Source: Sulfurimonas sediminis (GTDB lineage Bacteria; Campylobacterota; Campylobacteria; Campylobacterales; Sulfurimonadaceae). From it: a DNA stretch of 64,000 bases. Positions within the stretch are counted from its first letter, which is position 1. Every line of letters begins with the position of its first letter. The position numbers and the translations under genes are program-made. The notes beneath the pieces are model-generated. The model was not told where the DNA came from. It worked only from the letters and a program-made list of their open reading frames with translations, and made no database searches. Location: positions 124,001 through 188,000 of the forward strand of contig NZ_CP041235.1 in NCBI RefSeq assembly GCF_014905115.1, read 5' to 3'. Below, piece after piece: positions 1 to 64,000 of this stretch.

Positions 1-518
1 CTGCGAAAGATAAAAATTATACAAATGGTGATGACTGTAAGATAGGAAACCATGAATTTATGACTGGTGGTTTTTCGTCAATGTTTATGTCAAGAAATAG
101 AGTCAGAAGTTGGGATGAACCATCATTTACGATACAAGCAGGTGGAAGACATGCTCCACTTCATCCGCAAGCTCCTAAAATGCAGTTTGTGGAGCAAAAT
201 AAAAGAATATTTGTTCCTCATAGTGAACATTTATATAGAAGACTTAGCATTAGAGAATGTGCTAGAATTCAAACATTCCCAGATAGTCATAAATTTTATT
301 ATAAAAATTTAAGTGCAGGTTATAAAATGGTAGGAAATGCTGTACCACCATATTTGGCATATTATTTGGCAAAAGAAATACAAAAACAACTATTAAGCAT
401 ATATCCTAACAAATCCTTGGAAATAATAAGTGAACCTATCTCTCAAAATTCAAATATTAATGACATATCATATATTCCTGATATATCAAAAAGTGCTAAG
501 CAAACGGTTCACTTATAG
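1..518 (+). CDS. DNA (cytosine-5) methyltransferase, C-terminal part (5' end outside window)
   Basis: The frame is open from the left edge, so only the C-terminal part of the gene is seen. It carries the late C5-methyltransferase motifs: RRLSIRECARIQTFPD fits motif IX and adjoining target-recognition sequence, and YKMVGNAVPPYLAYYLAKEI fits motif X, which closes the SAM-binding fold. The catalytic Pro-Cys motif would lie upstream and cannot be checked. The enzyme would methylate cytosine at C5, probably in a restriction-modification system, but no clear partner nuclease is adjacent. The last codons run into a palindrome read here as an attC-like site, so the gene may itself be a mobile cassette. 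Family assignment is firm; whether the gene is intact is unknown. Confidence 0.85.
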   Translation, partial: AKDKNYTNGDDCKIGNHEFMTGGFSSMFMSRNRVRSWDEPSFTIQAGGRHAPLHPQAPKMQFVEQNKRIFVPHSEHLYRRLSIRECARIQTFPDSHKFYYKNLSAGYKMVGNAVPPYLAYYLAKEIQKQLLSIYPNKSLEIISEPISQNSNINDISYIPDISKSAKQTVHL

Positions 519-537
519 TTCAAGTCGACCGTTAGAC
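494..537 (+). other. attC-like cassette recombination site 1
   Basis: This short imperfect palindrome overlaps the methyltransferase stop codon. The arms are ACGGT-tc-ACTT and AAGT-cg-ACCGT, closed by CTAA and TTAG. It ends in GTTAGAC at 531-537, a perfect match to the integron R' consensus GTTRRRY. The next segment would start at TTAGAC (532), and the R'' box behind relE at 1074-1080 is GTCTAAC, its exact reverse complement. That relation is expected when a circular cassette integrates. The site is shorter than most described attC sites. Confidence 0.5.
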
Positions 538-542
538 TCCAC

Positions 543-571
543 TTGAACTTTATAAAGTTTTGTAGTATAAT
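543..571 (+). promoter_or_regulatory. sigma-70-type promoter of the first RelBE-like module
   Basis: TTGAAC (543-548) and TATAAT (566-571) are separated by 17 bases, directly upstream of the antitoxin ribosome-binding site AAAGGA. The sequence over the -10 resembles the one in front of the second module (GTAGATACAAAA follows in both), so it may also hold an autoregulatory operator. A private promoter is common for toxin-antitoxin cassettes. Confidence 0.65.
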
Positions 572-592
572 GTAGATACAAAAGGATACATT

Positions 593-820
593 ATGAAGAA
601 AGCTATAAATATTAGAATGGATGAAACTTTATTAACAGATTTGGACTCTTATGCTAAAGAACTTGAGCGTTCACGTACTTACATTATTGAGAAAGCAGTA
701 AGTACATATTTTGATACACTTGATGAGATGATTTCAGACAAAAGGATAGATGAACTTAAAGCTGGAAAAACTGAAGTTTATTCTCTTGAAGAGGTTGCAC
801 AAAGACTTGGACTCAACTAA
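593..820 (+). CDS. Ribbon-helix-helix antitoxin (RelB/CopG-like)
   Basis: This 75-residue protein begins KKAINIRMDETLLTDLDSYA, a typical N-terminal ribbon-helix-helix strand and helix that binds operator DNA as a dimer. The C-terminal tail (DELKAGKTEVYSLEEVAQRLGL) would wrap the toxin. Its stop codon overlaps the toxin ATG by one base (TAATG), so the pair is translationally coupled. It is about half identical by eye to the antitoxin at 3205, so the two modules are paralogues. It is expected to neutralise the RelE-like toxin and repress its own promoter. Confidence 0.85.
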   Translation: MKKAINIRMDETLLTDLDSYAKELERSRTYIIEKAVSTYFDTLDEMISDKRIDELKAGKTEVYSLEEVAQRLGLN

Positions 821-1071
821 TGTTTAAAATTATTGTTCCCAAAGCTACTTTTAAAGAATTAGAAAAAATTGATACACAAAATCAAAAACTTATTTTTGAG
901 AAAATCAAAGATTTAGAGCTGGGAAACTTCGCAACAGACAAGGCTTTAAAAGGTAAACATAAAGGCAAGTTTAGAAAAAAAGCTGGAAACTATAGGATTG
1001 TATATTTAAAAGAAAATGACATTTTAGTTATCACTCTCATTAGAATTGCTCATAGAAAAGAAGTTTACTAA
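820..1071 (+). CDS. RelE/ParE-superfamily toxin
   Basis: The 83-residue product has the RelE-type fold signature: the central LKGKHKGKFRKKAGNYRIVY segment rich in Lys and Arg, then a terminal strand with LIRIAHRKEVY. RelE toxins cleave mRNA in the ribosomal A site, while ParE relatives poison gyrase; residues R/K in the core plus HRKEVY favour the RelE/YafQ branch. It is co-transcribed with the antitoxin before it. It closely resembles the toxin at 3428-3679 and the remnant near 6290, showing expansion of one module family inside this island. Confidence 0.85.
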   Translation: MFKIIVPKATFKELEKIDTQNQKLIFEKIKDLELGNFATDKALKGKHKGKFRKKAGNYRIVYLKENDILVITLIRIAHRKEVY

Positions 1072-1073
1072 AA

Positions 1074-1115
1074 GTCTAACAAAACATAGCAAAAAAATAT
1101 GTTACCACAGCCGAT
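1074..1115 (+). other. attC-like site 2 (R'' box plus possible right half)
   Basis: GTCTAAC (1074-1080) fits the R'' consensus RYYYAAC exactly and is complementary to the start of the same segment at 532. Downstream, AACATA and TATGTT can pair and GTTACCA could be a degenerate R' box. The right part is unconvincing, possibly because the nearby IS3 insertion has rearranged the area. From 1116 to the IS end at 1180 no gene is seen. Confidence 0.35.
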
Positions 1116-1218
1116 TTTTTAGTTTTAAAAACTTTAGAGATTTAGATACCATTGTAGAACTTTAAAGAGTTCAAAAAGATGATGTGTCAACCCTATTTCA
1201 TACTTATCCATAAAGATT

Positions 1219-2138
1219 CTAAGCTGCTGTTTCAACTTGTAACATCATTTTTTCTTCAAACTCTACAGGTGATAAATTACCATTTGAAGAATGCATTCTT
1301 TGTCGGTTATAATAAACTTCGATATACTCAAATATAGCCTGATTGGCTTGTGCTTTCGTCTCAAAAATCTCATGATAAATGAGTTCAGTTTTGAGAGTAT
1401 GAAAAAAGCTTTACCCTCAAGGGGCACCTAGTCAGCAACGGCGTTATCCCAACAGTTTCCCTTGCGTGACATACTTTGAATGATTCCATATTGTTGCAGT
1501 AAATCCTTATGAGCATATGAGGCATATTGACTGCCTCGATCAGTGTGCCAGATTAAACCTTTTTGAGGCTTTCTGGCAATAAGTGCCATATTTAAAGCAT
1601 CATTAACAAGTGACACTTTCATTGTATCATCCATCGACCAGCCAACGATACGACGGGAGTATAAATCTATGACAGTTGCTAAATACAACCATCCTTCATT
1701 TGTTGGAATATAGGTTATATACCCAAAGGGCAGAACCTCTCCAACATATTTCTCATCTGGATACGAAGCATAGAAATCTCTGTTTAAGAGATTTGGTGCA
1801 ACAGGCAAGTTGTGATTGGAGTTTGTTGTATTGATTCTATATCGTTTTTTCGTCTTTGCAACAAGTCCCAACTCACGCATTATACGCCCTATACGGCGAC
1901 GAGAAACGATAAAGCCATATCTTTGTACTAACTTATCCTTGATACGCCGTGTGCCGTAATTTTCTCTACCCTGCATGAAGATAATCTCAATAAGTTCATT
2001 AAGTTTTTCATCTACTTGTTGAAGTTGGCAACCTTGTTTTATCCAGTGGTAATAACTTGCCTTATTAACCTTTAATACTTTGCACATGATTGTTATTTGA
2101 AACTCATTTGAATGTTTTTGTATCCATGCGTACTTCAC
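1219..2138 (-). pseudogene. IS3-family transposase OrfB, broken by two insertions
   Basis: This is the integrase core of an IS3 transposase (rve domain). Translation from a GTG at 2138 that overlaps the orfA stop runs to a TAG at 1428, but the missing C-terminus (SFFHTLKTE to VETAA, stop at 1219-1221) lies intact in another frame. The middle Asp is normal (HTDRGSQY). The first Asp, expected in GDITYI, is replaced by GEVLPFGYITYI because of an 18-bp insertion at 1721-1738. The catalytic Glu, expected exactly 35 residues after the middle Asp (NAVAESFF), is split by a 20-bp insertion at 1413-1432, which adds the stop and shifts the frame. Removing both restores a standard DDE protein. Confidence 0.9.
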
Positions 2139-2467
2139 AGAGTTTCTTTGGCGAAATACGCTGTTGCCTTTTTTAATATATCGCGCTCTTGCTTAAGAAG
2201 TTTGTTCTCTGCACGCAGGCGTTTATTCTCTTCTTCGGCGGTTTCTTTAACAGTACTGCTATTTGCAAAGCCACCTCGTGCTGCTATGGGAATATTATTA
2301 GCTTTTTTATACTCTCGTACCCAATTATAAAGCGTCTTTTCATTGACATCTAAATCTTTTGCAATCTTTGCTGTTGATTCGTTTGAATTCATGACCAACT
2401 GTACGCTTGAATCTCGAAATTCTCTTGTGTATTTACTGTTTTTCATCTTCTTTTTATCCTTACTCAT
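2135..2467 (-). CDS. IS3-family transposase OrfA
   Basis: The 110-residue protein is the DNA-binding OrfA of an IS3 element. It has an N-terminal helix-turn-helix (STAKIAKDLDVNEKTLYNWV, about residues 31-50) followed by a leucine-rich coiled coil (ENKRLRAENKLLKQERDILKKA, about residues 80-101) and ends with the usual AYFAKE. It overlaps orfB by 4 bases. OrfA alone can bind ends but not catalyse transposition, so with the broken OrfB the element should be immobile unless helped in trans. Confidence 0.9.
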   Translation of the reverse strand: MSKDKKKMKNSKYTREFRDSSVQLVMNSNESTAKIAKDLDVNEKTLYNWVREYKKANNIPIAARGGFANSSTVKETAEEENKRLRAENKLLKQERDILKKATAYFAKETL

Positions 2468-2555
2468 ACTGATATTTTATCTCAGAATCGCTAAATGTTC
2501 TGAGTATGAATAAGTGTAGCCACATCAACGCTCTATTCTATGTCGAAGTACACAA

Positions 2556-3080
2556 ATGGAAAAGTTAATTCAAAATGAAACAGATAAACTTATATCTGAT
2601 TGGAAGAATAGAAAAGATAATTTAGATGGCCTAATTTACTTGATGTTTACAAAAGAAAATGACAAAGTTATCCCTTTGTATATCGGAAAAACTGAAACCA
2701 TTGGGAAAGGTGATAGAAACTTATCTGTAAATATTAAAAATCTACATACTGACTTTTCAAAATTTGCAAGGTGGGGAGATGGATATTCTTACCATATAGG
2801 TGATTTAAGTGCTGTTGTTCTAACTGACCATCAAGAAAATAAAATAAATAAAAAGTATACAGATTGGGCTACTTCTTTGTTTCAAAAGTTTCCAACTAAT
2901 TCACCTAAACTAAAACAAGAAGTATACTTTTGGACAAAAGCTTGGGGAAAAGACGACATAGGTATTTGGAATGATTTTGGAAAAACTAGATTAACATTTT
3001 TAGAATATCTAATGATAGGTGTAGCTAGTTCTGTTTTTCCAAAAGCACTCTTAAATAGAGAAGGTCAAAACCGAGGCTAA
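2556..3080 (+). CDS. GIY-YIG-like protein, possible nuclease
   Basis: The 174-residue product shows the spacing of a GIY-YIG nuclease core: GLIYLMFTK near residue 25 and LYIGKTE near residue 43, followed by GKGDRNLS. The usual downstream Arg and Glu cannot be assigned by eye. Small GIY-YIG proteins include restriction enzymes and DNA repair nucleases, so it could be linked to the methyltransferase upstream, but this is inference. The ATG has no strong ribosome-binding site, and the frame is open upstream into the IS3 end, so the true N-terminus may have been removed by the insertion. Its stop codon lies inside the R'' box of an attC-like site. I do not recognise a named family. Confidence 0.5.
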   Translation: MEKLIQNETDKLISDWKNRKDNLDGLIYLMFTKENDKVIPLYIGKTETIGKGDRNLSVNIKNLHTDFSKFARWGDGYSYHIGDLSAVVLTDHQENKINKKYTDWATSLFQKFPTNSPKLKQEVYFWTKAWGKDDIGIWNDFGKTRLTFLEYLMIGVASSVFPKALLNREGQNRG

Positions 3081-3146
3081 CAAAACGCAGGAGCCAATAT
3101 TTTACCCTAAGACGGGTAAAATATTGCTCTCCTCAAACGTTATAAG
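3075..3146 (+). other. attC-like cassette recombination site 3
   Basis: This is the best attC candidate. GGCTAAC (3075-3081, near R'') is followed by a perfect 13-bp stem, CAATATTTTACCC (3095-3107) with GGGTAAAATATTG (3114-3126), around a 6-base loop. GGAG and CTCC extend it, and AACGTTATAA supplies the R' crossover (G|TTATAA at 3139/3140). The AAAACGC and AAACGTT flanks resemble the ends of Vibrio-type attC sites. The next segment begins TTATAAG, and the box behind its own genes is CTTATAA (3680-3686). Confidence 0.65.
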
Positions 3147-3149
3147 CAC

Positions 3150-3178
3150 TTGACAAAGATACCTTAATGCACTACAAT
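3150..3178 (+). promoter_or_regulatory. sigma-70-type promoter and operator of the second RelBE-like module
   Basis: TTGACA (3150-3155) and TACAAT (3173-3178) are 17 bases apart, an almost consensus promoter. The -10 lies in the 12-bp palindrome CTACAATTGTAG, a likely binding site for the ribbon-helix-helix antitoxin, which would then block its own promoter. A strong AAAAAAGGA ribosome-binding site follows. Confidence 0.7.
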
Positions 3179-3204
3179 TGTAGATACAAAAAAAAGGATC
3201 TAAA

Positions 3205-3435
3205 ATGAAACAAGCAATAAATATTAGACTTGAAAAAGATATAGTTAAGACACTTGATGAATATGCACAAGAGTTAGATAAAACAAGAACAAGCCTTGTT
3301 GAAAAAGCTATTGAGCTCTATTTTGATAAACTTGATGAAATGATTGCTGACAAAAGAATAGACAACCTAAAATCTGGAAAATCAACTGTTGTTCCATTGG
3401 AAGAAGTGTTTAAAAAAGCAGGGATTAATGTATAA
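3205..3435 (+). CDS. Ribbon-helix-helix antitoxin (RelB/CopG-like), second copy
   Basis: The 76-residue protein starts KQAINIRLEKDIVKTLDEYA, the DNA-binding ribbon-helix-helix, and ends KSGKSTVVPLEEVFKKAGINV, the toxin-binding tail. It is a clear paralogue of the antitoxin at 593 (shared blocks AINIR, EKAI, DEMIxDKRID, LKxGK). It overlaps the toxin gene start by 8 bases. The role is expected to be neutralisation and autorepression; the palindrome over its -10 supports the latter. Confidence 0.85.
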   Translation: MKQAINIRLEKDIVKTLDEYAQELDKTRTSLVEKAIELYFDKLDEMIADKRIDNLKSGKSTVVPLEEVFKKAGINV

Positions 3436-3679
3436 AGTTGCATTTGAAAAAGATGCAGAAAAAGAGTTTTTAAAACTTGACACTAAAGTACAAAAACTAA
3501 TTGCTATAAAAATTATAGACTTACAAAATGGAAATTTTTCTAACGATAAACATCTTCAAGGTAAACATAAAGGAAAATTCAGGAAAAGAGCTGGTAATTA
3601 CAGAATTATTTACCTTAAGGAAAACGAATTTTTAGTTATTACAGTAGTTAGAGTTGCCCATAGAAAAGAAGTTTACTGA
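3428..3679 (+). CDS. RelE/ParE-superfamily toxin, second copy
   Basis: I start this at the ATG at 3428 (MYKVAFEKDAEKEF), giving 83 residues like its paralogue; a longer reading of the frame would begin inside the antitoxin without a ribosome-binding site. The core LQGKHKGKFRKRAGNYRIIY and the end VVRVAHRKEVY match the toxin at 820 closely. It is a probable ribosome-dependent mRNA endonuclease held inactive by the antitoxin. The stop codon is followed at once by the CTTATAA box of an attC-like site. Confidence 0.85.
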   Translation: MYKVAFEKDAEKEFLKLDTKVQKLIAIKIIDLQNGNFSNDKHLQGKHKGKFRKRAGNYRIIYLKENEFLVITVVRVAHRKEVY

Positions 3680-3715
3680 CTTATAATAAAACAGAGTAGC
3701 AAATAAATTACCTAG

Positions 3716-5310
3716 GAGTCTGTCGGATACCCATCCAAAAATACTCCCTATAATCTCTCATATTTTTAAAAAACCATTTTTAGAGCGATAATGCAGAAAA
3801 TATTCTCTAAAATCCTTCATATATTGCTCGATATATGCCATCCCTGTCTCCTGTTATCCCATTATCGTATGCAATCTCTTCAGATTGTATGCCATGCATA
3901 CCAAACGCCACTCACCTTGTGCCTTTTGAAGCCCTCTGAGCATAAATTGCCTAAATCCAATTACCTGTTTGATGATACCGAAGATGGGTTCTATGACACA
4001 TTTGCGTTGGGCATAAATAGCTTTACCCTCTTTGGTCTGAAGACGGTGTTTCATTTTTTCTACTTCAGTAGGATTATCAGGCAAAGGGTCTGCCTCTTTG
4101 AATCTCTCTTCAAGTGGCTGATTGTGTTGCTCTTTTCCAAATGAGATATAGGGTGTCATTTTGCTTTTTACACATAGCTTGATATTCTCTTCGCTGAAAT
4201 AGCCTGCATCCGCATTGAATGCAGCGGAAGGTTTGAGTTTTGGATGTACCTCATACCATTGCAGTGTAGGCTTAACCTCCTGTTTGTCATTGGTGTTTTG
4301 TGTAACATGGGTATGGAGTATCAGACGGGAATCATGCTCTGCTGAGGCTTGGGCATTGTAGCACTGCTCAAACCCTCCGCCTGATGTTTTCATAATACGA
4401 GACTCTTCATCGGTCAGGTTGACCTGGTCTTTATCCAATACTTCTTCGACAGGCTCTTTTGGCACTTTGCCTTTTGTCTTCTTGTCTGTGAGCTTCTCTT
4501 CATCTTCTCATCATAGAGTGCTTTCTCTTTTGCATAGCGCTCTTTGGCGCGTTGCTCTATTTTTGCTTTGGCTTCCTTAATGATTTCAAGACGCTCTTCT
4601 CTTCGTTCCAGCTCCTCAGGGATATTCAGTCCTTCATCGCTTTTACTGTTGTCTGCCTCTTGTGCTTTTTCAAGCAAGGCCTGCACTTCTGCTTCGAGTT
4701 GGGATTGCAGTTTTTTTATATGTCCGTAGCTCAGTGCCTTATGCTTGGAAGCGTTGGCTTTGACTTTGGTACCGTCAAGACTTACTTTGCCTACTTTAAG
4801 TACGCCCGACTCCTGTGCTACCTCAAGTATCTGCACAAAGAGATCGGATATCTGGGAAAGAAAACGTTTGCGGAAGTTGGCAATGGTATCGTGATCGGGA
4901 TGAGTATTGACAGCAATATATCTAAATGGTACAGAATCGTAGGTAGCCTGTTCTATCTTTCTGCTTGAAAAGACTCCTGTTGCACCCCAAGAGTATTTCC
5001 TCGCTTCGCTCACCGCACATATCCGTAAAAGAGAAGCGAAAGCATTGCTTTGGGATCATAGGCATCTTTGCCACCTTCTTTGTAGTGTTTGTAGATATCA
5101 TTGAGATCAAGTGTTTCGACTATCTCTACAATGAAGCGTGCCAAATGCCTCTTTGGAAGCCACTCTTCTATACTCGGAGGCATCAGGAATGGCTGATTTC
5201 GGTTAGCTGCTATGAAGGGTTTCATATCGTCAAAGCCTTATTAGAATATTCTCTTATTTATATTTATTATACCTGATTATTGGTTTTGAGTGGGTTAATC
5301 CGACAGGCTC
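3716..5310 (-). mobile_element. IS1182-family insertion sequence, transposase inactive
   Basis: The element is 1595 bp, with terminal inverted repeats GAGTCTGTCGGAT and, read from the other end, GAGCCTGTCGGAT. It is flanked by direct CTAG copies at 3712-3715 and 5311-5314, a 4-bp palindromic target duplication typical of this family. It carries one transposase gene on the minus strand, now disrupted. Intact ends and duplication suggest a fairly recent single insertion. Confidence 0.88.
3854..5225 (-). pseudogene. IS1182-family transposase, interrupted twice
   Basis: The fragments read as one DDE transposase: an N-terminal part from 5225 (MKPFIAANRNQPF), a middle part with VSLDGTKVKANASKH (first Asp), a Glu/Lys-rich coiled insertion, and a C-terminal part with NADAGYFSEEN (second Asp) and CVIEPIFGIIKQ (Glu). 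After LLFYGY the expected ATGVFSSRKIE is displaced by a 35-bp insertion at 4984-5018 that brings a stop. A second break, a simple frameshift near 4465-4500, separates the middle and C-terminal parts. Both must be undone to make protein. The 35-bp insertion resembles those in the IS3 transposase. Confidence 0.88.
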
Positions 5311-5341
5311 CTAGCGGAAATTTATTTGCTATCTTCGACCG

Positions 5342-5403
5342 TTATCCGCTCACTGCGTGACCGGATAACGGGGGCGCGGGTTGAACACCCGCCCCCATTA
5401 ACT
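5342..5403 (+). other. ORF-less cassette-like segment with attC-like site 5
   Basis: The segment starts TTATCCG at the crossover of site 4, and 13 bases later has CGGATAA (5362-5368), its reverse complement; the flanking CCGTTATCCG and CGGATAACGG form a perfect 10-bp stem. Next comes a very GC-rich hairpin, GGGGGCG to CCCCC (5370-5396), with an extrahelical C, as attC stems often have, then ATTAACT as a weak R' box. It could be a cassette with no gene, or a compound palindrome with another role such as transcription termination. Confidence 0.4.
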
Positions 5404-5426
5404 TCCACCACAACAACTTTTCAAAC

Positions 5427-5469
5427 TTGACAAAAATAGTATAATTCAAGTATAATTTTTATACTTGAA
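5427..5469 (+). promoter_or_regulatory. Promoter and perfect inverted-repeat operator of brnTA
   Basis: TTGACA (5427-5432) and TATAAT (5451-5456) are 18 bases apart. The -10 lies inside a perfect inverted repeat, TTCAAGTATAA (5445-5455) and TTATACTTGAA (5459-5469), with a 3-base centre. BrnA antitoxins are ribbon-helix-helix repressors of their own operon, so this is the obvious operator, overlapping both the -10 and the start region. Confidence 0.75.
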
Positions 5470-5484
5470 GATAAAAGGATTTAT

Positions 5485-5766
5485 GTGAAATTTGAGTATG
5501 ATGAAAATAAAAGTCAAATCAATAAACAAAAGCATGGAATAGATTTTGTCGAAGCACAAAAACTTTGGCAGGACGAAGATGCACTTGTAATTCCTGCAAA
5601 TATTGTTGATAATGAAATTCGCTATGCTCTCATCTCAAAAATACTCACTGAATGCTTTGTTGTTATATTTACTATTAGAGATGATATAAACAGAATTATA
5701 AGTGTCCGTAGATGTAGAAAAAATGAGGAGAAAAATTATGAAAAAAATAACAGCCAAAGAGTTTGA
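5485..5766 (+). CDS. brnT: BrnT-type ribonuclease toxin
   Basis: The 93-residue protein begins KFEYDENKSQINKQKHGIDF, the hallmark opening of BrnT (family DUF497), a RelE-fold ribonuclease that inhibits translation. The later IRYALISK and ISVRRCRKNEEKNYE blocks also fit. The start is a GTG at 5485; the ATG two bases earlier runs straight into TGA. It precedes and overlaps its antitoxin by 29 bases, the usual toxin-first order for this family. It is controlled from the operator at 5445-5469. Confidence 0.88.
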   Translation: MKFEYDENKSQINKQKHGIDFVEAQKLWQDEDALVIPANIVDNEIRYALISKILTECFVVIFTIRDDINRIISVRRCRKNEEKNYEKNNSQRV

Positions 5767-6001
5767 TGAAAAATTTGACAATGGTGAAGATATAAGTGAG
5801 TATCTTGATTTTTCAAAAGCGACAAGACCAAATGCTCTCAAAACAGATACTAAAAAAGTAAATGTTGATTTTCCACAATGGGTTATAGAATCCTTAGACA
5901 AAGAAGCAAAGAAAATCGGTGTTACAAGACAGTCTATCATTAAAGTTTGGATAGCTGAAAGACTTAAAGAAGAGATTGGAAACTTTCCAAAAATACAATA
6001 A
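5738..6001 (+). CDS. brnA: BrnA-type antitoxin
   Basis: I start at the ATG at 5738 (KKITAKEFDEKFDNGEDISE), 87 residues, because it has a GAGGAG ribosome-binding site; the longer frame lacks one. BrnA proteins have an N-terminal toxin-binding segment (FDxGEDISEYLDFSKATRP) and a C-terminal ribbon-helix-helix (VNVDFPQWVIESLDKEAKKIGVT, about residues 44-66). Both are present. It should bind BrnT and repress the operon. Confidence 0.88.
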   Translation: MKKITAKEFDEKFDNGEDISEYLDFSKATRPNALKTDTKKVNVDFPQWVIESLDKEAKKIGVTRQSIIKVWIAERLKEEIGNFPKIQ

Positions 6002-6046
6002 ATTAAATTTTAGATATAATAATTAAAAAGAAGATGAGGATTTGGA

Positions 6047-6289
6047 ATGAATGGTTTAATTAAAGGTAAAGAAGTTCATTTTGACGATGAATATTTACAT
6101 GTAAAACTTGAGGACAATAGAATAATATCAACTCCAATGGAATGGTATGAACCATTAAAAAAAGCTTCAATAACAGAATTGAAAAATTATAAATTAATTT
6201 ATATGAATACAGGTATTGAATGGGAGTCAATTGATTATCATTTAAGTATAGAAAGTATGCTTGAGCTTTCATTCAAAGATGTTGCTTGA
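6047..6289 (+). CDS. DUF2442-family protein
   Basis: The 80-residue protein matches the DUF2442 pattern: an N-terminal beta strand with FDDEYLHVKLEDNRIIS, the TPMEWYEPLKKAS segment, and the closing GIEWESIDYHLSIESML. DUF2442 proteins often sit beside DUF4160 proteins in toxin-antitoxin-like pairs and may bind DNA, but no DUF4160 partner is found here. A TATAAT at about 6014 and a GAGGA ribosome-binding site indicate its own expression. The gene holds one TTACATGTAA copy (6095), the only one in this island. Biochemical function unknown. Confidence 0.7.
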   Translation: MNGLIKGKEVHFDDEYLHVKLEDNRIISTPMEWYEPLKKASITELKNYKLIYMNTGIEWESIDYHLSIESMLELSFKDVA

Positions 6290-6484
6290 AATTAAAGTAC
6301 AAAAATTAATTTTTAGTTATTAGAGTAGTTCGCGTTGTTTAAAGAAAAAATTTCCTAAAATCAAAAATGGAATAAGCCGTGCAGAAAATGGTGAAACTTC
6401 ATCTCATCAAGATGCAAAACAAAGAATGGCAAAATGGCTTTCAAGCTAGAGTGGTCAGAAGAAGCTCTTGAAAATCATCATTAG
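6288..6484 (+). pseudogene. Remnants of RelE-like toxin and of a second antitoxin/toxin pair
   Basis: Bases 6288-6355 encode, with stops, KVQKL joined to FLVIRVVRVV and RKNFL: the middle and end of a RelE-like toxin like those at 820 and 3428, with its core deleted. Bases 6363-6449 encode the tail of an antitoxin (GISRAENGETSSHQDAKQRM, then AKWL). Overlapping it, 6434-6484 encodes only the first 16 residues of a toxin (MAFKLEWSEEALENHH). These are decayed ends of toxin-antitoxin genes. The stretch 6290-6512 holds no intact gene. Confidence 0.6.
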
Positions 6485-6512
6485 CAAAGCATAACAAAAT
6501 ATAGGAATCAAA

Positions 6513-6752
6513 TTGAAAAAAATCATAATAATGCTCATTTTAGTTAATTCACTGTTTTCTAGTGATTATCAATATGAAGAATAAAGAGATACTCAGGAAT
6601 ATGAGAACTACCAATGTGATGGAAGAGAATATTGTTCGCAAATGACCTCATGCGAAGAAGCGACTTATTTTATAAATAATTGTCCAAATACTAAAATGGA
6701 CGGGGATCATGATGGTGTTCCATGCGAGAGACAATGGTGCAAATGCTTGTAA
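6513..6752 (+). pseudogene. Excalibur-type calcium-binding secreted protein, interrupted by a stop
   Basis: From a TTG start the frame gives a hydrophobic signal-like N-terminus (KKIIIMLILVNSLFSSDY), an in-frame TAA at 6582, then a complete C-terminal Excalibur domain: CSQMTSCEEATYFINNCP, then the DGDHDGVPCE calcium loop and a final WCKCL. Excalibur domains are small extracellular modules, often beside nucleases. The stop makes this a pseudogene unless translation restarts; there is no good start behind the stop. A short remainder (6753-6793) shows nothing. Confidence 0.65.
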
Positions 6753-6793
6753 TATAAAGTTCCATGATGCCGATTGACTTGTTGCCTTAGATT

Positions 6794-7594
6794 TTAGAAG
6801 GTATTATACATTTCTTTGGCTCGTTTTGTTTTTTTGTCATGGTTTATTCGCAGTAGGGCATAAAAGGCTGCTGCTATGTTACGCTGTTTTTGCAGCGCTG
6901 CAGGGGTGATTTTTCTCTTTTTCTTTTGGTTGTATGTTGCTAAAAACACTCTTGTAAAAAGTTGTCTGTTTTTTGGATTAAAAGAGAGCAGCGCAACGGC
7001 GGCGTCAAATGCAAACTCTCCCAGTCCACCGTCTATAAAGTCAAATACGGCGATATTGTTTTTATGAAAAAGGGTGTTGTCTTTGAAAATATCTCCGTGT
7101 ATGAAGCCCTCTTGTTTGAGACGAAATTTTTGCAAAGAAGAGAGCTTTTTATAAAAATAAAAATGATTTTTCTTGACAAATGCAAGCATAGCGTTGATGT
7201 CATACTGTTGTAGGAACGGTGAAGTATCTTTAAAGTTTCTACTTTTATTGTGAAACACTGCCAAAAATCTTGCAAGGGAGTGAATATGAAAAAGTTTTGT
7301 AGTTTTTGGCATGCTCCCTTGGAGTTTTGTGTAGAGGTACCAGCCTTTGTTTTGCTCTAAAAACTGTGGCGTATTGAGCTTACATGGAAGCAGATGCTCT
7401 AAAAGTGCCTGCTCTGTTTGAACCTTCTTTCCCATTTTTCTTTCATATTTTTTTAAAATATAGGCATCAGAACTGTTTTTTACAATGTAGGTTGTGTCCA
7501 TGATGCCGTTTGTTGTGGGGATGATTTGTTTAAAATCATACTTTGGAAAAAGTTGGCATAGTTCCTCAAGAGTAAGCTCTGTTTTGACACCCAT
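6794..7594 (-). CDS. Aminoglycoside phosphotransferase-family kinase
   Basis: The 266-residue protein has the APH/choline kinase fold: an N-terminal lobe with GIMDTTYIVKNSSDAYILKKYE (about residues 30-51), the catalytic loop FIHGDIFKDNTLF (HxDxxxxN, about residue 165) and the metal motif FDFIDGG. This family phosphorylates small hydroxyl compounds such as homoserine, choline or thiamine. It abuts the Cys-rich gene behind it with no gap and both face away from cbiM, at the edge of the cobalamin genes. A role in making the aminopropanol or ethanolamine phosphate arm of the cobamide is possible but only inferred from place. Confidence 0.7.
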   Translation of the reverse strand: MGVKTELTLEELCQLFPKYDFKQIIPTTNGIMDTTYIVKNSSDAYILKKYERKMGKKVQTEQALLEHLLPCKLNTPQFLEQNKGWYLYTKLQGSMPKTTKLFHIHSLARFLAVFHNKSRNFKDTSPFLQQYDINAMLAFVKKNHFYFYKKLSSLQKFRLKQEGFIHGDIFKDNTLFHKNNIAVFDFIDGGLGEFAFDAAVALLSFNPKNRQLFTRVFLATYNQKKKRKITPAALQKQRNIAAAFYALLRINHDKKTKRAKEMYNTF

Positions 7595-8020
7595 TTAGAT
7601 CTGACAGACTTTCATAATTTTTGCCCAGTCCAAGTCAAAATGTTTCTCGACATAGGCTCTGTGATGTGGAACGCTGCATCCGGAACAGTCTTGATGAATT
7701 TTATCACCGTACACGCCTTGTCTTCCGTCTTTTGAATCAATGTTACATGTACTGCATTGTGTTTTGTCCTCCACTTTTTTGATGCCTTCGTCATTAAAAC
7801 GAAAATTTGGACAGGAACAGAGGTAGCAGTTGAGGCTCTCCATATCATGGCATTTTTGATTTTTAGCATAGAGCGGACAAAAGTCTTTCTCTTTCTCTTT
7901 CATGTTTTCAAAATCAAAATAATCTATAATCTCTTTTTTGTCCATACCTCGTGCCACAAGCTTTGTGATGATATTTTTGTGTTTTATGGCATGATTTTGT
8001 ACCCATTGACTGTAACCCAC
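7595..8020 (-). CDS. Cysteine-rich small domain protein
   Basis: The 141-residue protein has a helical N-terminus and a Cys-rich second half: FCPLYAKNQKCHDMESLNCYL followed by CSCP, then CSTCN and DCSGCSVPHHRAY. It fits the Pfam Cysteine-rich small domain, which is often encoded among cobalamin and precorrin genes and probably binds zinc or another metal. It directly precedes the kinase gene on the same strand. Exact function is not known to me. Confidence 0.65.
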   Translation of the reverse strand: MGYSQWVQNHAIKHKNIITKLVARGMDKKEIIDYFDFENMKEKEKDFCPLYAKNQKCHDMESLNCYLCSCPNFRFNDEGIKKVEDKTQCSTCNIDSKDGRQGVYGDKIHQDCSGCSVPHHRAYVEKHFDLDWAKIMKVCQI

Positions 8021-8085
8021 TTGAAACTCCTATTTTGTGAAATTATAGTATAATAATCAAAACTTTTTTATAAGGAATGAAATAT

Positions 8086-8763
8086 ATGCACATAGAAGCA
8101 GGTGTAGTAGATGGCGCTAAGATGATACTTAGCTATGGAACTGCCACGGCAGTATTGGGTGCTACGGCAAAAGCAGCATATGACAATATCAAAGAAAATG
8201 GTCTTCTTTCTTTGGTTTTTAAAAGTATAATAGCAACAATAATAGTATTTTGTTGTTTTGAAGTTTTACCGCATTATCCGATAGGAGTGAGTGAAGTACA
8301 CTTGATTTTAGGAACAACGATTTTTCTAGTATTTGGACTTGCTCCGGCAGCTATCGGTTTGGCTTTAGGACTTTTAATTCAAGGGCTTTTCTTTGCTCAA
8401 TTTGATTTGCCTCAGTATGGCATCAACGTAACAACACTTCTTGCAAGTATGTTTGCTCTGAATTTTGCAGCTAAAAAAGTGATACCACAAGGTGTAGCTT
8501 ATAAAGACATTACGTACACGCAACTGTTAAAACTTTCTGTTGTCTGGGAAGGTGCTATAGTTTCGTGGGTTGCTTTTTGGGCACTCTACGGTCAAGGTTT
8601 TGCTGTTGAAAATCTCCAAAATATTGCTACTTTCGGTGCGGCGTATATGTCTGTGATTATCATAGAGCCTTTAGTGGATATTGCAGTTTTAACAGCAGTA
8701 AAAGCTTACAATAAAACAAATGAGTGTGCATTTTTATTTGACAAAAAACTTTGTAGAGCATAA
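8086..8763 (+). CDS. cbiM: CbiM-like cobalt/energy-coupling factor permease
   Basis: I choose the ATG at 8086, because CbiM proteins start MHIEAG or MHIPEG with the N-terminal Met-His binding the metal; an ATG 9 bases earlier is too close to the AAGGA site. The 225-residue protein has about six hydrophobic segments. CbiM is the substrate-binding membrane component of the cobalt ECF transporter. Here it stands without cbiN, cbiQ or cbiO, so the energising parts must be elsewhere or it works alone. It is divergent from the Cys-rich gene and convergent with cbiK. Confidence 0.8.
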   Translation: MHIEAGVVDGAKMILSYGTATAVLGATAKAAYDNIKENGLLSLVFKSIIATIIVFCCFEVLPHYPIGVSEVHLILGTTIFLVFGLAPAAIGLALGLLIQGLFFAQFDLPQYGINVTTLLASMFALNFAAKKVIPQGVAYKDITYTQLLKLSVVWEGAIVSWVAFWALYGQGFAVENLQNIATFGAAYMSVIIIEPLVDIAVLTAVKAYNKTNECAFLFDKKLCRA

Positions 8764-8777
8764 AAGAAATTAGGATT

Positions 8778-9614
8778 TTATAATCCTAATTTTTTGATCT
8801 CTATCTCAATATTTTTTCTAAAAATTTCTCGAACTTCTTCTTGTTCTATAAGATTAAATTTTTCATCTTGTGTAATTGAAGGAACAATAGTCGCATCTGC
8901 ATACTCGCTAACTTCTTCACATATCTCTTTCATATCTTTGTCATAATGATTGCCACTTACTAAAAGCATAGGAACAATCTGTACTTTTGCTCTTTTATCT
9001 GGTTTACTGCGTTTAAGTATTTCTCTTTTTATAGCGTCTTTTACAGCGTAGAACGGAAATTCTCCTTCAAGTGAACAGGCAAGATTGTTTTCATTTATCA
9101 TTTTTAAAAAATCTGCTGCATAGCTCACAGCTTCCAGTCCACCAATGTTTAAAACAGGAACGCCATGAATAATGTAGAGATTGATGACATCTTCATTTTC
9201 CTTGCGTATCTGCTCATCAAGGGATTTGAGGTAGAGCGAGGTCTCTTTTGTTTTTTGTAAGAGCGGGTTGGTGTAGCGGATGTTTGCCAAAGAAAATTCG
9301 CGAAACCCTTTGACCATTCTCATAAGCACTTCATGTTCATCTGTCGGAAAGATATTGACACTCACGACTATGTAGCGTTTGTAGCCTTGCATATCGACAT
9401 CTGCCATCACCTGAGGAAGATTTTTATAAACTTCCCCTTTTTTTGCCAACTCTTTAATGACCATTTTTGAAGAAAATGCCGTAAAAACAGGAATCTCTTG
9501 AAATGAATCTTGAATAAACTTCTCAAATGCTAAATATTTCTCTTGCTCTATTACCGAACCAAAACAAGAGAGAATAATTGCCGTGCCTTTGCTATAATGT
9601 CTGTATCGTTTCAT
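8778..9614 (-). CDS. cbiK: Anaerobic cobaltochelatase (CbiK-type sirohydrochlorin cobaltochelatase)
   Basis: The 278-residue protein fits the CbiK family, which inserts Co2+ into sirohydrochlorin in the anaerobic route. The N-terminus TAIILSCFGS opens the first half, IIHGVPVLNIGG carries the first conserved His, EGEFPF gives a metal-coordinating Glu region, and PMLLVSGNHYDKDM carries the second His. It has two similar alpha/beta halves, as in the class II chelatases. It is transcribed away from the rest of the cbi genes, across a palindromic element at 9686-9831. Confidence 0.85.
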   Translation of the reverse strand: MKRYRHYSKGTAIILSCFGSVIEQEKYLAFEKFIQDSFQEIPVFTAFSSKMVIKELAKKGEVYKNLPQVMADVDMQGYKRYIVVSVNIFPTDEHEVLMRMVKGFREFSLANIRYTNPLLQKTKETSLYLKSLDEQIRKENEDVINLYIIHGVPVLNIGGLEAVSYAADFLKMINENNLACSLEGEFPFYAVKDAIKREILKRSKPDKRAKVQIVPMLLVSGNHYDKDMKEICEEVSEYADATIVPSITQDEKFNLIEQEEVREIFRKNIEIEIKKLGL

Positions 9615-9685
9615 AAAACTTCTTTTTGCAAAATTATAACTTTTTTTGGGATAATATAAGAGGGAATTTTGTAAAATTAAGTGTT

Positions 9686-9831
9686 CCTGCCTTTCTTAAG
9701 GCAGGACAATCAGAACTTTAGGAGAACCTATGAAAAGGTTTTTATTAAAGATTCACTTTAAGCTTGGCAGTTTTAAAGTGAGCTTTACGGTGAAGAAGCA
9801 TTAGCTTCTTTGCCACTCCTAATTGTTCTGA
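9686..9831. other. Multi-arm palindromic element, structured RNA or MITE candidate
   Basis: The gap between cbiK and cbiA is mostly foldable. A hairpin CCTGCCTT/AAGGCAGG (9686-9705) is followed by a long outer stem, TCAGAAC-t-TTAGGAG (9710-9724) with CTCCTAA-tt-GTTCTGA (9816-9831). Inside lie three hairpins: AACCT/AGGTT (9725-9740), TCACTTTAA/TTAAAGTGA (9753-9781) and AAGAAGC/GCTTCTT (9793-9810). It lacks the ordered conserved boxes of a cobalamin riboswitch. The shape suits a cloverleaf-like noncoding RNA or a miniature element from the IS200/IS605 group. A 24-codon ATG frame from 9730 is probably fortuitous. Confidence 0.55.
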
Positions 9832-9855
9832 TATTATACCAAAAAAAATGAAAAA

Positions 9856-11124
9856 ATGAAAAACAAAAAAGCATTATTAATCTCTGCAATCGCATCCAAT
9901 CAAGGAAAAACAGTGCTTACTATGGCACTTTTGCACCATTACAAAAAAAGTGTTTGCCCTTTTAAATGTGGGCCAGATTTTATAGACCCACAGTTTCATG
10001 AACGCATAGCCAAGACCCCTTCTGTAAATCTTGATGGATATATGATGAATCAAGAGCAGTTACAATGGATTTTTAGTCGCTATTTTGACAAGGAAGTTGC
10101 TGTTATTGAGGGTGTTATGGGTTACTATGACGGTATGGACAAAGGGGCTAGTGCGTATGATGTAGCGAAGTCTTTACATGTAAACACTTTATTGCTACTT
10201 GATGGTGGTGGCAGTTATATAACAGTTGCCGCAGTGCTTCAGGGGATGCTCTCTTTTCGCAATGACAATACCATTAAAGCTATTATATTGAACAATATCT
10301 CATCTGTCATGCACTATGAACTTGTTAAAAAGCATATAGAAGCGGAATGTGCGGGCATTGTTGTGTGTGGCTGGATACAAAAAGGGTTAGAAACTTTAGA
10401 AGCTACACATTTGGGTCTTGATTTAAAAGAGTTGGATTCTTCTGCCATAGAAGAGGTTTCAAAAGAGGTGTTAGAACATATTGAAATTGAGAAGTTAGAG
10501 TCTGTTATGCAAACTGTTTTAGAGGACGTGAGTGATTATCCTTTTAAAAAAATTGTGCAAAAAGATGAAAAATGTGTGCTTGTAAAAGATGAAAATTTCT
10601 CTTTTATTTATCATGACAATATAAAATTTTTACAAGAGATATACAAAGAAGTAGAACTAATCAGCAGCACAAAGGATGAAAAAATCCCCAGTGATGCAGA
10701 TGTCGTCATATTGCCAGGTGGCTATGTAGAGACAGATGCACATTATAAGAATATAAAAAACTCTTTAGCATTTAAAAATTCTTTGCAAGAACATGCCAAA
10801 ACAAAAAAAATCTATGCAGAGTGCGCAGGACTCATCTATCTTGGCAAAGTCTGTGATGAAAAAAAAATGAGCGAAATTTTGCCCATAACATTCACGCTAA
10901 CAAACAAACGAGAGCGTTTGGGTTACTATAAATGTGAGTTGGGTGATGAACCTGTAAAAGGGCACGCTTTTCATTATACAAAAATCACTCAAGCACCAAA
11001 AACCGATATAAAACTCTATAAGATTTCAAAAAAAAGCGCAAAAGAGGGCGGCTACAGACAAGATAATATTTTTGCGACCTATCTGCATACGATGTGGCGA
11101 GTGAATTTTCCGCCTTACATGTAA
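9856..11124 (+). CDS. cbiA: Cobyrinate a,c-diamide synthase
   Basis: The 422-residue protein amidates the a and c carboxylates of cobyrinate using glutamine and ATP. The N-terminal ATP-binding domain has a P-loop-like SNQGKTVLTMALL (about residues 14-26) and FKCGPDFIDPQFH. The C-terminal glutaminase domain has the nucleophile Cys in YAECAGLIYLG (about residue 322) and the later HTMW. No ribosome-binding site is visible; the leader is A-rich. The last codons, TAC ATG TAA, lie in a palindrome shared with the convergent bluB-like gene. Length is slightly under the family norm of about 450. Confidence 0.92.
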   Translation: MKNKKALLISAIASNQGKTVLTMALLHHYKKSVCPFKCGPDFIDPQFHERIAKTPSVNLDGYMMNQEQLQWIFSRYFDKEVAVIEGVMGYYDGMDKGASAYDVAKSLHVNTLLLLDGGGSYITVAAVLQGMLSFRNDNTIKAIILNNISSVMHYELVKKHIEAECAGIVVCGWIQKGLETLEATHLGLDLKELDSSAIEEVSKEVLEHIEIEKLESVMQTVLEDVSDYPFKKIVQKDEKCVLVKDENFSFIYHDNIKFLQEIYKEVELISSTKDEKIPSDADVVILPGGYVETDAHYKNIKNSLAFKNSLQEHAKTKKIYAECAGLIYLGKVCDEKKMSEILPITFTLTNKRERLGYYKCELGDEPVKGHAFHYTKITQAPKTDIKLYKISKKSAKEGGYRQDNIFATYLHTMWRVNFPPYM

Positions 11125-11742
11125 AGTACAGATTCTTCTAAAAGCTTTTCTCTCTCCCAGCCAAGTGTTTTGAGTTCACTCTCTTTATAAAACTCATCAA
11201 CATAGCCCACGCAAAGATAAGCGATGAGATGGGAGTTCTTGTTTACATGTAAAGCTTCGAGAACTTTTTTTTCATCAAGTATGCTTACCCAACCAATCCC
11301 TATGTTTAACGCCCTTGCCAGAAGCCACATGTTTTGCACCGCACATACCACACTGTACTCACCCATTTTTTGCATGCTTGTCATCCCTAAAACAGCTTCT
11401 TTTTTTGGTTCATACAGCACGGCAATGTTGATGGGAGCTTCTTGTATGCCTTCTAATTTTAAGTTTTTATAGAGGTTTTTGTCTTTAAAAATCTCTTTTG
11501 CTTTGGCATTTTGTGTTTCAAAGTTTTCTATGATGGAGTTTTTTATCTGTATCTTTGATGATAATAAATTTCCAAGGTTGTGAATAACCTACAGAAGGAG
11601 CGCTAATACCAGCTTCAAGAATCATCTGTAATTTTTCTTCTTCTATTGGTTTGGAAATAAACCTGTTACCCCGAACATCTCGCCGAGCTTTTATAATGTT
11701 TAAAAGTTTGTGTGCATCATCTTTTGTAAAGTTCATACGCAA
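11115..11742 (-). pseudogene. BluB-like nitroreductase-family gene with a frameshift
   Basis: The first part (ARRDVRGNRFISKPI, ISAPSVGYSQPWKFI) and the second (VQNMWLLARALNIGIGWVSI) are the N- and C-terminal blocks of BluB, the flavin enzyme that makes 5,6-dimethylbenzimidazole from FMN and O2. They lie in different frames. The break is in a run of six A just after IIIKDTDK; one A less, or two more, gives a continuous protein through NSIIENFETQ to EAPINIAVLYEP. Either the gene is dead or phase-variable, or the base is a sequencing error. It is convergent with cbiA and shares its last ten bases. Confidence 0.75.
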
Positions 11743-11785
11743 TTATACTGTGTTATAATCTTTTTAAAAAAAAAGAAGAGCCATA

Positions 11786-12499
11786 ATGGATTTTAAATTA
11801 GAAGAACCACCAATCAATATCGGTGCCGATATTAGTGAAAAATCTTTTGAGATGATAGAAGCTGAGATAGTAAATTATCCAAAATACCACACTTTTGATG
11901 TAAATGAAAAGGCACTTATTGATAGACTTATTCACACAACAACCTGCTTTAATGAAGTGATAGACAATATCTACTTTAGTAAAAATGCAATGCTCAAACT
12001 CAAAGACCTACTGCAAAACAGAGCCAAACTCATTGTCGATACCAACATGATTCGTTCGGGGCTTAGTCAGTTTTATCTGGATAAATATGAAAATGAAGTG
12101 ATTTGTTATGTTAATGAGCCTGAAGTTTTTGAATTGGCAGAAAAAAATGGTACAACTCGCTCATATGCAGCAGTAGAGTTGGCGATACAAAAGTTTAAAG
12201 AGCAACCGATGGTGCTGGCATGTGGCAATGCTCCTACTTTTATCTATGCGGCTATAAACACACTCATAAAGGAGAAGGTAAATTTGGACAATGTTATCTT
12301 ACTACTCTTTCCTGTCGGGTTTGTGAATGTTGTCGAGTCAAAAGAGTACGGCAGAAAATTTTTGGAACATTTCAACGCAGAGGGTATAATTTTACAGGGT
12401 AGATACGGAGCTTCGACAATGGTTGTTGCCTCTTTACACGCAGCCTATAAACTCATAAAAGATTTTGACACCGGACAAGGAAAATATAATGGCAAGTAG
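11786..12499 (+). CDS. cbiC: Precorrin-8X methylmutase
   Basis: The 237-residue enzyme moves the C11 methyl group to C12 to give hydrogenobyrinate or cobyrinate. The catalytic His lies in DRLIHTTTCF (His50), and other family blocks are IVDTNMIRSGLS and PVGFVNVVESKE. It opens the operon cbiC-fdx-cbiD-cbiET-cbiF-cbiG-cbiH, with an AAGAAGAG ribosome-binding site. It overlaps the next gene by 11 bases. Confidence 0.93.
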   Translation: MDFKLEEPPINIGADISEKSFEMIEAEIVNYPKYHTFDVNEKALIDRLIHTTTCFNEVIDNIYFSKNAMLKLKDLLQNRAKLIVDTNMIRSGLSQFYLDKYENEVICYVNEPEVFELAEKNGTTRSYAAVELAIQKFKEQPMVLACGNAPTFIYAAINTLIKEKVNLDNVILLLFPVGFVNVVESKEYGRKFLEHFNAEGIILQGRYGASTMVVASLHAAYKLIKDFDTGQGKYNGK

Positions 12500-12998
12500 T
12501 TTGACAAATTCACATGCAAGCTCTACATACGGGTCTAATCCTGTGAAAAAAGGAGAAGTGCGTTTCAACGAAATGGGGAGTGAAGTGGTCGAGGGTTATA
12601 CATGTAAACCCAAAGATTATGATCCAAATCGCCCGATAATGCACTATAAAACGCTGCTTCTTTTGTGTGATGATGAGCGATGTGGCAAAGCGGGTAAAGA
12701 TGACAGAGCATCACACCTGCGTGAGATACTCAAAGAGATGGGACTCAATAAAGGACAAAACCGTATAAAGATAAGTCGAACAGGCTGTTATGGGGCATGT
12801 AGATTTCGTCAAGTTTGTCAGGTGACTGAAAACACGCAGGCAAATGGCAATCCTAAAAACAATGCTCTCTGGCTTCGCCATACGCATAATTTTTCAGATG
12901 AGCAGTGGAGAGAACTTTTTAGGCTTTTAAGTGAAGATAAACCTCTTTTAGAAGCGTTGGATGCAGAGTATTTTATCCCTATGAAAGTATATAATTAA
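12489..12998 (+). CDS. [2Fe-2S] thioredoxin-like ferredoxin domain protein
   Basis: I start at the ATG at 12489 (MASSLTNSHASS), 169 residues, which has AAGGA upstream; the longer frame starts inside cbiC. The core fits the thioredoxin-like [2Fe-2S] ferredoxin fold: LLLCDDERCGKAG supplies the first cysteines and RTGCYGACRFRQVC the last. It lies in the middle of the cbi operon, between cbiC and cbiD. No cbiJ (precorrin-6A reductase) is in the window, so it may carry electrons for that step or for cobalt reduction. This is inference from position only. Confidence 0.7.
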   Translation: MASSLTNSHASSTYGSNPVKKGEVRFNEMGSEVVEGYTCKPKDYDPNRPIMHYKTLLLLCDDERCGKAGKDDRASHLREILKEMGLNKGQNRIKISRTGCYGACRFRQVCQVTENTQANGNPKNNALWLRHTHNFSDEQWRELFRLLSEDKPLLEALDAEYFIPMKVYN

Positions 12999-13004
12999 AT
13001 CAAA

Positions 13005-14096
13005 ATGAGCAAGAAGCTAAAAACAGGATACACAACAGGCACACATGCTACAGCTGTTTTTTTAGCCGCTTTGTATGAATATTTTGAGGCTGTTATATTG
13101 GAAAAGTTACAGGTAGTCTTGCCACAAAAACAAGAAGCTCTTATAGAAGTAAAAAGAGAAGGACCTTTGCATTTTAACACGATTAAGGGTGATAATGATG
13201 ATATAGATGTGACTAAAGGTTGTGAGATTACATGTAAAGTGTTAAAAGATTGTCCTACCGAGCTAAAAGCGCAGGAACCGACACTTCTTCAAATAAACAG
13301 AACAAAAGTTTACATCTATGCAGGAGAGGGCATAGGTGTTGTGACAAAAAAAGGGCTCAAAATCACTCCTACACATCCTGCTATTAATCCAACACCTTTA
13401 TCTATGATGATGCAAAATGCTCAAAATATTGTGGGAGAATCCGTCGAAGTTTTTCATGCGCTTTTTAGCGTTAAAGATGGCGAGAAGATAGCCAAAGAGA
13501 CGGCAAATGCAAAAGTCGGTGTGATTGGCGGCATCTCGATTTTGGGCACAAGAGGCATTGTCAAACCGGTTTCTGCTTCTGCATACATTGACTCTGTAGC
13601 CGCGGAGATAGCAGTTGCGGTAGCAGAGTCAAAAGAGAAGATTATTTTTACACTTGGTAACACGGCACACGATTATGCAAAAAAACATTATAATGAGAGT
13701 TCTATTATAGAGATAGGTAATTTTGTTTATGATGCTGCAAAACAACTCCAACAACAGTGCGTAAAAAAAGTGGTGTTTATCACGAGTGTTGCAAAGATGT
13801 GTAAAGTGGCACAGGGATTTAAAAACACACATAATAAATATGGCAGCATTGATTTTGATGAAGTGAAGTTGTGGCTCAAATTAGAGCTTGGTTTTGACTT
13901 GGGAGATGAAGAGTTTGTAACCTTAAAAGGAGTTTTACAAACATTGCCAGATGGATATAAAGAGCCGTTTGTAAAACTTTTAGGGTATAAATCTGCTACA
14001 AAACTCAAAGAGTGGTTTTGCGAACTTGGCTTACATGTAAATGAAGTAGAAACAATTACCCTGCCAAATGAGATAAAGGAAAAAATACAATGGTAA
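13005..14096 (+). CDS. cbiD: Cobalt-precorrin-5B C1-methyltransferase
   Basis: The 363-residue protein is CbiD: the N-terminal KLKTGYTTGTHATAVFLAAL is the family signature, and GEGIGVVTKKGL plus VIGGISILGTRGIVKP follow. It adds the C1 methyl in the anaerobic pathway and has no fold relation to the other precorrin methyltransferases. It starts 6 bases after the ferredoxin gene and overlaps cbiET by 7 bases. Confidence 0.93.
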   Translation: MSKKLKTGYTTGTHATAVFLAALYEYFEAVILEKLQVVLPQKQEALIEVKREGPLHFNTIKGDNDDIDVTKGCEITCKVLKDCPTELKAQEPTLLQINRTKVYIYAGEGIGVVTKKGLKITPTHPAINPTPLSMMMQNAQNIVGESVEVFHALFSVKDGEKIAKETANAKVGVIGGISILGTRGIVKPVSASAYIDSVAAEIAVAVAESKEKIIFTLGNTAHDYAKKHYNESSIIEIGNFVYDAAKQLQQQCVKKVVFITSVAKMCKVAQGFKNTHNKYGSIDFDEVKLWLKLELGFDLGDEEFVTLKGVLQTLPDGYKEPFVKLLGYKSATKLKEWFCELGLHVNEVETITLPNEIKEKIQW

Positions 14097-15259
14097 CAAT
14101 AGCAGGTTCAGGAATGGGTGCGTATAACTTTGACAATGTTGATGTTGATTTTTCAAAATTTAAGATGATATTTTGCGATCAAAACTACGAAACATCACTA
14201 CAAAATGTTACAAAGGGGAGTTTTAAAGTTGTAAAAGAGGCAATTTTGCAAAATCTTGATAAAGAGATTCTTTATGTGGTTAGTGGCTCACCTACCTTTT
14301 TCTCAGGAGCTATTTTAATTATAAATGCACTTAAAAAACAAAATATCGCCTTTAAAATTATAGATAACACATCAAGTTTAAATTATATGTTAGCCCATGA
14401 GGGTGTAAGCCTTGTTAAAACGGGTATAACGACTTTACACGGAAAAAGCTTTGTAGATTTGGAAAACTTTTTGACAAAAGAGTATACCTTTGTTGTTTGT
14501 GATGATGCTACACCTCGTATATTAGCAGATGCTACACAGTTTTTGGATGAAGAAGATATGAGTATTACTTTGGGAGAGCGATTTGGCTATGATGATGAGC
14601 GTTTTAGCACAACAACTCTCAAAAAAATGATACAAAGTCCACCAAAAATGCCATACTCTTTACTGATAAAGCGAAACTACAAACCTTTAGAAAACATCTC
14701 AAGTGAAGAAAGCATAGAGCATGAAAACGGGATGATTACCAAAAGCTATAAGCGGCACATCTCTTTACAAAACCTTGAACTCCAGCCAAATATGCTTTTG
14801 TGGGATATTGGTGCAGGTTCTGGTTCTGTGAGTATAGACGGCTACAAACGCTACAAGGTAAAAACTATCCTTTTTGAAAAAAATCCAAAACGCTCGGCGA
14901 TGATAAAAAATTCATTAAAAAAGCATAAAATACTTGATACAAAACTTTACGAGGGTGAAGCGAGTGAAGATTATAAAAAAGAACCAAGTACCCCAGAGAG
15001 AATTTTTGTTGGTGGCGGTGGAGAGAAGGTAATAGCCGAGCTTGATTATCTCTATGAGCGTTTAGCAGAGGGTGGCATAATGGTAGCTAACTTTGTAACA
15101 CTCACAAACCTAACACAGGCTATAACAGTTTTAAAAGAGGGAGAGATTGCTTTTGATGTAAAATCCATCTCTTTGACAACATATAAGATGAAACTTTTAA
15201 TGCCGGAACCTGAGCGTGTTATGCACCAGATTATTATAAAAAAGGCAAAAAATGATTAA
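14090..15259 (+). CDS. cbiET: Bifunctional precorrin-6Y C5,15-methyltransferase/decarboxylase (CbiE-CbiT fusion)
   Basis: The 389-residue protein joins CbiE (about residues 1-200; tetrapyrrole methylase with VVSGSPTFFSGA and LGERFGYDDER) to CbiT (about residues 210-389; Rossmann SAM domain with LLWDIGAGSGSVSIDGYK and RIFVGGGGEKV). It methylates C5 and C15 and removes the C12 acetate carboxyl. The fused form corresponds to CobL of the aerobic pathway. It overlaps both neighbours, consistent with a tightly coupled operon. Confidence 0.92.
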   Translation: MVTIAGSGMGAYNFDNVDVDFSKFKMIFCDQNYETSLQNVTKGSFKVVKEAILQNLDKEILYVVSGSPTFFSGAILIINALKKQNIAFKIIDNTSSLNYMLAHEGVSLVKTGITTLHGKSFVDLENFLTKEYTFVVCDDATPRILADATQFLDEEDMSITLGERFGYDDERFSTTTLKKMIQSPPKMPYSLLIKRNYKPLENISSEESIEHENGMITKSYKRHISLQNLELQPNMLLWDIGAGSGSVSIDGYKRYKVKTILFEKNPKRSAMIKNSLKKHKILDTKLYEGEASEDYKKEPSTPERIFVGGGGEKVIAELDYLYERLAEGGIMVANFVTLTNLTQAITVLKEGEIAFDVKSISLTTYKMKLLMPEPERVMHQIIIKKAKND

Positions 15260-16001
15260 ATTTGTAGGAGCAGGTCCGGGAGATGCCGAACTTATAACAG
15301 TAAAAGGTATGAAAGCTTTGCAAGAGGCTGAAGTAGTGCTTTATACCGGTTCTTTAGTACCGCGTGAACTCCTTGACTGGTGCCAAGAAGGCACGATTAT
15401 AGAAAACTCGGCAGATATGAGTTATGAAGATATTTTTAGTTTTATCAAAAAATATGCCGATAAAAATTTTGTTCGACTTCATACAGGAGATAGCTCTATC
15501 TACTCAACCATTGCCAAACAGATAGAGTTTTTAAAAAATGAGAAGTTAGACTTTGAGGTTATTCCTGGAGTAACAGCAGCCTTTGGTGCAGCGGCATCAG
15601 CAGGTATTGAATATACTATTCCCGGAGTATCTCAAACGCTAATCATTTCTAGGGTTGAGGGGCGTACACCAAATCCGGAGAGTTTAGAACAGCTTCTCTT
15701 AAACAAACACTCTTCTTTTGCTTTTTATCTCTCTATCACTTTGATACAAAAGCTCAAAGAGACGGCACTAAAGCTTGGATATGCAAAGGAGACACCGTGT
15801 TGGGTTGTCGAAAAAGCCACTTGGGCAGATGAGAAAATTTATAGAGGGAACATTGCGACCATACAAGAGCAGGTCTTACATGTAAAAGGTGTCGCACTCA
15901 TTATGTTTGGGGAATTTTTACATCAAAAGCCAAGCCAAGAGTCCCATTTGTATGCAAAAAAATATAAACAAGAGAGTCAAAGGAGATCAAAATCATTATG
16001 A
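15252..16001 (+). CDS. cbiF: Cobalt-precorrin-4 C11-methyltransferase
   Basis: The 249-residue tetrapyrrole methylase begins with IKFVGAGPGDAELITVKG, the GxGPGD SAM-binding opening, and has FVRLHTGDSSIYSTIAKQI and IPGVTAAFGAAASAGIEYT. These blocks are specific to CbiF/CobM, which methylates C11. The C-terminal 20 residues are basic and longer than needed. It overlaps cbiET by 8 bases and cbiG by 4. Confidence 0.92.
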   Translation: MIKFVGAGPGDAELITVKGMKALQEAEVVLYTGSLVPRELLDWCQEGTIIENSADMSYEDIFSFIKKYADKNFVRLHTGDSSIYSTIAKQIEFLKNEKLDFEVIPGVTAAFGAAASAGIEYTIPGVSQTLIISRVEGRTPNPESLEQLLLNKHSSFAFYLSITLIQKLKETALKLGYAKETPCWVVEKATWADEKIYRGNIATIQEQVLHVKGVALIMFGEFLHQKPSQESHLYAKKYKQESQRRSKSL

Positions 16002-17035
16002 AAATAGCAATAGCAACCATTAATAACCCTTCATTAGAAGCGGCAAAAAAACTTTTACCTTATTTGAGTGAACATGAGTGTCATGTTTTTAACAAAGCCG
16101 AAGAGGGAGGAAACTTTCATAAATTTAATAAAGTCGATGATATTATGCCTACAGCTTGGGCGGAGTTTGATGCCATCATCTTTTTAATGGCAACGGGAGC
16201 GGTCATCCGAAAAATCGCCCCACACTTAAAAGACAAAGCAACTGACCCTGCTGTACTCATAATGACACTTAATTTACAAAGAGTTATTCCTCTGCTTTCA
16301 GGGCATTTAGGCGGAGCAAATGAACTTGCTAATGAGCTATGTGAGAAGATAGAAGGGTGCGTGAACTTTGTAACTACGGCAAGTGATCAGATAAAGGTTC
16401 TTGCCTTTGATATGTTTGCAAAAAAATATGGGTTTAGCATCAGCAATTTGAAGTCTTTGGCTGAGGTTTCTAATGCAATTATCAACAAAAAGCAGGTGCA
16501 GGTTGTCACTTACCCTTGTATGATAGAAGCAGTCAAAGCATTTGAGGGTTACAAAGAGGAAAATTTTCTTTTTTTCATGCCTGATGATTTAGAGAATTTG
16601 GACGAGAGTGTACCAACAGTTTACATCACTCCGCAAAAATTACAAAACACTGCTTTGCAGATTCATCCTCAAAAAGTTGTTGTAGGTTTGGGCATGAACA
16701 GAGGCACAAGTGCCGATGAGATAGCCAAAGCGGTAACGCGATTTTGCTTTGAACATGGAGTAGAAAAAGAGCAAATTGTAAAATTTGCCAGTTTTAGTGC
16801 AAAAGCAGATGAAGCAGGTTTATTGGAGTATGCTGCACTGCAAAACAAAGAGCTGGAATTTTTCAGTGAGGATGCTATCAATGCTCTGAGTCAAGAGTTT
16901 AGCCCCTCGCAGGCAACAAAGTTTTTCAACATCAAAGGCGTAGCAGAACCGGCTTCTTTGTTGGCGAGTGAGCAGAAAACACTTTTTTTAAGTAAAAGAA
17001 TTTACGGTGCGGTTACAGTTGCCGCTTCATTTTAA
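15998..17035 (+). CDS. cbiG: Cobalt-precorrin-5A hydrolase
   Basis: The 345-residue CbiG opens the ring lactone and releases the C20 carbon as acetaldehyde, a step found only in the anaerobic route. The N-terminal domain has IIFLMATGAVIRKIAPHL and PLLSGHLGGANELA. The C-terminal domain has VVGLGMNRGTSADEIA. It starts on the ATGA overlap with cbiF. Its presence together with cbiK and cbiD shows the early-cobalt anaerobic pathway. Confidence 0.92.
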   Translation: MKIAIATINNPSLEAAKKLLPYLSEHECHVFNKAEEGGNFHKFNKVDDIMPTAWAEFDAIIFLMATGAVIRKIAPHLKDKATDPAVLIMTLNLQRVIPLLSGHLGGANELANELCEKIEGCVNFVTTASDQIKVLAFDMFAKKYGFSISNLKSLAEVSNAIINKKQVQVVTYPCMIEAVKAFEGYKEENFLFFMPDDLENLDESVPTVYITPQKLQNTALQIHPQKVVVGLGMNRGTSADEIAKAVTRFCFEHGVEKEQIVKFASFSAKADEAGLLEYAALQNKELEFFSEDAINALSQEFSPSQATKFFNIKGVAEPASLLASEQKTLFLSKRIYGAVTVAASF

Positions 17036-17051
17036 AAAGAGGAGAAAATTT

Positions 17052-17852
17052 ATGGGAAAACTAACTTTAGTATCCACTGGTGCAGGAGGGGATAGATACC
17101 TCACGCAAGAGGCAATCAATGTGATTCAAGAGGCAGATTTAATCGTAGCGTATACAAAATATGCCAAAGATTTACCTGAGTTAGTAGCAGACAAAGAGGT
17201 CTTTACAACACCGATGACAAAAGAGATAGAGCGCGTACAGTATGCTATAGATGAGGCAAAAAAAGGCAGAACAGTAGCACTGCTCTCAAACGGTGATGCA
17301 AATGTCTATGCTATGGGCTCTTTGGTGGTTGAACTTATAGATACGCTTGATTTGTGGGAGAGTATAGAGTATTCGGCTCTGCCGGGAATTAGTTCTGTTT
17401 TAGCGCTTGCGAGTGAAGTGGGTGCACCTATTAGTCAAGATTTTTGTCTTATATCACTTTCTGACAGATTAACAGATGCTGAGTTGATTCAAAAACGATT
17501 GCGTTTGGCATTGGAGGGAGATTTCATCATCTCAATTTACAACCCAAAAAGCAGAAGCAGACTTGAGCCGTATCGTGGTATGCTTGAGCAGTTGAAAAAT
17601 ATTGATTCCTCTCGTCCTGTAGTGGTCGCAAGAGATCTGGGGCGCGAGAATCAGATGATAAAAATTATTACAGCAAAAGAGCTCATAGATGCAGGCGTGG
17701 AAAACGAAGAGGTCAATATGTCCACAACCCTACTTATAGGAAACTCTACAACAAAACTCACAAGTGATGGGAGAGTTTTAACGCCTAGAGGCTATTTGAA
17801 CAAGTACGACTTAAGCGGTGCGCAAAAGGGTGAATGGAAAAAGATCAACTAA
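17052..17852 (+). CDS. cbiH: Precorrin-3B C17-methyltransferase
   Basis: I start at 17052 (MGKLTLVSTGAGGDRYLT) because it has a GAGGAG ribosome-binding site; the longer frame begins inside cbiG. The 266-residue protein shows the tetrapyrrole methylase blocks VALLSNGDANVYAMGSL and ALPGISSVLALASEVGAPIS, and SIYNPKSRSR typical of CbiH/CobJ. It methylates C17 with ring contraction. It ends 4 bases into the convergent cbiL. Confidence 0.92.
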   Translation: MGKLTLVSTGAGGDRYLTQEAINVIQEADLIVAYTKYAKDLPELVADKEVFTTPMTKEIERVQYAIDEAKKGRTVALLSNGDANVYAMGSLVVELIDTLDLWESIEYSALPGISSVLALASEVGAPISQDFCLISLSDRLTDAELIQKRLRLALEGDFIISIYNPKSRSRLEPYRGMLEQLKNIDSSRPVVVARDLGRENQMIKIITAKELIDAGVENEEVNMSTTLLIGNSTTKLTSDGRVLTPRGYLNKYDLSGAQKGEWKKIN

Positions 17853-18520
17853 CGTCTTGCAAAGTTGATAAATAGGGTCATATATTTTTTGACTTTAGCA
17901 ATCTTTGAAGATGTGATTTTCGCATCTTCAAGATACATATTTTCAAAAGTATAAAAATCACCTTCTCCTAAAACTTCTGTATCCATTCCGATTTTTGGAC
18001 GCATTAAAATTTCTGTAGTTTTGACTTTACCTCTTGGATTTATAGGTTTTATGGTGAGCTCTTCATCACCTAAGCAAAGGGCTTTTTGAACTTCGGCAGA
18101 AGCCGCACTAAATGAGGTTACTCCTGGAATAACTTCACAGCTTTCATAAATTTTTTTGTTTTTTTTCTTGATGATGTCAAGCAGATAGTAAATGCTAGAG
18201 TAGATAGCGGCATCGCCCAGAGTGACAAAACAGATTTTTTCATATTTTTGCAGTGTCTCTAAAATTATGTCAGCTTCATGTACCCAGTCTTCATAGATAA
18301 AGTGCATCGGTGAATAGACGGGGATAATAGGTTTAGTTACATGTAACAGTTTCAAAGCATTAGAAACGATTTTATAACTGATAGATTTAGTGAAGCTGTT
18401 GTCTTGGCTCTTTGTAGGTACACAGATAGCATCACACTCTTTAAAAGCATTGAGTGCTTTAAGGGTTAAAAGCTCAACATCTCCCGGACCCAAAGAGACC
18501 ATAGTAAGTTTTTGATTCAT
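17849..18520 (-). CDS. cbiL: Precorrin-2/cobalt-factor II C20-methyltransferase
   Basis: The 223-residue protein opens with LTMVSLGPGDVELLTLKALN, the SAM-binding signature, and has FVTLGDAAIYSSIYYLLD and VIPGVTSFSAASAEVQKAL. These fit CbiL/CobI, which adds the C20 methyl, the first methylation after cobalt insertion. It is on the opposite strand, tail to tail with cbiH (4-base overlap), so it has its own promoter in the 79-bp gap before rqcH. Confidence 0.9.
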   Translation of the reverse strand: MNQKLTMVSLGPGDVELLTLKALNAFKECDAICVPTKSQDNSFTKSISYKIVSNALKLLHVTKPIIPVYSPMHFIYEDWVHEADIILETLQKYEKICFVTLGDAAIYSSIYYLLDIIKKKNKKIYESCEVIPGVTSFSAASAEVQKALCLGDEELTIKPINPRGKVKTTEILMRPKIGMDTEVLGEGDFYTFENMYLEDAKITSSKIAKVKKYMTLFINFARR

Positions 18521-18599
18521 TATTTTCTTTTTGCGAAATTATAACTAACTTCTTCTAAAGTGTGCTTTTTATGAATGGTTTGTATGTTAGAATTAAGCT

Positions 18600-19928
18600 A
18601 TGAAACTTTCACATTTAAAACAAATTACTGATTATTTACAAAATTTTAAAAAAATCTCTGCTGCATTTCGGGTGAGTGACAGCATCATTAAAATTGTTTT
18701 TGACAAAAATGATGCCCTCTATTTTAATATGCAACGCTCAAATTCAAGCATTTTTAAGTGTGAAGAGTATCCGCGTTCCAAGGTCTACAATGCCCCCTTT
18801 GATGTTATTTTGGCCAAGCGTTTCAACCGTGCAAACGTCTTACATGTAATGCTGCTTAACAATGACAAAATTATTCGCATCAAAACCTCTCTGGCTTCTG
18901 CTTATAAAGAAGAGATTACCTACCTGCAGATAGAGTTTACAGGCAAATATACCAATGTGATTATTTTGGATGAGGATAATGTTGTGCTTGAAGCACTGCG
19001 TCATGTTGATCTGTTTTCCTCTTTTAGAGAAGTACGGGTTGGCCAAAAACTGCTCGATGTCCCGCCTGCGCCTTTTGTGGCAAAAGAGTACCCGCTTGAG
19101 GATGTGGAGCAGTTTTTGTACGGAGTCTATGAAAAAGAGCAAAATGCAAAACTTGATAACCTCAAAAAGCAAAAAATTTCCCAGCTTGAGAAAAAACTGC
19201 AAAAACTGCAAAAACTTTATGAAAAACTTGATTCACAGGGGAGTCTGGAAAAAGAGGCAGAGGAAAACGGACATTTGGGGAATTTGGTACTCTCAAATGT
19301 GCAAAATATCAAACCCTATGCAAGAGAAATAGAACTGGAAGATTATGATGGTTCAAAAGTGCACATAGCATTACAAAAACGCTATCCCACGCCTTTTATG
19401 ATAAGTGAAATGTTCTTTTCCAAAAGTAAAAAAGCAAAACAGCGTGCCAAACATCTGCATATAGAAGAGGAGTCGCTGCGTTCTAAAATAGAACATCTCA
19501 AACGCTTTATACATGTAATCAAAGAGGCAAAAGATGTGGCAAAAATAGAGATGCTTTTGCCCAAAAAAGTGCAAAACAAAAAAGTCAGGCAAAATGACTC
19601 CATAGAAGTGTTTTGGATAGAAGGCTATAAGGTGCAGCTTGGCAAAAACGAAAAAGGCAATGTGGAACTGCTTAAAAATGCACGCGCAAAAGATATCTGG
19701 CTCCACATGAAAGACCGCCCCTCCGCCCATGTCATCATCACCACCGACAAGCAAAATCTCCCGCAAAACATCATTTTGGCAGCGGCAAGACTCTGTGTGG
19801 AATTCAGTACCACTTCAAAAGACCGCTTTTTGGTCGATTATACTCCAAGACGAGAAGTCACCATCCAAAACGGAGCAAATGTGTTGTATAATAAGTACAA
19901 GACAATAGAGGTAGATACAAGAGCCTAG
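18600..19928 (+). CDS. NFACT-family protein (RqcH/FbpA-like)
   Basis: The 442-residue protein has NFACT-N motifs at the start (DALYFNMQRSNSSIF, DVILAKRFNRANVLHVML), a long Lys/Glu coiled coil around residues 175-220 and 270-300, and a C-terminal NFACT-R domain with DIWLHMKDRPSAHVII. RqcH proteins bind split 50S ribosomes carrying stuck peptides and add alanine tails; older annotation calls them fibronectin-binding proteins. It is shorter than Bacillus RqcH (about 560), mainly in the middle. In Campylobacter the homologue is likewise near cdsA and dxr. Confidence 0.85.
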   Translation: MKLSHLKQITDYLQNFKKISAAFRVSDSIIKIVFDKNDALYFNMQRSNSSIFKCEEYPRSKVYNAPFDVILAKRFNRANVLHVMLLNNDKIIRIKTSLASAYKEEITYLQIEFTGKYTNVIILDEDNVVLEALRHVDLFSSFREVRVGQKLLDVPPAPFVAKEYPLEDVEQFLYGVYEKEQNAKLDNLKKQKISQLEKKLQKLQKLYEKLDSQGSLEKEAEENGHLGNLVLSNVQNIKPYAREIELEDYDGSKVHIALQKRYPTPFMISEMFFSKSKKAKQRAKHLHIEEESLRSKIEHLKRFIHVIKEAKDVAKIEMLLPKKVQNKKVRQNDSIEVFWIEGYKVQLGKNEKGNVELLKNARAKDIWLHMKDRPSAHVIITTDKQNLPQNIILAAARLCVEFSTTSKDRFLVDYTPRREVTIQNGANVLYNKYKTIEVDTRA

Positions 19929-20044
19929 CAACAGTCGGCACTGAAGTACCGATTTCGGAAAGTTTTGGAACCCATCCTTTAGGGTGGGCTGAGAATAGTG
20001 AAGAAGTAACAACAGTCGATATGAAAGTACCGGTTTTGTGAACC
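19929..20044. repeat. Dispersed intergenic repeat, copy 1
   Basis: The stretch holds the core GGCACTGAAGTACC (19938 onward) in an imperfect hairpin, TCGGCACT-ga-AGTACCGA. A second hairpin, CCCATCCT-tt-AGGGTGGG, follows near 19971, and a diverged core copy (AGTCGATATGAAAGTACCGG) near 20014. Related units occur at 24825, 40905, 43518 and 48618. It fills the rqcH to acidic-protein gap and resembles REP elements. Confidence 0.75.
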
Positions 20045-20062
20045 AAAAGCAAGGAGGAGCGT

Positions 20063-20383
20063 ATGAGTGTCGGAGCTATCGGAAATGTAGTCCTGGTAAA
20101 CCAAATGACACCTGCCGTCACACCTTTGCAGGGCAATCAATATGTCCGTTTTGATTTGCAAAATCTTGCCGCACAGGCTGCTGTGCAGGAGAAAGAAAAA
20201 GAGATAGAAGAGGTCCGTCCTACCGAAGAGAGTCATGCCATAGATCCTGATCGTGAACACCAAAGAGAAGAAGCAGATCAGGAAACAAACAATCTGCCAA
20301 AAAATCAGGGGCATGAAATTGTTGAAGAAGAGAGTGATGAAGAGCCGGACGAACCACTGCACCTATTAGATATTAAAGTCTGA
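20063..20383 (+). CDS. Small acidic protein of unknown function
   Basis: The 106-residue protein has a mildly hydrophobic N-terminus (MSVGAIGNVVLVNQMTPAVT) and then a very acidic, probably disordered tail rich in Glu, Asp and Gln (EKEKEIEEVRP, VEEESDEEPDEP). It has no signal peptide or membrane segment. A strong AAGGAGGAG ribosome-binding site shows it is translated. It sits between rqcH and cdsA, where campylobacters also have a small hypothetical gene. I do not recognise the family. Confidence 0.65.
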   Translation: MSVGAIGNVVLVNQMTPAVTPLQGNQYVRFDLQNLAAQAAVQEKEKEIEEVRPTEESHAIDPDREHQREEADQETNNLPKNQGHEIVEEESDEEPDEPLHLLDIKV

Positions 20384-20424
20384 TTTGATATAATATTTTA
20401 TTCAAAAATTTACAGGAATTTTTT

Positions 20425-21180
20425 ATGAGCATATTGCGAGACTCTCGAGAGAGAATAGTGACAGGATTGGCACTTTTGGCCGTTGTGCTGATTGTCGGAC
20501 TGATAGACAACTTTTTTGTTATGTGGCTGTTTTTAGGCGCTGTCTATTTGCTGGCATTTAAAGAGGCTGTTGTTCTTTTTGGTGTAGAAAAAGACAATCT
20601 TCTGCCTTTTGCCGCACTTTTATGGCTTATAGCCGCTTTTTATCCTTACGGGGATGATTTGTTTGTGCTTGCAGGTGTCGGCTATGCCTCTGCCGTGGCG
20701 TATGACAAAAACCTGAAATGGGTTGATTTCTTACCGTTTATCTATCCGACGGCAGGACTTCTTTTTATTTTAACCATGTATGAAGAGTATGGCATATTGT
20801 CACTTGTCTGGCTGCTGGGTGTTGTTGCTCTGACTGATATTGGTGCCTATTTTGTAGGTAAAAGCATAGGAAAAACAAAGTTTTGTGAAACAAGTCCGAA
20901 CAAAACACTTGAGGGTGTGATAGGCGGGGTAGCTCTTGCAACAGTTGTCGGTGCATTTTTGGGTGTTTTTGCTGTTGACTTCTGGATTGCACTTGTAATC
21001 TCTTTTATGGTTGCTCTGAGCTCAATATTTGGCGATTTGTTTGAGTCATCGCTCAAACGCCGTGCCGGGGTAAAAGACAGCGGTGATCTGCTTCCTGGAC
21101 ATGGCGGAATACTGGACAGAATTGACGGCTACCTTTTCGGGGCGATTGTCATGCTTGTACTGCTTCGCGGACTGGTCTAG
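20425..21180 (+). CDS. cdsA: Phosphatidate cytidylyltransferase
   Basis: The 251-residue integral membrane enzyme makes CDP-diacylglycerol from phosphatidate and CTP for phospholipid synthesis. It has about seven hydrophobic segments and the family signature near the end: SLKRRAGVKDSGDLLPGHGG, then ILDRIDG. The next gene, dxr, starts on the codon right after its TAG and in the same frame, so the two form one operon. Confidence 0.93.
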   Translation: MSILRDSRERIVTGLALLAVVLIVGLIDNFFVMWLFLGAVYLLAFKEAVVLFGVEKDNLLPFAALLWLIAAFYPYGDDLFVLAGVGYASAVAYDKNLKWVDFLPFIYPTAGLLFILTMYEEYGILSLVWLLGVVALTDIGAYFVGKSIGKTKFCETSPNKTLEGVIGGVALATVVGAFLGVFAVDFWIALVISFMVALSSIFGDLFESSLKRRAGVKDSGDLLPGHGGILDRIDGYLFGAIVMLVLLRGLV

Positions 21181-22254
21181 TTGATACTTTTAGGCTCTAC
21201 CGGTTCCATCGGTGTCAATGCTTTGCTGGTTGCCAGACGTTTTGGTATAAATGTTGAGGTACTGGCCTGCGGAAAAAACATCCGCCTTCTGAATGAACAG
21301 ATCAAAGAACACAATCCGAAAATTGTAGTTATCGCAAACGCAGAAGATATTCACAATGTAAATCACAGTAATGTTTATGCAGGCGAAGAAGCTATACTTG
21401 ATGCCATAGAAACAGCAGATTCAAAACTTGTTGTCAATGCACTGGTGGGTTTTTTAGGACTGCGTCCGACACTCAAAGCCATAGAATGTGATAAAAAAGT
21501 AGCCTTGGCAAACAAAGAGTCACTCGTTGCCTGCGGCAGTTTCATTGATACATCAAAAATTCAGCCTATAGACAGTGAGCATTTCGGGTTGTGGTATCTG
21601 TTGCAGGAGAGACCGGTAAAAAAAATGACGATTACAGCAAGCGGCGGGGCTTTTCGTGACTGGGATATAGCACGGCTGCATACGGCAACACTCTCAGATA
21701 CACAAAAGCATCCAAACTGGTCAATGGGGCAAAAAATCACAATAGATTCGGCAACAATGGTCAACAAAATGTTTGAACTCCTCGAAGCCCGCTGGCTCTT
21801 TGGCGAGGGAGAATATGATGCCATTATTGAGACACAGTCGTTGATTCACGCGATGATAGACTTCAAAGATGGCTCAACCACAGCACATTTTGCCAATGCG
21901 AGTATGCAGTTGCCCATAGCCTATGCCCTGGATGAAAAAATGGATGAGGCGATTTTAGAGCATGTCGATCTTGTGCAAGTGGGCCGTCTGGAGTTTCGTC
22001 AAATCAGTCCCCAGCGTTATCCTGTCTGGCAGATGAAAGAAGATCTGCTGAAAAATCCGCAAAGAGGCGTTGTTGTCAATGCGGCAAATGAGGCGGCCAT
22101 TGAGATGTTTATCGCCAAAAAAATAGGTTTTATGGATATCAGTAAAATTATTATCAATGCGTACGAAAACTTTCATGATATCCGCCCTTTACATGTAAGC
22201 GATATATTCCTTATAGATAAAGAAGTACGAAAATTTGTAGGAAAGAACAGATGA
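21181..22254 (+). CDS. dxr: 1-deoxy-D-xylulose 5-phosphate reductoisomerase
   Basis: The 357-residue enzyme makes methylerythritol phosphate in non-mevalonate isoprenoid synthesis. NADPH binding is shown by [15 protein letters not shown] at the very start, and the active site by [22 protein letters not shown] and [15 protein letters not shown]. The start must be the TTG at 21181, since the codon before it is the cdsA stop in the same frame; this removes the few residues that usually precede the glycine motif. It overlaps tsaD by 4 bases. Confidence 0.93.
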
Positions 22255-23228
22255 TTTTAAGTATAGAAAGCTCCTGTGATGACAGTGCAATTGCTGTAAC
22301 AGAGATAGCAACAAACAGGCTCGTTTTTCATAAAAAAATTTCTCAGGAAATCGAACACAGCGTATATGGCGGTGTCGTTCCGGAACTGGCAGCACGCCTG
22401 CATGCAGAAGCATTGCCAAAGATTTTGGAGCAGTGTGAGCCTTATTTTAAAGAGCTAAAGGCTGTTGCGGTGACTGCCAGCCCCGGACTGGCTGTTACAC
22501 TGATAGAGGGAGTGACCCTTGCAAAAGCGGTGAGTATTGCGCTTGATATTCCGCTTATTGCGGTCAACCATCTTATTGGGCATATCTACTCGCTTTTTAT
22601 TGAAAAAGAGACCCTTTTTCCTTTGACGGTTCTGCTTGTTTCGGGCGGGCATACGCAAGTGATGGAAGTAAAAAGCCTGAGTGAGATTACAACAGTGGCA
22701 AAAAGTATGGATGACAGTTTCGGTGAGAGTTTTGACAAGGTCGCAAAGATGATGAGACTGGGATATCCCGGTGGACCGGCCATAGAAAAGCTTGCAAAAG
22801 AGGGTGATAGAAAAAGATACAATTTTACTGTTCCTCTTTTGCGAACGCCGCAGCTGGCTTTTAGCTACTCAGGGCTGAAAAATGCAGTGAGGCTGGCTGT
22901 TGAAAAATCAGAACCACAGGATTACAAAGACATTGCAGCCTCTTTTGAACATATAGCAAGCAAACATCTGATTCACAAGCTCAAAAAGTATTTTCAGACA
23001 AATCCTCCAAAAAACTTTGCCATAGTCGGAGGGGCAAGTGCAAATTTGTACCTCAGAGGAGAGATTCAAGAATTGCTCAAACCTTATGGCGCAAAACTCC
23101 TTTTAAGCGAGTTGCAATACTGTTCGGACAATGCGGCTATGATAGGACGGGTTGCCGTTGATATGTACAAAAAAAACATGTTTACCTCTATGGAAGAAGT
23201 ACAGGTGGCTCCACGGGTGAAAATGTAG
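22251..23228 (+). CDS. tsaD: tRNA N6-threonylcarbamoyladenosine synthase subunit TsaD
   Basis: The 325-residue ASKHA-fold protein transfers the threonylcarbamoyl group to A37 of ANN-decoding tRNAs, with TsaB, TsaC and TsaE. The sequence shows [15 protein letters not shown] at the start, [18 protein letters not shown], the metal-binding [22 protein letters not shown] and [15 protein letters not shown]. Length is normal. It follows dxr with an ATGA overlap and ends the operon; an AT-rich 149-bp gap with no gene separates it from tpx. Confidence 0.94.
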
Positions 23229-23340
23229 GTTAAAGGCAGCTCCTTTGCCATTAATTAAATTTAACTTAAAGTAGAATTTTTTCATAACAGATAAGTTAAT
23301 TATTAATCTTTTAAGTGTATACTTCTAAATATAAAATTTA

Positions 23341-23358
23341 GATACTTGAAAGAGTATC
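23341..23358. promoter_or_regulatory. Inverted repeat upstream of tpx
   Basis: GATACT (23341-23346) and AGTATC (23353-23358) are separated by 6 bases, 20 bases before the tpx start. It could be an operator for an oxidative-stress regulator or a hairpin in the leader. Only the symmetry is visible; no regulator is identified. Confidence 0.35.
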
Positions 23359-23377
23359 AATCAAAAGGAAATTGAAT

Positions 23378-23884
23378 ATGGCAACAACTAAATTCAAAGG
23401 TACAGACGTAGAGTTATTAGGAAATGAAGTAAATGTAGGGGACAAAGCTCCTGAAGTTAATGTAGTAAACTCAGAGGGTTTGGGTGATGTAAAAGTTGGT
23501 GGTGCTCAAGGTACAAAGCAACTTATTATCGTAGTTCCTTCACTTGATACAGGTGTATGTGCTACAGAAACTCGTAACTTCAATGCAAAAGCTGCAGAAC
23601 TTGAGGGTGTTAAAACTGTTGTTGTTTCTATGGACCTTCCTTTTGCTGCAGGACGCTTTTGTTCAGCTGAAGGAATCGACAAATTAACTGTTGCTTCAGA
23701 TTTCAGAAACAAAGACTTCGCTAACGCATACGGTGTGCTTTTAGGTGGTTCTCCACTTGCAGGTGTAACTGCTCGTGCTATCTTCGTAATTGATGAAAAC
23801 GGAATCGTAACTTACAAAGAAATCGTTCCAGAAATCACTGAAGAGCCTCAGTATGACGCTGCAATAGAAGCTGCTAAAAAATAG
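23378..23884 (+). CDS. tpx: Thiol peroxidase (atypical 2-Cys peroxiredoxin)
   Basis: I start at the ATG at 23378 (MATTKFKGTDVEL), which has an AAAAGGA ribosome-binding site. The 168-residue protein reduces H2O2 and alkyl hydroperoxides using thioredoxin. The peroxidatic Cys lies in SLDTGVCATETRNF (about residue 61) and the resolving Cys in AAGRFCSAEG (about residue 95). A single-gene unit with a possible operator in front. Confidence 0.94.
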   Translation: MATTKFKGTDVELLGNEVNVGDKAPEVNVVNSEGLGDVKVGGAQGTKQLIIVVPSLDTGVCATETRNFNAKAAELEGVKTVVVSMDLPFAAGRFCSAEGIDKLTVASDFRNKDFANAYGVLLGGSPLAGVTARAIFVIDENGIVTYKEIVPEITEEPQYDAAIEAAKK

Positions 23885-23953
23885 TAACTTCTCTCTTGCC
23901 GCCATTGGTGGCAAAAAAGCAAAATGAGTAAGTCTTATTTTGTTTCTCCTTCT

Positions 23954-23984
23954 GTTTGCATTTTGATTTATTCAAAATGCAAAC
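23954..23984. other. Perfect 12-bp stem palindrome in the tpx/omp gap
   Basis: GTTTGCATTTTG (23954-23965) pairs without mismatch to CAAAATGCAAAC (23973-23984) around a 7-base loop. A smaller stem, TTGCCGCC/GGTGGCAA, lies at about 23897-23914. Neither has a T tract behind it on the plus strand, so a classical terminator is unlikely, though they may stop or stabilise tpx transcripts. Confidence 0.45.
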
Positions 23985-24062
23985 GCTATCTAATCAATAA
24001 GTTTTAATACTCCTTCAAGAATCTCTGATATAATAAAGAAAATTATTTAAACGGGGTTAAAC

Positions 24063-24815
24063 ATGAAAAAAATCTTATCCGCTATAGCTGTAAGTACAAT
24101 TTTGAGCGCTTCGCTTTGTGCCGATATGGCAAGAGTTGAAATCGGTGCAGGTGCATGGGCACAAACACCATCGGGGACAGCTGATTATAAGGCTGGCGGC
24201 GGCGTAACAGGTACAAATACTTTTGATGAAAAAAAAGATACATCGGCCTACGTATGGATGCTTATAAAACATCCGATTCCGGTTGTTCCGAATATAAGAC
24301 TTGAGTATGTCAGTATCCATGCAACCGGTACGGCAACAGGTTCATGGGGTGGCGTGGCTATACCGGGGTCATCAAACAGTGTTTTGGATATCAAAGAGTA
24401 TGATATCATTCCTTACTATAACATACTTGACAATACCTTTTGGACAACTGTTGATCTGGGACTGGATATAAAAGTGATGAACATGGACTACACAGTTGCC
24501 AAAAACGGACTATTTCCCGGGTATCAGGATTCTTATACCGCACCGATTCCTCTTCTTTATGCAAGAGTCAGAGTGGAAATTCCAACAACAAACATAGCCC
24601 TTGAAAGTGATGCAAAGTATGTGACTACGGGTTCTTCAACTATTTATGACGTGCGTGCAAAAATAGACTATACCTTTGACATTTCATCGATTGTGCAGCC
24701 TGCTCTTGAAATAGGCTACAGAACGCAAAAAATAAAGATAGATGAAGACGGCGAAGATGTGAAAACAGATATGGATTTTTCAGGATTTTATGCAGGTTTA
24801 ATGCTGCGTTTTTAA
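24063..24815 (+). CDS. Outer-membrane beta-barrel protein (TIGR04219-like)
   Basis: The 250-residue protein has a signal peptide (MKKILSAIAVSTILSASLCA, cut before DMARVE) and alternating beta strands ending in an aromatic Phe (GLMLRF), as outer-membrane barrels do. The opening MARVEIGAGAWAQTPSG and the late DVRAKIDYTFD fit the TIGR04219 outer-membrane family common in Campylobacterota and gammaproteobacteria. Ligand unknown. It is a single gene, followed by a dispersed repeat. Confidence 0.8.
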   Translation: MKKILSAIAVSTILSASLCADMARVEIGAGAWAQTPSGTADYKAGGGVTGTNTFDEKKDTSAYVWMLIKHPIPVVPNIRLEYVSIHATGTATGSWGGVAIPGSSNSVLDIKEYDIIPYYNILDNTFWTTVDLGLDIKVMNMDYTVAKNGLFPGYQDSYTAPIPLLYARVRVEIPTTNIALESDAKYVTTGSSTIYDVRAKIDYTFDISSIVQPALEIGYRTQKIKIDEDGEDVKTDMDFSGFYAGLMLRF

Positions 24816-24824
24816 AAACGCAAG

Positions 24825-24962
24825 GTCGGCACTGCAGAAAAAAATTTAGTTTTTTTCTAAGTCATGCTTTAGCATAGAAAGTACCGATTCCAAGGAGTTT
24901 CGGAACCTGTCAATGCTATTAAGTGAAGCATCTTTTTCGGAACCGGTACTTCAGTGCCGGCT
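24825..24962. repeat. Dispersed intergenic repeat, copy 2
   Basis: The unit starts GTCGGCACTGCAG, runs through GAAAAAAATTTAG, CTAAGTCATGCTTTAGCATAG and AAAGTACCGATTCC, and ends GGAACCGGTACTTCAGTGCC. The outer cores are inverted to each other. It is the same family as at 40905, 43518 and 48618, here between the omp and murB 3' ends. Confidence 0.85.
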
Positions 24963-24976
24963 GAATTGCCTGTACA

Positions 24977-25777
24977 TTAAAACAGCACTTTTGTTTCCCT
25001 GTCCAAAATAACTATCTCCAACTCCAGTTTTATTCCAAAACTCTCAAAAACTCTTTTCTGTGCCTCGTTTATCAGAAAAACAGCATCTTTAAAACTGCCG
25101 TTGCCGTTGTTGACTAAAAAATTCGCATGGACTCTACTGAACTCCATATTGCCGACTTTTTTCCCTTTGAGTCCGACAGCTTCTATCAGTCTGCCGGCAT
25201 AATCACCTTCGGGGTTTTTAAAGCAGCTGCCTGCACTCGGGGTTGTGGGCTGATTTGCACGCATTTTTTTAAACATAGCTGCTTTTTCCTGACTAAAACC
25301 ATATGCCAAAGAAAAAGCAGCTTCAAGTATGGGTTCTTTGATATTTGTTCTTCTATACCCAAATTCTATCTCCTTCTTTACATGTAACCCGGATGGGGTG
25401 GTAATGCTGACAAGATTGTTAAAAATTTCAAATTCTTTGAGTCCGGCATTCATATAAACGAGACCACCGAGTTTTCCCGGAAGATGGGAAAGAAATTCAA
25501 AGTTTGTGATGTTGTGTTTTTTACAAAAAGAGGCAATTTTACCCGAGGGTGTTGCTCCGCCGATTTTTAAAAGACCGTTTTCTATTTTTATATAGTAATA
25601 TTTTTTATCGAGCATCATCAGTTTTGGTGGATTGGGTCCGATAAGAGTATTGTTGCAGGAGCCTATGAGCGTATAGTCTGCCAAATCGGTAAAATCGTCT
25701 TTTAAAAGAGCAACATCAACGATACTCCCTATTTTAAAAGAGGAATATTTTGAAAAATCTATACTTCTAAACTGCAT
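24977..25777 (-). CDS. murB: UDP-N-acetylenolpyruvoylglucosamine reductase
   Basis: The 266-residue flavoprotein reduces enolpyruvyl-UDP-GlcNAc to UDP-MurNAc. Family blocks are FSKYSSFKIGS at the start, FEFLSHLPGKLGGLVYMNAG, FGYRRTNI, and GSCFKNPEGDYAGRLIEAVGLKG with the catalytic residue region. The C-terminal part is shorter than in E. coli, as in type II enzymes. It overlaps fliQ by one base, an adjacency usual in campylobacters. Confidence 0.92.
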   Translation of the reverse strand: MQFRSIDFSKYSSFKIGSIVDVALLKDDFTDLADYTLIGSCNNTLIGPNPPKLMMLDKKYYYIKIENGLLKIGGATPSGKIASFCKKHNITNFEFLSHLPGKLGGLVYMNAGLKEFEIFNNLVSITTPSGLHVKKEIEFGYRRTNIKEPILEAAFSLAYGFSQEKAAMFKKMRANQPTTPSAGSCFKNPEGDYAGRLIEAVGLKGKKVGNMEFSRVHANFLVNNGNGSFKDAVFLINEAQKRVFESFGIKLELEIVILDRETKVLF

Positions 25778-26043
25778 TACTCGACAAAAGTGGGAATCAT
25801 ATTAAATACACCGACAGAAAAGTCTGTCATCTCGTTGAGCATCCAGGGCATTGTAAGGACGATGACAATAACAACACCGATAATTTTAGGAATAAAAGAG
25901 AGCGTCATTTCATTGATCTGTGTTGTTGCCTGAAAAATACTGACAGCCAGTCCGAGCAGCATACCTGTAAGGAGTCCTGGAAGTGCGAGATAGAGTGCAA
26001 TCTGAAATGTCTGTACGCCAAGTGCTACAAGTTTTGCTTCCAT
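25777..26043 (-). CDS. fliQ: Flagellar export apparatus protein FliQ
   Basis: The 88-residue protein has two transmembrane helices (about residues 15-38 and 50-72) and the FliQ/SctS pattern IALYLALPGLLTGMLLGLAV and ISIFQATTQINEMTLSFIPK-like block. It forms part of the export gate of the flagellar type III system with FliP and FliR. It lies directly between mqnD and murB with no gaps. Confidence 0.92.
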   Translation of the reverse strand: MEAKLVALGVQTFQIALYLALPGLLTGMLLGLAVSIFQATTQINEMTLSFIPKIIGVVIVIVLTMPWMLNEMTDFSVGVFNMIPTFVE

Positions 26044-26907
26044 TTATGACTCTCTCAGTGCCGTATACTCTGTAGGGATCAGATAGTCTCTGATACTGAC
26101 GGGTCTGTCGTAAAATCCGTGTTCATAGCCTATTTCAAAGAGTTTGTCGATGGCTTCGTATTGAATATCGCTGAGGGTGATGGAGTCATCATTCGCATAA
26201 AGTTCAAGATATTTTTCGAGTGTCTGTGCATCTATGCGGACGAGATCACGCTCTATAAGCATGTTCGAGAGTCTCTCTTTGTGGTCACGGGCAACCTGCA
26301 CTGCTTTTGTCAGTGTTTTTTCATAATCTATTGCACGATTGAGAGGCAAAGAGCGACGAATAGCCATGCCTCCCAGAGGCAGAGGCAACTCCCTGCCGGC
26401 AAGTTCCTGCCAGATATCCCACATCTCACGCTCAACTTCAAGCTCGTTGGCAAAGGTTAATATGCTTTCGTGTATCAGTACTCCGGCATCCACTTTCCCC
26501 TCTTTGACGGCATCCTCTATTTCCAGAAAATTCATATAGCTAATGCGTGCCTCAGGGTAGGCGATGCGAAAAAGCATTGCATTGGTTGTATGCTTGCCGC
26601 TGAGAGCCACTTTGAAATTTCGTCTGAGTTTTTGTCCTTTTCTTTTAATAAGTTTAGGACCATAACCCTCTCCGAAACTTACAGCGGTTCGAAGCGGAGC
26701 ATACTCTTCTCTGATATTCGGATAGAGGGCAAAACTGATGGCTACAATATCATACACACCCTTAAGTGCATCCTCATTGAGGGTTTGTATATCTTTTGCA
26801 ATATTGTCAAAGTGTGTATCTTTCATATCTACCCAGCCGAATTTGATAGCATAGTACATAAAAATATCGTCTGCGTCAGGTGAATGTGCAATAAGAGTTT
26901 TTTTCAT
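26044..26907 (-). CDS. mqnD: Menaquinone biosynthesis protein, MqnD type
   Basis: The 287-residue protein fits the MqnA/MqnD family: HSPDADDIFMYYAI at the start, YDIVAISFALYPNI, and LGGMAIRRSLPL, which matches MqnD's substrate loop. MqnD turns cyclic dehypoxanthinylfutalosine into 1,4-dihydroxy-6-naphthoate in the futalosine menaquinone route used by Campylobacterota. Separation from the related MqnA (chorismate dehydratase) rests on these blocks only. Confidence 0.82.
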   Translation of the reverse strand: MKKTLIAHSPDADDIFMYYAIKFGWVDMKDTHFDNIAKDIQTLNEDALKGVYDIVAISFALYPNIREEYAPLRTAVSFGEGYGPKLIKRKGQKLRRNFKVALSGKHTTNAMLFRIAYPEARISYMNFLEIEDAVKEGKVDAGVLIHESILTFANELEVEREMWDIWQELAGRELPLPLGGMAIRRSLPLNRAIDYEKTLTKAVQVARDHKERLSNMLIERDLVRIDAQTLEKYLELYANDDSITLSDIQYEAIDKLFEIGYEHGFYDRPVSIRDYLIPTEYTALRES

Positions 26908-27009
26908 GGGTTTATTTTATCGAAAAATAGATAAAAAGAACTTTTTGATTTATTTAATCCAAAAAGGAGTATAATAATTTGGAATTATTTTTAATATAAG
27001 GAGATTGTT

Positions 27010-27492
27010 ATGAGTAAAGAAGCATTGGTAAAAGTCTATGATAACTACGATGAAGCGGCAGAATTTGTCAATAAGCTGCTGGCAAACGGTGTACTGAAAA
27101 AATATATTTCTGTCATTGCCAAAGGAGAACAGGAAGAGAAAAATGAATTTGAGTATAAAAAACACAGTGAAAATATAATTTTTTGGGGTGAGCAGGGTGC
27201 TTTTTGGGGAGGTCTTTGGGGAGTGCTGATGGGCGGCATTCTCTTCTGGGCTCCGGGAGTCGGACCAATAGTGGCAACGGGGCGAATACTTGCATCTATC
27301 GCAGGGATGGCAGCAGGGGCTGTAATGTTTGGAGCAACCGGGGCTATGACGGCCTGGCTTGTTGATTTGGGCATAGAAAAATCTTTGGCGGAAAAATATG
27401 GAGATATGATACAGGAGAACAAAATACTTGTTATTGTGCACGGAGATGAAGATGCCGTAGAAATAGCAGAAAAAACTGTAGCGCAAAAGTAA
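27010..27492 (+). CDS. Glycine-zipper stress-type membrane protein of unknown function
   Basis: The 160-residue protein has a soluble N-terminal domain (about residues 1-55), a Gly-rich hydrophobic centre with two membrane-compatible segments (GAFWGGLWGVLMGGILFW; GMAAGAVMFGATGAMTAW) and a short acidic soluble end. The layout matches general-stress, YflT/DUF1269-like proteins in which two ferredoxin-like halves flank a glycine zipper. The strong AAGGAG site suggests good expression. Function unknown. Confidence 0.65.
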   Translation: MSKEALVKVYDNYDEAAEFVNKLLANGVLKKYISVIAKGEQEEKNEFEYKKHSENIIFWGEQGAFWGGLWGVLMGGILFWAPGVGPIVATGRILASIAGMAAGAVMFGATGAMTAWLVDLGIEKSLAEKYGDMIQENKILVIVHGDEDAVEIAEKTVAQK

Positions 27493-27586
27493 ATTATTTT
27501 TATTTACTTCTTTTTATGTTTTTTAGCTAAAATTCCACCAAAGACTATGTAAAAAGAATATCTCCAATAATATGACAAAATGACAT

Positions 27587-27632
27587 AAATTTAGACATAT
27601 TGATATTTTTTACATAGAATGAGTCTAAATTT
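27587..27632. promoter_or_regulatory. Inverted repeat spanning the recA promoter region
   Basis: AAATTTAGAC (27587-27596) and GTCTAAATTT (27623-27632) form a perfect 10-bp inverted repeat with a 26-base centre that holds a TAGAAT -10-like box. It ends 20 bases before the recA ATG. It could bind a regulator at two half sites or fold in the 5' leader. It does not resemble a known LexA box. Confidence 0.5.
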
Positions 27633-27652
27633 CATAAATAAGTGAGTCCAAC

Positions 27653-28690
27653 ATGGATGCAAACAAACAAAAATCATTAGACTTGGCGATGAAGCAAATT
27701 GACAAAGCCTTTGGTAAAGGTTCTTTAATGCGCCTGGGAGATAAAGATATTATGCCGATTCAGTCTATCAGTACAGGTTCTTTGGGGCTTGATTTGGCAT
27801 TGGGTATAGGTGGTGTACCACAGGGAAGAGTTGTCGAAATATACGGCCCTGAAAGTTCCGGAAAAACAACACTGGCTCTGCAAATTACTGCTGAGTGTCA
27901 GAAAAACGGCGGAGTATGTGCTTTTATAGATGCGGAACATGCCCTTGATGTTGTTTATGCAAAAAATCTCGGGGTGGACATAGACAATCTGCTTGTATCT
28001 CAACCAGACTACGGAGAGCAGGCACTTGATATTGTAGAAACAATTGCCCGCAGTGGCGCAATTGATTTGATTGTCATTGATTCCGTGGCTGCATTGACAC
28101 CAAAAGTTGAACTTGAGGGTGAAATGAATGACCAGCAGGTCGGTTTGCAGGCCCGTTTAATGAGTAAAGCTCTGCGAAAGCTCACAGGCGTGTTGAGCAA
28201 AATGAACTGTACCATTATATTTATCAATCAGATTCGTATGAAAATAGGCATGATGGGGTATGGCTCACCGGAGACAACAACGGGTGGAAATGCATTGAAA
28301 TTTTATGCATCTGTTCGTATAGATGTACGCCGCATTGCTTCACTGAAGCAGGGGGAGACTCAAATTGGTAACAGAGTCAAAGCAAAAGTAATTAAAAACA
28401 AAGTGGCCCCTCCTTTTCGTCAGGCAGAATTTGATATAATGTTCGGAGAAGGAATCTCAAAAGAGGGTGAGCTCGTTGACTATGGTGTAAAATTAGACAT
28501 AATAGACAAAAGCGGGGCTTGGTTTTCTTATGGAGAGACCAAACTTGGTCAAGGCCGTGAAAATGTCAAGGCAAAATTTAAAGATGAGCCGGAACTTGCA
28601 GCTGAGATTGAAGAGAAGGTTAAACAGGCGATGGGCATGAGCTCTCTTATGACGATGGATACTTCTGATATAGCAGAAGCCGACGCGTAA
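27653..28690 (+). CDS. recA: Recombinase RecA
   Basis: The 345-residue protein forms the strand-exchange filament in homologous repair. Visible are the Walker A motif [13 protein letters not shown] (about residues 63-75), Walker [14 protein letters not shown], the loop L2 region [17 protein letters not shown], and an acidic C-terminal tail. Length is normal. The upstream inverted repeat may control it; eno follows 42 bases later with its own ribosome-binding site. Confidence 0.97.
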
Positions 28691-28729
28691 AAAGCCTATA
28701 GGATATTTAAAATTTTTAAGAAGGTATGA

Positions 28730-29998
<1,269 letters not shown>

Positions 29999-30005
29999 GT
30001 ATCTT

Positions 30006-30284
30006 ATGAACAAAGAAGAGCTTTTTGAAGAGATTGACACATCCCAGACAATTACCCAAAAATATCTGGGACTCTCTTTAAAAAAGTTTTTTCTCCTGTT
30101 TGCTCTGGTCATTGGGCTGGGGATATATTTGGGTGTACTTTTGTATGGTACAAACTCCCTTGAAGTTCTCTTTGGTTTGCAGGAGTATGAGAACTATCTT
30201 CAAAATGAAGTAGTGCATTTGAAAAAAGAAAATGCTGAACTGCAACGCGAGTATTTTGAACTCAAAGAAATTTCTGCACAATAA
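30006..30284 (+). CDS. FtsB/DivIC-like small membrane protein
   Basis: The 92-residue protein has one transmembrane helix (FFLLFALVIGLGIYLGVLLY, about residues 28-47) and a C-terminal coiled coil (YLQNEVVHLKKENAELQREY). This is the septum formation initiator layout: short cytoplasmic tail, membrane pass, periplasmic coil that pairs with FtsL. The place just behind eno, as ftsB in many bacteria, supports it. Sequence similarity is weak, so function is inferred. Confidence 0.65.
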   Translation: MNKEELFEEIDTSQTITQKYLGLSLKKFFLLFALVIGLGIYLGVLLYGTNSLEVLFGLQEYENYLQNEVVHLKKENAELQREYFELKEISAQ

Positions 30285-30330
30285 TCATATAAATTTGCTA
30301 TAATGTATTAAAAAAATAGGGTTTGTTATT

Positions 30331-30981
30331 ATGATAAGAGTTTTGTTGTTTTTAAGTCTCTTTTTTTTGATGCTTCATGCAAGAGAAAATCCCTTTTTCC
30401 CGGTACAGAGCGGAGAGGATATCCCTTTAACATCCAATCAGACAACAAAACTGCCGATGCTCAAGAGAGCCACTGTGACATTGCCCTCAACTGCACGAAC
30501 GATTGAAAGTGTTACTGTGACATATAAAAATCTCGACGGTTCGATTGCACATAAAAAAGTCACTATCCAAAATGCGATAGACTGGCATCTGCCTATTTTC
30601 ATTTCACAAAACTATAATGAATCCGACACTACACAGTTTATTGAAAAACAGAGTAAAAAAAGCAGTAAAAAAATAAAATACAAAAAAGTCGCATCATTAA
30701 AGTTCATAGCATTTTATGTCAAAAAGAACAAACTCAAGATTTTGACAAAAGATAAAATACTGAGGAATTTTTTGTTGGTCAAACCACATAGAATCGTCTG
30801 TGACTTTAAGCGTGATACAGATATAGGCAGTCTGATAAAAAGCTTGAAAGAGGGTTCTCTTTTTACAAAAATACGACTGGGAACACATAAAGGCTACTAC
30901 AGGGTTGTGATAGAACTCGATGGATATTACAGCTATAAACTGGATTATATCCGTGGCGGATATATAATTACACTTTTATAA
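30331..30981 (+). CDS. AMIN-domain envelope protein
   Basis: The 216-residue protein has a signal peptide (IRVLLFLSLFFLMLHA) and a C-terminal AMIN domain (about residues 120-216: LKFIAFYVKKNKLKIL, RNFLLVKPHRIVCDFKRD, RLGTHKGYYRVVIELDG). AMIN domains bind peptidoglycan and localise amidases or secretins. A basic linker joins the parts. The eno/AMIN neighbourhood is conserved in Campylobacter. No enzyme domain is attached. Confidence 0.78.
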   Translation: MIRVLLFLSLFFLMLHARENPFFPVQSGEDIPLTSNQTTKLPMLKRATVTLPSTARTIESVTVTYKNLDGSIAHKKVTIQNAIDWHLPIFISQNYNESDTTQFIEKQSKKSSKKIKYKKVASLKFIAFYVKKNKLKILTKDKILRNFLLVKPHRIVCDFKRDTDIGSLIKSLKEGSLFTKIRLGTHKGYYRVVIELDGYYSYKLDYIRGGYIITLL

Positions 30982-30996
30982 AATGCAAGGTTGTAG

Positions 30997-31740
30997 ATGA
31001 AGTTATTGATTATATTGGTACTGTTTTTGGTTAATTTGGAGGCTGTCATTACCATAGCACCGGTAGATATTGGGAAACAGCCAGGGCTGAGTGGCGGTGT
31101 AAAAGGCTCTTTTTCCACAACACGGGGCAATACCGAGACCGATGAGTACAGTGCAGGTTTGCGTATGATATATGACAATAACAGCTCCTATGTGGCATGG
31201 AGCGATATAGCATTTAATTACGCGAAAGCATCAGGAGCGCTAAACAGACAAAACACGTATGCACATCTGCGCTACATTCATACACTCTATACGAAACATT
31301 TGAACTGGGAAGCGTTTGTACAGTCTCAGACAAACAAGTTTACAAAGGTAGAAAAAAGGCTGCTGGCCGGTCTTGGCCTGAGATACCATACACAAATGCA
31401 GGGGTATGGAAATATTTATGTGGGATTTGGCGGTTTTAGCGAATATATCAGCTACACGACAAATGTTGATCCGAGTGAGCATAATTTAAGATTAAATATG
31501 TATATTGCATATAAAAACAGATTTACCAAAAATGTAAGATTTTCATATATTGGCTACTACCAGCCCAGAGTAGATGTATGGAGTGATACTATAGCATCAA
31601 ATGCAGCAGAATTAAGAGTAACAATATACAAACGGCTTTCAATTAATTTTGAATTGACATACAATCAGGATACAAGGCCTGCTATTGGAGTAAAAAAATA
31701 TGATTTTTCCCAAAAGACAAGTTTTGTGTATGATTTTTAA
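30997..31740 (+). CDS. DUF481-family outer-membrane protein
   Basis: The 247-residue protein has a short signal peptide (KLLIILVLFLVNLEA) followed by beta strands: GVKGSFSTTRGNTETDEYSA is the typical DUF481 opening, and YVGFGGFSEYISY and KTSFVYDF follow, with a terminal Phe. DUF481 proteins are predicted barrels, including salt-induced YdiY. Function unknown. It follows the AMIN gene by 15 bases and precedes mgtE by 19, so all may be co-transcribed. Confidence 0.75.
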   Translation: MKLLIILVLFLVNLEAVITIAPVDIGKQPGLSGGVKGSFSTTRGNTETDEYSAGLRMIYDNNSSYVAWSDIAFNYAKASGALNRQNTYAHLRYIHTLYTKHLNWEAFVQSQTNKFTKVEKRLLAGLGLRYHTQMQGYGNIYVGFGGFSEYISYTTNVDPSEHNLRLNMYIAYKNRFTKNVRFSYIGYYQPRVDVWSDTIASNAAELRVTIYKRLSINFELTYNQDTRPAIGVKKYDFSQKTSFVYDF

Positions 31741-31759
31741 AAAGAACATAAGATAATAG

Positions 31760-33088
31760 ATGAAAGAACTAAATAAATATTTACAATCACACAGCAGCAG
31801 TGAAATGCATCCGGCTGAAATAGCAAAAATTTTAAAAGGCTTAAATGACAAAGATTTCAGCGAGGCAATAAAACTGGTTCCAAAAGACCTGGTAGGCGAT
31901 GTTGCACTGGCTCTGCCTGACAGGTATTTTGATGATGTGGTCGAAAACTTTAATGCAGAGGAACTTTCTCATGCTGTAAGTGAACTTGAATCAGACGATC
32001 AGCTTGAGTTTATGCAAGAGTTGGAAGATGTTGATGAAGATAAAGCTTCAGAAGTATTTCACAAGCTTGATGCCGAAGACAAACATGAAATTGCAAAACT
32101 CAAAAAGTATGATGAAGATCAGGCCGGCGCTTACATGCAACTTGAGGTATTTACTGCAAAAGAGGATGAAATAGTTCAGGATGTCATTAAAAGGTTTGCC
32201 CGTTTAAGAAAAGAGAATGAACTTGAAAATGTTCAAAATCTGTTTATAGTAGACAGCAACAACAGACTTTTGTATACGGTAGGTCTGGATGACCTGCTCA
32301 TATTTGATTTTTCAAAGACCATCAAAGAGAATATTGAGCAGAGTGAGGAGTCTTTTGAGCCTAAAAGTGCACGAGATACGGAAGATATCAAAGAGGTTGT
32401 AAACTATTTTAAAGAGTATGACCTCTCTGTTATGCCGGTTGTGAATGATGAAGGAATCCTTGTTGGTCGTATCACCTCTGATGATATTTATGATATCATC
32501 AATGAACACGCAACAGAGCAGATGTATAATCTTGCCGGTGTTGATGACGAAGCGGAAGAGGATGAAGATGTTCTCAAGGCAACGAAAAAGCGTGCAACAT
32601 GGCTGGGCATCAACCTGTTGACGGCAATTGCCGCTTCTTTGGTTATCGGATTGTTTTCAGAGACGATTAACTCCATGGTTGCGCTTGCTGTTTTAATGCC
32701 CATAGTGGCTTCAATGGGAGGCAATGCCGGAACGCAGAGTCTGACCGTTGTTGTACGACAACTTGCTTTGGGTGAAATATCGCAGACAGATGCCTTTAGA
32801 ACCATAAAAAAAGAGGTGGTCATCTCTTTGATGAATGGTCTGCTTTTTGCTGTAGTAATGGGTATAATAGCGTGGTTGTGGTTTCATATACCGATGCTTG
32901 GAGTAGTTATCGGATTAAGTATGATAATTAACCTGTTAATGGCCGGATTTTTTGGAGCAATGATTCCCTTGTTACTCAAAATACTTGGCATAGACCCCGC
33001 TATTGGGAGTACTGTTATTTTAACAACAGTGACTGATGTTGTCGGCTTTTTCAGCTTTTTGGCATTGGCAAAATATATATTACTTTAA
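31760..33088 (+). CDS. mgtE: MgtE-family magnesium channel
   Basis: The 442-residue protein has the full MgtE plan: an N-terminal superhelical domain (about residues 1-125), two CBS domains (about 130-255, with DLSVMPVVNDEGILVGRITSDD), a plug helix, and five transmembrane helices (about 285-442) with the signature VLMPIVASMGGNAGTQSL. Mg2+ bound by the soluble parts closes the pore. Complete and normal in length. Confidence 0.93.
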   Translation: MKELNKYLQSHSSSEMHPAEIAKILKGLNDKDFSEAIKLVPKDLVGDVALALPDRYFDDVVENFNAEELSHAVSELESDDQLEFMQELEDVDEDKASEVFHKLDAEDKHEIAKLKKYDEDQAGAYMQLEVFTAKEDEIVQDVIKRFARLRKENELENVQNLFIVDSNNRLLYTVGLDDLLIFDFSKTIKENIEQSEESFEPKSARDTEDIKEVVNYFKEYDLSVMPVVNDEGILVGRITSDDIYDIINEHATEQMYNLAGVDDEAEEDEDVLKATKKRATWLGINLLTAIAASLVIGLFSETINSMVALAVLMPIVASMGGNAGTQSLTVVVRQLALGEISQTDAFRTIKKEVVISLMNGLLFAVVMGIIAWLWFHIPMLGVVIGLSMIINLLMAGFFGAMIPLLLKILGIDPAIGSTVILTTVTDVVGFFSFLALAKYILL

Positions 33089-33102
33089 AGGAATTGTAAA
33101 AC

Positions 33103-34143
33103 TTGGAACTATTACTCATATTTTTTCTTCTTTCTGTCGGCATTTCGTTTTTGTGCTCAATATTAGAGTCGGTATTGCTCTCTGTCAACATGTCTTATGT
33201 GGCAGTGTTGGAGAAAGAGAAACCTGCTGTAGGAAAACTTCTGCGTCACCACAAAGAAGATATTCACAAATCAATTGCTTCGGTGCTTATTTTAAATACC
33301 ATTGCGAACACTCTCGGTGCTGCGGCAGTGGGTGCACAGGCTTCAAAAATATTTGGGAATGATGCGGTAGTGTATGTATCGGTTATATTGACTTTTGCCA
33401 TTTTGTTTATATCTGAGATAATTCCAAAAACCATAGGGGCGATTTACTGGAAACAGCTGGCTCCAGTGGCAGCATATTTTATTCGGGTTTTTATATGGAT
33501 TACATATCCTATCATACTGACAACCCTGGCTGTTACAAATAAAATATCAAAAGGAAAAAAGGATTCCAACTCTTTAACAAAACAGGAACTTCTTGAGAGT
33601 ATGTTGATGAGTGAAGATGAAGGGGTGATAGATGAGAAAGAGTCAGATGTCATTGAAAATATTTTAAATCTTGACAATATCAAAGTGAGTGAAATTCTCA
33701 CGCCGCGAAGCGTTGTTTTTGCTTTGGATGAAGATATGCTTATCAAAGATGTTATCAAGACCCAGCCGGCAATTTTTAAATTTTCCCGGATACCGATTTT
33801 TAAAGGTTCCATAGAAAATGTAACAGGGCTGGTACTGACGAAAAAGATATTTAAACAGGCACTTCAGGATGACAATGTACCCCTGTCTTATATCAAAAAA
33901 GAGATATTTATCATCAATGAAAACATACCGGTAAGCAAGGCACTGGATATGTTTATAAAGAAAAAAGACCATATGTTCTTAGTCACAGACAATTATGACC
34001 AGACAGAGGGGATAATCACTCTTGAAGACTGTATAGAAACAATACTGGGCTTGGAAATTATGGATGAGAGTGATACAACCGAAGATATGAGAGAACTGGC
34101 AAAGAGAAAAATGAAAATGAAACGGAAGTTCAAAGGAAATTAA
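33103..34143 (+). CDS. CNNM/CorC-type membrane protein (DUF21 + CBS pair)
   Basis: The 346-residue protein begins at a TTG (33103) with GGA ten bases upstream; no ATG lies nearby. It has a DUF21 domain of about four membrane segments (residues 1-150; LFISEIIPKTIGAIYW is the conserved block), then a CBS pair (about 195-320; VSEILTPRSVVFALDED, EGIITLEDCIETILGLEI). Relatives export Mg2+ or Na+, or are annotated as hemolysins. The C-terminal transporter-associated domain is replaced by a short basic tail. The pairing with mgtE suggests magnesium balance. Confidence 0.85.
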   Translation: MELLLIFFLLSVGISFLCSILESVLLSVNMSYVAVLEKEKPAVGKLLRHHKEDIHKSIASVLILNTIANTLGAAAVGAQASKIFGNDAVVYVSVILTFAILFISEIIPKTIGAIYWKQLAPVAAYFIRVFIWITYPIILTTLAVTNKISKGKKDSNSLTKQELLESMLMSEDEGVIDEKESDVIENILNLDNIKVSEILTPRSVVFALDEDMLIKDVIKTQPAIFKFSRIPIFKGSIENVTGLVLTKKIFKQALQDDNVPLSYIKKEIFIINENIPVSKALDMFIKKKDHMFLVTDNYDQTEGIITLEDCIETILGLEIMDESDTTEDMRELAKRKMKMKRKFKGN

Positions 34144-34158
34144 TAGAGAGAAGTTCTT

Positions 34159-35611
34159 TTAAGAAAGAACCTCTTTCATATTTACATTTTCACCTACTTC
34201 TTCTATCAGTTCGTTCATTAATTGAAAGAGTTTTGTAGAAGCAACTTCAGCTTCAGCAAATCGATTGATGATTTCTTCCTTAATATCTGTTTTTGTAGCA
34301 CATCCACCATTTAATGCACAATCAAGGTTTTTATTTATGAGGTCATGAAATTTTATATGGACAGCTTCCATCTTTTGAAAAGTTGGATTAGAGGCAAAAA
34401 CTTTTTGTCCTTGGGTATAGTACCAAGAACCGAACCCGCAATGTTTATAGTCTTTTTTAATTGTTTCAGTTACTGTACCATTGACAACTGCTGAATAAGC
34501 ATTAGACTTAAAAATTATATGATGTACTTTGTATTTTGCTAAAAATAATGCAAAAGCATTTTTCCCGGCATCAAGCGATACAGTGTGAATATCTGTTTTT
34601 AAAGTATTTATCGTATCTGCAAAATTTTCCATTGTATCATTTGTATTGATAGCAATTTCACTCATATTCCCGGCATTTTCTGAAATTTCATTTGATTGTT
34701 GCTGTAAGTTTTGGATGGTAATACTTATCTCTCCTGTTGCTTTACCGGTTCTCTCTGCAAGCTTACGCACTTCATCGGCGACAACGGCAAAACCACGGCC
34801 ATGCTCCCCGGCACGGGCAGCCTCTATAGCAGCATTGAGCGCAAGAAGATTTGTTTGATCGGCTATATCTTTAATAAGATTGACAACAGTTGTAATATCA
34901 CTTACATTTGTATCTAATTGTTCTATTGCATCAGCTGTTTTTGAAACAAGTTCATTGAGATGAGATACTTCACTTTTCGTTGCTTCTACGGCATTATAGG
35001 TATTATTTGTTACCTGTGAGGCATTTGCAGTGAGTGCAGCTGCTTTTGCAAAAGCAGTCGTCGATGTGTCTATATTGTGACTGATAAGTTCATAATTCGT
35101 TTTTGTTCCGCCGTTAAGTTTTGAAAATTCAGTCGTCAGTACACCCATGAGTTTATACTTCTCATTTGCTTTCATTGCTGAAATTGCTTTTTGAATAGCA
35201 TGAGCTGTCTCTTTAAATTCGCCATGCAATCCTGATGGAAACATACTTCTGTACATCTGCCCTTGACTTACTGCATGAATAGTATTTCTTGTTTCACGTA
35301 AAATGATTTCCATCTGGTCAAGTGAATTATTGATACTCCATGCTATTTTTTCAAGTTTAGTTTCATTTTTATATATGATGACTCGATTTGCAAGTTTTCC
35401 TTGTTCTACATCCTGTAAAACTGTTTCGATTTTATCTATAATTGGATCATTTGCGCGTCTTCTTTTGTTATATGGTATAAATAATGATGCTATACCAAAA
35501 GCAATGCCAAGAATACCGACAATAAGCTGCGATGAAAGTATTAAAAAAATTCCCATAAGAATTATAAGTGCTAAAAGAATAAGTACCTGTGTGTTTTTTT
35601 AAGATATTCAT
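34159..35611 (-). pseudogene. Methyl-accepting chemotaxis protein with CZB domain, frameshifted near the 5' end
   Basis: From 35556 the frame encodes a membrane segment, a HAMP-like region and a signalling domain with the invariant tip ([20 protein letters not shown]). A C-terminal CZB zinc-binding domain follows ([13 protein letters not shown], then [11 protein letters not shown]). The natural start is the ATG at 35611, which overlaps the stop of the PAS gene as ATGA and has AAGGA upstream. Reading from there gives MNILK, then hits a run of seven A (35594-35600) that shifts the frame. One A less joins it to the rest as [20 protein letters not shown]. It resembles CetA, the transducer half of a split energy-taxis receptor. 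Confidence 0.8.
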
Positions 35612-36156
35612 AATTGCATTCCTTTTTGAAGGTTGATAACAAATTCATCATAGGAGAGATTTTTTTGTACTAAAAAATCATCTAAAACTGCTTGCGAGGC
35701 TTTTATGCCTCCACTTTTTTCTGCATCTATTAACAATTTATAAATAGGAATAATGGTTTGGACTGCAGAAGGGGAGGCTTGTCTTCGTACAGATGTATAA
35801 CTGATGACATTGTTATTTGTATCAAAATCGGGAGTAATATAAGCAAAAACCCAATAGTAACTGCCATCTGCTGAAAGATTTTTGACAAAACCGAAGAACT
35901 CTTTTTTTGCTTTGAGTAAATCCCATAATATTTTAAATGCCACTTTTGGCATATCAGGGTGACGAATTATATTATGGTTGGCACCGATTAAATCTGTGGC
36001 AGGATAGCCTGCCATTGCTGTAAATATCTCATTACAGTAAATTATTTTGCCATTTAAATCTGTCTTTGAGACAATAAAATCATTCTCATTGAGTGCTTTT
36101 TCAATATTCTTTATATTTTTTGGTGCATCTTTTTTCGATAAACCTTTGTATGTCAT
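35608..36156 (-). CDS. PAS-domain protein, CetB/Aer-type energy-taxis sensor half
   Basis: The 182-residue soluble protein has one PAS domain (about residues 25-135): TDLNGKIIYCNEIFTAMAGY, GANHNIIRHPDMPKVAF and YTSVRRQASPSAVQ are the Aer-type blocks that usually hold FAD. It has no signalling domain. Its stop overlaps the start of the chemoreceptor gene (ATGA), the arrangement of cetB-cetA in Campylobacter jejuni, where the PAS protein senses redox state and the receptor signals. Order and content match; the identity is inferred. Confidence 0.8.
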   Translation of the reverse strand: MTYKGLSKKDAPKNIKNIEKALNENDFIVSKTDLNGKIIYCNEIFTAMAGYPATDLIGANHNIIRHPDMPKVAFKILWDLLKAKKEFFGFVKNLSADGSYYWVFAYITPDFDTNNNVISYTSVRRQASPSAVQTIIPIYKLLIDAEKSGGIKASQAVLDDFLVQKNLSYDEFVINLQKGMQL

Positions 36157-36250
36157 ATAATAACTCCTTCATTTAGGATAAACCATTGAGTATATTATAT
36201 AGCTTTTAACTAAATTAAGAGTTAAAGGTAGTAGTTTATCTTATTGCCAC

Positions 36251-37504
36251 ACCACAATCCTCTAAAAACTCAATTTTAATATTTGAGCGATAGAGTCATC
36301 CAAATCCCATCTATTGTTGATGAGTTGTTCTTGTATAGATTTTGCACCATTAAGGTGTAAAATATTCAAAATCATACTTCTAAGAATAGTCATTAAAAAT
36401 GGATTTAAATGACAATTATGAGCATCTTCTAAAAGTGAATTATCTTTGTATTGATGCATGGTTTCCACTTTCCAATGGTGTAAAATTTTATTGTGAAAGA
36501 ATTCTGCACTTTCATGAAAATTTGCAATACAGAATTGAATTCTAGTGCTATTAGTAATCTCGCCAGTTTTATGATTTGTTGACTCTACTTTTTTTATAAC
36601 TTTTATTATTGAGCGAATATGAGTTATGCCATTATGATAAAAAGTAGTTGGTTGATATACAAACACCTTCCTATTAATCCATTCATTAGATTGTTGGACA
36701 GGTTTAGCCTTGTAAATATTTGTCGGTTTTATATCTCTTGAAATTTCATCTATTTTATCAAGTAAGGTTTTTTGATTATCTTTTACCTTGGCAATATATT
36801 TTGAACCACTATTTTCGATAGCATCAAGAGTTTTTTTGGGTATTCATTGCATCAAAAGTAAAGATAAATTCATCTCCCAATTCCCCTATCATAGCCTGAA
36901 GGGCAGGTATTTCATTCGACTTCTCTGCTATTTGTTGATGAGCAATTATTACCCCTATCTCAGATAAAACAGCACCAACTACTTCTATTGATCTCTTATC
37001 TTTGTATTTGCTGCCATTCATAACCTTGCCATCTACGCTCAGGTGCTTTCCTCTTGTATCGACATAGGTTCTTATCCATTTCCTAAAAACAACTTCAACT
37101 TCTTGGCTATCAACTTTCGCTAACACATCAGAAACCAAACTTTTCTTTGGTGTTAATATAAACTCTACACCTAATAATCTTTTAACTTGTTCTTTTTGAA
37201 TATGCTTCTCTATCCAAATAGATATTTGCTTATAGTCAGTTGCTCCCATCAATCCAGCCAATACTGAAAGATATAAAATATGTTCTAGTCGGTGTCTTTT
37301 ACCTTGAGGTTTCCGATAGTCTGTCACCTCTGAAAACAATTTTAAAAGTTGATTTGATTGGGCTTGATCTGCATACCCTCTTATAGAACGCTTTTTCGCT
37401 AATTTTTCTCTTGTTTTTGTTGCCATATGTAATCACTTTAGTTTTTTAGAGTTTAAGCAATTATTGTTCTTCTTTTAAATTCCTGTTTTTTTAGGATTGG
37501 GGTG
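36251..37504 (-). mobile_element. ISAs1-family insertion sequence
   Basis: The element is 1254 bp. The ends are related: ACCACAATCCTCTAAAAAC on the left and, read inward from the right, ACACCCCAATCCTAAAAAA. The 10-bp direct repeat TTATTGCCAC flanks it (36241-36250 and 37505-37514), in the 8-10 bp range of this family. It carries one transposase gene, frameshifted. It inserted between the PAS gene and the SQR-like gene. Confidence 0.85.
36262..37426 (-). pseudogene. ISAs1-family transposase with a frameshift in a poly-A run
   Basis: The N-terminal part (LLKLFSEVTDYRKPQGKRHRL, HLSVDGKVMNGS with the first Asp) ends at a stop just after FTFDAMNTQK. The rest continues in another frame as TLDAIENSGSKYIAKVKDNQK to the C-terminal HHWKVETMHQYKDNS and LNPFLMTILRSM. 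The break is in a run of seven A (about 36833-36839 on the plus strand as T); two more A, or one less, restores the frame and the usual QKKT. Programmed frameshifting is not known for this family, so it is most simply a mutation. Confidence 0.85.
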
Positions 37505-37566
37505 TTATTGCCACTTTATGACTTACTGGCATGTACTAGTTTGTTATAGAATGGCGATATCTGTTA

Positions 37567-38748
37567 TTACATCCCGGGAATTCTAGGAATTTTACCGAGT
37601 TTGGAATTACGACAGTACAGTCCCCACCCTTTTTTTAGCCAATGTCCAATGACAGGCATTGGCAACATAAATGCTCGTTTTTCATCTCTGTAAACAAAGG
37701 CCGCTCCATCACCGGTATCCATAACACATAAAATATTCAAATGCTCATGGTAGCCTTTAAAATCACTGCCTCCATTATCACGTTGTTCTATATTGTGAGC
37801 CGTATTTTTTGCCATTACTTCTGCCACATGTCCCTGTTTTGCTCTCCAGTCATACCCTTCAAGTGCTGCAACATCACCAATGGCGTAGATATTGCTCATG
37901 GTACCGTCTTCGTTTAAAACACAGGAGGTGTCATCTGTTTTGACAAAACCGGCATCATTGGTTGGCAAGTCTGAATTTTTTATCACTTCATGTCCATCAC
38001 CTGCAGGAATGAACATCGTAAAATCAGAATCAAGTTTAGAATCGTCTTCAAATACGATACCATCACTTTCAAATTGTTTTATTTTTTTGCCAAAATGCTG
38101 TTTAATACCAAGTTTATTAAACATAACATCCATCATTTTCAGAGCCTGAGGACCCATACGTTTGCCGGGTTCGGCCATTGGTGCGAAAAAAGTGAGTTCA
38201 AAATTATCTCTGATGCCTTTTTTCTTGAGCATATTGTGGACATTAAAAAGAAGTTCAAAGCCCGGTCCGCCACGCACGGCAGAAGTGTCTTTTGGATTGC
38301 CGCCAAAGCCCATACAGATTTTACCGCTTCCTTTTTCTATAAGTGCATCAAGGGCATCTCTGATTTTTAAAGATTGTTCAGGTGCACCACAGATTGAGAG
38401 TGTATTTTCTATACCAGGCGCTTTCATTTTTGCCGCACCCATTGCTATTATGAGATAATCATAGTCATTTAATACATCTCCACCTGCCAAAGTAACGCTG
38501 TTATTTTTTTTTGAAATTTCTGTTACATCATCTATGACAAGTTCAAAATCATGAGCACGTTGCAATTCCCTTAAATCAACACAAACATCTTGAAAGTTAT
38601 TTTCATGAGTTGGAATCCAGATTGAAGTCGGGTAGATATAAAAATAGTCTCTGTTGCTCACCAGTGTAACATCATAATTCATTTTTTTTAAATAAGATGC
38701 CGCATCTACACCGGCAAATCCACCACCTAAAACAAGTACTTTTTTCAT
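37567..38748 (-). CDS. Sulfide:quinone reductase-like FAD oxidoreductase
   Basis: The 393-residue flavoprotein has the N-terminal dinucleotide fold KKVLVLGGGFAGVDAASYLKK, a second one after residue 100 (DYDYLIIAMGAAK), and the FAD-binding IYAIGDVAALEGYDWRAKQG. RDYFYIYPTSIWIP and the conserved Cys in LSICGAPEQS fit the SQR/flavocytochrome c sulfide dehydrogenase group. SQR passes electrons from sulfide to quinone at the membrane surface, as expected in a sulfur oxidiser. The three-cysteine set of classical SQR is not certain, so it could be another type or a related NADH dehydrogenase. Confidence 0.75.
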   Translation of the reverse strand: MKKVLVLGGGFAGVDAASYLKKMNYDVTLVSNRDYFYIYPTSIWIPTHENNFQDVCVDLRELQRAHDFELVIDDVTEISKKNNSVTLAGGDVLNDYDYLIIAMGAAKMKAPGIENTLSICGAPEQSLKIRDALDALIEKGSGKICMGFGGNPKDTSAVRGGPGFELLFNVHNMLKKKGIRDNFELTFFAPMAEPGKRMGPQALKMMDVMFNKLGIKQHFGKKIKQFESDGIVFEDDSKLDSDFTMFIPAGDGHEVIKNSDLPTNDAGFVKTDDTSCVLNEDGTMSNIYAIGDVAALEGYDWRAKQGHVAEVMAKNTAHNIEQRDNGGSDFKGYHEHLNILCVMDTGDGAAFVYRDEKRAFMLPMPVIGHWLKKGWGLYCRNSKLGKIPRIPGM

Positions 38749-38837
38749 ATTGCAACCTTTTATTTGTTCAGATTATCTAAAATATTAGCCAATTTGATGT
38801 TAAAAATATATTAAACAGGGTATTTTTATCGTCAGTT

Positions 38838-39710
38838 TTATTTTTTATTTATAAAGTATACTGCAAACATGCTTATAATTCCGCCAACAATTATATGCAT
38901 CTGCAGAGGCTCATTTAAAATTAACCATGCACTTAAAAGTGCAAAAAAGGGCACTAAAAACATAAAAGAACTTGTTTTTTGACTCCCTATTTTTCCACTG
39001 GCTATAAAGAAAATTGTTGTAGCAACTGTTTGTCCCAATACTGCAAGATAAATAAGTGAAATCCAGAACTTGAGATCTTGTTCAAATACAGCACCAAGGT
39101 TTGCATTGTAGGCATAAATAAAACTAAAAAAAGTAGCGATTACGGAAATAAAAAAACTGTAATGCACCGGATGAATATGCTTTTGTGAATGTTGGGAAAG
39201 AAGTGTGACACCTGCCCAGATAAGAGCACAGAGTAAAAAGTAGATGTTTGAGCTGTGAATAAAGAGGGAAAAATTATTGAGCTGGAGTAAAATATACCCA
39301 CCGACCAGCCCGAGCAAAAGCCCGAAATACTGCCGTGTTGAGAGTCTGCTCTTAAAAATCACAGCAACAAGCAAAAAGGTCATAATAGGGCTGAAGGTTG
39401 TGATAATGACACTGCCCGCACCCGCAAGACCGTATTTTATGCCTAAAAAAGAAAAAACCATGAAGGCTATATTTAAAAAAGAACTGCCGAGGATATATTT
39501 GAATGAGCCCCGTGTCAGTGTCAGTGGAATTTTAAAAAAGTAAAGAATCGGCAAAAAGGCAAGGCTCATCAGAAAAAACCGCCAAAATATGACGACATCC
39601 ATCTCCATTGCAGAGGTGAGAATTTTTAAAGCACTCCATCCGCCGCCCCAAAGCAGCATGGCAAAAATGAGCAGATACGCATAGAGTCTATCGTCGTTTT
39701 TCAAATTCAT
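38838..39710 (-). CDS. EamA/DMT-family transporter
   Basis: The 290-residue protein has ten hydrophobic segments in two EamA repeats (about residues 10-140 and 150-288). Typical blocks are LLWGGGWSALKILTS near the start and PFFALLSAWLILNEPLQ near the end. DMT proteins export metabolites or amino acids; the substrate is unknown. I use the ATG at 39710, inside the last codons of the upstream symporter gene, so translation is probably coupled. Confidence 0.85.
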   Translation of the reverse strand: MNLKNDDRLYAYLLIFAMLLWGGGWSALKILTSAMEMDVVIFWRFFLMSLAFLPILYFFKIPLTLTRGSFKYILGSSFLNIAFMVFSFLGIKYGLAGAGSVIITTFSPIMTFLLVAVIFKSRLSTRQYFGLLLGLVGGYILLQLNNFSLFIHSSNIYFLLCALIWAGVTLLSQHSQKHIHPVHYSFFISVIATFFSFIYAYNANLGAVFEQDLKFWISLIYLAVLGQTVATTIFFIASGKIGSQKTSSFMFLVPFFALLSAWLILNEPLQMHIIVGGIISMFAVYFINKK

Positions 39711-40899
39711 CAACTATTTTTGTGACAATCAAATCGGAGGTGACATTCAGTGAGGTACGACACATATCAAGAATCCTGTCCACGGCAACAATCAAAGCCA
39801 TGTATTCAACAGGCAGTCCAAGCTGGTTGAGTATAATTACCATCATAACAAGTGAGGCACTCGGCAGAGCCGCAACACCGACACTTAGAGAGACAACAGT
39901 AATAGCCAAAAGAATCTGATCCCCCAAGCTCAAAGTGACTCCTGCCAGATTGGCGATATACAATACCGCAACGCTTAAATATGCCGCTGTACCGTCCATA
40001 GAAACCGTAGCCCCCAAAGGCAGGACAAAAGAGGCCGTTTTTTTATCTATACTGCCCATCTCTTCGGTAACACGCATACTCACCGGAAGTGTTGCCGCAG
40101 AAGATGCTGTAGAAAATGCCATAATCGGGGCTTCTCTTACATCTGAGAGATAGCTGTAGGGATTTATTTTTGTAAAAAAACGCAGGACTGCAGGTAAAGT
40201 AACAAGTCCATGAAAAATGATGACACCGATAACAACCAAAACATATTTGTAAAGCCCAAAGATAACATCAATCCCCTGCTCGGCAATAACATAGGAGATG
40301 AGCGAAAAAACACCGACAGGCGTAAGGAGTATCACCCACTCTGCCATTTTCAGCATTGCTTCACTGATGGCTGTAAAGAGGGTGTTTAGTACTTCTTTTT
40401 GTTTTGGAACAAGGTAGAGCGATGCCACGCCAAAAAGAATGGCAAAGACAATGATCTGCATCATTTGGCCCTCTGAGAGGGCATGAAAAATATTGCTGGG
40501 AATAAAACTGAGAATCATATTCTCAAAAGAGAATGGTGCTAAAGTTGTTGCTTTTTCATAAGTAAGCCCGCTACTGCTGACATGCTTGCCGATATGAAAG
40601 ATATCCATTGCGGTTATTGCCGCGGTAACGGCAAGAGCGGTTGTCAAAACATACAAACCGATAGTCTTTAAGCCCATCCGTTTTAAATGTTCAATAGAAC
40701 CAAGTCCAAGAATGGCAACAAATATACTGGCAAAAACAAGAGGCACGACAAGCATCTTCAAAAAATAGACAAAGGCGGTTCCTATCATCTTTTGTTTAAG
40801 CGCCAGTTCTGGAAAAAAGATGCCAAATAACACACCCAGAACAATGCCGAAGATGACAAGGGTGTTTGTTGTTGCATATTTTTTTATTTTTTTGATCAT
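39688..40899 (-). CDS. Dicarboxylate/amino acid:cation symporter (DAACS/GltP type)
   Basis: The 403-residue membrane protein is a glutamate-transporter-fold symporter. Visible are AFSTASSAATLPVSM (hairpin 1 serines), LGATVSMDGTAAYLSVAV (with the MDGT of TM7) and DRILDMCRTSLNVTSDLI (TM8). It takes up dicarboxylates or acidic amino acids with Na+ or H+. I start at the ATG at 40899; the longer frame begins at a TTG inside a repeat. Its upstream 98 bases are a near-perfect inverted copy of those before panE, so both share leader and ribosome-binding sequence. Confidence 0.9.
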   Translation of the reverse strand: MIKKIKKYATTNTLVIFGIVLGVLFGIFFPELALKQKMIGTAFVYFLKMLVVPLVFASIFVAILGLGSIEHLKRMGLKTIGLYVLTTALAVTAAITAMDIFHIGKHVSSSGLTYEKATTLAPFSFENMILSFIPSNIFHALSEGQMMQIIVFAILFGVASLYLVPKQKEVLNTLFTAISEAMLKMAEWVILLTPVGVFSLISYVIAEQGIDVIFGLYKYVLVVIGVIIFHGLVTLPAVLRFFTKINPYSYLSDVREAPIMAFSTASSAATLPVSMRVTEEMGSIDKKTASFVLPLGATVSMDGTAAYLSVAVLYIANLAGVTLSLGDQILLAITVVSLSVGVAALPSASLVMMVIILNQLGLPVEYMALIVAVDRILDMCRTSLNVTSDLIVTKIVDEFEKRR

Positions 40900-40904
40900 T
40901 CTAC

Positions 40905-41051
40905 ATTTCCTCTGTTTCAATTTTTAAGACACCCCGCCCGCACTGCAGAAAAAAATTTAGTTTTTTTCTAAGTCATGCTTTAGCATAGAAAGTACGGGTT
41001 CCAAACAAAAGCATCTTCCATTTTTTTGGAATCGGTACTTTAGTGCCGACT
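40905..41051. repeat. Dispersed repeat copy 3; left half of a 98-bp inverted-repeat pair
   Basis: Bases 40905-41002 are the reverse complement of 43529-43626 with one mismatch in 98. The remainder (to 41051) carries GGAATCGGTACTTTAGTGCC and links to a truncated hairpin unit (CAGCCCGGACTAAAGCAG) that reaches the asnB 3' end. It covers the leader of the symporter gene. Confidence 0.9.
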
Positions 41052-41081
41052 GTTACTGTTTCCTAGCACTCTCAGCCCGGA

Positions 41082-42889
41082 CTAAAGCAGATTTTTCTTT
41101 ATCCAGTAAGATAGTACATAAAGTCCCCATACATGCTGCTTAAAACTCCCCTTTGATGCGGTGTTTATATATTCGTCTAATTTCTTTTTGTGAAACATCC
41201 CTGTTTGCGCATTGACCTCTTGAATGAGGTTGATTTTTTTGGAATGTATCAAATACTCCATATAAGGATTGGAGAAGCCTTTTTTCTTCCGTGTGAGTAT
41301 TGCATCAGGGAGTTTGCCTGTCATGATTTGCTTTAAGAGTGATTTTGTGATGCCGTCTTCATAGCGGAGTTTAGGATCTATGCCAAAAATCAAAGATGTC
41401 AGTTTATGGTCCAAAAACGGGGTGCGGGATTCTATGGAGTGCGCCATGGAAACACGGTCAAGTTTGGTTAAAAAATGCTCCGCTTGAAAAATATTGAGGT
41501 CAATATAGCTGTACCAGATACTTTCATCACTGTGCGCGGAGGTTTCAAAGCGATCTCTGTAGCTTTGCAGGTATTTGAGGCTTTCATTATCTTTGACATT
41601 GCGTCTGAGAAGCTGGTTTTTTTGCAGGTCCGTAAATTTTTCACCGCTTGTACGAAAGAGCAGGGTGTCGTCAAAAATCCGCTTGTACCACTCCCACTCT
41701 CTGTTCATTGAAAAATTGGCACGGAAGTATTTTTTGAGCCAGTTTTTATGCGCCAAACCTGCAGCCTTTTCAATGTCCAGATACTCAAAATACTGTCGGT
41801 AGCCCAAAAAAAGCTCATCCGCACCCTCTCCGCTGAGTACAACTCTGTACCCGTCTTTTTTTATACGCTCAAACAGCAGATACAAAGGCACGGCAGCAGG
41901 ATCATTAAGTGGTTCGTCAAGTGTACCCAGCACCTTGTCGCTTGCACGGATGAAATCATCTTCATCTATTTCCACCTGGATGTTGTCCAAACCCAAAAAC
42001 TCAGCACTTGCTTTGGCATTTTTTCTCTCATCATATTTTGCAAACTCTTTATAACCAAGTGTATATGTTTGTAAATGTGTGTTGTTTTGTTTGGCAAAGT
42101 ATTTGAGTGTGGCAGAGTCTATACCACCAGAAAGGAGTGATGCCATAGGAACATTACACTCTAAACGCAGATGAATGGAGTGTTCTAACGCTTCTTCTAA
42201 CACACGCAAAGCTTCGTGTTTGTTTGTTATCATGTTTGGAGTAACATCAAGCAGGTCAAAGTAGCGTTTAGCGTTTACATGTAACACGCCCCTCTTTACA
42301 TGTAAGGTACTCACCTGCTGAAAGTTTTTCAATACCCTCGTAAAAAGTATTGCGGTGGTGTCGGTGCCAAAAAAGAGAGATAAGAGAGCAGGGCATCATC
42401 GTTGAGTTTACATGTAGATAAAAAAGGCTTGAGCGCTTTGATTTCCGAGGCAAAAACAAAGCTGTCTCCCTGCAGATAAAAAAGTGGTTTTTTCCCGAGT
42501 CTGTCACGAAAAAGGTACAGTGTGTCCCCATCCATTAAAGCAATGGCAAACATACCGCGCAGATGTTGGACAAAATCAACGCCCCATTTCAGATAAGCGG
42601 CGATGATGACTTCACTGTCACTCTCTGTTTCAAAGTCAAAATCAAGCTCTCTTTTTAACGCTTTAAAGTTGTATATCTCTCCGTTGAATGAGAGTAAAAT
42701 ATTGTTATGTTTGCGTGGCTGATGGCTTCTGTGATGGCTGTCAACAATACTGAGGCGCTGATGGGCAAAAAAGAGATTTTTCTTTTGCACAATACCACAG
42801 TAATCAGGTCCACGATGTTTAAGAAGAGACAAGGCGTTTTTTGCCTTGGTCTCATTATATTCGCCGATGATGCCAAAAATCGCACACAT
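41082..42889 (-). pseudogene. asnB: Asparagine synthase (glutamine-hydrolysing), two frameshifts
   Basis: The N-terminal glutaminase domain is clear (catalytic Cys2 in MCAIFGIIG; HRGPDYCG; SFNGEIYNF). The C-terminal synthetase domain is also clear (ASLLSGGIDSATLKYFA pyrophosphatase motif; VVLSGEGADELFLGYRQYF). Between them the frame breaks twice: an extra G in the GGG of CGAGGGTATTG near 42339, and a 7-bp tandem duplication (AAACGCT twice) at about 42264-42277. Undoing both gives a continuous protein through RGIEKLSAGEYLTCKEG and RYFDLLDVTPN. It would make asparagine, or amidate a surface sugar. It overlaps the methyltransferase stop by one base. Confidence 0.85.
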
Positions 42890-43470
42890 TATTTGAAAAA
42901 TCCTACGGTGATGTCATGTTCTATGTAGCCCTCTTCAAATTTTATACGCTTTGCATGTAAACGCTTTGCAAGGGACTCTATGGTCTCAATTGTAATGTAA
43001 TTGTAGGTGTCACTCTTTTTATCGCCATGCAATGCATTGAAAACAAATCCTTTTGTGCAAGAGGCAAAGCAGTTGCGTATAAACAGTTCTGTCTCAAAGG
43101 GAGTAAGAATATTTAAAGCTCCGCTGCAGATGTAGTAGTCAGCCACAGGAAGCCTGGCTTTTGTTATATCGGCACGGATGATTTCACACGCTGTTTTTTC
43201 GCGGGCAATGTCGCACATCTCCTGCAGAGAATCTATGCCGATATATCTGTTTACATGTAGAGCGTTATTTTGTAAAAATCTGTAAAAATCTCCAAAACCG
43301 CAGCCTGCATCGACGATGGCACTCTGTGTAAGATCATCATCAAGCATGGCTGCAATTTTGTCAAATCGTATGCTTTGATGCGCATCAGAGGACCAGTGCA
43401 GACCGCAAGAAGATACCCCATGCTTTTTGAGTGCGGCTTTGTAAAACTTTTCACTGTCGATACGTGGCAT
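42889..43470 (-). CDS. Class I SAM-dependent methyltransferase
   Basis: The 193-residue protein has a Rossmann methyltransferase core: motif I is IVDAGCGFGDFYRFLQ (about residues 52-67), followed by YIGIDSLQEMCDIA (acidic end of strand 2) and YICSGALNILTPFE (motif IV region). The substrate cannot be told. It is co-transcribed with the broken asnB downstream (TAATG overlap), and the pair is enclosed by inverted repeats. Confidence 0.75.
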   Translation of the reverse strand: MPRIDSEKFYKAALKKHGVSSCGLHWSSDAHQSIRFDKIAAMLDDDLTQSAIVDAGCGFGDFYRFLQNNALHVNRYIGIDSLQEMCDIAREKTACEIIRADITKARLPVADYYICSGALNILTPFETELFIRNCFASCTKGFVFNALHGDKKSDTYNYITIETIESLAKRLHAKRIKFEEGYIEHDITVGFFK

Positions 43471-43517
43471 AAGGCTCCTTTTTTACTTTTGCTATTATAT
43501 AATAGTTATGTAAAAAA

Positions 43518-43626
43518 GCCGACATTTCGGAACCCGTACTTTCTATGCTAAAGCATGACTTAGAAAAAAACTAAATTTTTTTCTGCAGTGCGGGCGGAGT
43601 GTCTTAAAAATTGAAACAGAGGAAAT
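43518..43626. repeat. Dispersed repeat copy 4; right half of a 98-bp inverted-repeat pair
   Basis: Bases 43529-43626 match the reverse complement of 40905-41002 in 97 of 98 positions. They include the CTGCAGTGCGGGCGG core, the AAAAATTGAAACAGAGGAAAT leader end and the ribosome-binding site for panE. The pair encloses 2.5 kb with the methyltransferase and asnB. Confidence 0.92.
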
Positions 43627-43630
43627 ATAT

Positions 43631-44497
43631 ATGAAAATTGCGGTAGTAGGCTTAGGGGGTGTCGGGGGATATCTGGCAGCTTCATTTGCAAAAAGTGGTT
43701 TGGATGTTGTAGGTTTTGCAAGAGGAGAACATTTGAATGCTATCCAAAAGTCTGGTATTACAATCAAAGAAGATGACAAAGAGTGGCATACCTCTTTACA
43801 TGTAATGGCTCTTGAAGAAGCAGAGGGGTATTTTGATGTGGTGTTTTTTTGTGTCAAGAGTTATGATTTAGCCGTTACATGTAAAGCCTTTGCAAAGCAT
43901 ACAGACGAAAAGAGCATAATACTTTCTTTTGCAAACGGTGTGAACAATGGCGATATTTTACGACAATGTTGTGATGCCAGAGTCCTGGATGCCTGTGTCT
44001 ATATTCTTGCGCACAGAGAAGCTCCCGGCATAATTCGTAAAAAAGGCAAAGTTTTTGCGGCACTCTTTGGCGGAGAAGATGCATCGACTGTTCAAAGTGT
44101 GGCAGATATATTTCAAAAAGTCGGCCTGCGTTACAAAACACCGCAAAATATCAAAGAGGCCTTGTATAAAAAATATATATTTATCAGTGCATTTGCGACA
44201 TTGACTTCTTATTATAATGAAACGATAGGAGCAATTTATGAAAAGCATTACGAAGAGGCAAAAAAACTTTTAACAGAGATTGCGGAGTTTGCCAAAGAAA
44301 AAGAAGGCATAGATTTGTTTGATGAGGTGCAAAAATCATTAGATACAGCCGCCAAAGTACCCTATGACTCATCTACTTCAATGGCGCTTGATTTTAAAAA
44401 TGCTCATAAAACTGAACTTGAGAGTTTAAGCGGATATGTTCAAAAGCCTTTTATGCAAAAACTTTATAATGAACTAAAAAAGAGAGTAAAAGAATGA
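43631..44497 (+). CDS. Ketopantoate reductase-family protein (PanE/ApbA)
   Basis: The 288-residue protein starts with an NADP-binding KIAVVGLGGVGGYLAASFAKSG and has VVFFCVKSYDLAVTCKAF and LSFANGVNNGDIL, the usual PanE order; the C-terminal helical domain holds KKYIFISAFATLTSYY with the catalytic Lys region. PanE reduces 2-dehydropantoate to pantoate for coenzyme A. Paralogues of other specificity exist. It overlaps msrA by 4 bases, and its leader is the inverted repeat. Confidence 0.85.
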   Translation: MKIAVVGLGGVGGYLAASFAKSGLDVVGFARGEHLNAIQKSGITIKEDDKEWHTSLHVMALEEAEGYFDVVFFCVKSYDLAVTCKAFAKHTDEKSIILSFANGVNNGDILRQCCDARVLDACVYILAHREAPGIIRKKGKVFAALFGGEDASTVQSVADIFQKVGLRYKTPQNIKEALYKKYIFISAFATLTSYYNETIGAIYEKHYEEAKKLLTEIAEFAKEKEGIDLFDEVQKSLDTAAKVPYDSSTSMALDFKNAHKTELESLSGYVQKPFMQKLYNELKKRVKE

Positions 44498-45021
44498 AAA
44501 AAGAAAGAATTGTATTAGGCGGCGGGTGTTTTTGGTGTATAGAAGCGGTATACAGAAATGTCAAAGGTGTGTTGTCTGCAGTGAGCGGCTATGCCGGAGG
44601 CGCAAGAGCCAATCCGACATATGAGAATGTCTGCTCAGGTGCAACAGGACATGCAGAGGTTGTGGATATAACATATGATGCAGATGTTATCAGTCTGAGT
44701 GAAATTTTGGATATATTTTTTGAAATTCATGACCCGACTACGCTTAATGCTCAGGGTGCAGACAAAGGAACACAGTACCGTTCTGTCATCTATTATGCCG
44801 ATGAAGAACAAAAAAATGTGATAGAAGAGTCCATAGCAAAGCACCAGCAAAATTTTTCAGACAAAATAGTAACAGAGGTCAGTCCGCTTCCTGAAGTCTA
44901 TCCGGCGGAGCCATATCATCAGAACTATTATAATCTGAATGCTTCGCAGGGCTATTGTCAGGTGGTAATTGCACCTAAACTGCAAAAATTTATGACAAAG
45001 TTTCCTGACAAATTAGCCTAA
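44494..45021 (+). CDS. msrA: Peptide-methionine (S)-S-oxide reductase
   Basis: The 175-residue enzyme repairs oxidised methionine. The catalytic Cys is in the signature LGGGCFWCIEAVYRNVKGV (Cys13), followed by VSGYAGGARANPTYENVCSG, TGHAEVVDITYD and EPYHQNYYNLN. A resolving Cys may be in QGYCQVVI near the end. No MsrB domain is fused. It starts in the ATGA of panE. Confidence 0.95.
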   Translation: MKKERIVLGGGCFWCIEAVYRNVKGVLSAVSGYAGGARANPTYENVCSGATGHAEVVDITYDADVISLSEILDIFFEIHDPTTLNAQGADKGTQYRSVIYYADEEQKNVIEESIAKHQQNFSDKIVTEVSPLPEVYPAEPYHQNYYNLNASQGYCQVVIAPKLQKFMTKFPDKLA

Positions 45022-45084
45022 ATGTGATAAACTATGCTTAAGTTTGCTTTGGGATGGTAATAGATTATCATAGAGGTGTTTTTT

Positions 45085-46041
45085 ATGGAAAAAATATATG
45101 AATTGGCTATAGTAGGTGCAGGCCCTGCTGGAATTGCCACTGCAGTGGAGAGTTATCTTCAGGGTGTCTGTGATATTGTGTTGCTTGAAAAAGACACAAA
45201 TCACAACTCGACTATTCGTAAGTATTACAAAGAAAACAAACGTGTTGATTTGGAATGGAAAGGGCAAAAAGTCGAACTCAACGGTCGTATACATTTTATA
45301 GACGGTACCAAAGAGACGACACTCGATTTTTTCGATGAAATTTTAGAGGAGCATCTTGTAGAGTTACAGACTCAGGTTGAAGTACAGTCTATAGAAAAAA
45401 AAGAGGACTGTTTTGAAGTCCATATGGCAGGCAAGAGCATCAAAGCCAAAAATGTAGTTGTAACCATCGGACGTATGGGCAAACCAAACAAACCAAGCTA
45501 TAAAATTCCTCCAAGCATACGCAAAAAAGTAAATTATACAACAGATGAATGCTCAGAGGGAGAAAAGATTCTTGTTGTGGGAGGCGGTGACAGTGCTGTA
45601 GAGTACGCAGTTGATTTAAGCCAAAACAATGATGTCACAATCTGTTACAGACGCGAGAGTTTTCGACGGGCAAATCCTACAAACCAGAGCAATATAGCAG
45701 ATGCCATTGCCCATGGAGATGTGCGTCCGCTTTTGGGTATGAATATAAACGGACTCGAGGATGACAACGGCAGAGTCAGAGTACTTTTCAGTGAAAAAGA
45801 GCCTGAAAGTTTTGACAGAGTTATCTATGCCATAGGTGGAACAACGCCAAGTGCCTTTTTGGCAAGTTCTGGTATAGAAGAAAAAGACGGAAAGCCTGTG
45901 CATGACGAGCATTACGAAACAAATGTCAAAGGACTTTTTGTAGCAGGAGACATTACCCAGGAGAGCGGTGGCAGCATTGCGCTTGGGCTCAATCACGGCT
46001 ATGATATTGCCAGATATATCAAAGGAAAAAGTGAAGTCTAG
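45085..46041 (+). CDS. YpdA-like NAD(P)/FAD-dependent oxidoreductase
   Basis: I start at the ATG at 45085 (MEKIYELAIVGAGPAG), which has AGAGG 8 bases upstream. The 318-residue protein has the FAD fold AIVGAGPAGIATAVESYLQG, the NAD(P) fold ILVVGGGDSAVEYAVDLSQ and the closing LFVAGDITQESGGSIALGL. This is the thioredoxin reductase-like plan without the CxxC pair, as in YpdA/bacilliredoxin reductases and ferredoxin-NADP reductases. With msrA next door a thiol-redox role is plausible; the electron acceptor is unknown. Confidence 0.8.
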   Translation: MEKIYELAIVGAGPAGIATAVESYLQGVCDIVLLEKDTNHNSTIRKYYKENKRVDLEWKGQKVELNGRIHFIDGTKETTLDFFDEILEEHLVELQTQVEVQSIEKKEDCFEVHMAGKSIKAKNVVVTIGRMGKPNKPSYKIPPSIRKKVNYTTDECSEGEKILVVGGGDSAVEYAVDLSQNNDVTICYRRESFRRANPTNQSNIADAIAHGDVRPLLGMNINGLEDDNGRVRVLFSEKEPESFDRVIYAIGGTTPSAFLASSGIEEKDGKPVHDEHYETNVKGLFVAGDITQESGGSIALGLNHGYDIARYIKGKSEV

Positions 46042-47195
46042 TCTTTTGCTTTTCGCATTTTATAAATATGTATCAATTTGATAACAATCATGATACTGAT
46101 GACCTGAAACAGTGCGGCCAAAATAAAAGCATAATAGTGCAGCTGATCAATGGAGTTGGCGGTATATGCCAGAGTGGCCATCGCAATAAGCAGGGTCAAA
46201 GGCATAGAGTGAGAAAGTCCAAAAAGAATGGTGTCAATAAAACCGAGTTCTTTGATAAATACCAAAGAGGCAAGAAGCCGCATCAAAATCATAACCACAG
46301 TGATGATGACAGCCTCTCGTATGAGTCCGTTGATCCAGAGGGCGTTGAGGTCAAAAGAGCTCCCGATATGAATGAAAAAGATAGGGATTAAAAAACCAAA
46401 TCCGAAAGAGGCAAGTTTTTCAGGCAGTTCGTGTTTGTGTTCAAAGAAAGTCGGAATAAATATACCGGCTAGAAATGCTCCAAAGGCAAGTTCAAGATGT
46501 AAAAAAAGCATAGCGCCTATCAGAAGAAAAAAGATTCCCATAGAGAGACGGATATCCTGCTCTTTGTTGTCGTTGTGGGGCATAAGGGCAATCGCAACCT
46601 TAGGAAACCACCAAAATATAAGCTGCATAGAGCGAAAAAGAAGAAACATAAAAAGCAAAAATGCTAAAAGTGCCATGATTGTCTGAAAAAGTCCCAACCC
46701 AAAACCAGACTTCAGAGCTGCAGAACTTATGGTAAGTATGACGATACTTGCCACCTCACCTATGCCTCCGACTGTCATGGAAAGAGTAATCCAGAGTGTT
46801 TTTCCATACTCTTTGGCCAGTGTAGCGACAAGCCCGACAGAGATGAGGGGTAACAAAACAATAAAGATTTTTCCCAAATCAAACTGTACGGAAAAAGTGA
46901 TGGAGAATCCATAAAGTACTGCAAGATATACAACAACTTTTTTCATAACAGAGACAGGTGTTTTGAGTACATTTTTTAAATTGATCTCTGTTCCTGCAAT
47001 AAACATCAGATATAAAAATCCAAATTCAGCGACTAAATCAAAAAGATGCTCATCATGCAAGAAGCCTACATATCCCAAAAGAGAACCTAAAATAATCTCA
47101 ATTGGTGTTGTAGGAAGTCGTAAAATCTTGGCAAAAAACGGAGAAAAAATGATGATAAGCGATATGGTAATAATGAGTACAATATTATCAGTCAT
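46038..47195 (-). CDS. CPA2-type cation:proton antiporter
   Basis: The 385-residue protein has 11-12 hydrophobic segments and the Na+/H+ exchanger pattern: PTTPIEIILGSLLGYVGFL in TM2, EFGFLYLMFIAGTEINLK in TM3, and FLIPIFFIHIGSSFDLN late. No TrkA/RCK domain is attached, so it is a short KefB-like or NapA-like member. I start at the ATG at 47195, with GGAGAG upstream. It is convergent with the oxidoreductase gene (4-base overlap). Confidence 0.87.
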   Translation of the reverse strand: MTDNIVLIITISLIIIFSPFFAKILRLPTTPIEIILGSLLGYVGFLHDEHLFDLVAEFGFLYLMFIAGTEINLKNVLKTPVSVMKKVVVYLAVLYGFSITFSVQFDLGKIFIVLLPLISVGLVATLAKEYGKTLWITLSMTVGGIGEVASIVILTISSAALKSGFGLGLFQTIMALLAFLLFMFLLFRSMQLIFWWFPKVAIALMPHNDNKEQDIRLSMGIFFLLIGAMLFLHLELAFGAFLAGIFIPTFFEHKHELPEKLASFGFGFLIPIFFIHIGSSFDLNALWINGLIREAVIITVVMILMRLLASLVFIKELGFIDTILFGLSHSMPLTLLIAMATLAYTANSIDQLHYYAFILAALFQVISIMIVIKLIHIYKMRKAKD

Positions 47196-47213
47196 CAATC
47201 TCTCCTGAATACT

Positions 47214-48074
47214 TTAGTTGACGCTTTTGGCTACATCAAGACCAAGTGACTGCAACATTGCCAGATCCTGACTCATAACACGTCCTTTTGTTGTCAGATA
47301 ATTTCCGATGACGATAGAATTCGCTCCGTTTTCAAAAATTTCTGCCTGACGCTCTTGAAACATAAGTTCACGACCGCCGGCAACCATGATCCTCTCGGCA
47401 TCACAGAGTGTTTCACGTGTCAGCCTGATGAGTGCGAGTGCTTCATCCGCTGTTAAAGGGTTTGGTTCAAGTTCCAGTGCGGGGTTGTGGTGATAAAAAT
47501 TAATAGGCACCGAAGTAGGGTTGAGTGATTTGAGTGATTTGAGCATGGAAATTCTGTCTTCTTGTGATTCACCAAGCCCGAAAATTCCACCGCTGATAAG
47601 TACCAAACCGGCTTCATTGACATTTTGGCAGGTTTCATAGCGTTCACTCCAGGGATGGGTTGTACAAATCTGCGGATAAAAGGCTTCGCTTGTCTCAAGG
47701 TTGTGATTATAGGCTTTGATGCCTGCTTCTTTGAGTGTCAGGAGTTGTTCGACACTTGCTGTGCCGTTACAGGCAATGAGGCGTAACTCAGGGGCTGCTT
47801 TTTGTACCTCTTTGGCCACATCACAGACAAATTTAAGTGTTTTGTCCGTCAACCCTTTGTCTGCTGTTACAAGACAAAACCCAAGTGCACCGTTGTCTCT
47901 TGCCATTATTGCTTCTTGGCAGATGGCATCCATAGGCTTTTGTTTGTAACGCTCAATATCTGCTTTATATCGTACACTTTGCGAACAAAACTTGCAATCC
48001 TCTTTACATGTACCGCTGTTGATATTACAAATGGAACATAAAAATATTTTTTCACTCACTTTTTTGCCTTTCAT
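47214..48074 (-). CDS. bioB: Biotin synthase
   Basis: The 286-residue radical SAM enzyme inserts sulfur into dethiobiotin. The cluster motif is CKEDCKFCSQS (about residues 23-33), and TADKGLTDKTLKFV, YNHNLETSEAFYPQI and SGGIFGLGESQEDRI follow. It is shorter than E. coli BioB (346), at the C-terminus, as is usual in Campylobacterota. Start choice is open: the ATG at 48074 overlaps the upstream gene, or the GTG at 48059 (SEKIFLCSICN). Confidence 0.9.
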   Translation of the reverse strand: MKGKKVSEKIFLCSICNINSGTCKEDCKFCSQSVRYKADIERYKQKPMDAICQEAIMARDNGALGFCLVTADKGLTDKTLKFVCDVAKEVQKAAPELRLIACNGTASVEQLLTLKEAGIKAYNHNLETSEAFYPQICTTHPWSERYETCQNVNEAGLVLISGGIFGLGESQEDRISMLKSLKSLNPTSVPINFYHHNPALELEPNPLTADEALALIRLTRETLCDAERIMVAGGRELMFQERQAEIFENGANSIVIGNYLTTKGRVMSQDLAMLQSLGLDVAKSVN

Positions 48075-48579
48075 AAGAAAAAGTTTTTGTGAGCATATAC
48101 TGCTCTTGTTTTTCTTTTTGTGTATAGTATTTTACTATAAATTTTTCTTCTAAAACTTCAAGCATAGCACATTCTGAAATCGGCTTGTTTCTCGCACACA
48201 CTTCACCGGGGTTTAAAAAGAGCGTGCCCCCTGCAAACTCGACTTCAAACTGATGTGTATGTCCAAAGATGACAACTTCGGCATCTCTGCTCATATAAAA
48301 GGGCAGGTGCATCAACTTGAATTTTGTATTTGAGAGTTTAAAATAGTAGGGTTCCTGGACCAAATGGTACTTGTTATGATATGTAACCAAATGGGCATCA
48401 TTGTTTCCATAGACGGCTATATATTTTTTTTTGCATGCTTCAAGCAGGTCCAGCACTTCTTTTTCGACAATATCTCCGGCATGTATAATAAACTCAGCCC
48501 CGTTTTGCACAAGAAAATCAAGGGCAGTTTTTGCCTTTTTGACCTTTTTATGGGTATCGGAGAGTATGCCTATTTTCAA
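48052..48579 (-). CDS. YfcE/MJ0936-family metallophosphoesterase
   Basis: The 175-residue protein shows the calcineurin-like metal motifs in order: KIGILSDTH, FIIHAGDIVEKEVL, VYGNNDAHL, and VIFGHTHQFEVEFAGGTLFLNPGEV. Relatives are Mn2+-dependent phosphodiesterases of unclear natural substrate. The last 25 residues overlap the bioB start. The pairing with bioB gives no clear functional hint. Confidence 0.88.
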   Translation of the reverse strand: MKIGILSDTHKKVKKAKTALDFLVQNGAEFIIHAGDIVEKEVLDLLEACKKKYIAVYGNNDAHLVTYHNKYHLVQEPYYFKLSNTKFKLMHLPFYMSRDAEVVIFGHTHQFEVEFAGGTLFLNPGEVCARNKPISECAMLEVLEEKFIVKYYTQKEKQEQYMLTKTFSYERQKSE

Positions 48580-48617
48580 TTTTTTATCCTCTGCTTCTGT
48601 AGTTTTCCTGCCACTTT

Positions 48618-48817
48618 CGCCCGCACTGCAGAAAAGAATTTAGTTTTTCTCACAAGTTACGCTTTAGCGTTAAAAGTACGGGTTCCAAACAAAAGCATCT
48701 TCCACTTTCTCGGAATCGGTACTTCAGTGCCGACTGTTACAACTCTCCTGCCACGCTCAGCCCAGACTAAAGTCTGGGTTCCGTAACTTTTTTGGAATCG
48801 GTACTTTAGTGCCGACT
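48618..48817. repeat. Dispersed intergenic repeat, copy 5 (compound)
   Basis: The first part repeats the copy 3 order: CGCCCGCACTGCAGAAAA, AAAAGTACGGGTTCC, AACAAAAGCATCTTCCA and GGAATCGGTACTTCAGTGCC. A perfect hairpin, CCCAGACT-aa-AGTCTGGG (48761-48778), follows, then another GGAATCGGTACTTTAGTGCC. It lies between the 5' end of the phosphoesterase gene and the 3' end of topA. Confidence 0.88.
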
Positions 48818-48827
48818 TAGATGGTTT

Positions 48828-51059
48828 TTATGCTTTGTCTATCTCTTCACGAGGTGTACGCGCTTTACACTTCACACACTCATACACTTCTTTGTTCCTG
48901 TAGGTACGAGGCGCTAGCACACCTTTACATCCTTTCTCTTTACACTTGATTGTTGTCGGCTCAAACTTTGAGATAAATTTACAATCAGGGTAATTTTCAC
49001 ACCCCCAAAAAGGGCCTCGGCGTGAGTTTTTCAGGCTGATTTTTCCGCCACAGTCAGGACAAGGGGTCTCACTCACCTTCTCTTCAATATTGATGCTTTT
49101 TGTATTTTTACACTCAGGATAGTTTGAACATGCAAGAAATTTTCCGTTACGACCGTTTTTTTCTATCATGTCCGCACCACATTTGTCACACTTTTCATCG
49201 GCCGTTGTCTCTTTTTTCTCTATCGCGTTGCCCTCTTCGTCACACTGCTCTGTGTATTTACATTTTGGAAAACCGCTGCAGGCGATGAAGTTTCCAAAGC
49301 GTCCGCTTCTAAGAAGTAACTCATGCTCCCCGCATTTAGGGCAGGTACGTCCAAGCGGTTTGGCAAGTTTGAGTGAGACAATGTTTTCTTTGCCCGCTTC
49401 AATCTGTTTCATAAATTTTTCATAAAACTCAAGGAGCAGTTTCTGCCAGTCTACTTTGCCTTCGGCAATCTCATCGAGTTCTTCTTCCATCTCCGCTGTA
49501 AAGTTAATATCTACAATGTTTGGAAAGTTTTTCTCCAAAATTTCTGTCACGGTAAAAGCGATTTCTGTCGGAATAATCTGCTTTTTCTCTATAGTCACAT
49601 AGGTTCGGTTGGAAAGTGTTGCAATCGTCGGTGCATAGGTCGATGGACGTCCGACTCCCTCAGATTCGAGTTTTTTGATCAGACTCGCTTCAGAGTAACG
49701 TGATGGCGGTTCTGTAAAGTGCTGCTCGGGTTTTACACTTTGAATTTCAGCTTTGTCCCCCTCTTTTAAAGTAGGTAAAAGTTTGTCTTTGTCTTCTGCT
49801 CCTGTGACCGCATAAAAACCGTCAAAAATGAGTTTTCGTCCGCTTGCACGGAACTCGTTTTCATTGCCTTTAAAGATGATACTTTGCTGTTCAAAAAGCG
49901 CATCTTCCATCTGACATGCCATAAAACGCTCATAAATCAAACGATAAAGTTTAATCTCATCAGCTTTTAAAAACTTTTGTGCCACTTCGGGTGTAAACTG
50001 CAACATTGTAGGGCGAATGGCTTCGTGAGCCTCCTGTGCGCCTTTTGATTTTTTCGTATAAATCTTTGGTTCTTTTGGCAGATATTTCTTGCCGTAACGG
50101 CTCTCAATAATACCTCGGACTGCACCCACAGCTTCTTGTGCGAGGTTGAGTGAATCGGTTCTCATATAGGTAATGACCCCTGAAGTCCCGTCTGGAGTTT
50201 TGACACCTTCATAGAGAGTTTGCGCGATCATCATGGTTCTTTTTGGAGTAAATCCAAGTTTGCTTGATGCTGCTTGTTGGAGCGTTGAAGTCATAAACGG
50301 TGGCGGTGTAGCACTTTTTCTTTGCTTTGTCTCAATTTTTGCAATTGTGAAATCGTCATTTTTGACACTTTGGGTAATTGCCTCTGCCTGTTCTTTGTTC
50401 TCTATGGAGAGTTTGGAGATTTTTTGCTCTTTGTGTTTGATAAGATTGGCTTCGATATTTGGCTTGAAAAGCGTGTCAATTGTCCAGTATTCCTGAGGAA
50501 CAAAGGCTTTGATTTCGCGTTCACGGTCCACGACAAGTTTGAGTGTCGAGCTTTGCACACGCCCGCCGCTTAAGCCTTTTTGGATTTTTGAAGCCAGCAG
50601 AGGCGAGAGCTTGTAACCGACGATGCGGTCAAGCAGACGACGAGCCTGCTGGGCATTGACCATGTCCATATCGATTTTTCTTGCATTGTCAAGGGCATGT
50701 TTTATTGCTGTTTTTGTAATTTCGTGAAAGACGATACGCGGGAGTGTTTCGGGGTCTTTTTTGATGGCATGGGCAATATGCCACCCAATTGCTTCTCCCT
50801 CACGGTCCTCATCGGTCGCGATATAAATCGTGTCAGCTTTTTTGGCTTTTTCTTTAATCTCTTTGACAGTTGGCGCATTTTCTTTGGCGACAGAGTATTT
50901 TGGAATGATTTCGTGAGTTTCTTCATCTATCGTAATACCAAAACGGGATTTTGGCAAATCTCGGATGTGTCCTTTGGAGGCAATAACATCATAGTTTTTG
51001 CCTAAAAAGTTCTTGATAGTACGGGCTTTTGCGGGTGATTCGACGATTATTAAGTTCAA
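48828..51059 (-). CDS. topA: DNA topoisomerase I
   Basis: The 743-residue type IA enzyme relaxes negative supercoils. It has the TOPRIM domain at the start (LIIVESPAKARTIKNFLG; IYIATDEDREGEAIGWH), the active-site Tyr in ITYMRTDSLNLA (about residue 297), and EGVGRPSTYAPTIATL. At the C-terminus are four cysteine clusters, opening CPKCGEHEL, CDKCGADM, CPDCGGKI and CKEKGCKGV. Normal length for the family in this phylum. Confidence 0.96.
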   Translation of the reverse strand: MNLIIVESPAKARTIKNFLGKNYDVIASKGHIRDLPKSRFGITIDEETHEIIPKYSVAKENAPTVKEIKEKAKKADTIYIATDEDREGEAIGWHIAHAIKKDPETLPRIVFHEITKTAIKHALDNARKIDMDMVNAQQARRLLDRIVGYKLSPLLASKIQKGLSGGRVQSSTLKLVVDREREIKAFVPQEYWTIDTLFKPNIEANLIKHKEQKISKLSIENKEQAEAITQSVKNDDFTIAKIETKQRKSATPPPFMTSTLQQAASSKLGFTPKRTMMIAQTLYEGVKTPDGTSGVITYMRTDSLNLAQEAVGAVRGIIESRYGKKYLPKEPKIYTKKSKGAQEAHEAIRPTMLQFTPEVAQKFLKADEIKLYRLIYERFMACQMEDALFEQQSIIFKGNENEFRASGRKLIFDGFYAVTGAEDKDKLLPTLKEGDKAEIQSVKPEQHFTEPPSRYSEASLIKKLESEGVGRPSTYAPTIATLSNRTYVTIEKKQIIPTEIAFTVTEILEKNFPNIVDINFTAEMEEELDEIAEGKVDWQKLLLEFYEKFMKQIEAGKENIVSLKLAKPLGRTCPKCGEHELLLRSGRFGNFIACSGFPKCKYTEQCDEEGNAIEKKETTADEKCDKCGADMIEKNGRNGKFLACSNYPECKNTKSINIEEKVSETPCPDCGGKISLKNSRRGPFWGCENYPDCKFISKFEPTTIKCKEKGCKGVLAPRTYRNKEVYECVKCKARTPREEIDKA

Positions 51060-51134
51060 ATAGTTTTCCTATATATAGTATAGTGATTTGGTTTTTGGTT
51101 TTGGAAGTGTAGCGAAAAAAAATAAAGAGATATT

Positions 51135-51470
51135 TTAAAGTTCTAAAAGTGCTTTAAGCCCTTGTTCAATTTTTTGTAATTCCTGTGTGCTCGTGATGCC
51201 TAAAGAACCGAGTACTCTTTTGTATGAAATACCTCGAATCTGTTCAACCATAACTTCACAATCTTTTTCTAATTTTTCTCGTGTTGGAAGAAAAACTCTA
51301 AACAGTCCTTCGCCTAATAGATTGGTTGTGCATGGCAAAACAGTCAGTAGTTCTAAAATTTCATTGACTTCAGTTGACGAGATGACAACGCAAGGTCTGA
51401 TTTTTCCTGCTTCATTGTTTTTTTGTGGGTTTAAGTTTACAAGAATTATCTCTCCTCTTTTATACATCAT
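51135..51470 (-). CDS. MazF/PemK-type mRNA interferase toxin
   Basis: The 111-residue protein has the MazF fold pattern: KRGEIILVNLNPQKNNEAGKIRPCVVIS at the start, with the conserved RP-VV-S segment, then LTVLPCTTNLLG. MazF toxins cut free mRNA at short motifs. It overlaps its antitoxin gene by 11 bases. It is one of two such modules in tandem; the second toxin is only distantly similar, so they are not a recent duplication. Confidence 0.85.
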   Translation of the reverse strand: MMYKRGEIILVNLNPQKNNEAGKIRPCVVISSTEVNEILELLTVLPCTTNLLGEGLFRVFLPTREKLEKDCEVMVEQIRGISYKRVLGSLGITSTQELQKIEQGLKALLEL

Positions 51471-51729
51471 CTAATCCGTCACTAAGGGTAGCATCAAGTA
51501 GGGCATGTTCAGTAAATGCACTCTTTTTAATCCTTTTTGCTTCTTTAGCCAAATCAGATTCTTTGTTGTTGTTCCATTTGTTTTCAATTGTTTTAAGTTT
51601 TATGTATTTTTCATAATCCATAACAACTACAAAAGGCTTGTCACGTTTGGTGATAAGAATGTCATCACGCAGTGCTTCTTGTAATCTTGTCGAGTTTTGC
51701 TTGATTTCTGTTGCAGATATAGTATGCAT
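51460..51729 (-). CDS. Phd/YefM-type antitoxin
   Basis: I start at the ATG at 51729 (MHTISATEIKQNSTRLQEAL), with AAAGGA upstream, giving 89 residues. The N-terminal segment, plus DDILITKRDKPFVVVMDYEKYIKL, is the Phd/YefM DNA-binding fold. The C-terminal region (EHALLDATLSDGLDDV) is acidic and would bind the toxin. Partnering with a MazF-type toxin is unusual for Phd proteins, which more often pair with Doc or YoeB. Confidence 0.8.
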   Translation of the reverse strand: MHTISATEIKQNSTRLQEALRDDILITKRDKPFVVVMDYEKYIKLKTIENKWNNNKESDLAKEAKRIKKSAFTEHALLDATLSDGLDDV

Positions 51730-51767
51730 AATGTTCCTTTTGTCTGTTTGGGTTATTATAGCCAACA

Positions 51768-52079
51768 TTAACTAAAATCAAGAAGGATTTTTACCTGTTC
51801 TTCTACTTCATAAAGCTCTTGTTGTGTAAGTGTTGCTATGGCTTGTGTAGCAAGTCTATTGATATCTATCGTTCTGATTTGATCACAGAGTATCTCTGAT
51901 GTCTGTTGGAGTTTTTCCCTTTTTTTAAGCCTGTAGCGAAGTGGATAGCTGTTATCTATGAGTTGCGTAGTCAACGGTAAAATGGTGACGGTAGTATGCT
52001 GTGTAGCATTGAGTAAATCTGTCTGGATGATGAGAACAGGTCTTGTTTTTGCAAGGTAGACGGAACCCCGTTTAAACAT
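51768..52079 (-). CDS. MazF/PemK-type mRNA interferase toxin, second module
   Basis: The 103-residue protein starts FKRGSVYLAKTRPVLIIQTDLLN, a compact MazF opening lacking the usual loop before RPVLI, and continues TVTILPLTTQLID and CDQIRTIDINRL. These are the PemK core strands. It overlaps its ribbon-helix-helix antitoxin gene by 8 bases and ends 38 bases before the next module. Confidence 0.82.
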   Translation of the reverse strand: MFKRGSVYLAKTRPVLIIQTDLLNATQHTTVTILPLTTQLIDNSYPLRYRLKKREKLQQTSEILCDQIRTIDINRLATQAIATLTQQELYEVEEQVKILLDFS

Positions 52080-52314
52080 TTTCTAACCCGTCATTATCAG
52101 TAATGGAAAACTCTTGGCTTATGGAAGCATTGGATTGGCGGACATTGAGCGCTGCTTGTTTGATCTGTTCTTTGAGTTGTTCTTTTTTGATGTGATTTTC
52201 ATACGCTTTAATGGAACGGCGGATCAGCTCACTCTTTGTAAGGTGTAGATTTTTTGCAAGTTGTGTAACATGCTCAAAAAAAGTATCGTCTGTTTTGAGT
52301 GTAATAGTTTTCAT
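52072..52314 (-). CDS. Ribbon-helix-helix antitoxin of the second MazF-type module
   Basis: The 80-residue protein begins KTITLKTDDTFFEHVTQLAK and HLTKSELIRRSIKAYE, a standard ribbon-helix-helix domain, then an acidic/polar tail (EFSITDNDGLENV) for toxin binding. It is the first gene of the four-gene toxin-antitoxin string, transcribed away from flaA. It would repress its own promoter in the flaA intergenic region. Confidence 0.82.
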   Translation of the reverse strand: MKTITLKTDDTFFEHVTQLAKNLHLTKSELIRRSIKAYENHIKKEQLKEQIKQAALNVRQSNASISQEFSITDNDGLENV

Positions 52315-52402
52315 ATTTTAGCTCCAATTTAATTGTTTTGGTATTACTATTTTACTTAAAATAAAAAAAGGTGTCAAGTTGTGTAAATTTTACAAAATTT
52401 TC

Positions 52403-52429
52403 TAAAGTTATTTTTTTTGTTGACGATAT
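52403..52429 (+). promoter_or_regulatory. Sigma-28 (FliA) promoter of flaA
   Basis: TAAAG (52403-52407) and CGATAT (52424-52429) are 16 bases apart across a T-rich spacer, matching the Campylobacter/Helicobacter FliA pattern (TAAA...CGATAT). The flaA ribosome-binding site AAAGGA lies about 75 bases further. Late flagellar genes in this phylum are normally read by sigma-28 after FlgM release. Confidence 0.8.
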
Positions 52430-52510
52430 TGTTACAGTCTCAAGGCAAGGATGTCTCAAGAGAACAAAAAAACTAAGAGCGATAGGCTCTTCCATAGAAA
52501 AGGATTTATT

Positions 52511-53728
52511 ATGGGTTTTAGAATTAACACAAATGTTGCGGCAATGAACGCACACCGTAATTCGGTGCAAACAAACTTAGGTTTAGACAAAAGTTTAAAT
52601 GCACTTTCTTCAGGTCTAAGAATCAACAAAGCGGCTGATGACGCTTCTGGTATGGCGATTGCAAACTCTCTTCGTCAACAAGCACAAGGTCTTGGTCAAG
52701 CTATCAACAATGCCAATGACGGTATTGGTGTTGCACAGACTGCTGATGGTGCTTTAGAAGAGTACACTAAAATCATTGATACTGTCAGAACGAAAGCAAT
52801 TCAAGCAGCGTCTGATGGTCAAACACTTGATACGCGTAAAAAAATTCAAGCAGATATCGACAGACTTTTAGAAGAGGCACAAAATATTGCTTCTACAACT
52901 TCATTTAATGGTCAGACGCTTTTAAACGGTGCATACCAAAATAAATCATTTCAAATTGGTGCATATTCTGGAGAGACTGTAAAACTCTCTATCGGTGATA
53001 CACAGACTTCACAAGTTGCTAAATTTTCTCTGGCTGAAACAAGTGTTGGTTTCTCTCGTTTAAGTGGGGCGGCAAACTCTGCTGGCGGATCAGCTTCACT
53101 CTCAGTTACTGTTGTAAATGCTGATGGAACAACTGCAACTGTTTCAACATCAACAATTAGTTTTGCTTCCGGTGCAGATTTGTCAGGATATGAAATAGCG
53201 CAGGCAGTTGTTGATAAATTTAACCAACAGGCACAGATTGCTGGTGCGGATGTACGAGCGAGTATTGTTGAAGCTACCGGTTCTACAGTTGATAATCCAG
53301 AGTATGGTATCCGTGTGGATTCTTCAGGTGATTTGACAGGTATTACGTTAGGTGATGGTGTTGCAGATGGAAATTCAGCTGCAATTGCTGCAAATACGGC
53401 TGCCGGTTTAAATAACAACCTGTCAACAGTTGATGTAACTACTCGTAGAGATGCACAAAAAGCGATTACTATTGCTTCGTATGCACTAAAAGATATAGAT
53501 GCAACACGTTCAGATATTGGTTCAGTTCAAAATCAGCTTGAATCTACGGTGAGAAATATATCGATTACACAGGTAAATGTTACGGCTGCGGAATCTCAGA
53601 TTCGAGATGTTGACTTTGCTGCAGAGAGTGCAAACTTCTCTAAATTGAATATTCTTGCACAGTCAGGTTCATATGCTATGAGTCAGGCAAATGCTGTTCA
53701 ACAGAATGTTTTAAGACTGCTTCAGTAG
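52511..53728 (+). CDS. flaA: Flagellin
   Basis: I start at the ATG at 52511 (MGFRINTNVAAMNAHRN), the conserved flagellin N-terminus, with AAAGGA upstream. The 405-residue protein has the D0/D1 helices (LNALSSGLRINKAADDASG; NDGIGVAQTADGALEE), a short variable centre rich in Ser, Thr and Ala (about residues 190-300), and the C-terminal D0 helix (ESANFSKLNILAQSGSYAMS, ending QQNVLRLLQ). It is exported and polymerises into the filament. The Ser/Thr centre is the likely site of glycosylation by the sugars made downstream. Confidence 0.95.
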   Translation: MGFRINTNVAAMNAHRNSVQTNLGLDKSLNALSSGLRINKAADDASGMAIANSLRQQAQGLGQAINNANDGIGVAQTADGALEEYTKIIDTVRTKAIQAASDGQTLDTRKKIQADIDRLLEEAQNIASTTSFNGQTLLNGAYQNKSFQIGAYSGETVKLSIGDTQTSQVAKFSLAETSVGFSRLSGAANSAGGSASLSVTVVNADGTTATVSTSTISFASGADLSGYEIAQAVVDKFNQQAQIAGADVRASIVEATGSTVDNPEYGIRVDSSGDLTGITLGDGVADGNSAAIAANTAAGLNNNLSTVDVTTRRDAQKAITIASYALKDIDATRSDIGSVQNQLESTVRNISITQVNVTAAESQIRDVDFAAESANFSKLNILAQSGSYAMSQANAVQQNVLRLLQ

Positions 53729-53737
53729 TTTTTTATA

Positions 53738-53770
53738 AATTCTCAAGCTTTATGCTTGGGAATTTTCTTT
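53738..53770 (+). terminator. Rho-independent terminator of flaA
   Basis: AATTCTCAAGC (53738-53748) pairs with GCTTGGGAATT (53754-53764), with a single wobble, around a 5-base loop, and TTTTCTTTTTC follows. It begins 10 bases after the flaA stop and overlaps the 3' end of the convergent maf gene. Confidence 0.8.
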
Positions 53771-55768
53771 TTCTAGTACTTTGAGTACATGTAAATCTTT
53801 TTCATAGGTCTCTATAATCTTTTTAACATTTTTTACAAAAACAGTATGAAATTTTTTTGTGAATTTTTTTGAGTTTTTTAACTCTTTTGTATTGAAAAAA
53901 TCATCTGCATAGGGTGCAGTGTTCATATAATATATGGTCATTAAATCTCTGAGTTCAAAGATGCATTCGTGATTACACATTGCACTTACCATTTTTATAA
54001 GATTGAGTTTAAATATTAAACTATCACTGTGGGGAGCATTGTTAAATGTTTCAAGAATAGTTAAATAGTCTTGAATCTGCCCAATGCGACAGTAAATACC
54101 ATCTATTTCATTTTGATCAAGTTGTGTTGTAGATAAAGTGTCAAAATATTCTTTCATTTCTTTTCTTAAAAGTATTTTGTTTTGTTTTTCTGGCAGCGTT
54201 ATATCTTTGAAAGAGGTAGGGATTGTCTGCTCAAGCTTACAGCCATCTGAAAGATTGTAGATATTTTGCATGGGTGTTTTGTACTTTCGAGTAAAGTAGT
54301 TGATAACGGGAATGGAAAGCATAAACAAAGGAGTGGATTTTACTTTTTCTTTGAAGTTACCTGCTATTTCAAGGACAGCATCGCCAAGGTGAAAATCTTG
54401 ATTGTCTTGTGTTTGAGGGTTGTTATTGCTGTTATCTATTAAACGTGCTTTAAAGTGATCAGGTGTATGAGAAAGCCCATCATCACTGAGTGCCAAGTCT
54501 ATTCCTAAAAGATAAATTTGCGGTGCATTAAATATGAGTGCGAATGCATGGATAGAGTCTCCAACGCTTGAGACTGTCAGTGTAGAACGGGAGAGTTTGT
54601 ACTTTGTTCTGTCCTCATGCAGGTAGATGTTTTCTTTTTTGAAGTGTTGGAAAAGCTCAGGAGAGACAGAAGCACTGAAAAAAAGAAGTGTTTCTTCTAA
54701 AAAGTCCAAGTCTCCTAAATTTTCAATCATTTCATGTGTTGTATATACATTTTCATCAATTTGGACTGCAATATCTGGAGTGACACCGACACGCTTAAGT
54801 GTATTTAGTGCTGTAAAAGCAGCGACAATTACAAATCTGTCTTGATTGTCTTTTACCCATTCTGCATTTTTATAAAGAGAGGGTCCTGCTCCTAAAACAA
54901 GCCATGGCTTGTTTTGAAATATTGTATCACTTTGTCTTTTACGCAAATCAAGAAATTTATACTCTTCATTGATTTTGTCTAAAACTTTTCTGCTTTTTTC
55001 TAAAAGACGATTATGGGAATAAGTTGCTTCCGGTCGAGAGATAAGAATAGCTTGAATCTCTTGAATCTTTGATTCATATGCAGAGGAAAAAAGGTGAAAC
55101 TTTATGAATTGGTTTTTGAAAAAAGCATTGGTATAAAAACCGTTAAAACATTCTCTAAAGCTACCTGCATTATCAGCAATTGAAAAAAAACTTGTTGTAT
55201 TCATAAGTGCTTGTTTATAATCTACAGTAAAAAGAGAAAGGCGAAAAAGCTCTAGATTATCTTCTACTATAAGCACTACTTGAAAGTCATATTTCTCAAC
55301 TGCTTTTGGAATATGCAGTCCAAGACCTACCCCTAAAAATATAAATTTATCCAGCTCTTTCATATGGGTAGAATCGTCAATGTTCTTATGATAAAGTTCA
55401 TATATTTCTGCTGTAGTAGAAAAGTTTGTATATGCATTGGCATTTTTTATTTTCTCAAAAGAGGCTTTTTCAAAGTTTATTTTTCGTAAACTTCTAAAGC
55501 TCTGATCATTCTTTTTTAAATTGATATTGTCTACAATCTTTTGTGAAAATTCTTGAGAGTTTGTGTTATAGAGTTTTGCACCGCTTGAAAGTTCCACAAC
55601 ATCAAAGTAGCCCTCTTCATAGATAAGGTCATACTTTGGGGAGAGTTTTCCATCATTTAGCAAGCTTTCTAATGCTAAAATTTTATTAGAAACTTTTTCA
55701 TTGTATTCTTTAAAGAATTCAATATTATTTTGATAGTTTTTGATAGCCTGTTCTTCTATATTTTGCAT
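53750..55768 (-). CDS. Motility accessory factor (Maf/MptE-like, DUF115)
   Basis: I start at the ATG at 55768 (MQNIEEQAIKNYQNNIEFF), with AAGGA 5 bases upstream, giving 672 residues; the longer frame runs into the promoter region of the divergent operon. The DUF115 core is in the middle: KPWLVLGAGPSLYKNAEWVK, VAAFTALNTLKRVGVTPDIAV, QIYLLGIDLALSDDGLSHTP. Maf proteins are the probable glycosyltransferases that attach pseudaminic or legionaminic acid to flagellin. Position between flaA and the legionaminic genes fits exactly. Confidence 0.88.
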   Translation of the reverse strand: MQNIEEQAIKNYQNNIEFFKEYNEKVSNKILALESLLNDGKLSPKYDLIYEEGYFDVVELSSGAKLYNTNSQEFSQKIVDNINLKKNDQSFRSLRKINFEKASFEKIKNANAYTNFSTTAEIYELYHKNIDDSTHMKELDKFIFLGVGLGLHIPKAVEKYDFQVVLIVEDNLELFRLSLFTVDYKQALMNTTSFFSIADNAGSFRECFNGFYTNAFFKNQFIKFHLFSSAYESKIQEIQAILISRPEATYSHNRLLEKSRKVLDKINEEYKFLDLRKRQSDTIFQNKPWLVLGAGPSLYKNAEWVKDNQDRFVIVAAFTALNTLKRVGVTPDIAVQIDENVYTTHEMIENLGDLDFLEETLLFFSASVSPELFQHFKKENIYLHEDRTKYKLSRSTLTVSSVGDSIHAFALIFNAPQIYLLGIDLALSDDGLSHTPDHFKARLIDNSNNNPQTQDNQDFHLGDAVLEIAGNFKEKVKSTPLFMLSIPVINYFTRKYKTPMQNIYNLSDGCKLEQTIPTSFKDITLPEKQNKILLRKEMKEYFDTLSTTQLDQNEIDGIYCRIGQIQDYLTILETFNNAPHSDSLIFKLNLIKMVSAMCNHECIFELRDLMTIYYMNTAPYADDFFNTKELKNSKKFTKKFHTVFVKNVKKIIETYEKDLHVLKVLEKENSQA

Positions 55769-55842
55769 AAACATCCTTTTGTAAGTGCAAAGCATAAAAT
55801 ATACCAAATTTATCATGGTATGAAAGTTGCTGATTAAAGCGT

Positions 55843-57030
55843 ATGGATATTTTAAAACTAATAGGTAGAGAAAAAGCGTTATTTGATGACGATATACAAA
55901 AGCAAAAAAATGAGTTAAGTAAGATTGTAAGTGAGGCAAATTTTTTGGTGCTTGGTGGGGCAGGAAGTATTGGGAGTGCTGTTGTAAAAGAGATTTTTAA
56001 ACGCAATCCTAAAAAGCTTCATGTTGTAGATATTTCTGAAAACAATCTTACTGAACTTGTTCGTGATATTAGAAGTTCTTTTGGTTATATAAACGGAGAA
56101 TTTGCAACATACGTACTCGATATAGGTTCCATTGAGTATGATGCCTTTATTACGAAAGATGGGCAGTATGATTATGTACTCAATCTTTCAGCACTCAAAC
56201 ATGTACGCAGTGAAAAAGACCCGTTTACTTTGATGCGGATGATTGAAACCAATATTTTCAATACAGACAAAACACTCAAACAAGCAATTAAAAACGGTGT
56301 TACAAAGTACTTTTGTGTCTCGACTGACAAAGCAGCCAATCCTGTTAATATGATGGGTGCAAGTAAAAGAATTATGGAAATGTTTGTGCATCGTAACTCT
56401 ACTAAGATTGAAGTCTCAATGGCACGATTTGCCAATGTTGCTTTTTCGGATGGAAGTCTTCTACACGGTTTTAATATGCGTTTAGAAAAACAGCAACCTA
56501 TTGTTGCTCCAAATGATATCAAACGCTATTTTGTAACACCAAAAGAGAGTGGAGAACTCTGTTTGATGAGTTGTATTTTTGGAGAGAATCGTGATATTTT
56601 CTTTCCAAAACTCTCCGAAACATTGCATCTTATCAGTTTTTCTGAGATTGCTGTCAAATATCTCAAAGAAAAAGGCTACGAACCATACTTGTGTAAGAGT
56701 GAAGCTGAAGCGCGTAGACTTGTTAAAACATTGCCACAAAAAGGACAGTGGCCTTGTTTGTTTACGGAAAGTGATACTACGGGAGAGAAAGATTTTGAAG
56801 AATTTTTTACTGAAAACGAGGTACTCGATTTAGAGCGATTTGAAAACCTTGGCATCATCAAAAATGAGCTTGATTTTGATGCAGAACTTTTAGAAAAGTT
56901 TGAAAAAGAGATAGAACAGATGCTTCTTGCAAAATCGTGGAACAAAGAGCAGATAGTAGAACTTTTTTTAGAACTTCTGCCAAATTTTGAGTATGAAGAC
57001 AAGAAAAAATATCTTGATGGGAAAATGTGA
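55843..57030 (+). CDS. legB: Nucleotide-sugar 4,6-dehydratase of legionaminic acid synthesis
   Basis: The 395-residue short-chain dehydrogenase-type protein has NAD binding at FLVLGGAGSIGSAVVKEIFK (about residues 34-53), DYVLNLSALKHVRSEKDPF, and the YxxxK-like MMGASKRIMEM, in the order of the polysaccharide dehydratase family. In C. jejuni LegB dehydrates GDP-GlcNAc to start legionaminic acid. The C-terminal 100 residues are acidic and helical. First gene of a seven-gene operon with overlapping or abutting ends. Confidence 0.85.
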   Translation: MDILKLIGREKALFDDDIQKQKNELSKIVSEANFLVLGGAGSIGSAVVKEIFKRNPKKLHVVDISENNLTELVRDIRSSFGYINGEFATYVLDIGSIEYDAFITKDGQYDYVLNLSALKHVRSEKDPFTLMRMIETNIFNTDKTLKQAIKNGVTKYFCVSTDKAANPVNMMGASKRIMEMFVHRNSTKIEVSMARFANVAFSDGSLLHGFNMRLEKQQPIVAPNDIKRYFVTPKESGELCLMSCIFGENRDIFFPKLSETLHLISFSEIAVKYLKEKGYEPYLCKSEAEARRLVKTLPQKGQWPCLFTESDTTGEKDFEEFFTENEVLDLERFENLGIIKNELDFDAELLEKFEKEIEQMLLAKSWNKEQIVELFLELLPNFEYEDKKKYLDGKM

Positions 57031-58166
57031 TGCAAACAATAATCAATTTTATTCAAGATATTTATCAAACAAAGGAGTTTATTCCTCTGCATGAACCTCG
57101 TTTTAGAGGAAATGAAAAGAAGTACTTAAATGAGTGTATAGACTCCACTTTTGTCTCAAGTGTAGGAAAATTTGTTGATTTGTTTGAAGAACAATTTGCT
57201 TCGTATGTGGGAGCAAAATATGCTGTTGCAACTGTAAATGGAACGAGTGCTTTACATGTAGCCCTCACAGTTGGTGGTGTGTCTGACGATGATGAAGTAA
57301 TAACCCAGGCACTCACGTTTATAGCTACATGTAATGCTATCAGTTATTGTGGAGCAAAACCGGTTTTTATAGATGTAGATTTAGAAACATCGGGGATGAG
57401 TGCAAAAGCATTAGAAGCGTTTTTACAACAAAACTGTATAGTGAAAAATGGGGAATGCATAAATAAAACAACGAACAAAAGGGTAAAAGCATGTGTGCCA
57501 ATGCATACGTTTGGTCACCCCTGTGAGATTGACACTATTGCTCAAATTTGTAAAAAATGGCATATTGTTTTAGTAGAGGACAGTGCTGAAAGCCTGGGCA
57601 GTTTTTATAAGCAAGAACATACAGGAACATTTGGAAAGATGGGCTGTTTTAGTTTTAACGGTAACAAAATCATCACTTCCGGTGGCGGAGGCGTTGTAGT
57701 CACAGATGATGAAGTGTTGGCAAAAAAGCTCAAACACCTTACTACAACGGCAAAAGTGCCACATAAATGGGAGTATTCTCATGATATAATCGGGTATAAT
57801 TACCGCATGCCAAATCTTAATGCAGCACTTTTAGTTGCACAACTTGAGGAGCTGGAAGGTTTTTTAGCATCAAAAAGAGAGTTAGCACAAAAATATGCAC
57901 ATTTTTTTGAAGATTTTGACGATATAGAGTTTATTAAAGAGCCAGATAATGCACAATCAAACTACTGGCTCAATGCCATTACATGTAAAGATAAAAAAAT
58001 GAGAGATGAGTGGTTGGAATTTACAAATGCAAACGGTGTTATGACACGCCCTGTATGGAAACTGATGAGTGAGTTGGGAATGTTTAAAATGTGTCAAAAT
58101 GACGGACTGAAAAACTCAAAATATTTGAGTGATAGAGTTATCAATATTCCAAGTAGTGTGTTATGA
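57030..58166 (+). CDS. legC: LegC-family aminotransferase
   Basis: I use the ATG at 57030, overlapping the legB stop (TGATG). The 378-residue PLP enzyme of the DegT/DnrJ family has FVSSVGKFVDLFEEQFASYV, TVNGTSALHVALTV, VEDSAESLGSFY (Asp holds the PLP nitrogen) and CFSFNGNKIITSGGGG with the PLP Lys. It transaminates C4 of the keto sugar. LegC blocks GYNYRMPNLNAALLVAQLE agree. It overlaps the next gene by 4 bases. Confidence 0.9.
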   Translation: MQTIINFIQDIYQTKEFIPLHEPRFRGNEKKYLNECIDSTFVSSVGKFVDLFEEQFASYVGAKYAVATVNGTSALHVALTVGGVSDDDEVITQALTFIATCNAISYCGAKPVFIDVDLETSGMSAKALEAFLQQNCIVKNGECINKTTNKRVKACVPMHTFGHPCEIDTIAQICKKWHIVLVEDSAESLGSFYKQEHTGTFGKMGCFSFNGNKIITSGGGGVVVTDDEVLAKKLKHLTTTAKVPHKWEYSHDIIGYNYRMPNLNAALLVAQLEELEGFLASKRELAQKYAHFFEDFDDIEFIKEPDNAQSNYWLNAITCKDKKMRDEWLEFTNANGVMTRPVWKLMSELGMFKMCQNDGLKNSKYLSDRVINIPSSVL

Positions 58167-58738
58167 AAAAGAAGATAATTTTACTTGGTGGTGGCGGACA
58201 CTGTAAAAGTGTTATTGATGTGATTGAGAAAGAGGGACGTTTTGAGATTGCTGGTATTGTTGAAAAGTTTACAGGAGAGTCAAAAGCTGTTTTAGGCTAT
58301 GAGATTATAGGCACGGATGATGAGTTAGAAAAGCTGAGGGAGTCATACGAGTATGCCATTGTGACTGTAGGACACATCTATTCTAACAGTGTGCGGGTAA
58401 AACTTTTTAAAAAACTTAAAGCACTTAACTTTGTTCTGCCGACGATTATCTCTCCGCTTGCTTATGTTTCGCAACATGCTCACATAGAAGACGGGAGTGT
58501 TATCCTCCATCATGCAATCGTAAACGTCGGGGCAAAAGTGGGCAAAAACTGCATTATAAATTCAAAAGCTCTCATTGAGCATGATGCCCAGATTTATTCA
58601 CATTGTCACATCGCTACAGGGGCAATTGTAAATGGAGATGTCATTGTCAAAGCCAATAGTTTTGTAGGAAGTGGATCCGTTGTTGTTCAAGGAAGAGAAG
58701 TTGATGGATTTGTAAAAGCCGGGAGTGTTTTTAAATGA
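58163..58738 (+). CDS. NeuD/PglD-like sugar O- or N-acetyltransferase
   Basis: The 191-residue protein has an N-terminal Rossmann part (KKIILLGGGGHCKSVIDVIE) and a C-terminal left-handed beta helix of hexapeptide repeats (VSQHAHIEDGSVILHHAIVN, AKVGKNCIINSKALIEHDA). PglD and NeuD members transfer acetyl from acetyl-CoA, with the catalytic His in the HD of IEHDA. Here it would acetylate the 4-amino sugar, the LegH step. Overlaps both neighbours by 4 bases. Confidence 0.85.
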   Translation: MKKKIILLGGGGHCKSVIDVIEKEGRFEIAGIVEKFTGESKAVLGYEIIGTDDELEKLRESYEYAIVTVGHIYSNSVRVKLFKKLKALNFVLPTIISPLAYVSQHAHIEDGSVILHHAIVNVGAKVGKNCIINSKALIEHDAQIYSHCHIATGAIVNGDVIVKANSFVGSGSVVVQGREVDGFVKAGSVFK

Positions 58739-59733
58739 GTGTATTTATCATAGCAGAAGCCGGTGTGAACCACAACGGCAGTACTGAACTGGCAAAACAG
58801 CTTATAGATGCAGCTAGTGATGCAGGGGCAGATGCTGTAAAATTTCAAACCTTTAAGGCTGAAAAATTAGTCAGTAAAGATGCAAAAAAGGCTGAGTATC
58901 AGAAAAAAAATATGCAAAGTGATGATATAAGCCAGTACACAATGCTCAAACAACTTGAACTTGATGTTTCAACCCACAAAGAACTCATAGCCTACTGCAA
59001 AACAAAAAATATTATGTTTCTCTCTACACCATTTGATTTGGAGAGTATAGATATGTTGGACTCTTTAGGCTTAGAAATTTTTAAAATACCAAGCGGAGAG
59101 ATTACCAATCTGCCATATTTGAGAGCAATCGCAAAACTTGGTAAAAAAATAGTCCTCTCTACAGGCATGGCTACTCTTAGTGAAGTAGAAGATGCGCTCA
59201 ATGTGCTTACATGCAATGGTACATCAAAGGAAAACATAACTGTTTTACATGCAAATACAATGTACCCGACACCCATAGAAGATGTCAACCTCAAAGCAAT
59301 GCTCACTATTGCAGATGCTTTTAATGTAGCATACGGATACAGTGATCATACACTAGGAATAGAAGTACCAACTGCAGCAGTTGCACTTGGTGCAAGTGTG
59401 ATTGAAAAACATTTCACACTTGATAAGACAATGTCTGGACCAGATCACAAAGCTTCACTTGAACCATATGAACTTAAAGCAATGGTAAGTGCTATCCGCA
59501 ATATCGAAAAAGCCATGGGAGACGGAGTCAAAAAACCCAGTAAAAGTGAAACTCCAAACATAAAAGTGGCAAGAAAATCTATAGTAGCAGGCAGACCTAT
59601 AAAAAAAGGGGAGCATTTCAGTGAAGAAAACCTGAGTGTGAAACGTCCGGCAGGTGGCATAAATCCAATGCAGTGGGACGAACTCATTGGCAGTGTTGCG
59701 CAAAGAGATTATGCTGAAGATGAGATGATTTAA
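58735..59733 (+). CDS. legI: N,N'-diacetyllegionaminic acid synthase
   Basis: The 332-residue NeuB-family enzyme condenses phosphoenolpyruvate with the 6-deoxy-mannose derivative. The TIM barrel has FIIAEAGVNHNGSTELAKQL, DAVKFQTFKAEKLVS, IFKIPSGEITNLPYLR, STGMATLSEVEDAL and GYSDHTLGIEVP; the C-terminal SAF/antifreeze-like domain has ARKSIVAGRPIKKGEHFS. Specificity for legionaminic rather than sialic or pseudaminic acid is inferred from the neighbours. Confidence 0.9.
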   Translation: MSVFIIAEAGVNHNGSTELAKQLIDAASDAGADAVKFQTFKAEKLVSKDAKKAEYQKKNMQSDDISQYTMLKQLELDVSTHKELIAYCKTKNIMFLSTPFDLESIDMLDSLGLEIFKIPSGEITNLPYLRAIAKLGKKIVLSTGMATLSEVEDALNVLTCNGTSKENITVLHANTMYPTPIEDVNLKAMLTIADAFNVAYGYSDHTLGIEVPTAAVALGASVIEKHFTLDKTMSGPDHKASLEPYELKAMVSAIRNIEKAMGDGVKKPSKSETPNIKVARKSIVAGRPIKKGEHFSEENLSVKRPAGGINPMQWDELIGSVAQRDYAEDEMI

Positions 59734-60897
59734 ATGAAAAAACGCAAAATAGCAGTGATAACTACAACACGTGCAGAGTATGGACTATTGAAGCCTCTTA
59801 TGCAAGAGATACAACAGGATGATGCTCTTATTTTACAACTCATTGTAAGCGGTACACATGTTAGCAAAGAGTATGGCGAAACTTTTAAAGAAATAGAGAA
59901 AGACTTTAGTATTGATGCAAAAGTTCCCTTTACATGTAATGAAGACGCAAAAGAGGAACTTTCATGTGCTATGGCACAACTCCAATGTGAAATGACTCAT
60001 ACATTAACAACATTAGGGCCTGATATTGTGGTTATTTTGGGAGACAGGTATGAGATACTCAGCTGTGCACTAGCTGCGTTTATGTTGTGTATTCCCATCG
60101 CACATATTCATGGTGGAGAAATTACCGAGGGGGCTATTGATGATTCTCTCCGTCACAGTGTTACAAAATTAGCTGCTCTTCATTTTACATCGACAGAAGT
60201 TTACAAGAAAAGAGTCATTCAACTTGGAGAAGAACCACAAAGAGTTTTTAATGTTGGTTCTTTAGGAGTAGAAAATATAAAAAAAATGCAGCTGCTCTCA
60301 AAAAAAGCATTTGAAAAATCTATAAACTTTACACTAGGAAAAAAGAACCTTTTAGTGACTTTTCATCCGCAAACGCTCAGTGAACTTTCACCTGCACAAC
60401 AATTTCAAAGCGTTTTAGAAGCACTTGCGAACTTCAAAGATATAAAAATTATTTTTACTAAAGCAAATGCCGATGCAGGTGGGAAAATTATTAATACAAT
60501 GATAGATAACTATGTACAACAGAACAGGGAAAAAGCAATAGCATTTCACTCATTGGGACAACTCCGCTATTTTAGTGCTATCAAGTATGTTGATGCAGTC
60601 GTAGGAAACAGTTCAAGCGGTATCTTGGAAGTGCCGAGTTTTCATAAAACCACAGTAAATATCGGCGAGAGGCAAAAAGGGCGGGTGCAGGCAAAATCAA
60701 TTATCAACTGTTCAATAGATACACAAGAGATTAGCTATTCAATACAAAAAATATATGATTCTGACTGGCAAAAACAACTTCAAAATATTCACAATCCTTA
60801 TGAAGGAACGCAAACTGCTGATAGTATTAAAAAAACTTTAGCAACTGTTTTATTGGATCAATTAAAATATAAAATTTTTTACGACATAAAGGTATAA
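59734..60897 (+). CDS. legG: Hydrolysing nucleotide-sugar 2-epimerase (LegG/NeuC type)
   Basis: The 387-residue protein of the UDP-GlcNAc 2-epimerase fold has KIAVITTTRAEYGLLKPLM, IVVILGDRYEILSCALAA, AHIHGGEITEGAIDDSLRHS and VVGNSSSGILEVPSF, the NeuC/LegG blocks. It inverts C2 and releases the nucleotide, yielding the 2,4-diacetamido sugar for LegI. It starts right after the legI stop. Confidence 0.9.
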   Translation: MKKRKIAVITTTRAEYGLLKPLMQEIQQDDALILQLIVSGTHVSKEYGETFKEIEKDFSIDAKVPFTCNEDAKEELSCAMAQLQCEMTHTLTTLGPDIVVILGDRYEILSCALAAFMLCIPIAHIHGGEITEGAIDDSLRHSVTKLAALHFTSTEVYKKRVIQLGEEPQRVFNVGSLGVENIKKMQLLSKKAFEKSINFTLGKKNLLVTFHPQTLSELSPAQQFQSVLEALANFKDIKIIFTKANADAGGKIINTMIDNYVQQNREKAIAFHSLGQLRYFSAIKYVDAVVGNSSSGILEVPSFHKTTVNIGERQKGRVQAKSIINCSIDTQEISYSIQKIYDSDWQKQLQNIHNPYEGTQTADSIKKTLATVLLDQLKYKIFYDIKV

Positions 60898-60898
60898 A

Positions 60899-61945
60899 AT
60901 GCAAAATCACAACAATGTTTTAATAAGCAAACATGCTTCCATTAAAGATGCTCTGTCTGCTATAGACAAAGGGGCAATTCGTATAGCAATAGTGCTTGAT
61001 GATGATGAAAAAGTGGTTGGTACATTAACGGATGGGGATATTCGTAGAGGACTGCTCAATGGCTTAACACTTGACTCTTCCATCGAAAATCTTTACTTTA
61101 AAGAACCTACGCTTGCAAATATCAATGACTCCAAAGAGCTTATCATTCAAAAAGCGATACGTAAGCAGATTTATCAGATTCCTATTGTTGATGATGACGG
61201 TAGACTTGCTAAGATTGAAGATTTGGCAAAGCTGCTCAAAACAAATGCAAAGAAAAATAGAGTTGTTTTAATGGCAGGAGGACTTGGAACAAGACTGCGA
61301 CCACTCACACAGGATGTACCAAAACCACTCTTAAAAGTTGGAAACAAGCCGATTTTAGAGACTATAATAGAAAATTTTGCCAAATACGGTTTTGTCAATA
61401 TTACTATCAGTGTCAATTACAAGGCAGATATGATCAAAGAGTATTTTGGTGATGGGAGTACACTTGGTGTCAATATTGATTATATTCAAGAGGATAAACG
61501 GTTAGGTACAGCTGGTGCACTTTCACTGATAAAAGATCGCCCGCAAGAGCCTTTTTTTGTTATGAATGCAGACTTACTGACCAATGTAAACTTTGAGCAT
61601 CTTTTAGACTTTCACTCGTTTGAGAACTCCGTTGGTACTATGTGTGTGCGTGAGTATGATTACCAGGTACCTTATGGGGTGATACAGACTGATGGAAGCA
61701 AAATTGTATCTATAGAAGAAAAGCCTGTGCACAAGTTCTTTGTCAATGCCGGTATTTATGTTCTTTCTCCTCAGGTTTTTGAGTACATTCCAAAAAATGA
61801 ATTTTATGATATGCCGACACTTTTTGAGGATATTATCAATGATGATCTTAAAACTATATCGTTTCCTATTCATGAATATTGGCTCGATATCGGACGGATG
61901 AGTGACTTTGAACAGGCGCAAGTTGAATATAAAGAGATATTTTAA
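60899..61945 (+). CDS. ptmE: Sugar-1-phosphate nucleotidyltransferase with CBS pair (PtmE type)
   Basis: The 348-residue protein has two N-terminal CBS domains (about residues 1-115; VVGTLTDGDIRRGLLNG) and a C-terminal nucleotidyltransferase (VVLMAGGLGTRLRPLTQDVP, KPLLKVGNKPILE, FVMNADLLTNVNFEHL). In C. jejuni PtmE makes GDP-glucosamine, which feeds LegB. The same domain fusion and operon place suggest a GDP-linked legionaminic route here. The partners PtmA, PtmF and a GlmU-type acetyltransferase are not in the window. Confidence 0.87.
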   Translation: MQNHNNVLISKHASIKDALSAIDKGAIRIAIVLDDDEKVVGTLTDGDIRRGLLNGLTLDSSIENLYFKEPTLANINDSKELIIQKAIRKQIYQIPIVDDDGRLAKIEDLAKLLKTNAKKNRVVLMAGGLGTRLRPLTQDVPKPLLKVGNKPILETIIENFAKYGFVNITISVNYKADMIKEYFGDGSTLGVNIDYIQEDKRLGTAGALSLIKDRPQEPFFVMNADLLTNVNFEHLLDFHSFENSVGTMCVREYDYQVPYGVIQTDGSKIVSIEEKPVHKFFVNAGIYVLSPQVFEYIPKNEFYDMPTLFEDIINDDLKTISFPIHEYWLDIGRMSDFEQAQVEYKEIF

Positions 61946-62637
61946 TGTTACAGGATAAAACTTTTTTAGCCATTATACCCGCAAGAGGCGGTTCTAAGAG
62001 ATTGCCTCGTAAAAATGTTTTAAATTTGGCAGGAAAGCCTTTGATTTCATGGAGTATAGAAGCTGCCAAACAAAGCAAATATATTGATGAAATTGTTGTT
62101 TCAAGTGATGATGATGAGATATTAGGTATTGCTCATTCTCTGAACGTGACTGTTTTAAAACGCCCTGCAACACTTTCAACGGATACAGCCACAACTTTTG
62201 AAGTAATACAACATCTGATAAAAAACTTTGAAAAACAATATACACATCTAATTTTACTGCAACCAACAAGCCCTCTACGAGATAGCGAAGATATTGACAA
62301 AGCAATAGAACTTTTAGATAAAAAAAATGCTGATGCTGTTGTAAGTGTGTGTGAAATGGAGCATTCACCACTTTGGTCCAACACTCTGCCAAAAAACAAA
62401 AGCATGACAACTTTTTTGAACAAAGAAATTTTAAATAAAAGAAGTCAGGACCTAGAAACATACTATAGATTAAATGGTGCAATATATGTTATAAGTGTCA
62501 CAAAACTTTTAGAAAAGAAAAGTTTTTTTTTAGAAGAGAGTATATATGCATATGTGATGGATCAAAAAAAGTCTATTGATATTGATACAAAATTAGACTT
62601 TGAAATAGCCAGTTATTTGCTTTCTAGGCTAATATAA
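61945..62637 (+). CDS. legF: CMP-legionaminic acid synthase (cytidylyltransferase)
   Basis: The 230-residue NeuA-family protein has FLAIIPARGGSKRLPRKNVL, the CTP-binding opening, then KPLISWSIEAAKQSKYIDEI, VSSDDDEILGIA, LLQPTSPLRDSEDIDKAIEL and the late DIDTKLDFEIA with the metal Asp. It activates the nine-carbon acid as CMP sugar for the Maf transferase. It is called ptmB in Campylobacter. Last gene of the operon; its ATG overlaps the ptmE stop by one base. Confidence 0.9.
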   Translation: MLQDKTFLAIIPARGGSKRLPRKNVLNLAGKPLISWSIEAAKQSKYIDEIVVSSDDDEILGIAHSLNVTVLKRPATLSTDTATTFEVIQHLIKNFEKQYTHLILLQPTSPLRDSEDIDKAIELLDKKNADAVVSVCEMEHSPLWSNTLPKNKSMTTFLNKEILNKRSQDLETYYRLNGAIYVISVTKLLEKKSFFLEESIYAYVMDQKKSIDIDTKLDFEIASYLLSRLI

Positions 62638-62662
62638 TAGCTGTAGATTATATGGTTTACAA

Positions 62663-62703
62663 TGCTGTGCATATCTTTCACTGTAGAGAGTTATGCACTA
62701 GCA
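62663..62703. other. Hairpin between convergent legF and fliD
   Basis: TGCTGTGCAT (62663-62672) pairs with ATGCAC-t-AGCA (62693-62703), with one bulged T and a 20-base loop. It lies between the two convergent 3' ends and may protect or end transcripts. No T tract follows, so it is not a standard terminator. Confidence 0.35.
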
Positions 62704-62738
62704 CAGAAAGAGTATTTGCAGTTGCAACAGGAATAAAG

Positions 62739-64000
62739 TTAGTTACTGCTATTTGCTTGTGCATCAATCATCTGTTGCAATGATGAAAACTCTGCATTTA
62801 ATTGGCTTATCATGGCATCGTACGCAATAAATTGTTGAGTCATGATGTCATATTTACTATCAAGAGAAGCTTGAGCTCTCTCTCTTGCATCGGCTAAATT
62901 TTGAGCATCTTTTGTCAGTCCATTATCAAAGTTTGAGAGAAGTCCATCATATCCGGTATATTGTCTTACCTTATCATCAAGACTTGTAAAGAAGCCTGTT
63001 GTCTCATTACCGTTGCTGTCTGTTCCTCCTGTAAAAAAAGTTTTAACACTGTCAGAATCAGTTTGTAGTTTTGATTCTAAAACACTGCTGTCAAAACTCA
63101 TGACACCATATCTGTCGATATCAATTCCATAGTCCATAAGAGATCCGGAATTAAAACGGCTTGTTACTGCACCTGCTAGATCTCTTTTGAGTCCATTAAC
63201 AAAGCTGTCTCCTTGAAAGATGCCCTGTGTTCCTTGCTCTTTGTCAAAAATGGTCATATCGTTAAGGTTTGTCATTAGGGTATTATAGTTGTCAACAAAC
63301 ATCTGCATTTCATCAACAATTTTTTGAGTATCTTGATTGATGGTTACATTAGAAATATCTCCCTCTGTTTTGAGCGTAATATTTACACCCAAAATCAAAT
63401 CGCTTATCTCATTAGTTGAACGTGTTGTTGTGATTCCATTAAACTTAAAAACTGCATCTGTAGCGTCTTGTATTTTTTGATAACCATCTGTTAGAGTTGT
63501 ATCAAACAAGGCAGCATCAAGTGAACCTGTGCCATTTGTCCCATCATCTGTATCTGTAATAGTTATTGCCTGATTTTCTCCTGTTTCTTTAGACGAAAGT
63601 ACAAGGCTAAACGCTCCTGGAGTTGTCTCTAAAATGGAGGCATCTATTTGGGTTCCTGCAATATCTGTTATAGATTGTGCAAGACTTTCAAGGGTTGTAG
63701 TTGCATCATAGTTAATATTATAGGTAGTGCCGTTGATGTCAAGATTCAAGACACCAGCAGCAGAAGCGATGGGTGCGGTTGTACTACTCACGGCACCAAG
63801 CTTTGTTATGTCTTTTTTGGCAAGTGTTGTTGTTTCTAAGGTAAAAGAGTCAACATTGGCTCCGGCATCTACGGTAACTTCGGCACTTCCACTTACATCA
63901 ACTGTTTTATTATCAAAAAGAGTATCATTGCTTAAAGCAAAAGTACTTCCTTTGAAGCTGTTCATATATGAAGAGAGGAGGTCGTATGATTGCTGTTTTT
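62739..64000 (-). CDS. fliD: Flagellar hook-associated protein 2 / filament cap FliD (N-terminus outside window)
   Basis: The frame is open to the right edge, with QQSYDLLSSY before the first in-frame ATG at 63965, so the 5' end lies beyond the window. The sequence has the FliD centre (VLNLDINGTTYNINYDATTT; VTINQDTQKIVDEMQMFVDN), the block MTNLNDMTIFDKEQGTQGIF, and a C-terminal coiled end (QFIAYDAMISQLNAEFSSLQ followed by QMIDAQANSS). FliD caps the filament and guides flagellin folding. It is convergent with the legionaminic operon. Confidence 0.9.
   Translation of the reverse strand, partial: KQQSYDLLSSYMNSFKGSTFALSNDTLFDNKTVDVSGSAEVTVDAGANVDSFTLETTTLAKKDITKLGAVSSTTAPIASAAGVLNLDINGTTYNINYDATTTLESLAQSITDIAGTQIDASILETTPGAFSLVLSSKETGENQAITITDTDDGTNGTGSLDAALFDTTLTDGYQKIQDATDAVFKFNGITTTRSTNEISDLILGVNITLKTEGDISNVTINQDTQKIVDEMQMFVDNYNTLMTNLNDMTIFDKEQGTQGIFQGDSFVNGLKRDLAGAVTSRFNSGSLMDYGIDIDRYGVMSFDSSVLESKLQTDSDSVKTFFTGGTDSNGNETTGFFTSLDDKVRQYTGYDGLLSNFDNGLTKDAQNLADARERAQASLDSKYDIMTQQFIAYDAMISQLNAEFSSLQQMIDAQANSSN

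Follow-up and report, generated by a model that had tools for sequence, protein, structure and literature searches.

Two nearly identical inverted repeats, each lying in front of one of two outward-facing genes, raise the question of whether the segment between them is built to invert or whether the repeats have become alike for another reason. The locus is part of a 64,000-nucleotide stretch of Sulfurimonas sediminis DNA (RefSeq contig NZ_CP041235.1; positions 124,001 to 188,000), referred to here as the window. The 98-bp inverted repeats with 97 of 98 positions identical that had been described in an initial annotation were confirmed, with the sole mismatch at 43598 (A) versus 40933, and the pair was recovered as 40902–41005 and 43526–43629 (104 nt, 97% complementary, spacing 2520 nt). 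As also annotated, the arms take in the leaders and ribosome-binding sites of two genes, a symporter gene of the SDF family, here labelled dctA (ATG at 40899, minus strand), and panE (ATG at 43631, plus strand), and they enclose a methyltransferase gene and an asnB gene broken into two frames (Table 1). In relatives, asnB is mostly a single open frame of ~600 aa, and the split may reflect either a recent pseudogene or a sequencing error. We put at roughly 85% the probability that the arms are two long-loop REPs of a RAYT-linked REP/BIME family, the near identity of which arose when panE-side sequence overwrote the dctA side.

Table 1. Positions in the window of the two arms, the genes around them and other members of the repeat family
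Feature	Coordinates	Strand	Remarks
Plain REP	19967..19988	+	Stem CCCATCCT/AGGGTGGG
Another long REP of the arm family	24826..24891	-	Stem TCGGTACT/AGTGCCGA
Plain REP	24939..24960	+	
SDF-family symporter (dctA/gltP-like), outside arm 1	39688..40899	-	PF00375; NCBIfam matches under cut-off
dctA leader and ribosome-binding site	40902..40936	-	Compared with G011, G060 and L143 leaders
Long REP, arm 1 core, asnB-dctA gap	40937..41002	-	Among the 26 genome-wide matches of the long-REP model; foot GGAA, stem CCCGTACT/AGTGCGGG, 46-nt loop of two hairpins
Plain REP hairpin (GGAATCGGTACTTTAGTGCCGA)	41028..41049	+	REP-pair partner of the arm 1 long REP
asnB, two frames (42329-42889 and 41082-42332)	41082..42889	-	One extra base relative to G011
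SAM-dependent methyltransferase	42889..43470	-	PF13649
Long REP, arm 2 core, methyltransferase-panE gap	43529..43594	+	L143 and L145 retain long-REP remnants at this site
panE leader and ribosome-binding site	43595..43630	+	Kin to the L143 panE leader; likely conversion donor
panE-like ketopantoate reductase, outside arm 2	43631..44497	+	TIGR00745 above cut-off; PF02558
Another long REP, older loop version	48620..48686	-	
Plain REP	48712..48733	+	
Plain REP	48794..48815	+	

A 35-nt piece of the repeat has three matches in the window, with none expected by chance, and the third of these (24857–24891) shows that the repeat also occurs outside the inverted pair. The arm region was found to have 59 matches in the 2.32-Mb genome, and the arms therefore belong to a dispersed family rather than forming a locus-specific pair. 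Two forms were recognised among the copies read. The plain REP consists of a GGAA foot, an 8-bp stem and a two-base loop (e.g. GGAA TCGGTACT TT AGTGCCGA), and the long REP shares the foot and stem of the plain REP, but its loop is 46 nt long and forms two hairpins. The GGAA foot is present in nearly all copies, and is also found on other stems in genomes G009 and G050.

The plain REP pattern occurs 157 times in the genome containing the window and 124 times in that of the relative G011. A further 29 genomes of the genus have 0–3 matches apiece, as does a reversed-pattern control in them, and a high copy number is hence confined to two of the 31 genomes searched. The long-REP model has 26 and about 30 matches, respectively, in the same two genomes. 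In the stretches examined, 47 of 52 REPs are located outside ORFs of at least 100 aa, in DNA that is 82–89% coding. Such high-copy palindromes outside genes, whose hairpins keep the same four bases at the 5' foot, are what is seen in RAYT-linked REPs, and the orientations alternate both in the window and around the candidate RAYT gene described below, forming inverted pairs as in BIMEs and REPINs.

Folded as DNA, an arm has an energy of -12.8 kcal/mol (z -4.7), and 97.9% of the pair cells in 16 long-REP versions are standard pairs. The stem variants of the plain form differ by paired changes (TCGG/CCGA, CCCG/CGGG, CCGG/CCGG and CCCATCC/GGGTGGG) with one T.G pair kept. Changes on both sides were found at pairs 5-68 (7 sequences), 7-66 (6) and 19-28 (4), and were lost when the partners were slid by 1–3 columns as a control.

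A model of the loop only, drawn from seven or more genomes, shows 7 of its 13 pairs changed on both sides, and matches to this loop module were found in 37 of 80 Sulfurimonas genomes. In G050 the module lies inside REPs with other stems (CCTAGGTT, CCCAGGTT and GCAAGGTT), and other occurrences are not enclosed by a GGAA stem. It could be suggested, tentatively and with more doubt than confidence, that the 46-nt twin hairpin leads a life of its own, in that it would exchange between or insert into the two-base loops of REPs with different stems and be free of REP stems in other Sulfurimonas, and that it might be either a tiny element living on REP loops or a part recognised in common by RAYT-type enzymes. 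The occurrences outside GGAA stems are at L226-L270 and in G017, G014, G045, G018, G041, G003 and G010; in G017, G045, G041 and probably G003, the module is at the 3' end of what is apparently the same gene (protein tail ...TDYCCSYI).

A candidate RAYT, a 169-aa Y1/HUH protein, is encoded by a single-copy gene (C1:791253-791762) that has REPs on both sides and occupies the same place in two species. The protein matches Y1_Tnp (PF01797) at 44 bits against a cut-off of 23, and its best NCBIfam match is REP_Tyr_transpos (NF047646) at 70.6 bits, below the curated cut-off of 80; a weak IS200 match was also seen. NHIH/NHVH (HUH) and YIKNNP-type catalytic-tyrosine motifs were aligned in five relatives, and comparison with the PDB gave weak matches, the best being to 2f4f (E = 0.004). 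The orthologue in G011 (88%) is likewise situated among REPs. A relative of the RAYT in G009 (58%) has GGAA hairpins on both sides whose stems are quite different, G019 carries a decayed relative with two long REPs nearby (L141, C6:46600-48609), and in G050 a RAYT fragment (61%) adjoins REPs. Position and co-occurrence thus support a RAYT–REP system, in which the RAYT would be responsible for spreading the REPs. Of the flanking hairpins, those in G009 (L109, ~1811-2350) have the unrelated stems CCCCGAAG/CTTCGGGG and TCTGGAAC/GTTCCAGA, and one of the two long REPs at L141 carries a further hairpin within the A/T hairpin of its loop.

The arrangement resembles REP/BIME (REPIN) sequences with their RAYT (TnpAREP), such as the E. 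coli REPtron, in that a single-copy Y1/HUH transposase gene is surrounded by short palindromes that keep one tetranucleotide at the 5' end, reach high copy number, lie mostly outside genes and are arranged as alternating pairs. However, the canonical REP foot is GT[AG]G, i.e. GTAG or GTGG (PMC6006769, PMC8266576), whereas the foot here is GGAA on an 8-bp stem with an invariant T.G pair, and a quarter-size subset has the 46-nt twin-hairpin loop in place of the canonical 2–5 nt (PMC6006769). The GTAG and CGTC REP superfamilies are likewise tagged palindromic repeats outside genes, and the tag GGAA is absent from the text describing them (PMC3733652). Atypical REPs that lack a GT[AG]G foot are associated with TnpAY1 subclasses 2.6 and 3, and subclass 2.6 has a comparable HUH motif, NH[LIV]H, but the Y motif (YIKNNP) and W motif (WA) found here are different, the nearest listed Y motif being the YIxNNP of subclass 2.4 (PMC6006769). 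A text search of open papers found no description of a GGAA-foot REP family in Sulfurimonas. The new aspects are the GGAA foot in place of GT[AG]G and the covarying twin-hairpin loop module, in a system that is otherwise of a known REP kind.

The near identity of the arms, which runs on for about 35 nt from the REPs into the leaders, had been attributed to recent duplication or gene conversion, and conversion is borne out by comparison of the leaders and flanks with those of relatives. Over the short stretch of 17 nt that precedes the ribosome-binding block AAACAGAGGAAAT, the dctA leader in the window matches its own panE leader at 16/17 positions and the panE leader of L143 at 12/17, versus 5, 3 and 3 of 17 for the dctA leaders of G011, G060 and L143, respectively. 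In the 13-nt block AAACAGAGGAAAT itself, it matches all of the compared leaders at 12–13 of 13 positions. The dctA leader is therefore a mosaic, made up of a panE-type part, GGTGTCTTAAAAATT, attributed to conversion, and a native part, AAACAGAGGAAATGTAGAATG, next to dctA. The outer left flanks follow the site and not the arm, as that of dctA is similar to the G011 dctA flank and that of panE to the L143 panE flank. Among the copies read, this loop version combined with the CCCG stem was found only in the two arms, and an older loop version is present at the same place at dctA in G011. At panE, a shortened long REP (GGAACCCATTCTGCAGTGCGGGC) with an adjoining GTGTNTTNAAAAT leader is present in L143 and a long-REP remnant in L145, indicating that the panE-side element is old.

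These comparisons suggest that both sites already carried REP-family sequence when the lineage split from its relatives, and that a non-reciprocal conversion between the inverted copies, presumably through RecA-type pairing, transferred the panE-side REP loop and the upstream part of the panE leader to the dctA side. One end of the tract would lie inside the common long REP and the other in AAACAGAGGAAAT, which is present in both leaders, and these putative ends fall within homology that both sites already had. A direct copying event would leave a trace much like that of pairing-based conversion. The direction of transfer, which we infer to be from panE to dctA, is the weakest step; it rests on one informative outgroup panE leader, that of L143, as no other relative has a panE leader orthologous to the one in the window.

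In the reverse direction, a recent duplicative insertion would have carried the REP together with ~35 nt of dctA leader into the panE gap. This is very unlikely, as L143 already has the GTGTNTTNAAAAT leader beside its shortened long REP at panE, L145 has its remnant there, and the GTGTNTTNAAAAT piece is absent from the dctA leaders of three relatives. The AAACAGAGGAAATGTAGAATG sequence common to the dctA leaders of G011, G060 and the window would fit an insertion, as would the panE of G011, which is without the repeat; however, the G011 gap holds ~2.5 kb of other DNA and is hence uninformative. At that locus (L065), the short divergent gap between panE and the methyltransferase gene has been replaced by other genes, with ORFs of 195 and 220 aa. 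Read from G011 alone, the dctA side had appeared to be the donor, an assignment that was reversed by the panE sites of L143 and L145.

The initial annotation had also proposed that the enclosed segment could invert by homologous recombination without harm to either outer gene. Invertible segments involved in phase variation similarly have inverted repeats around a short segment, and arms that are long, inverted, nearly identical and have apparently exchanged sequence by gene conversion could serve as recombination sites that re-orient the methyltransferase gene and asnB. Nevertheless, it is highly unlikely that they do so, as they are two of ~26 long REPs from a dispersed family. Among 80 named relatives, 33 loci including that of G011 hold at least two of the genes, and 21 are informative in having the methyltransferase gene or asnB together with panE or dctA. 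With one genome per species, the orientation panE<- MT-> asnB-> dctA-> was kept in 21/21 informative loci, as in the window, leaving a dedicated invertible device without support, and whole-genome matches with the genes on one contig also had the same orientation. Nor would inversion be harmless to gene order, as asnB and dctA are head-to-tail and about 17–40 nt apart in REP-free relatives, and a conserved pair would be split. No recombinase gene was seen in or beside the segment in the ORF list, in which only the genes named here were classified. A RecA-dependent flip needs no site-specific recombinase. Since the conversion indicates that the arms have exchanged sequence, individual cells or strains may on rare occasions carry the inverted form, although nothing suggests that inversion has been fixed or used.

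IS200/IS605 elements with TnpA alone exist. That the hairpins are IS200/IS605 ends or their deletion remnants, and not REPs, is nonetheless very improbable and was rejected on a negative TnpB test, as the Y1/HUH transposase family, the weak IS200 match and a 5' foot, (G)GAAT/C, like the tetranucleotide guide GAAT 5' of the right-end hairpin of IS608 (PMC5934647) are set against a lack of tnpB (no match to the TnpB zinc ribbon, PF07282, in G000, G011, G050 and G060), of any mobile unit seen to be bounded by hairpins, and of more than a single 169-aa copy with a fixed place in two species, and against >150 short paired hairpins outside genes.

Upstream of the panE long REP is a conserved TATTATATAATA motif that L143 and G014 also have, and the REP is thus probably transcribed as part of the 5' untranslated region of panE, and in the predicted RNA fold the ribosome-binding site is unpaired. 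Around this REP (window 43518-43603), the stem can be lengthened by pairing of GACATTTC, which precedes the element, with GGAGTGTC, which follows it, a feature that is absent at dctA. In the window, no Rfam match at gathering scores and no tRNA were found; no terminator-like site was detected at arm 1 or arm 2, and a promoter scan gave 9 sites where 7.1 would be expected by chance, no better than the chance level. An identical 200-aa ORF (DDE_Tnp_1_assoc), apparently a cut-short insertion sequence, is located at window 36824-37426 and at G000:C1:797301-797903.

What appeared to be a genetic switch becomes an ordinary, dated event, and an unrelated gene can have its ribosome-binding region rewritten when inverted REPs undergo conversion. 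With its unusual GGAA foot, structured loop and candidate enzyme, the Sulfurimonas REP family makes the recognition by RAYTs of REPs without GT[AG]G testable.
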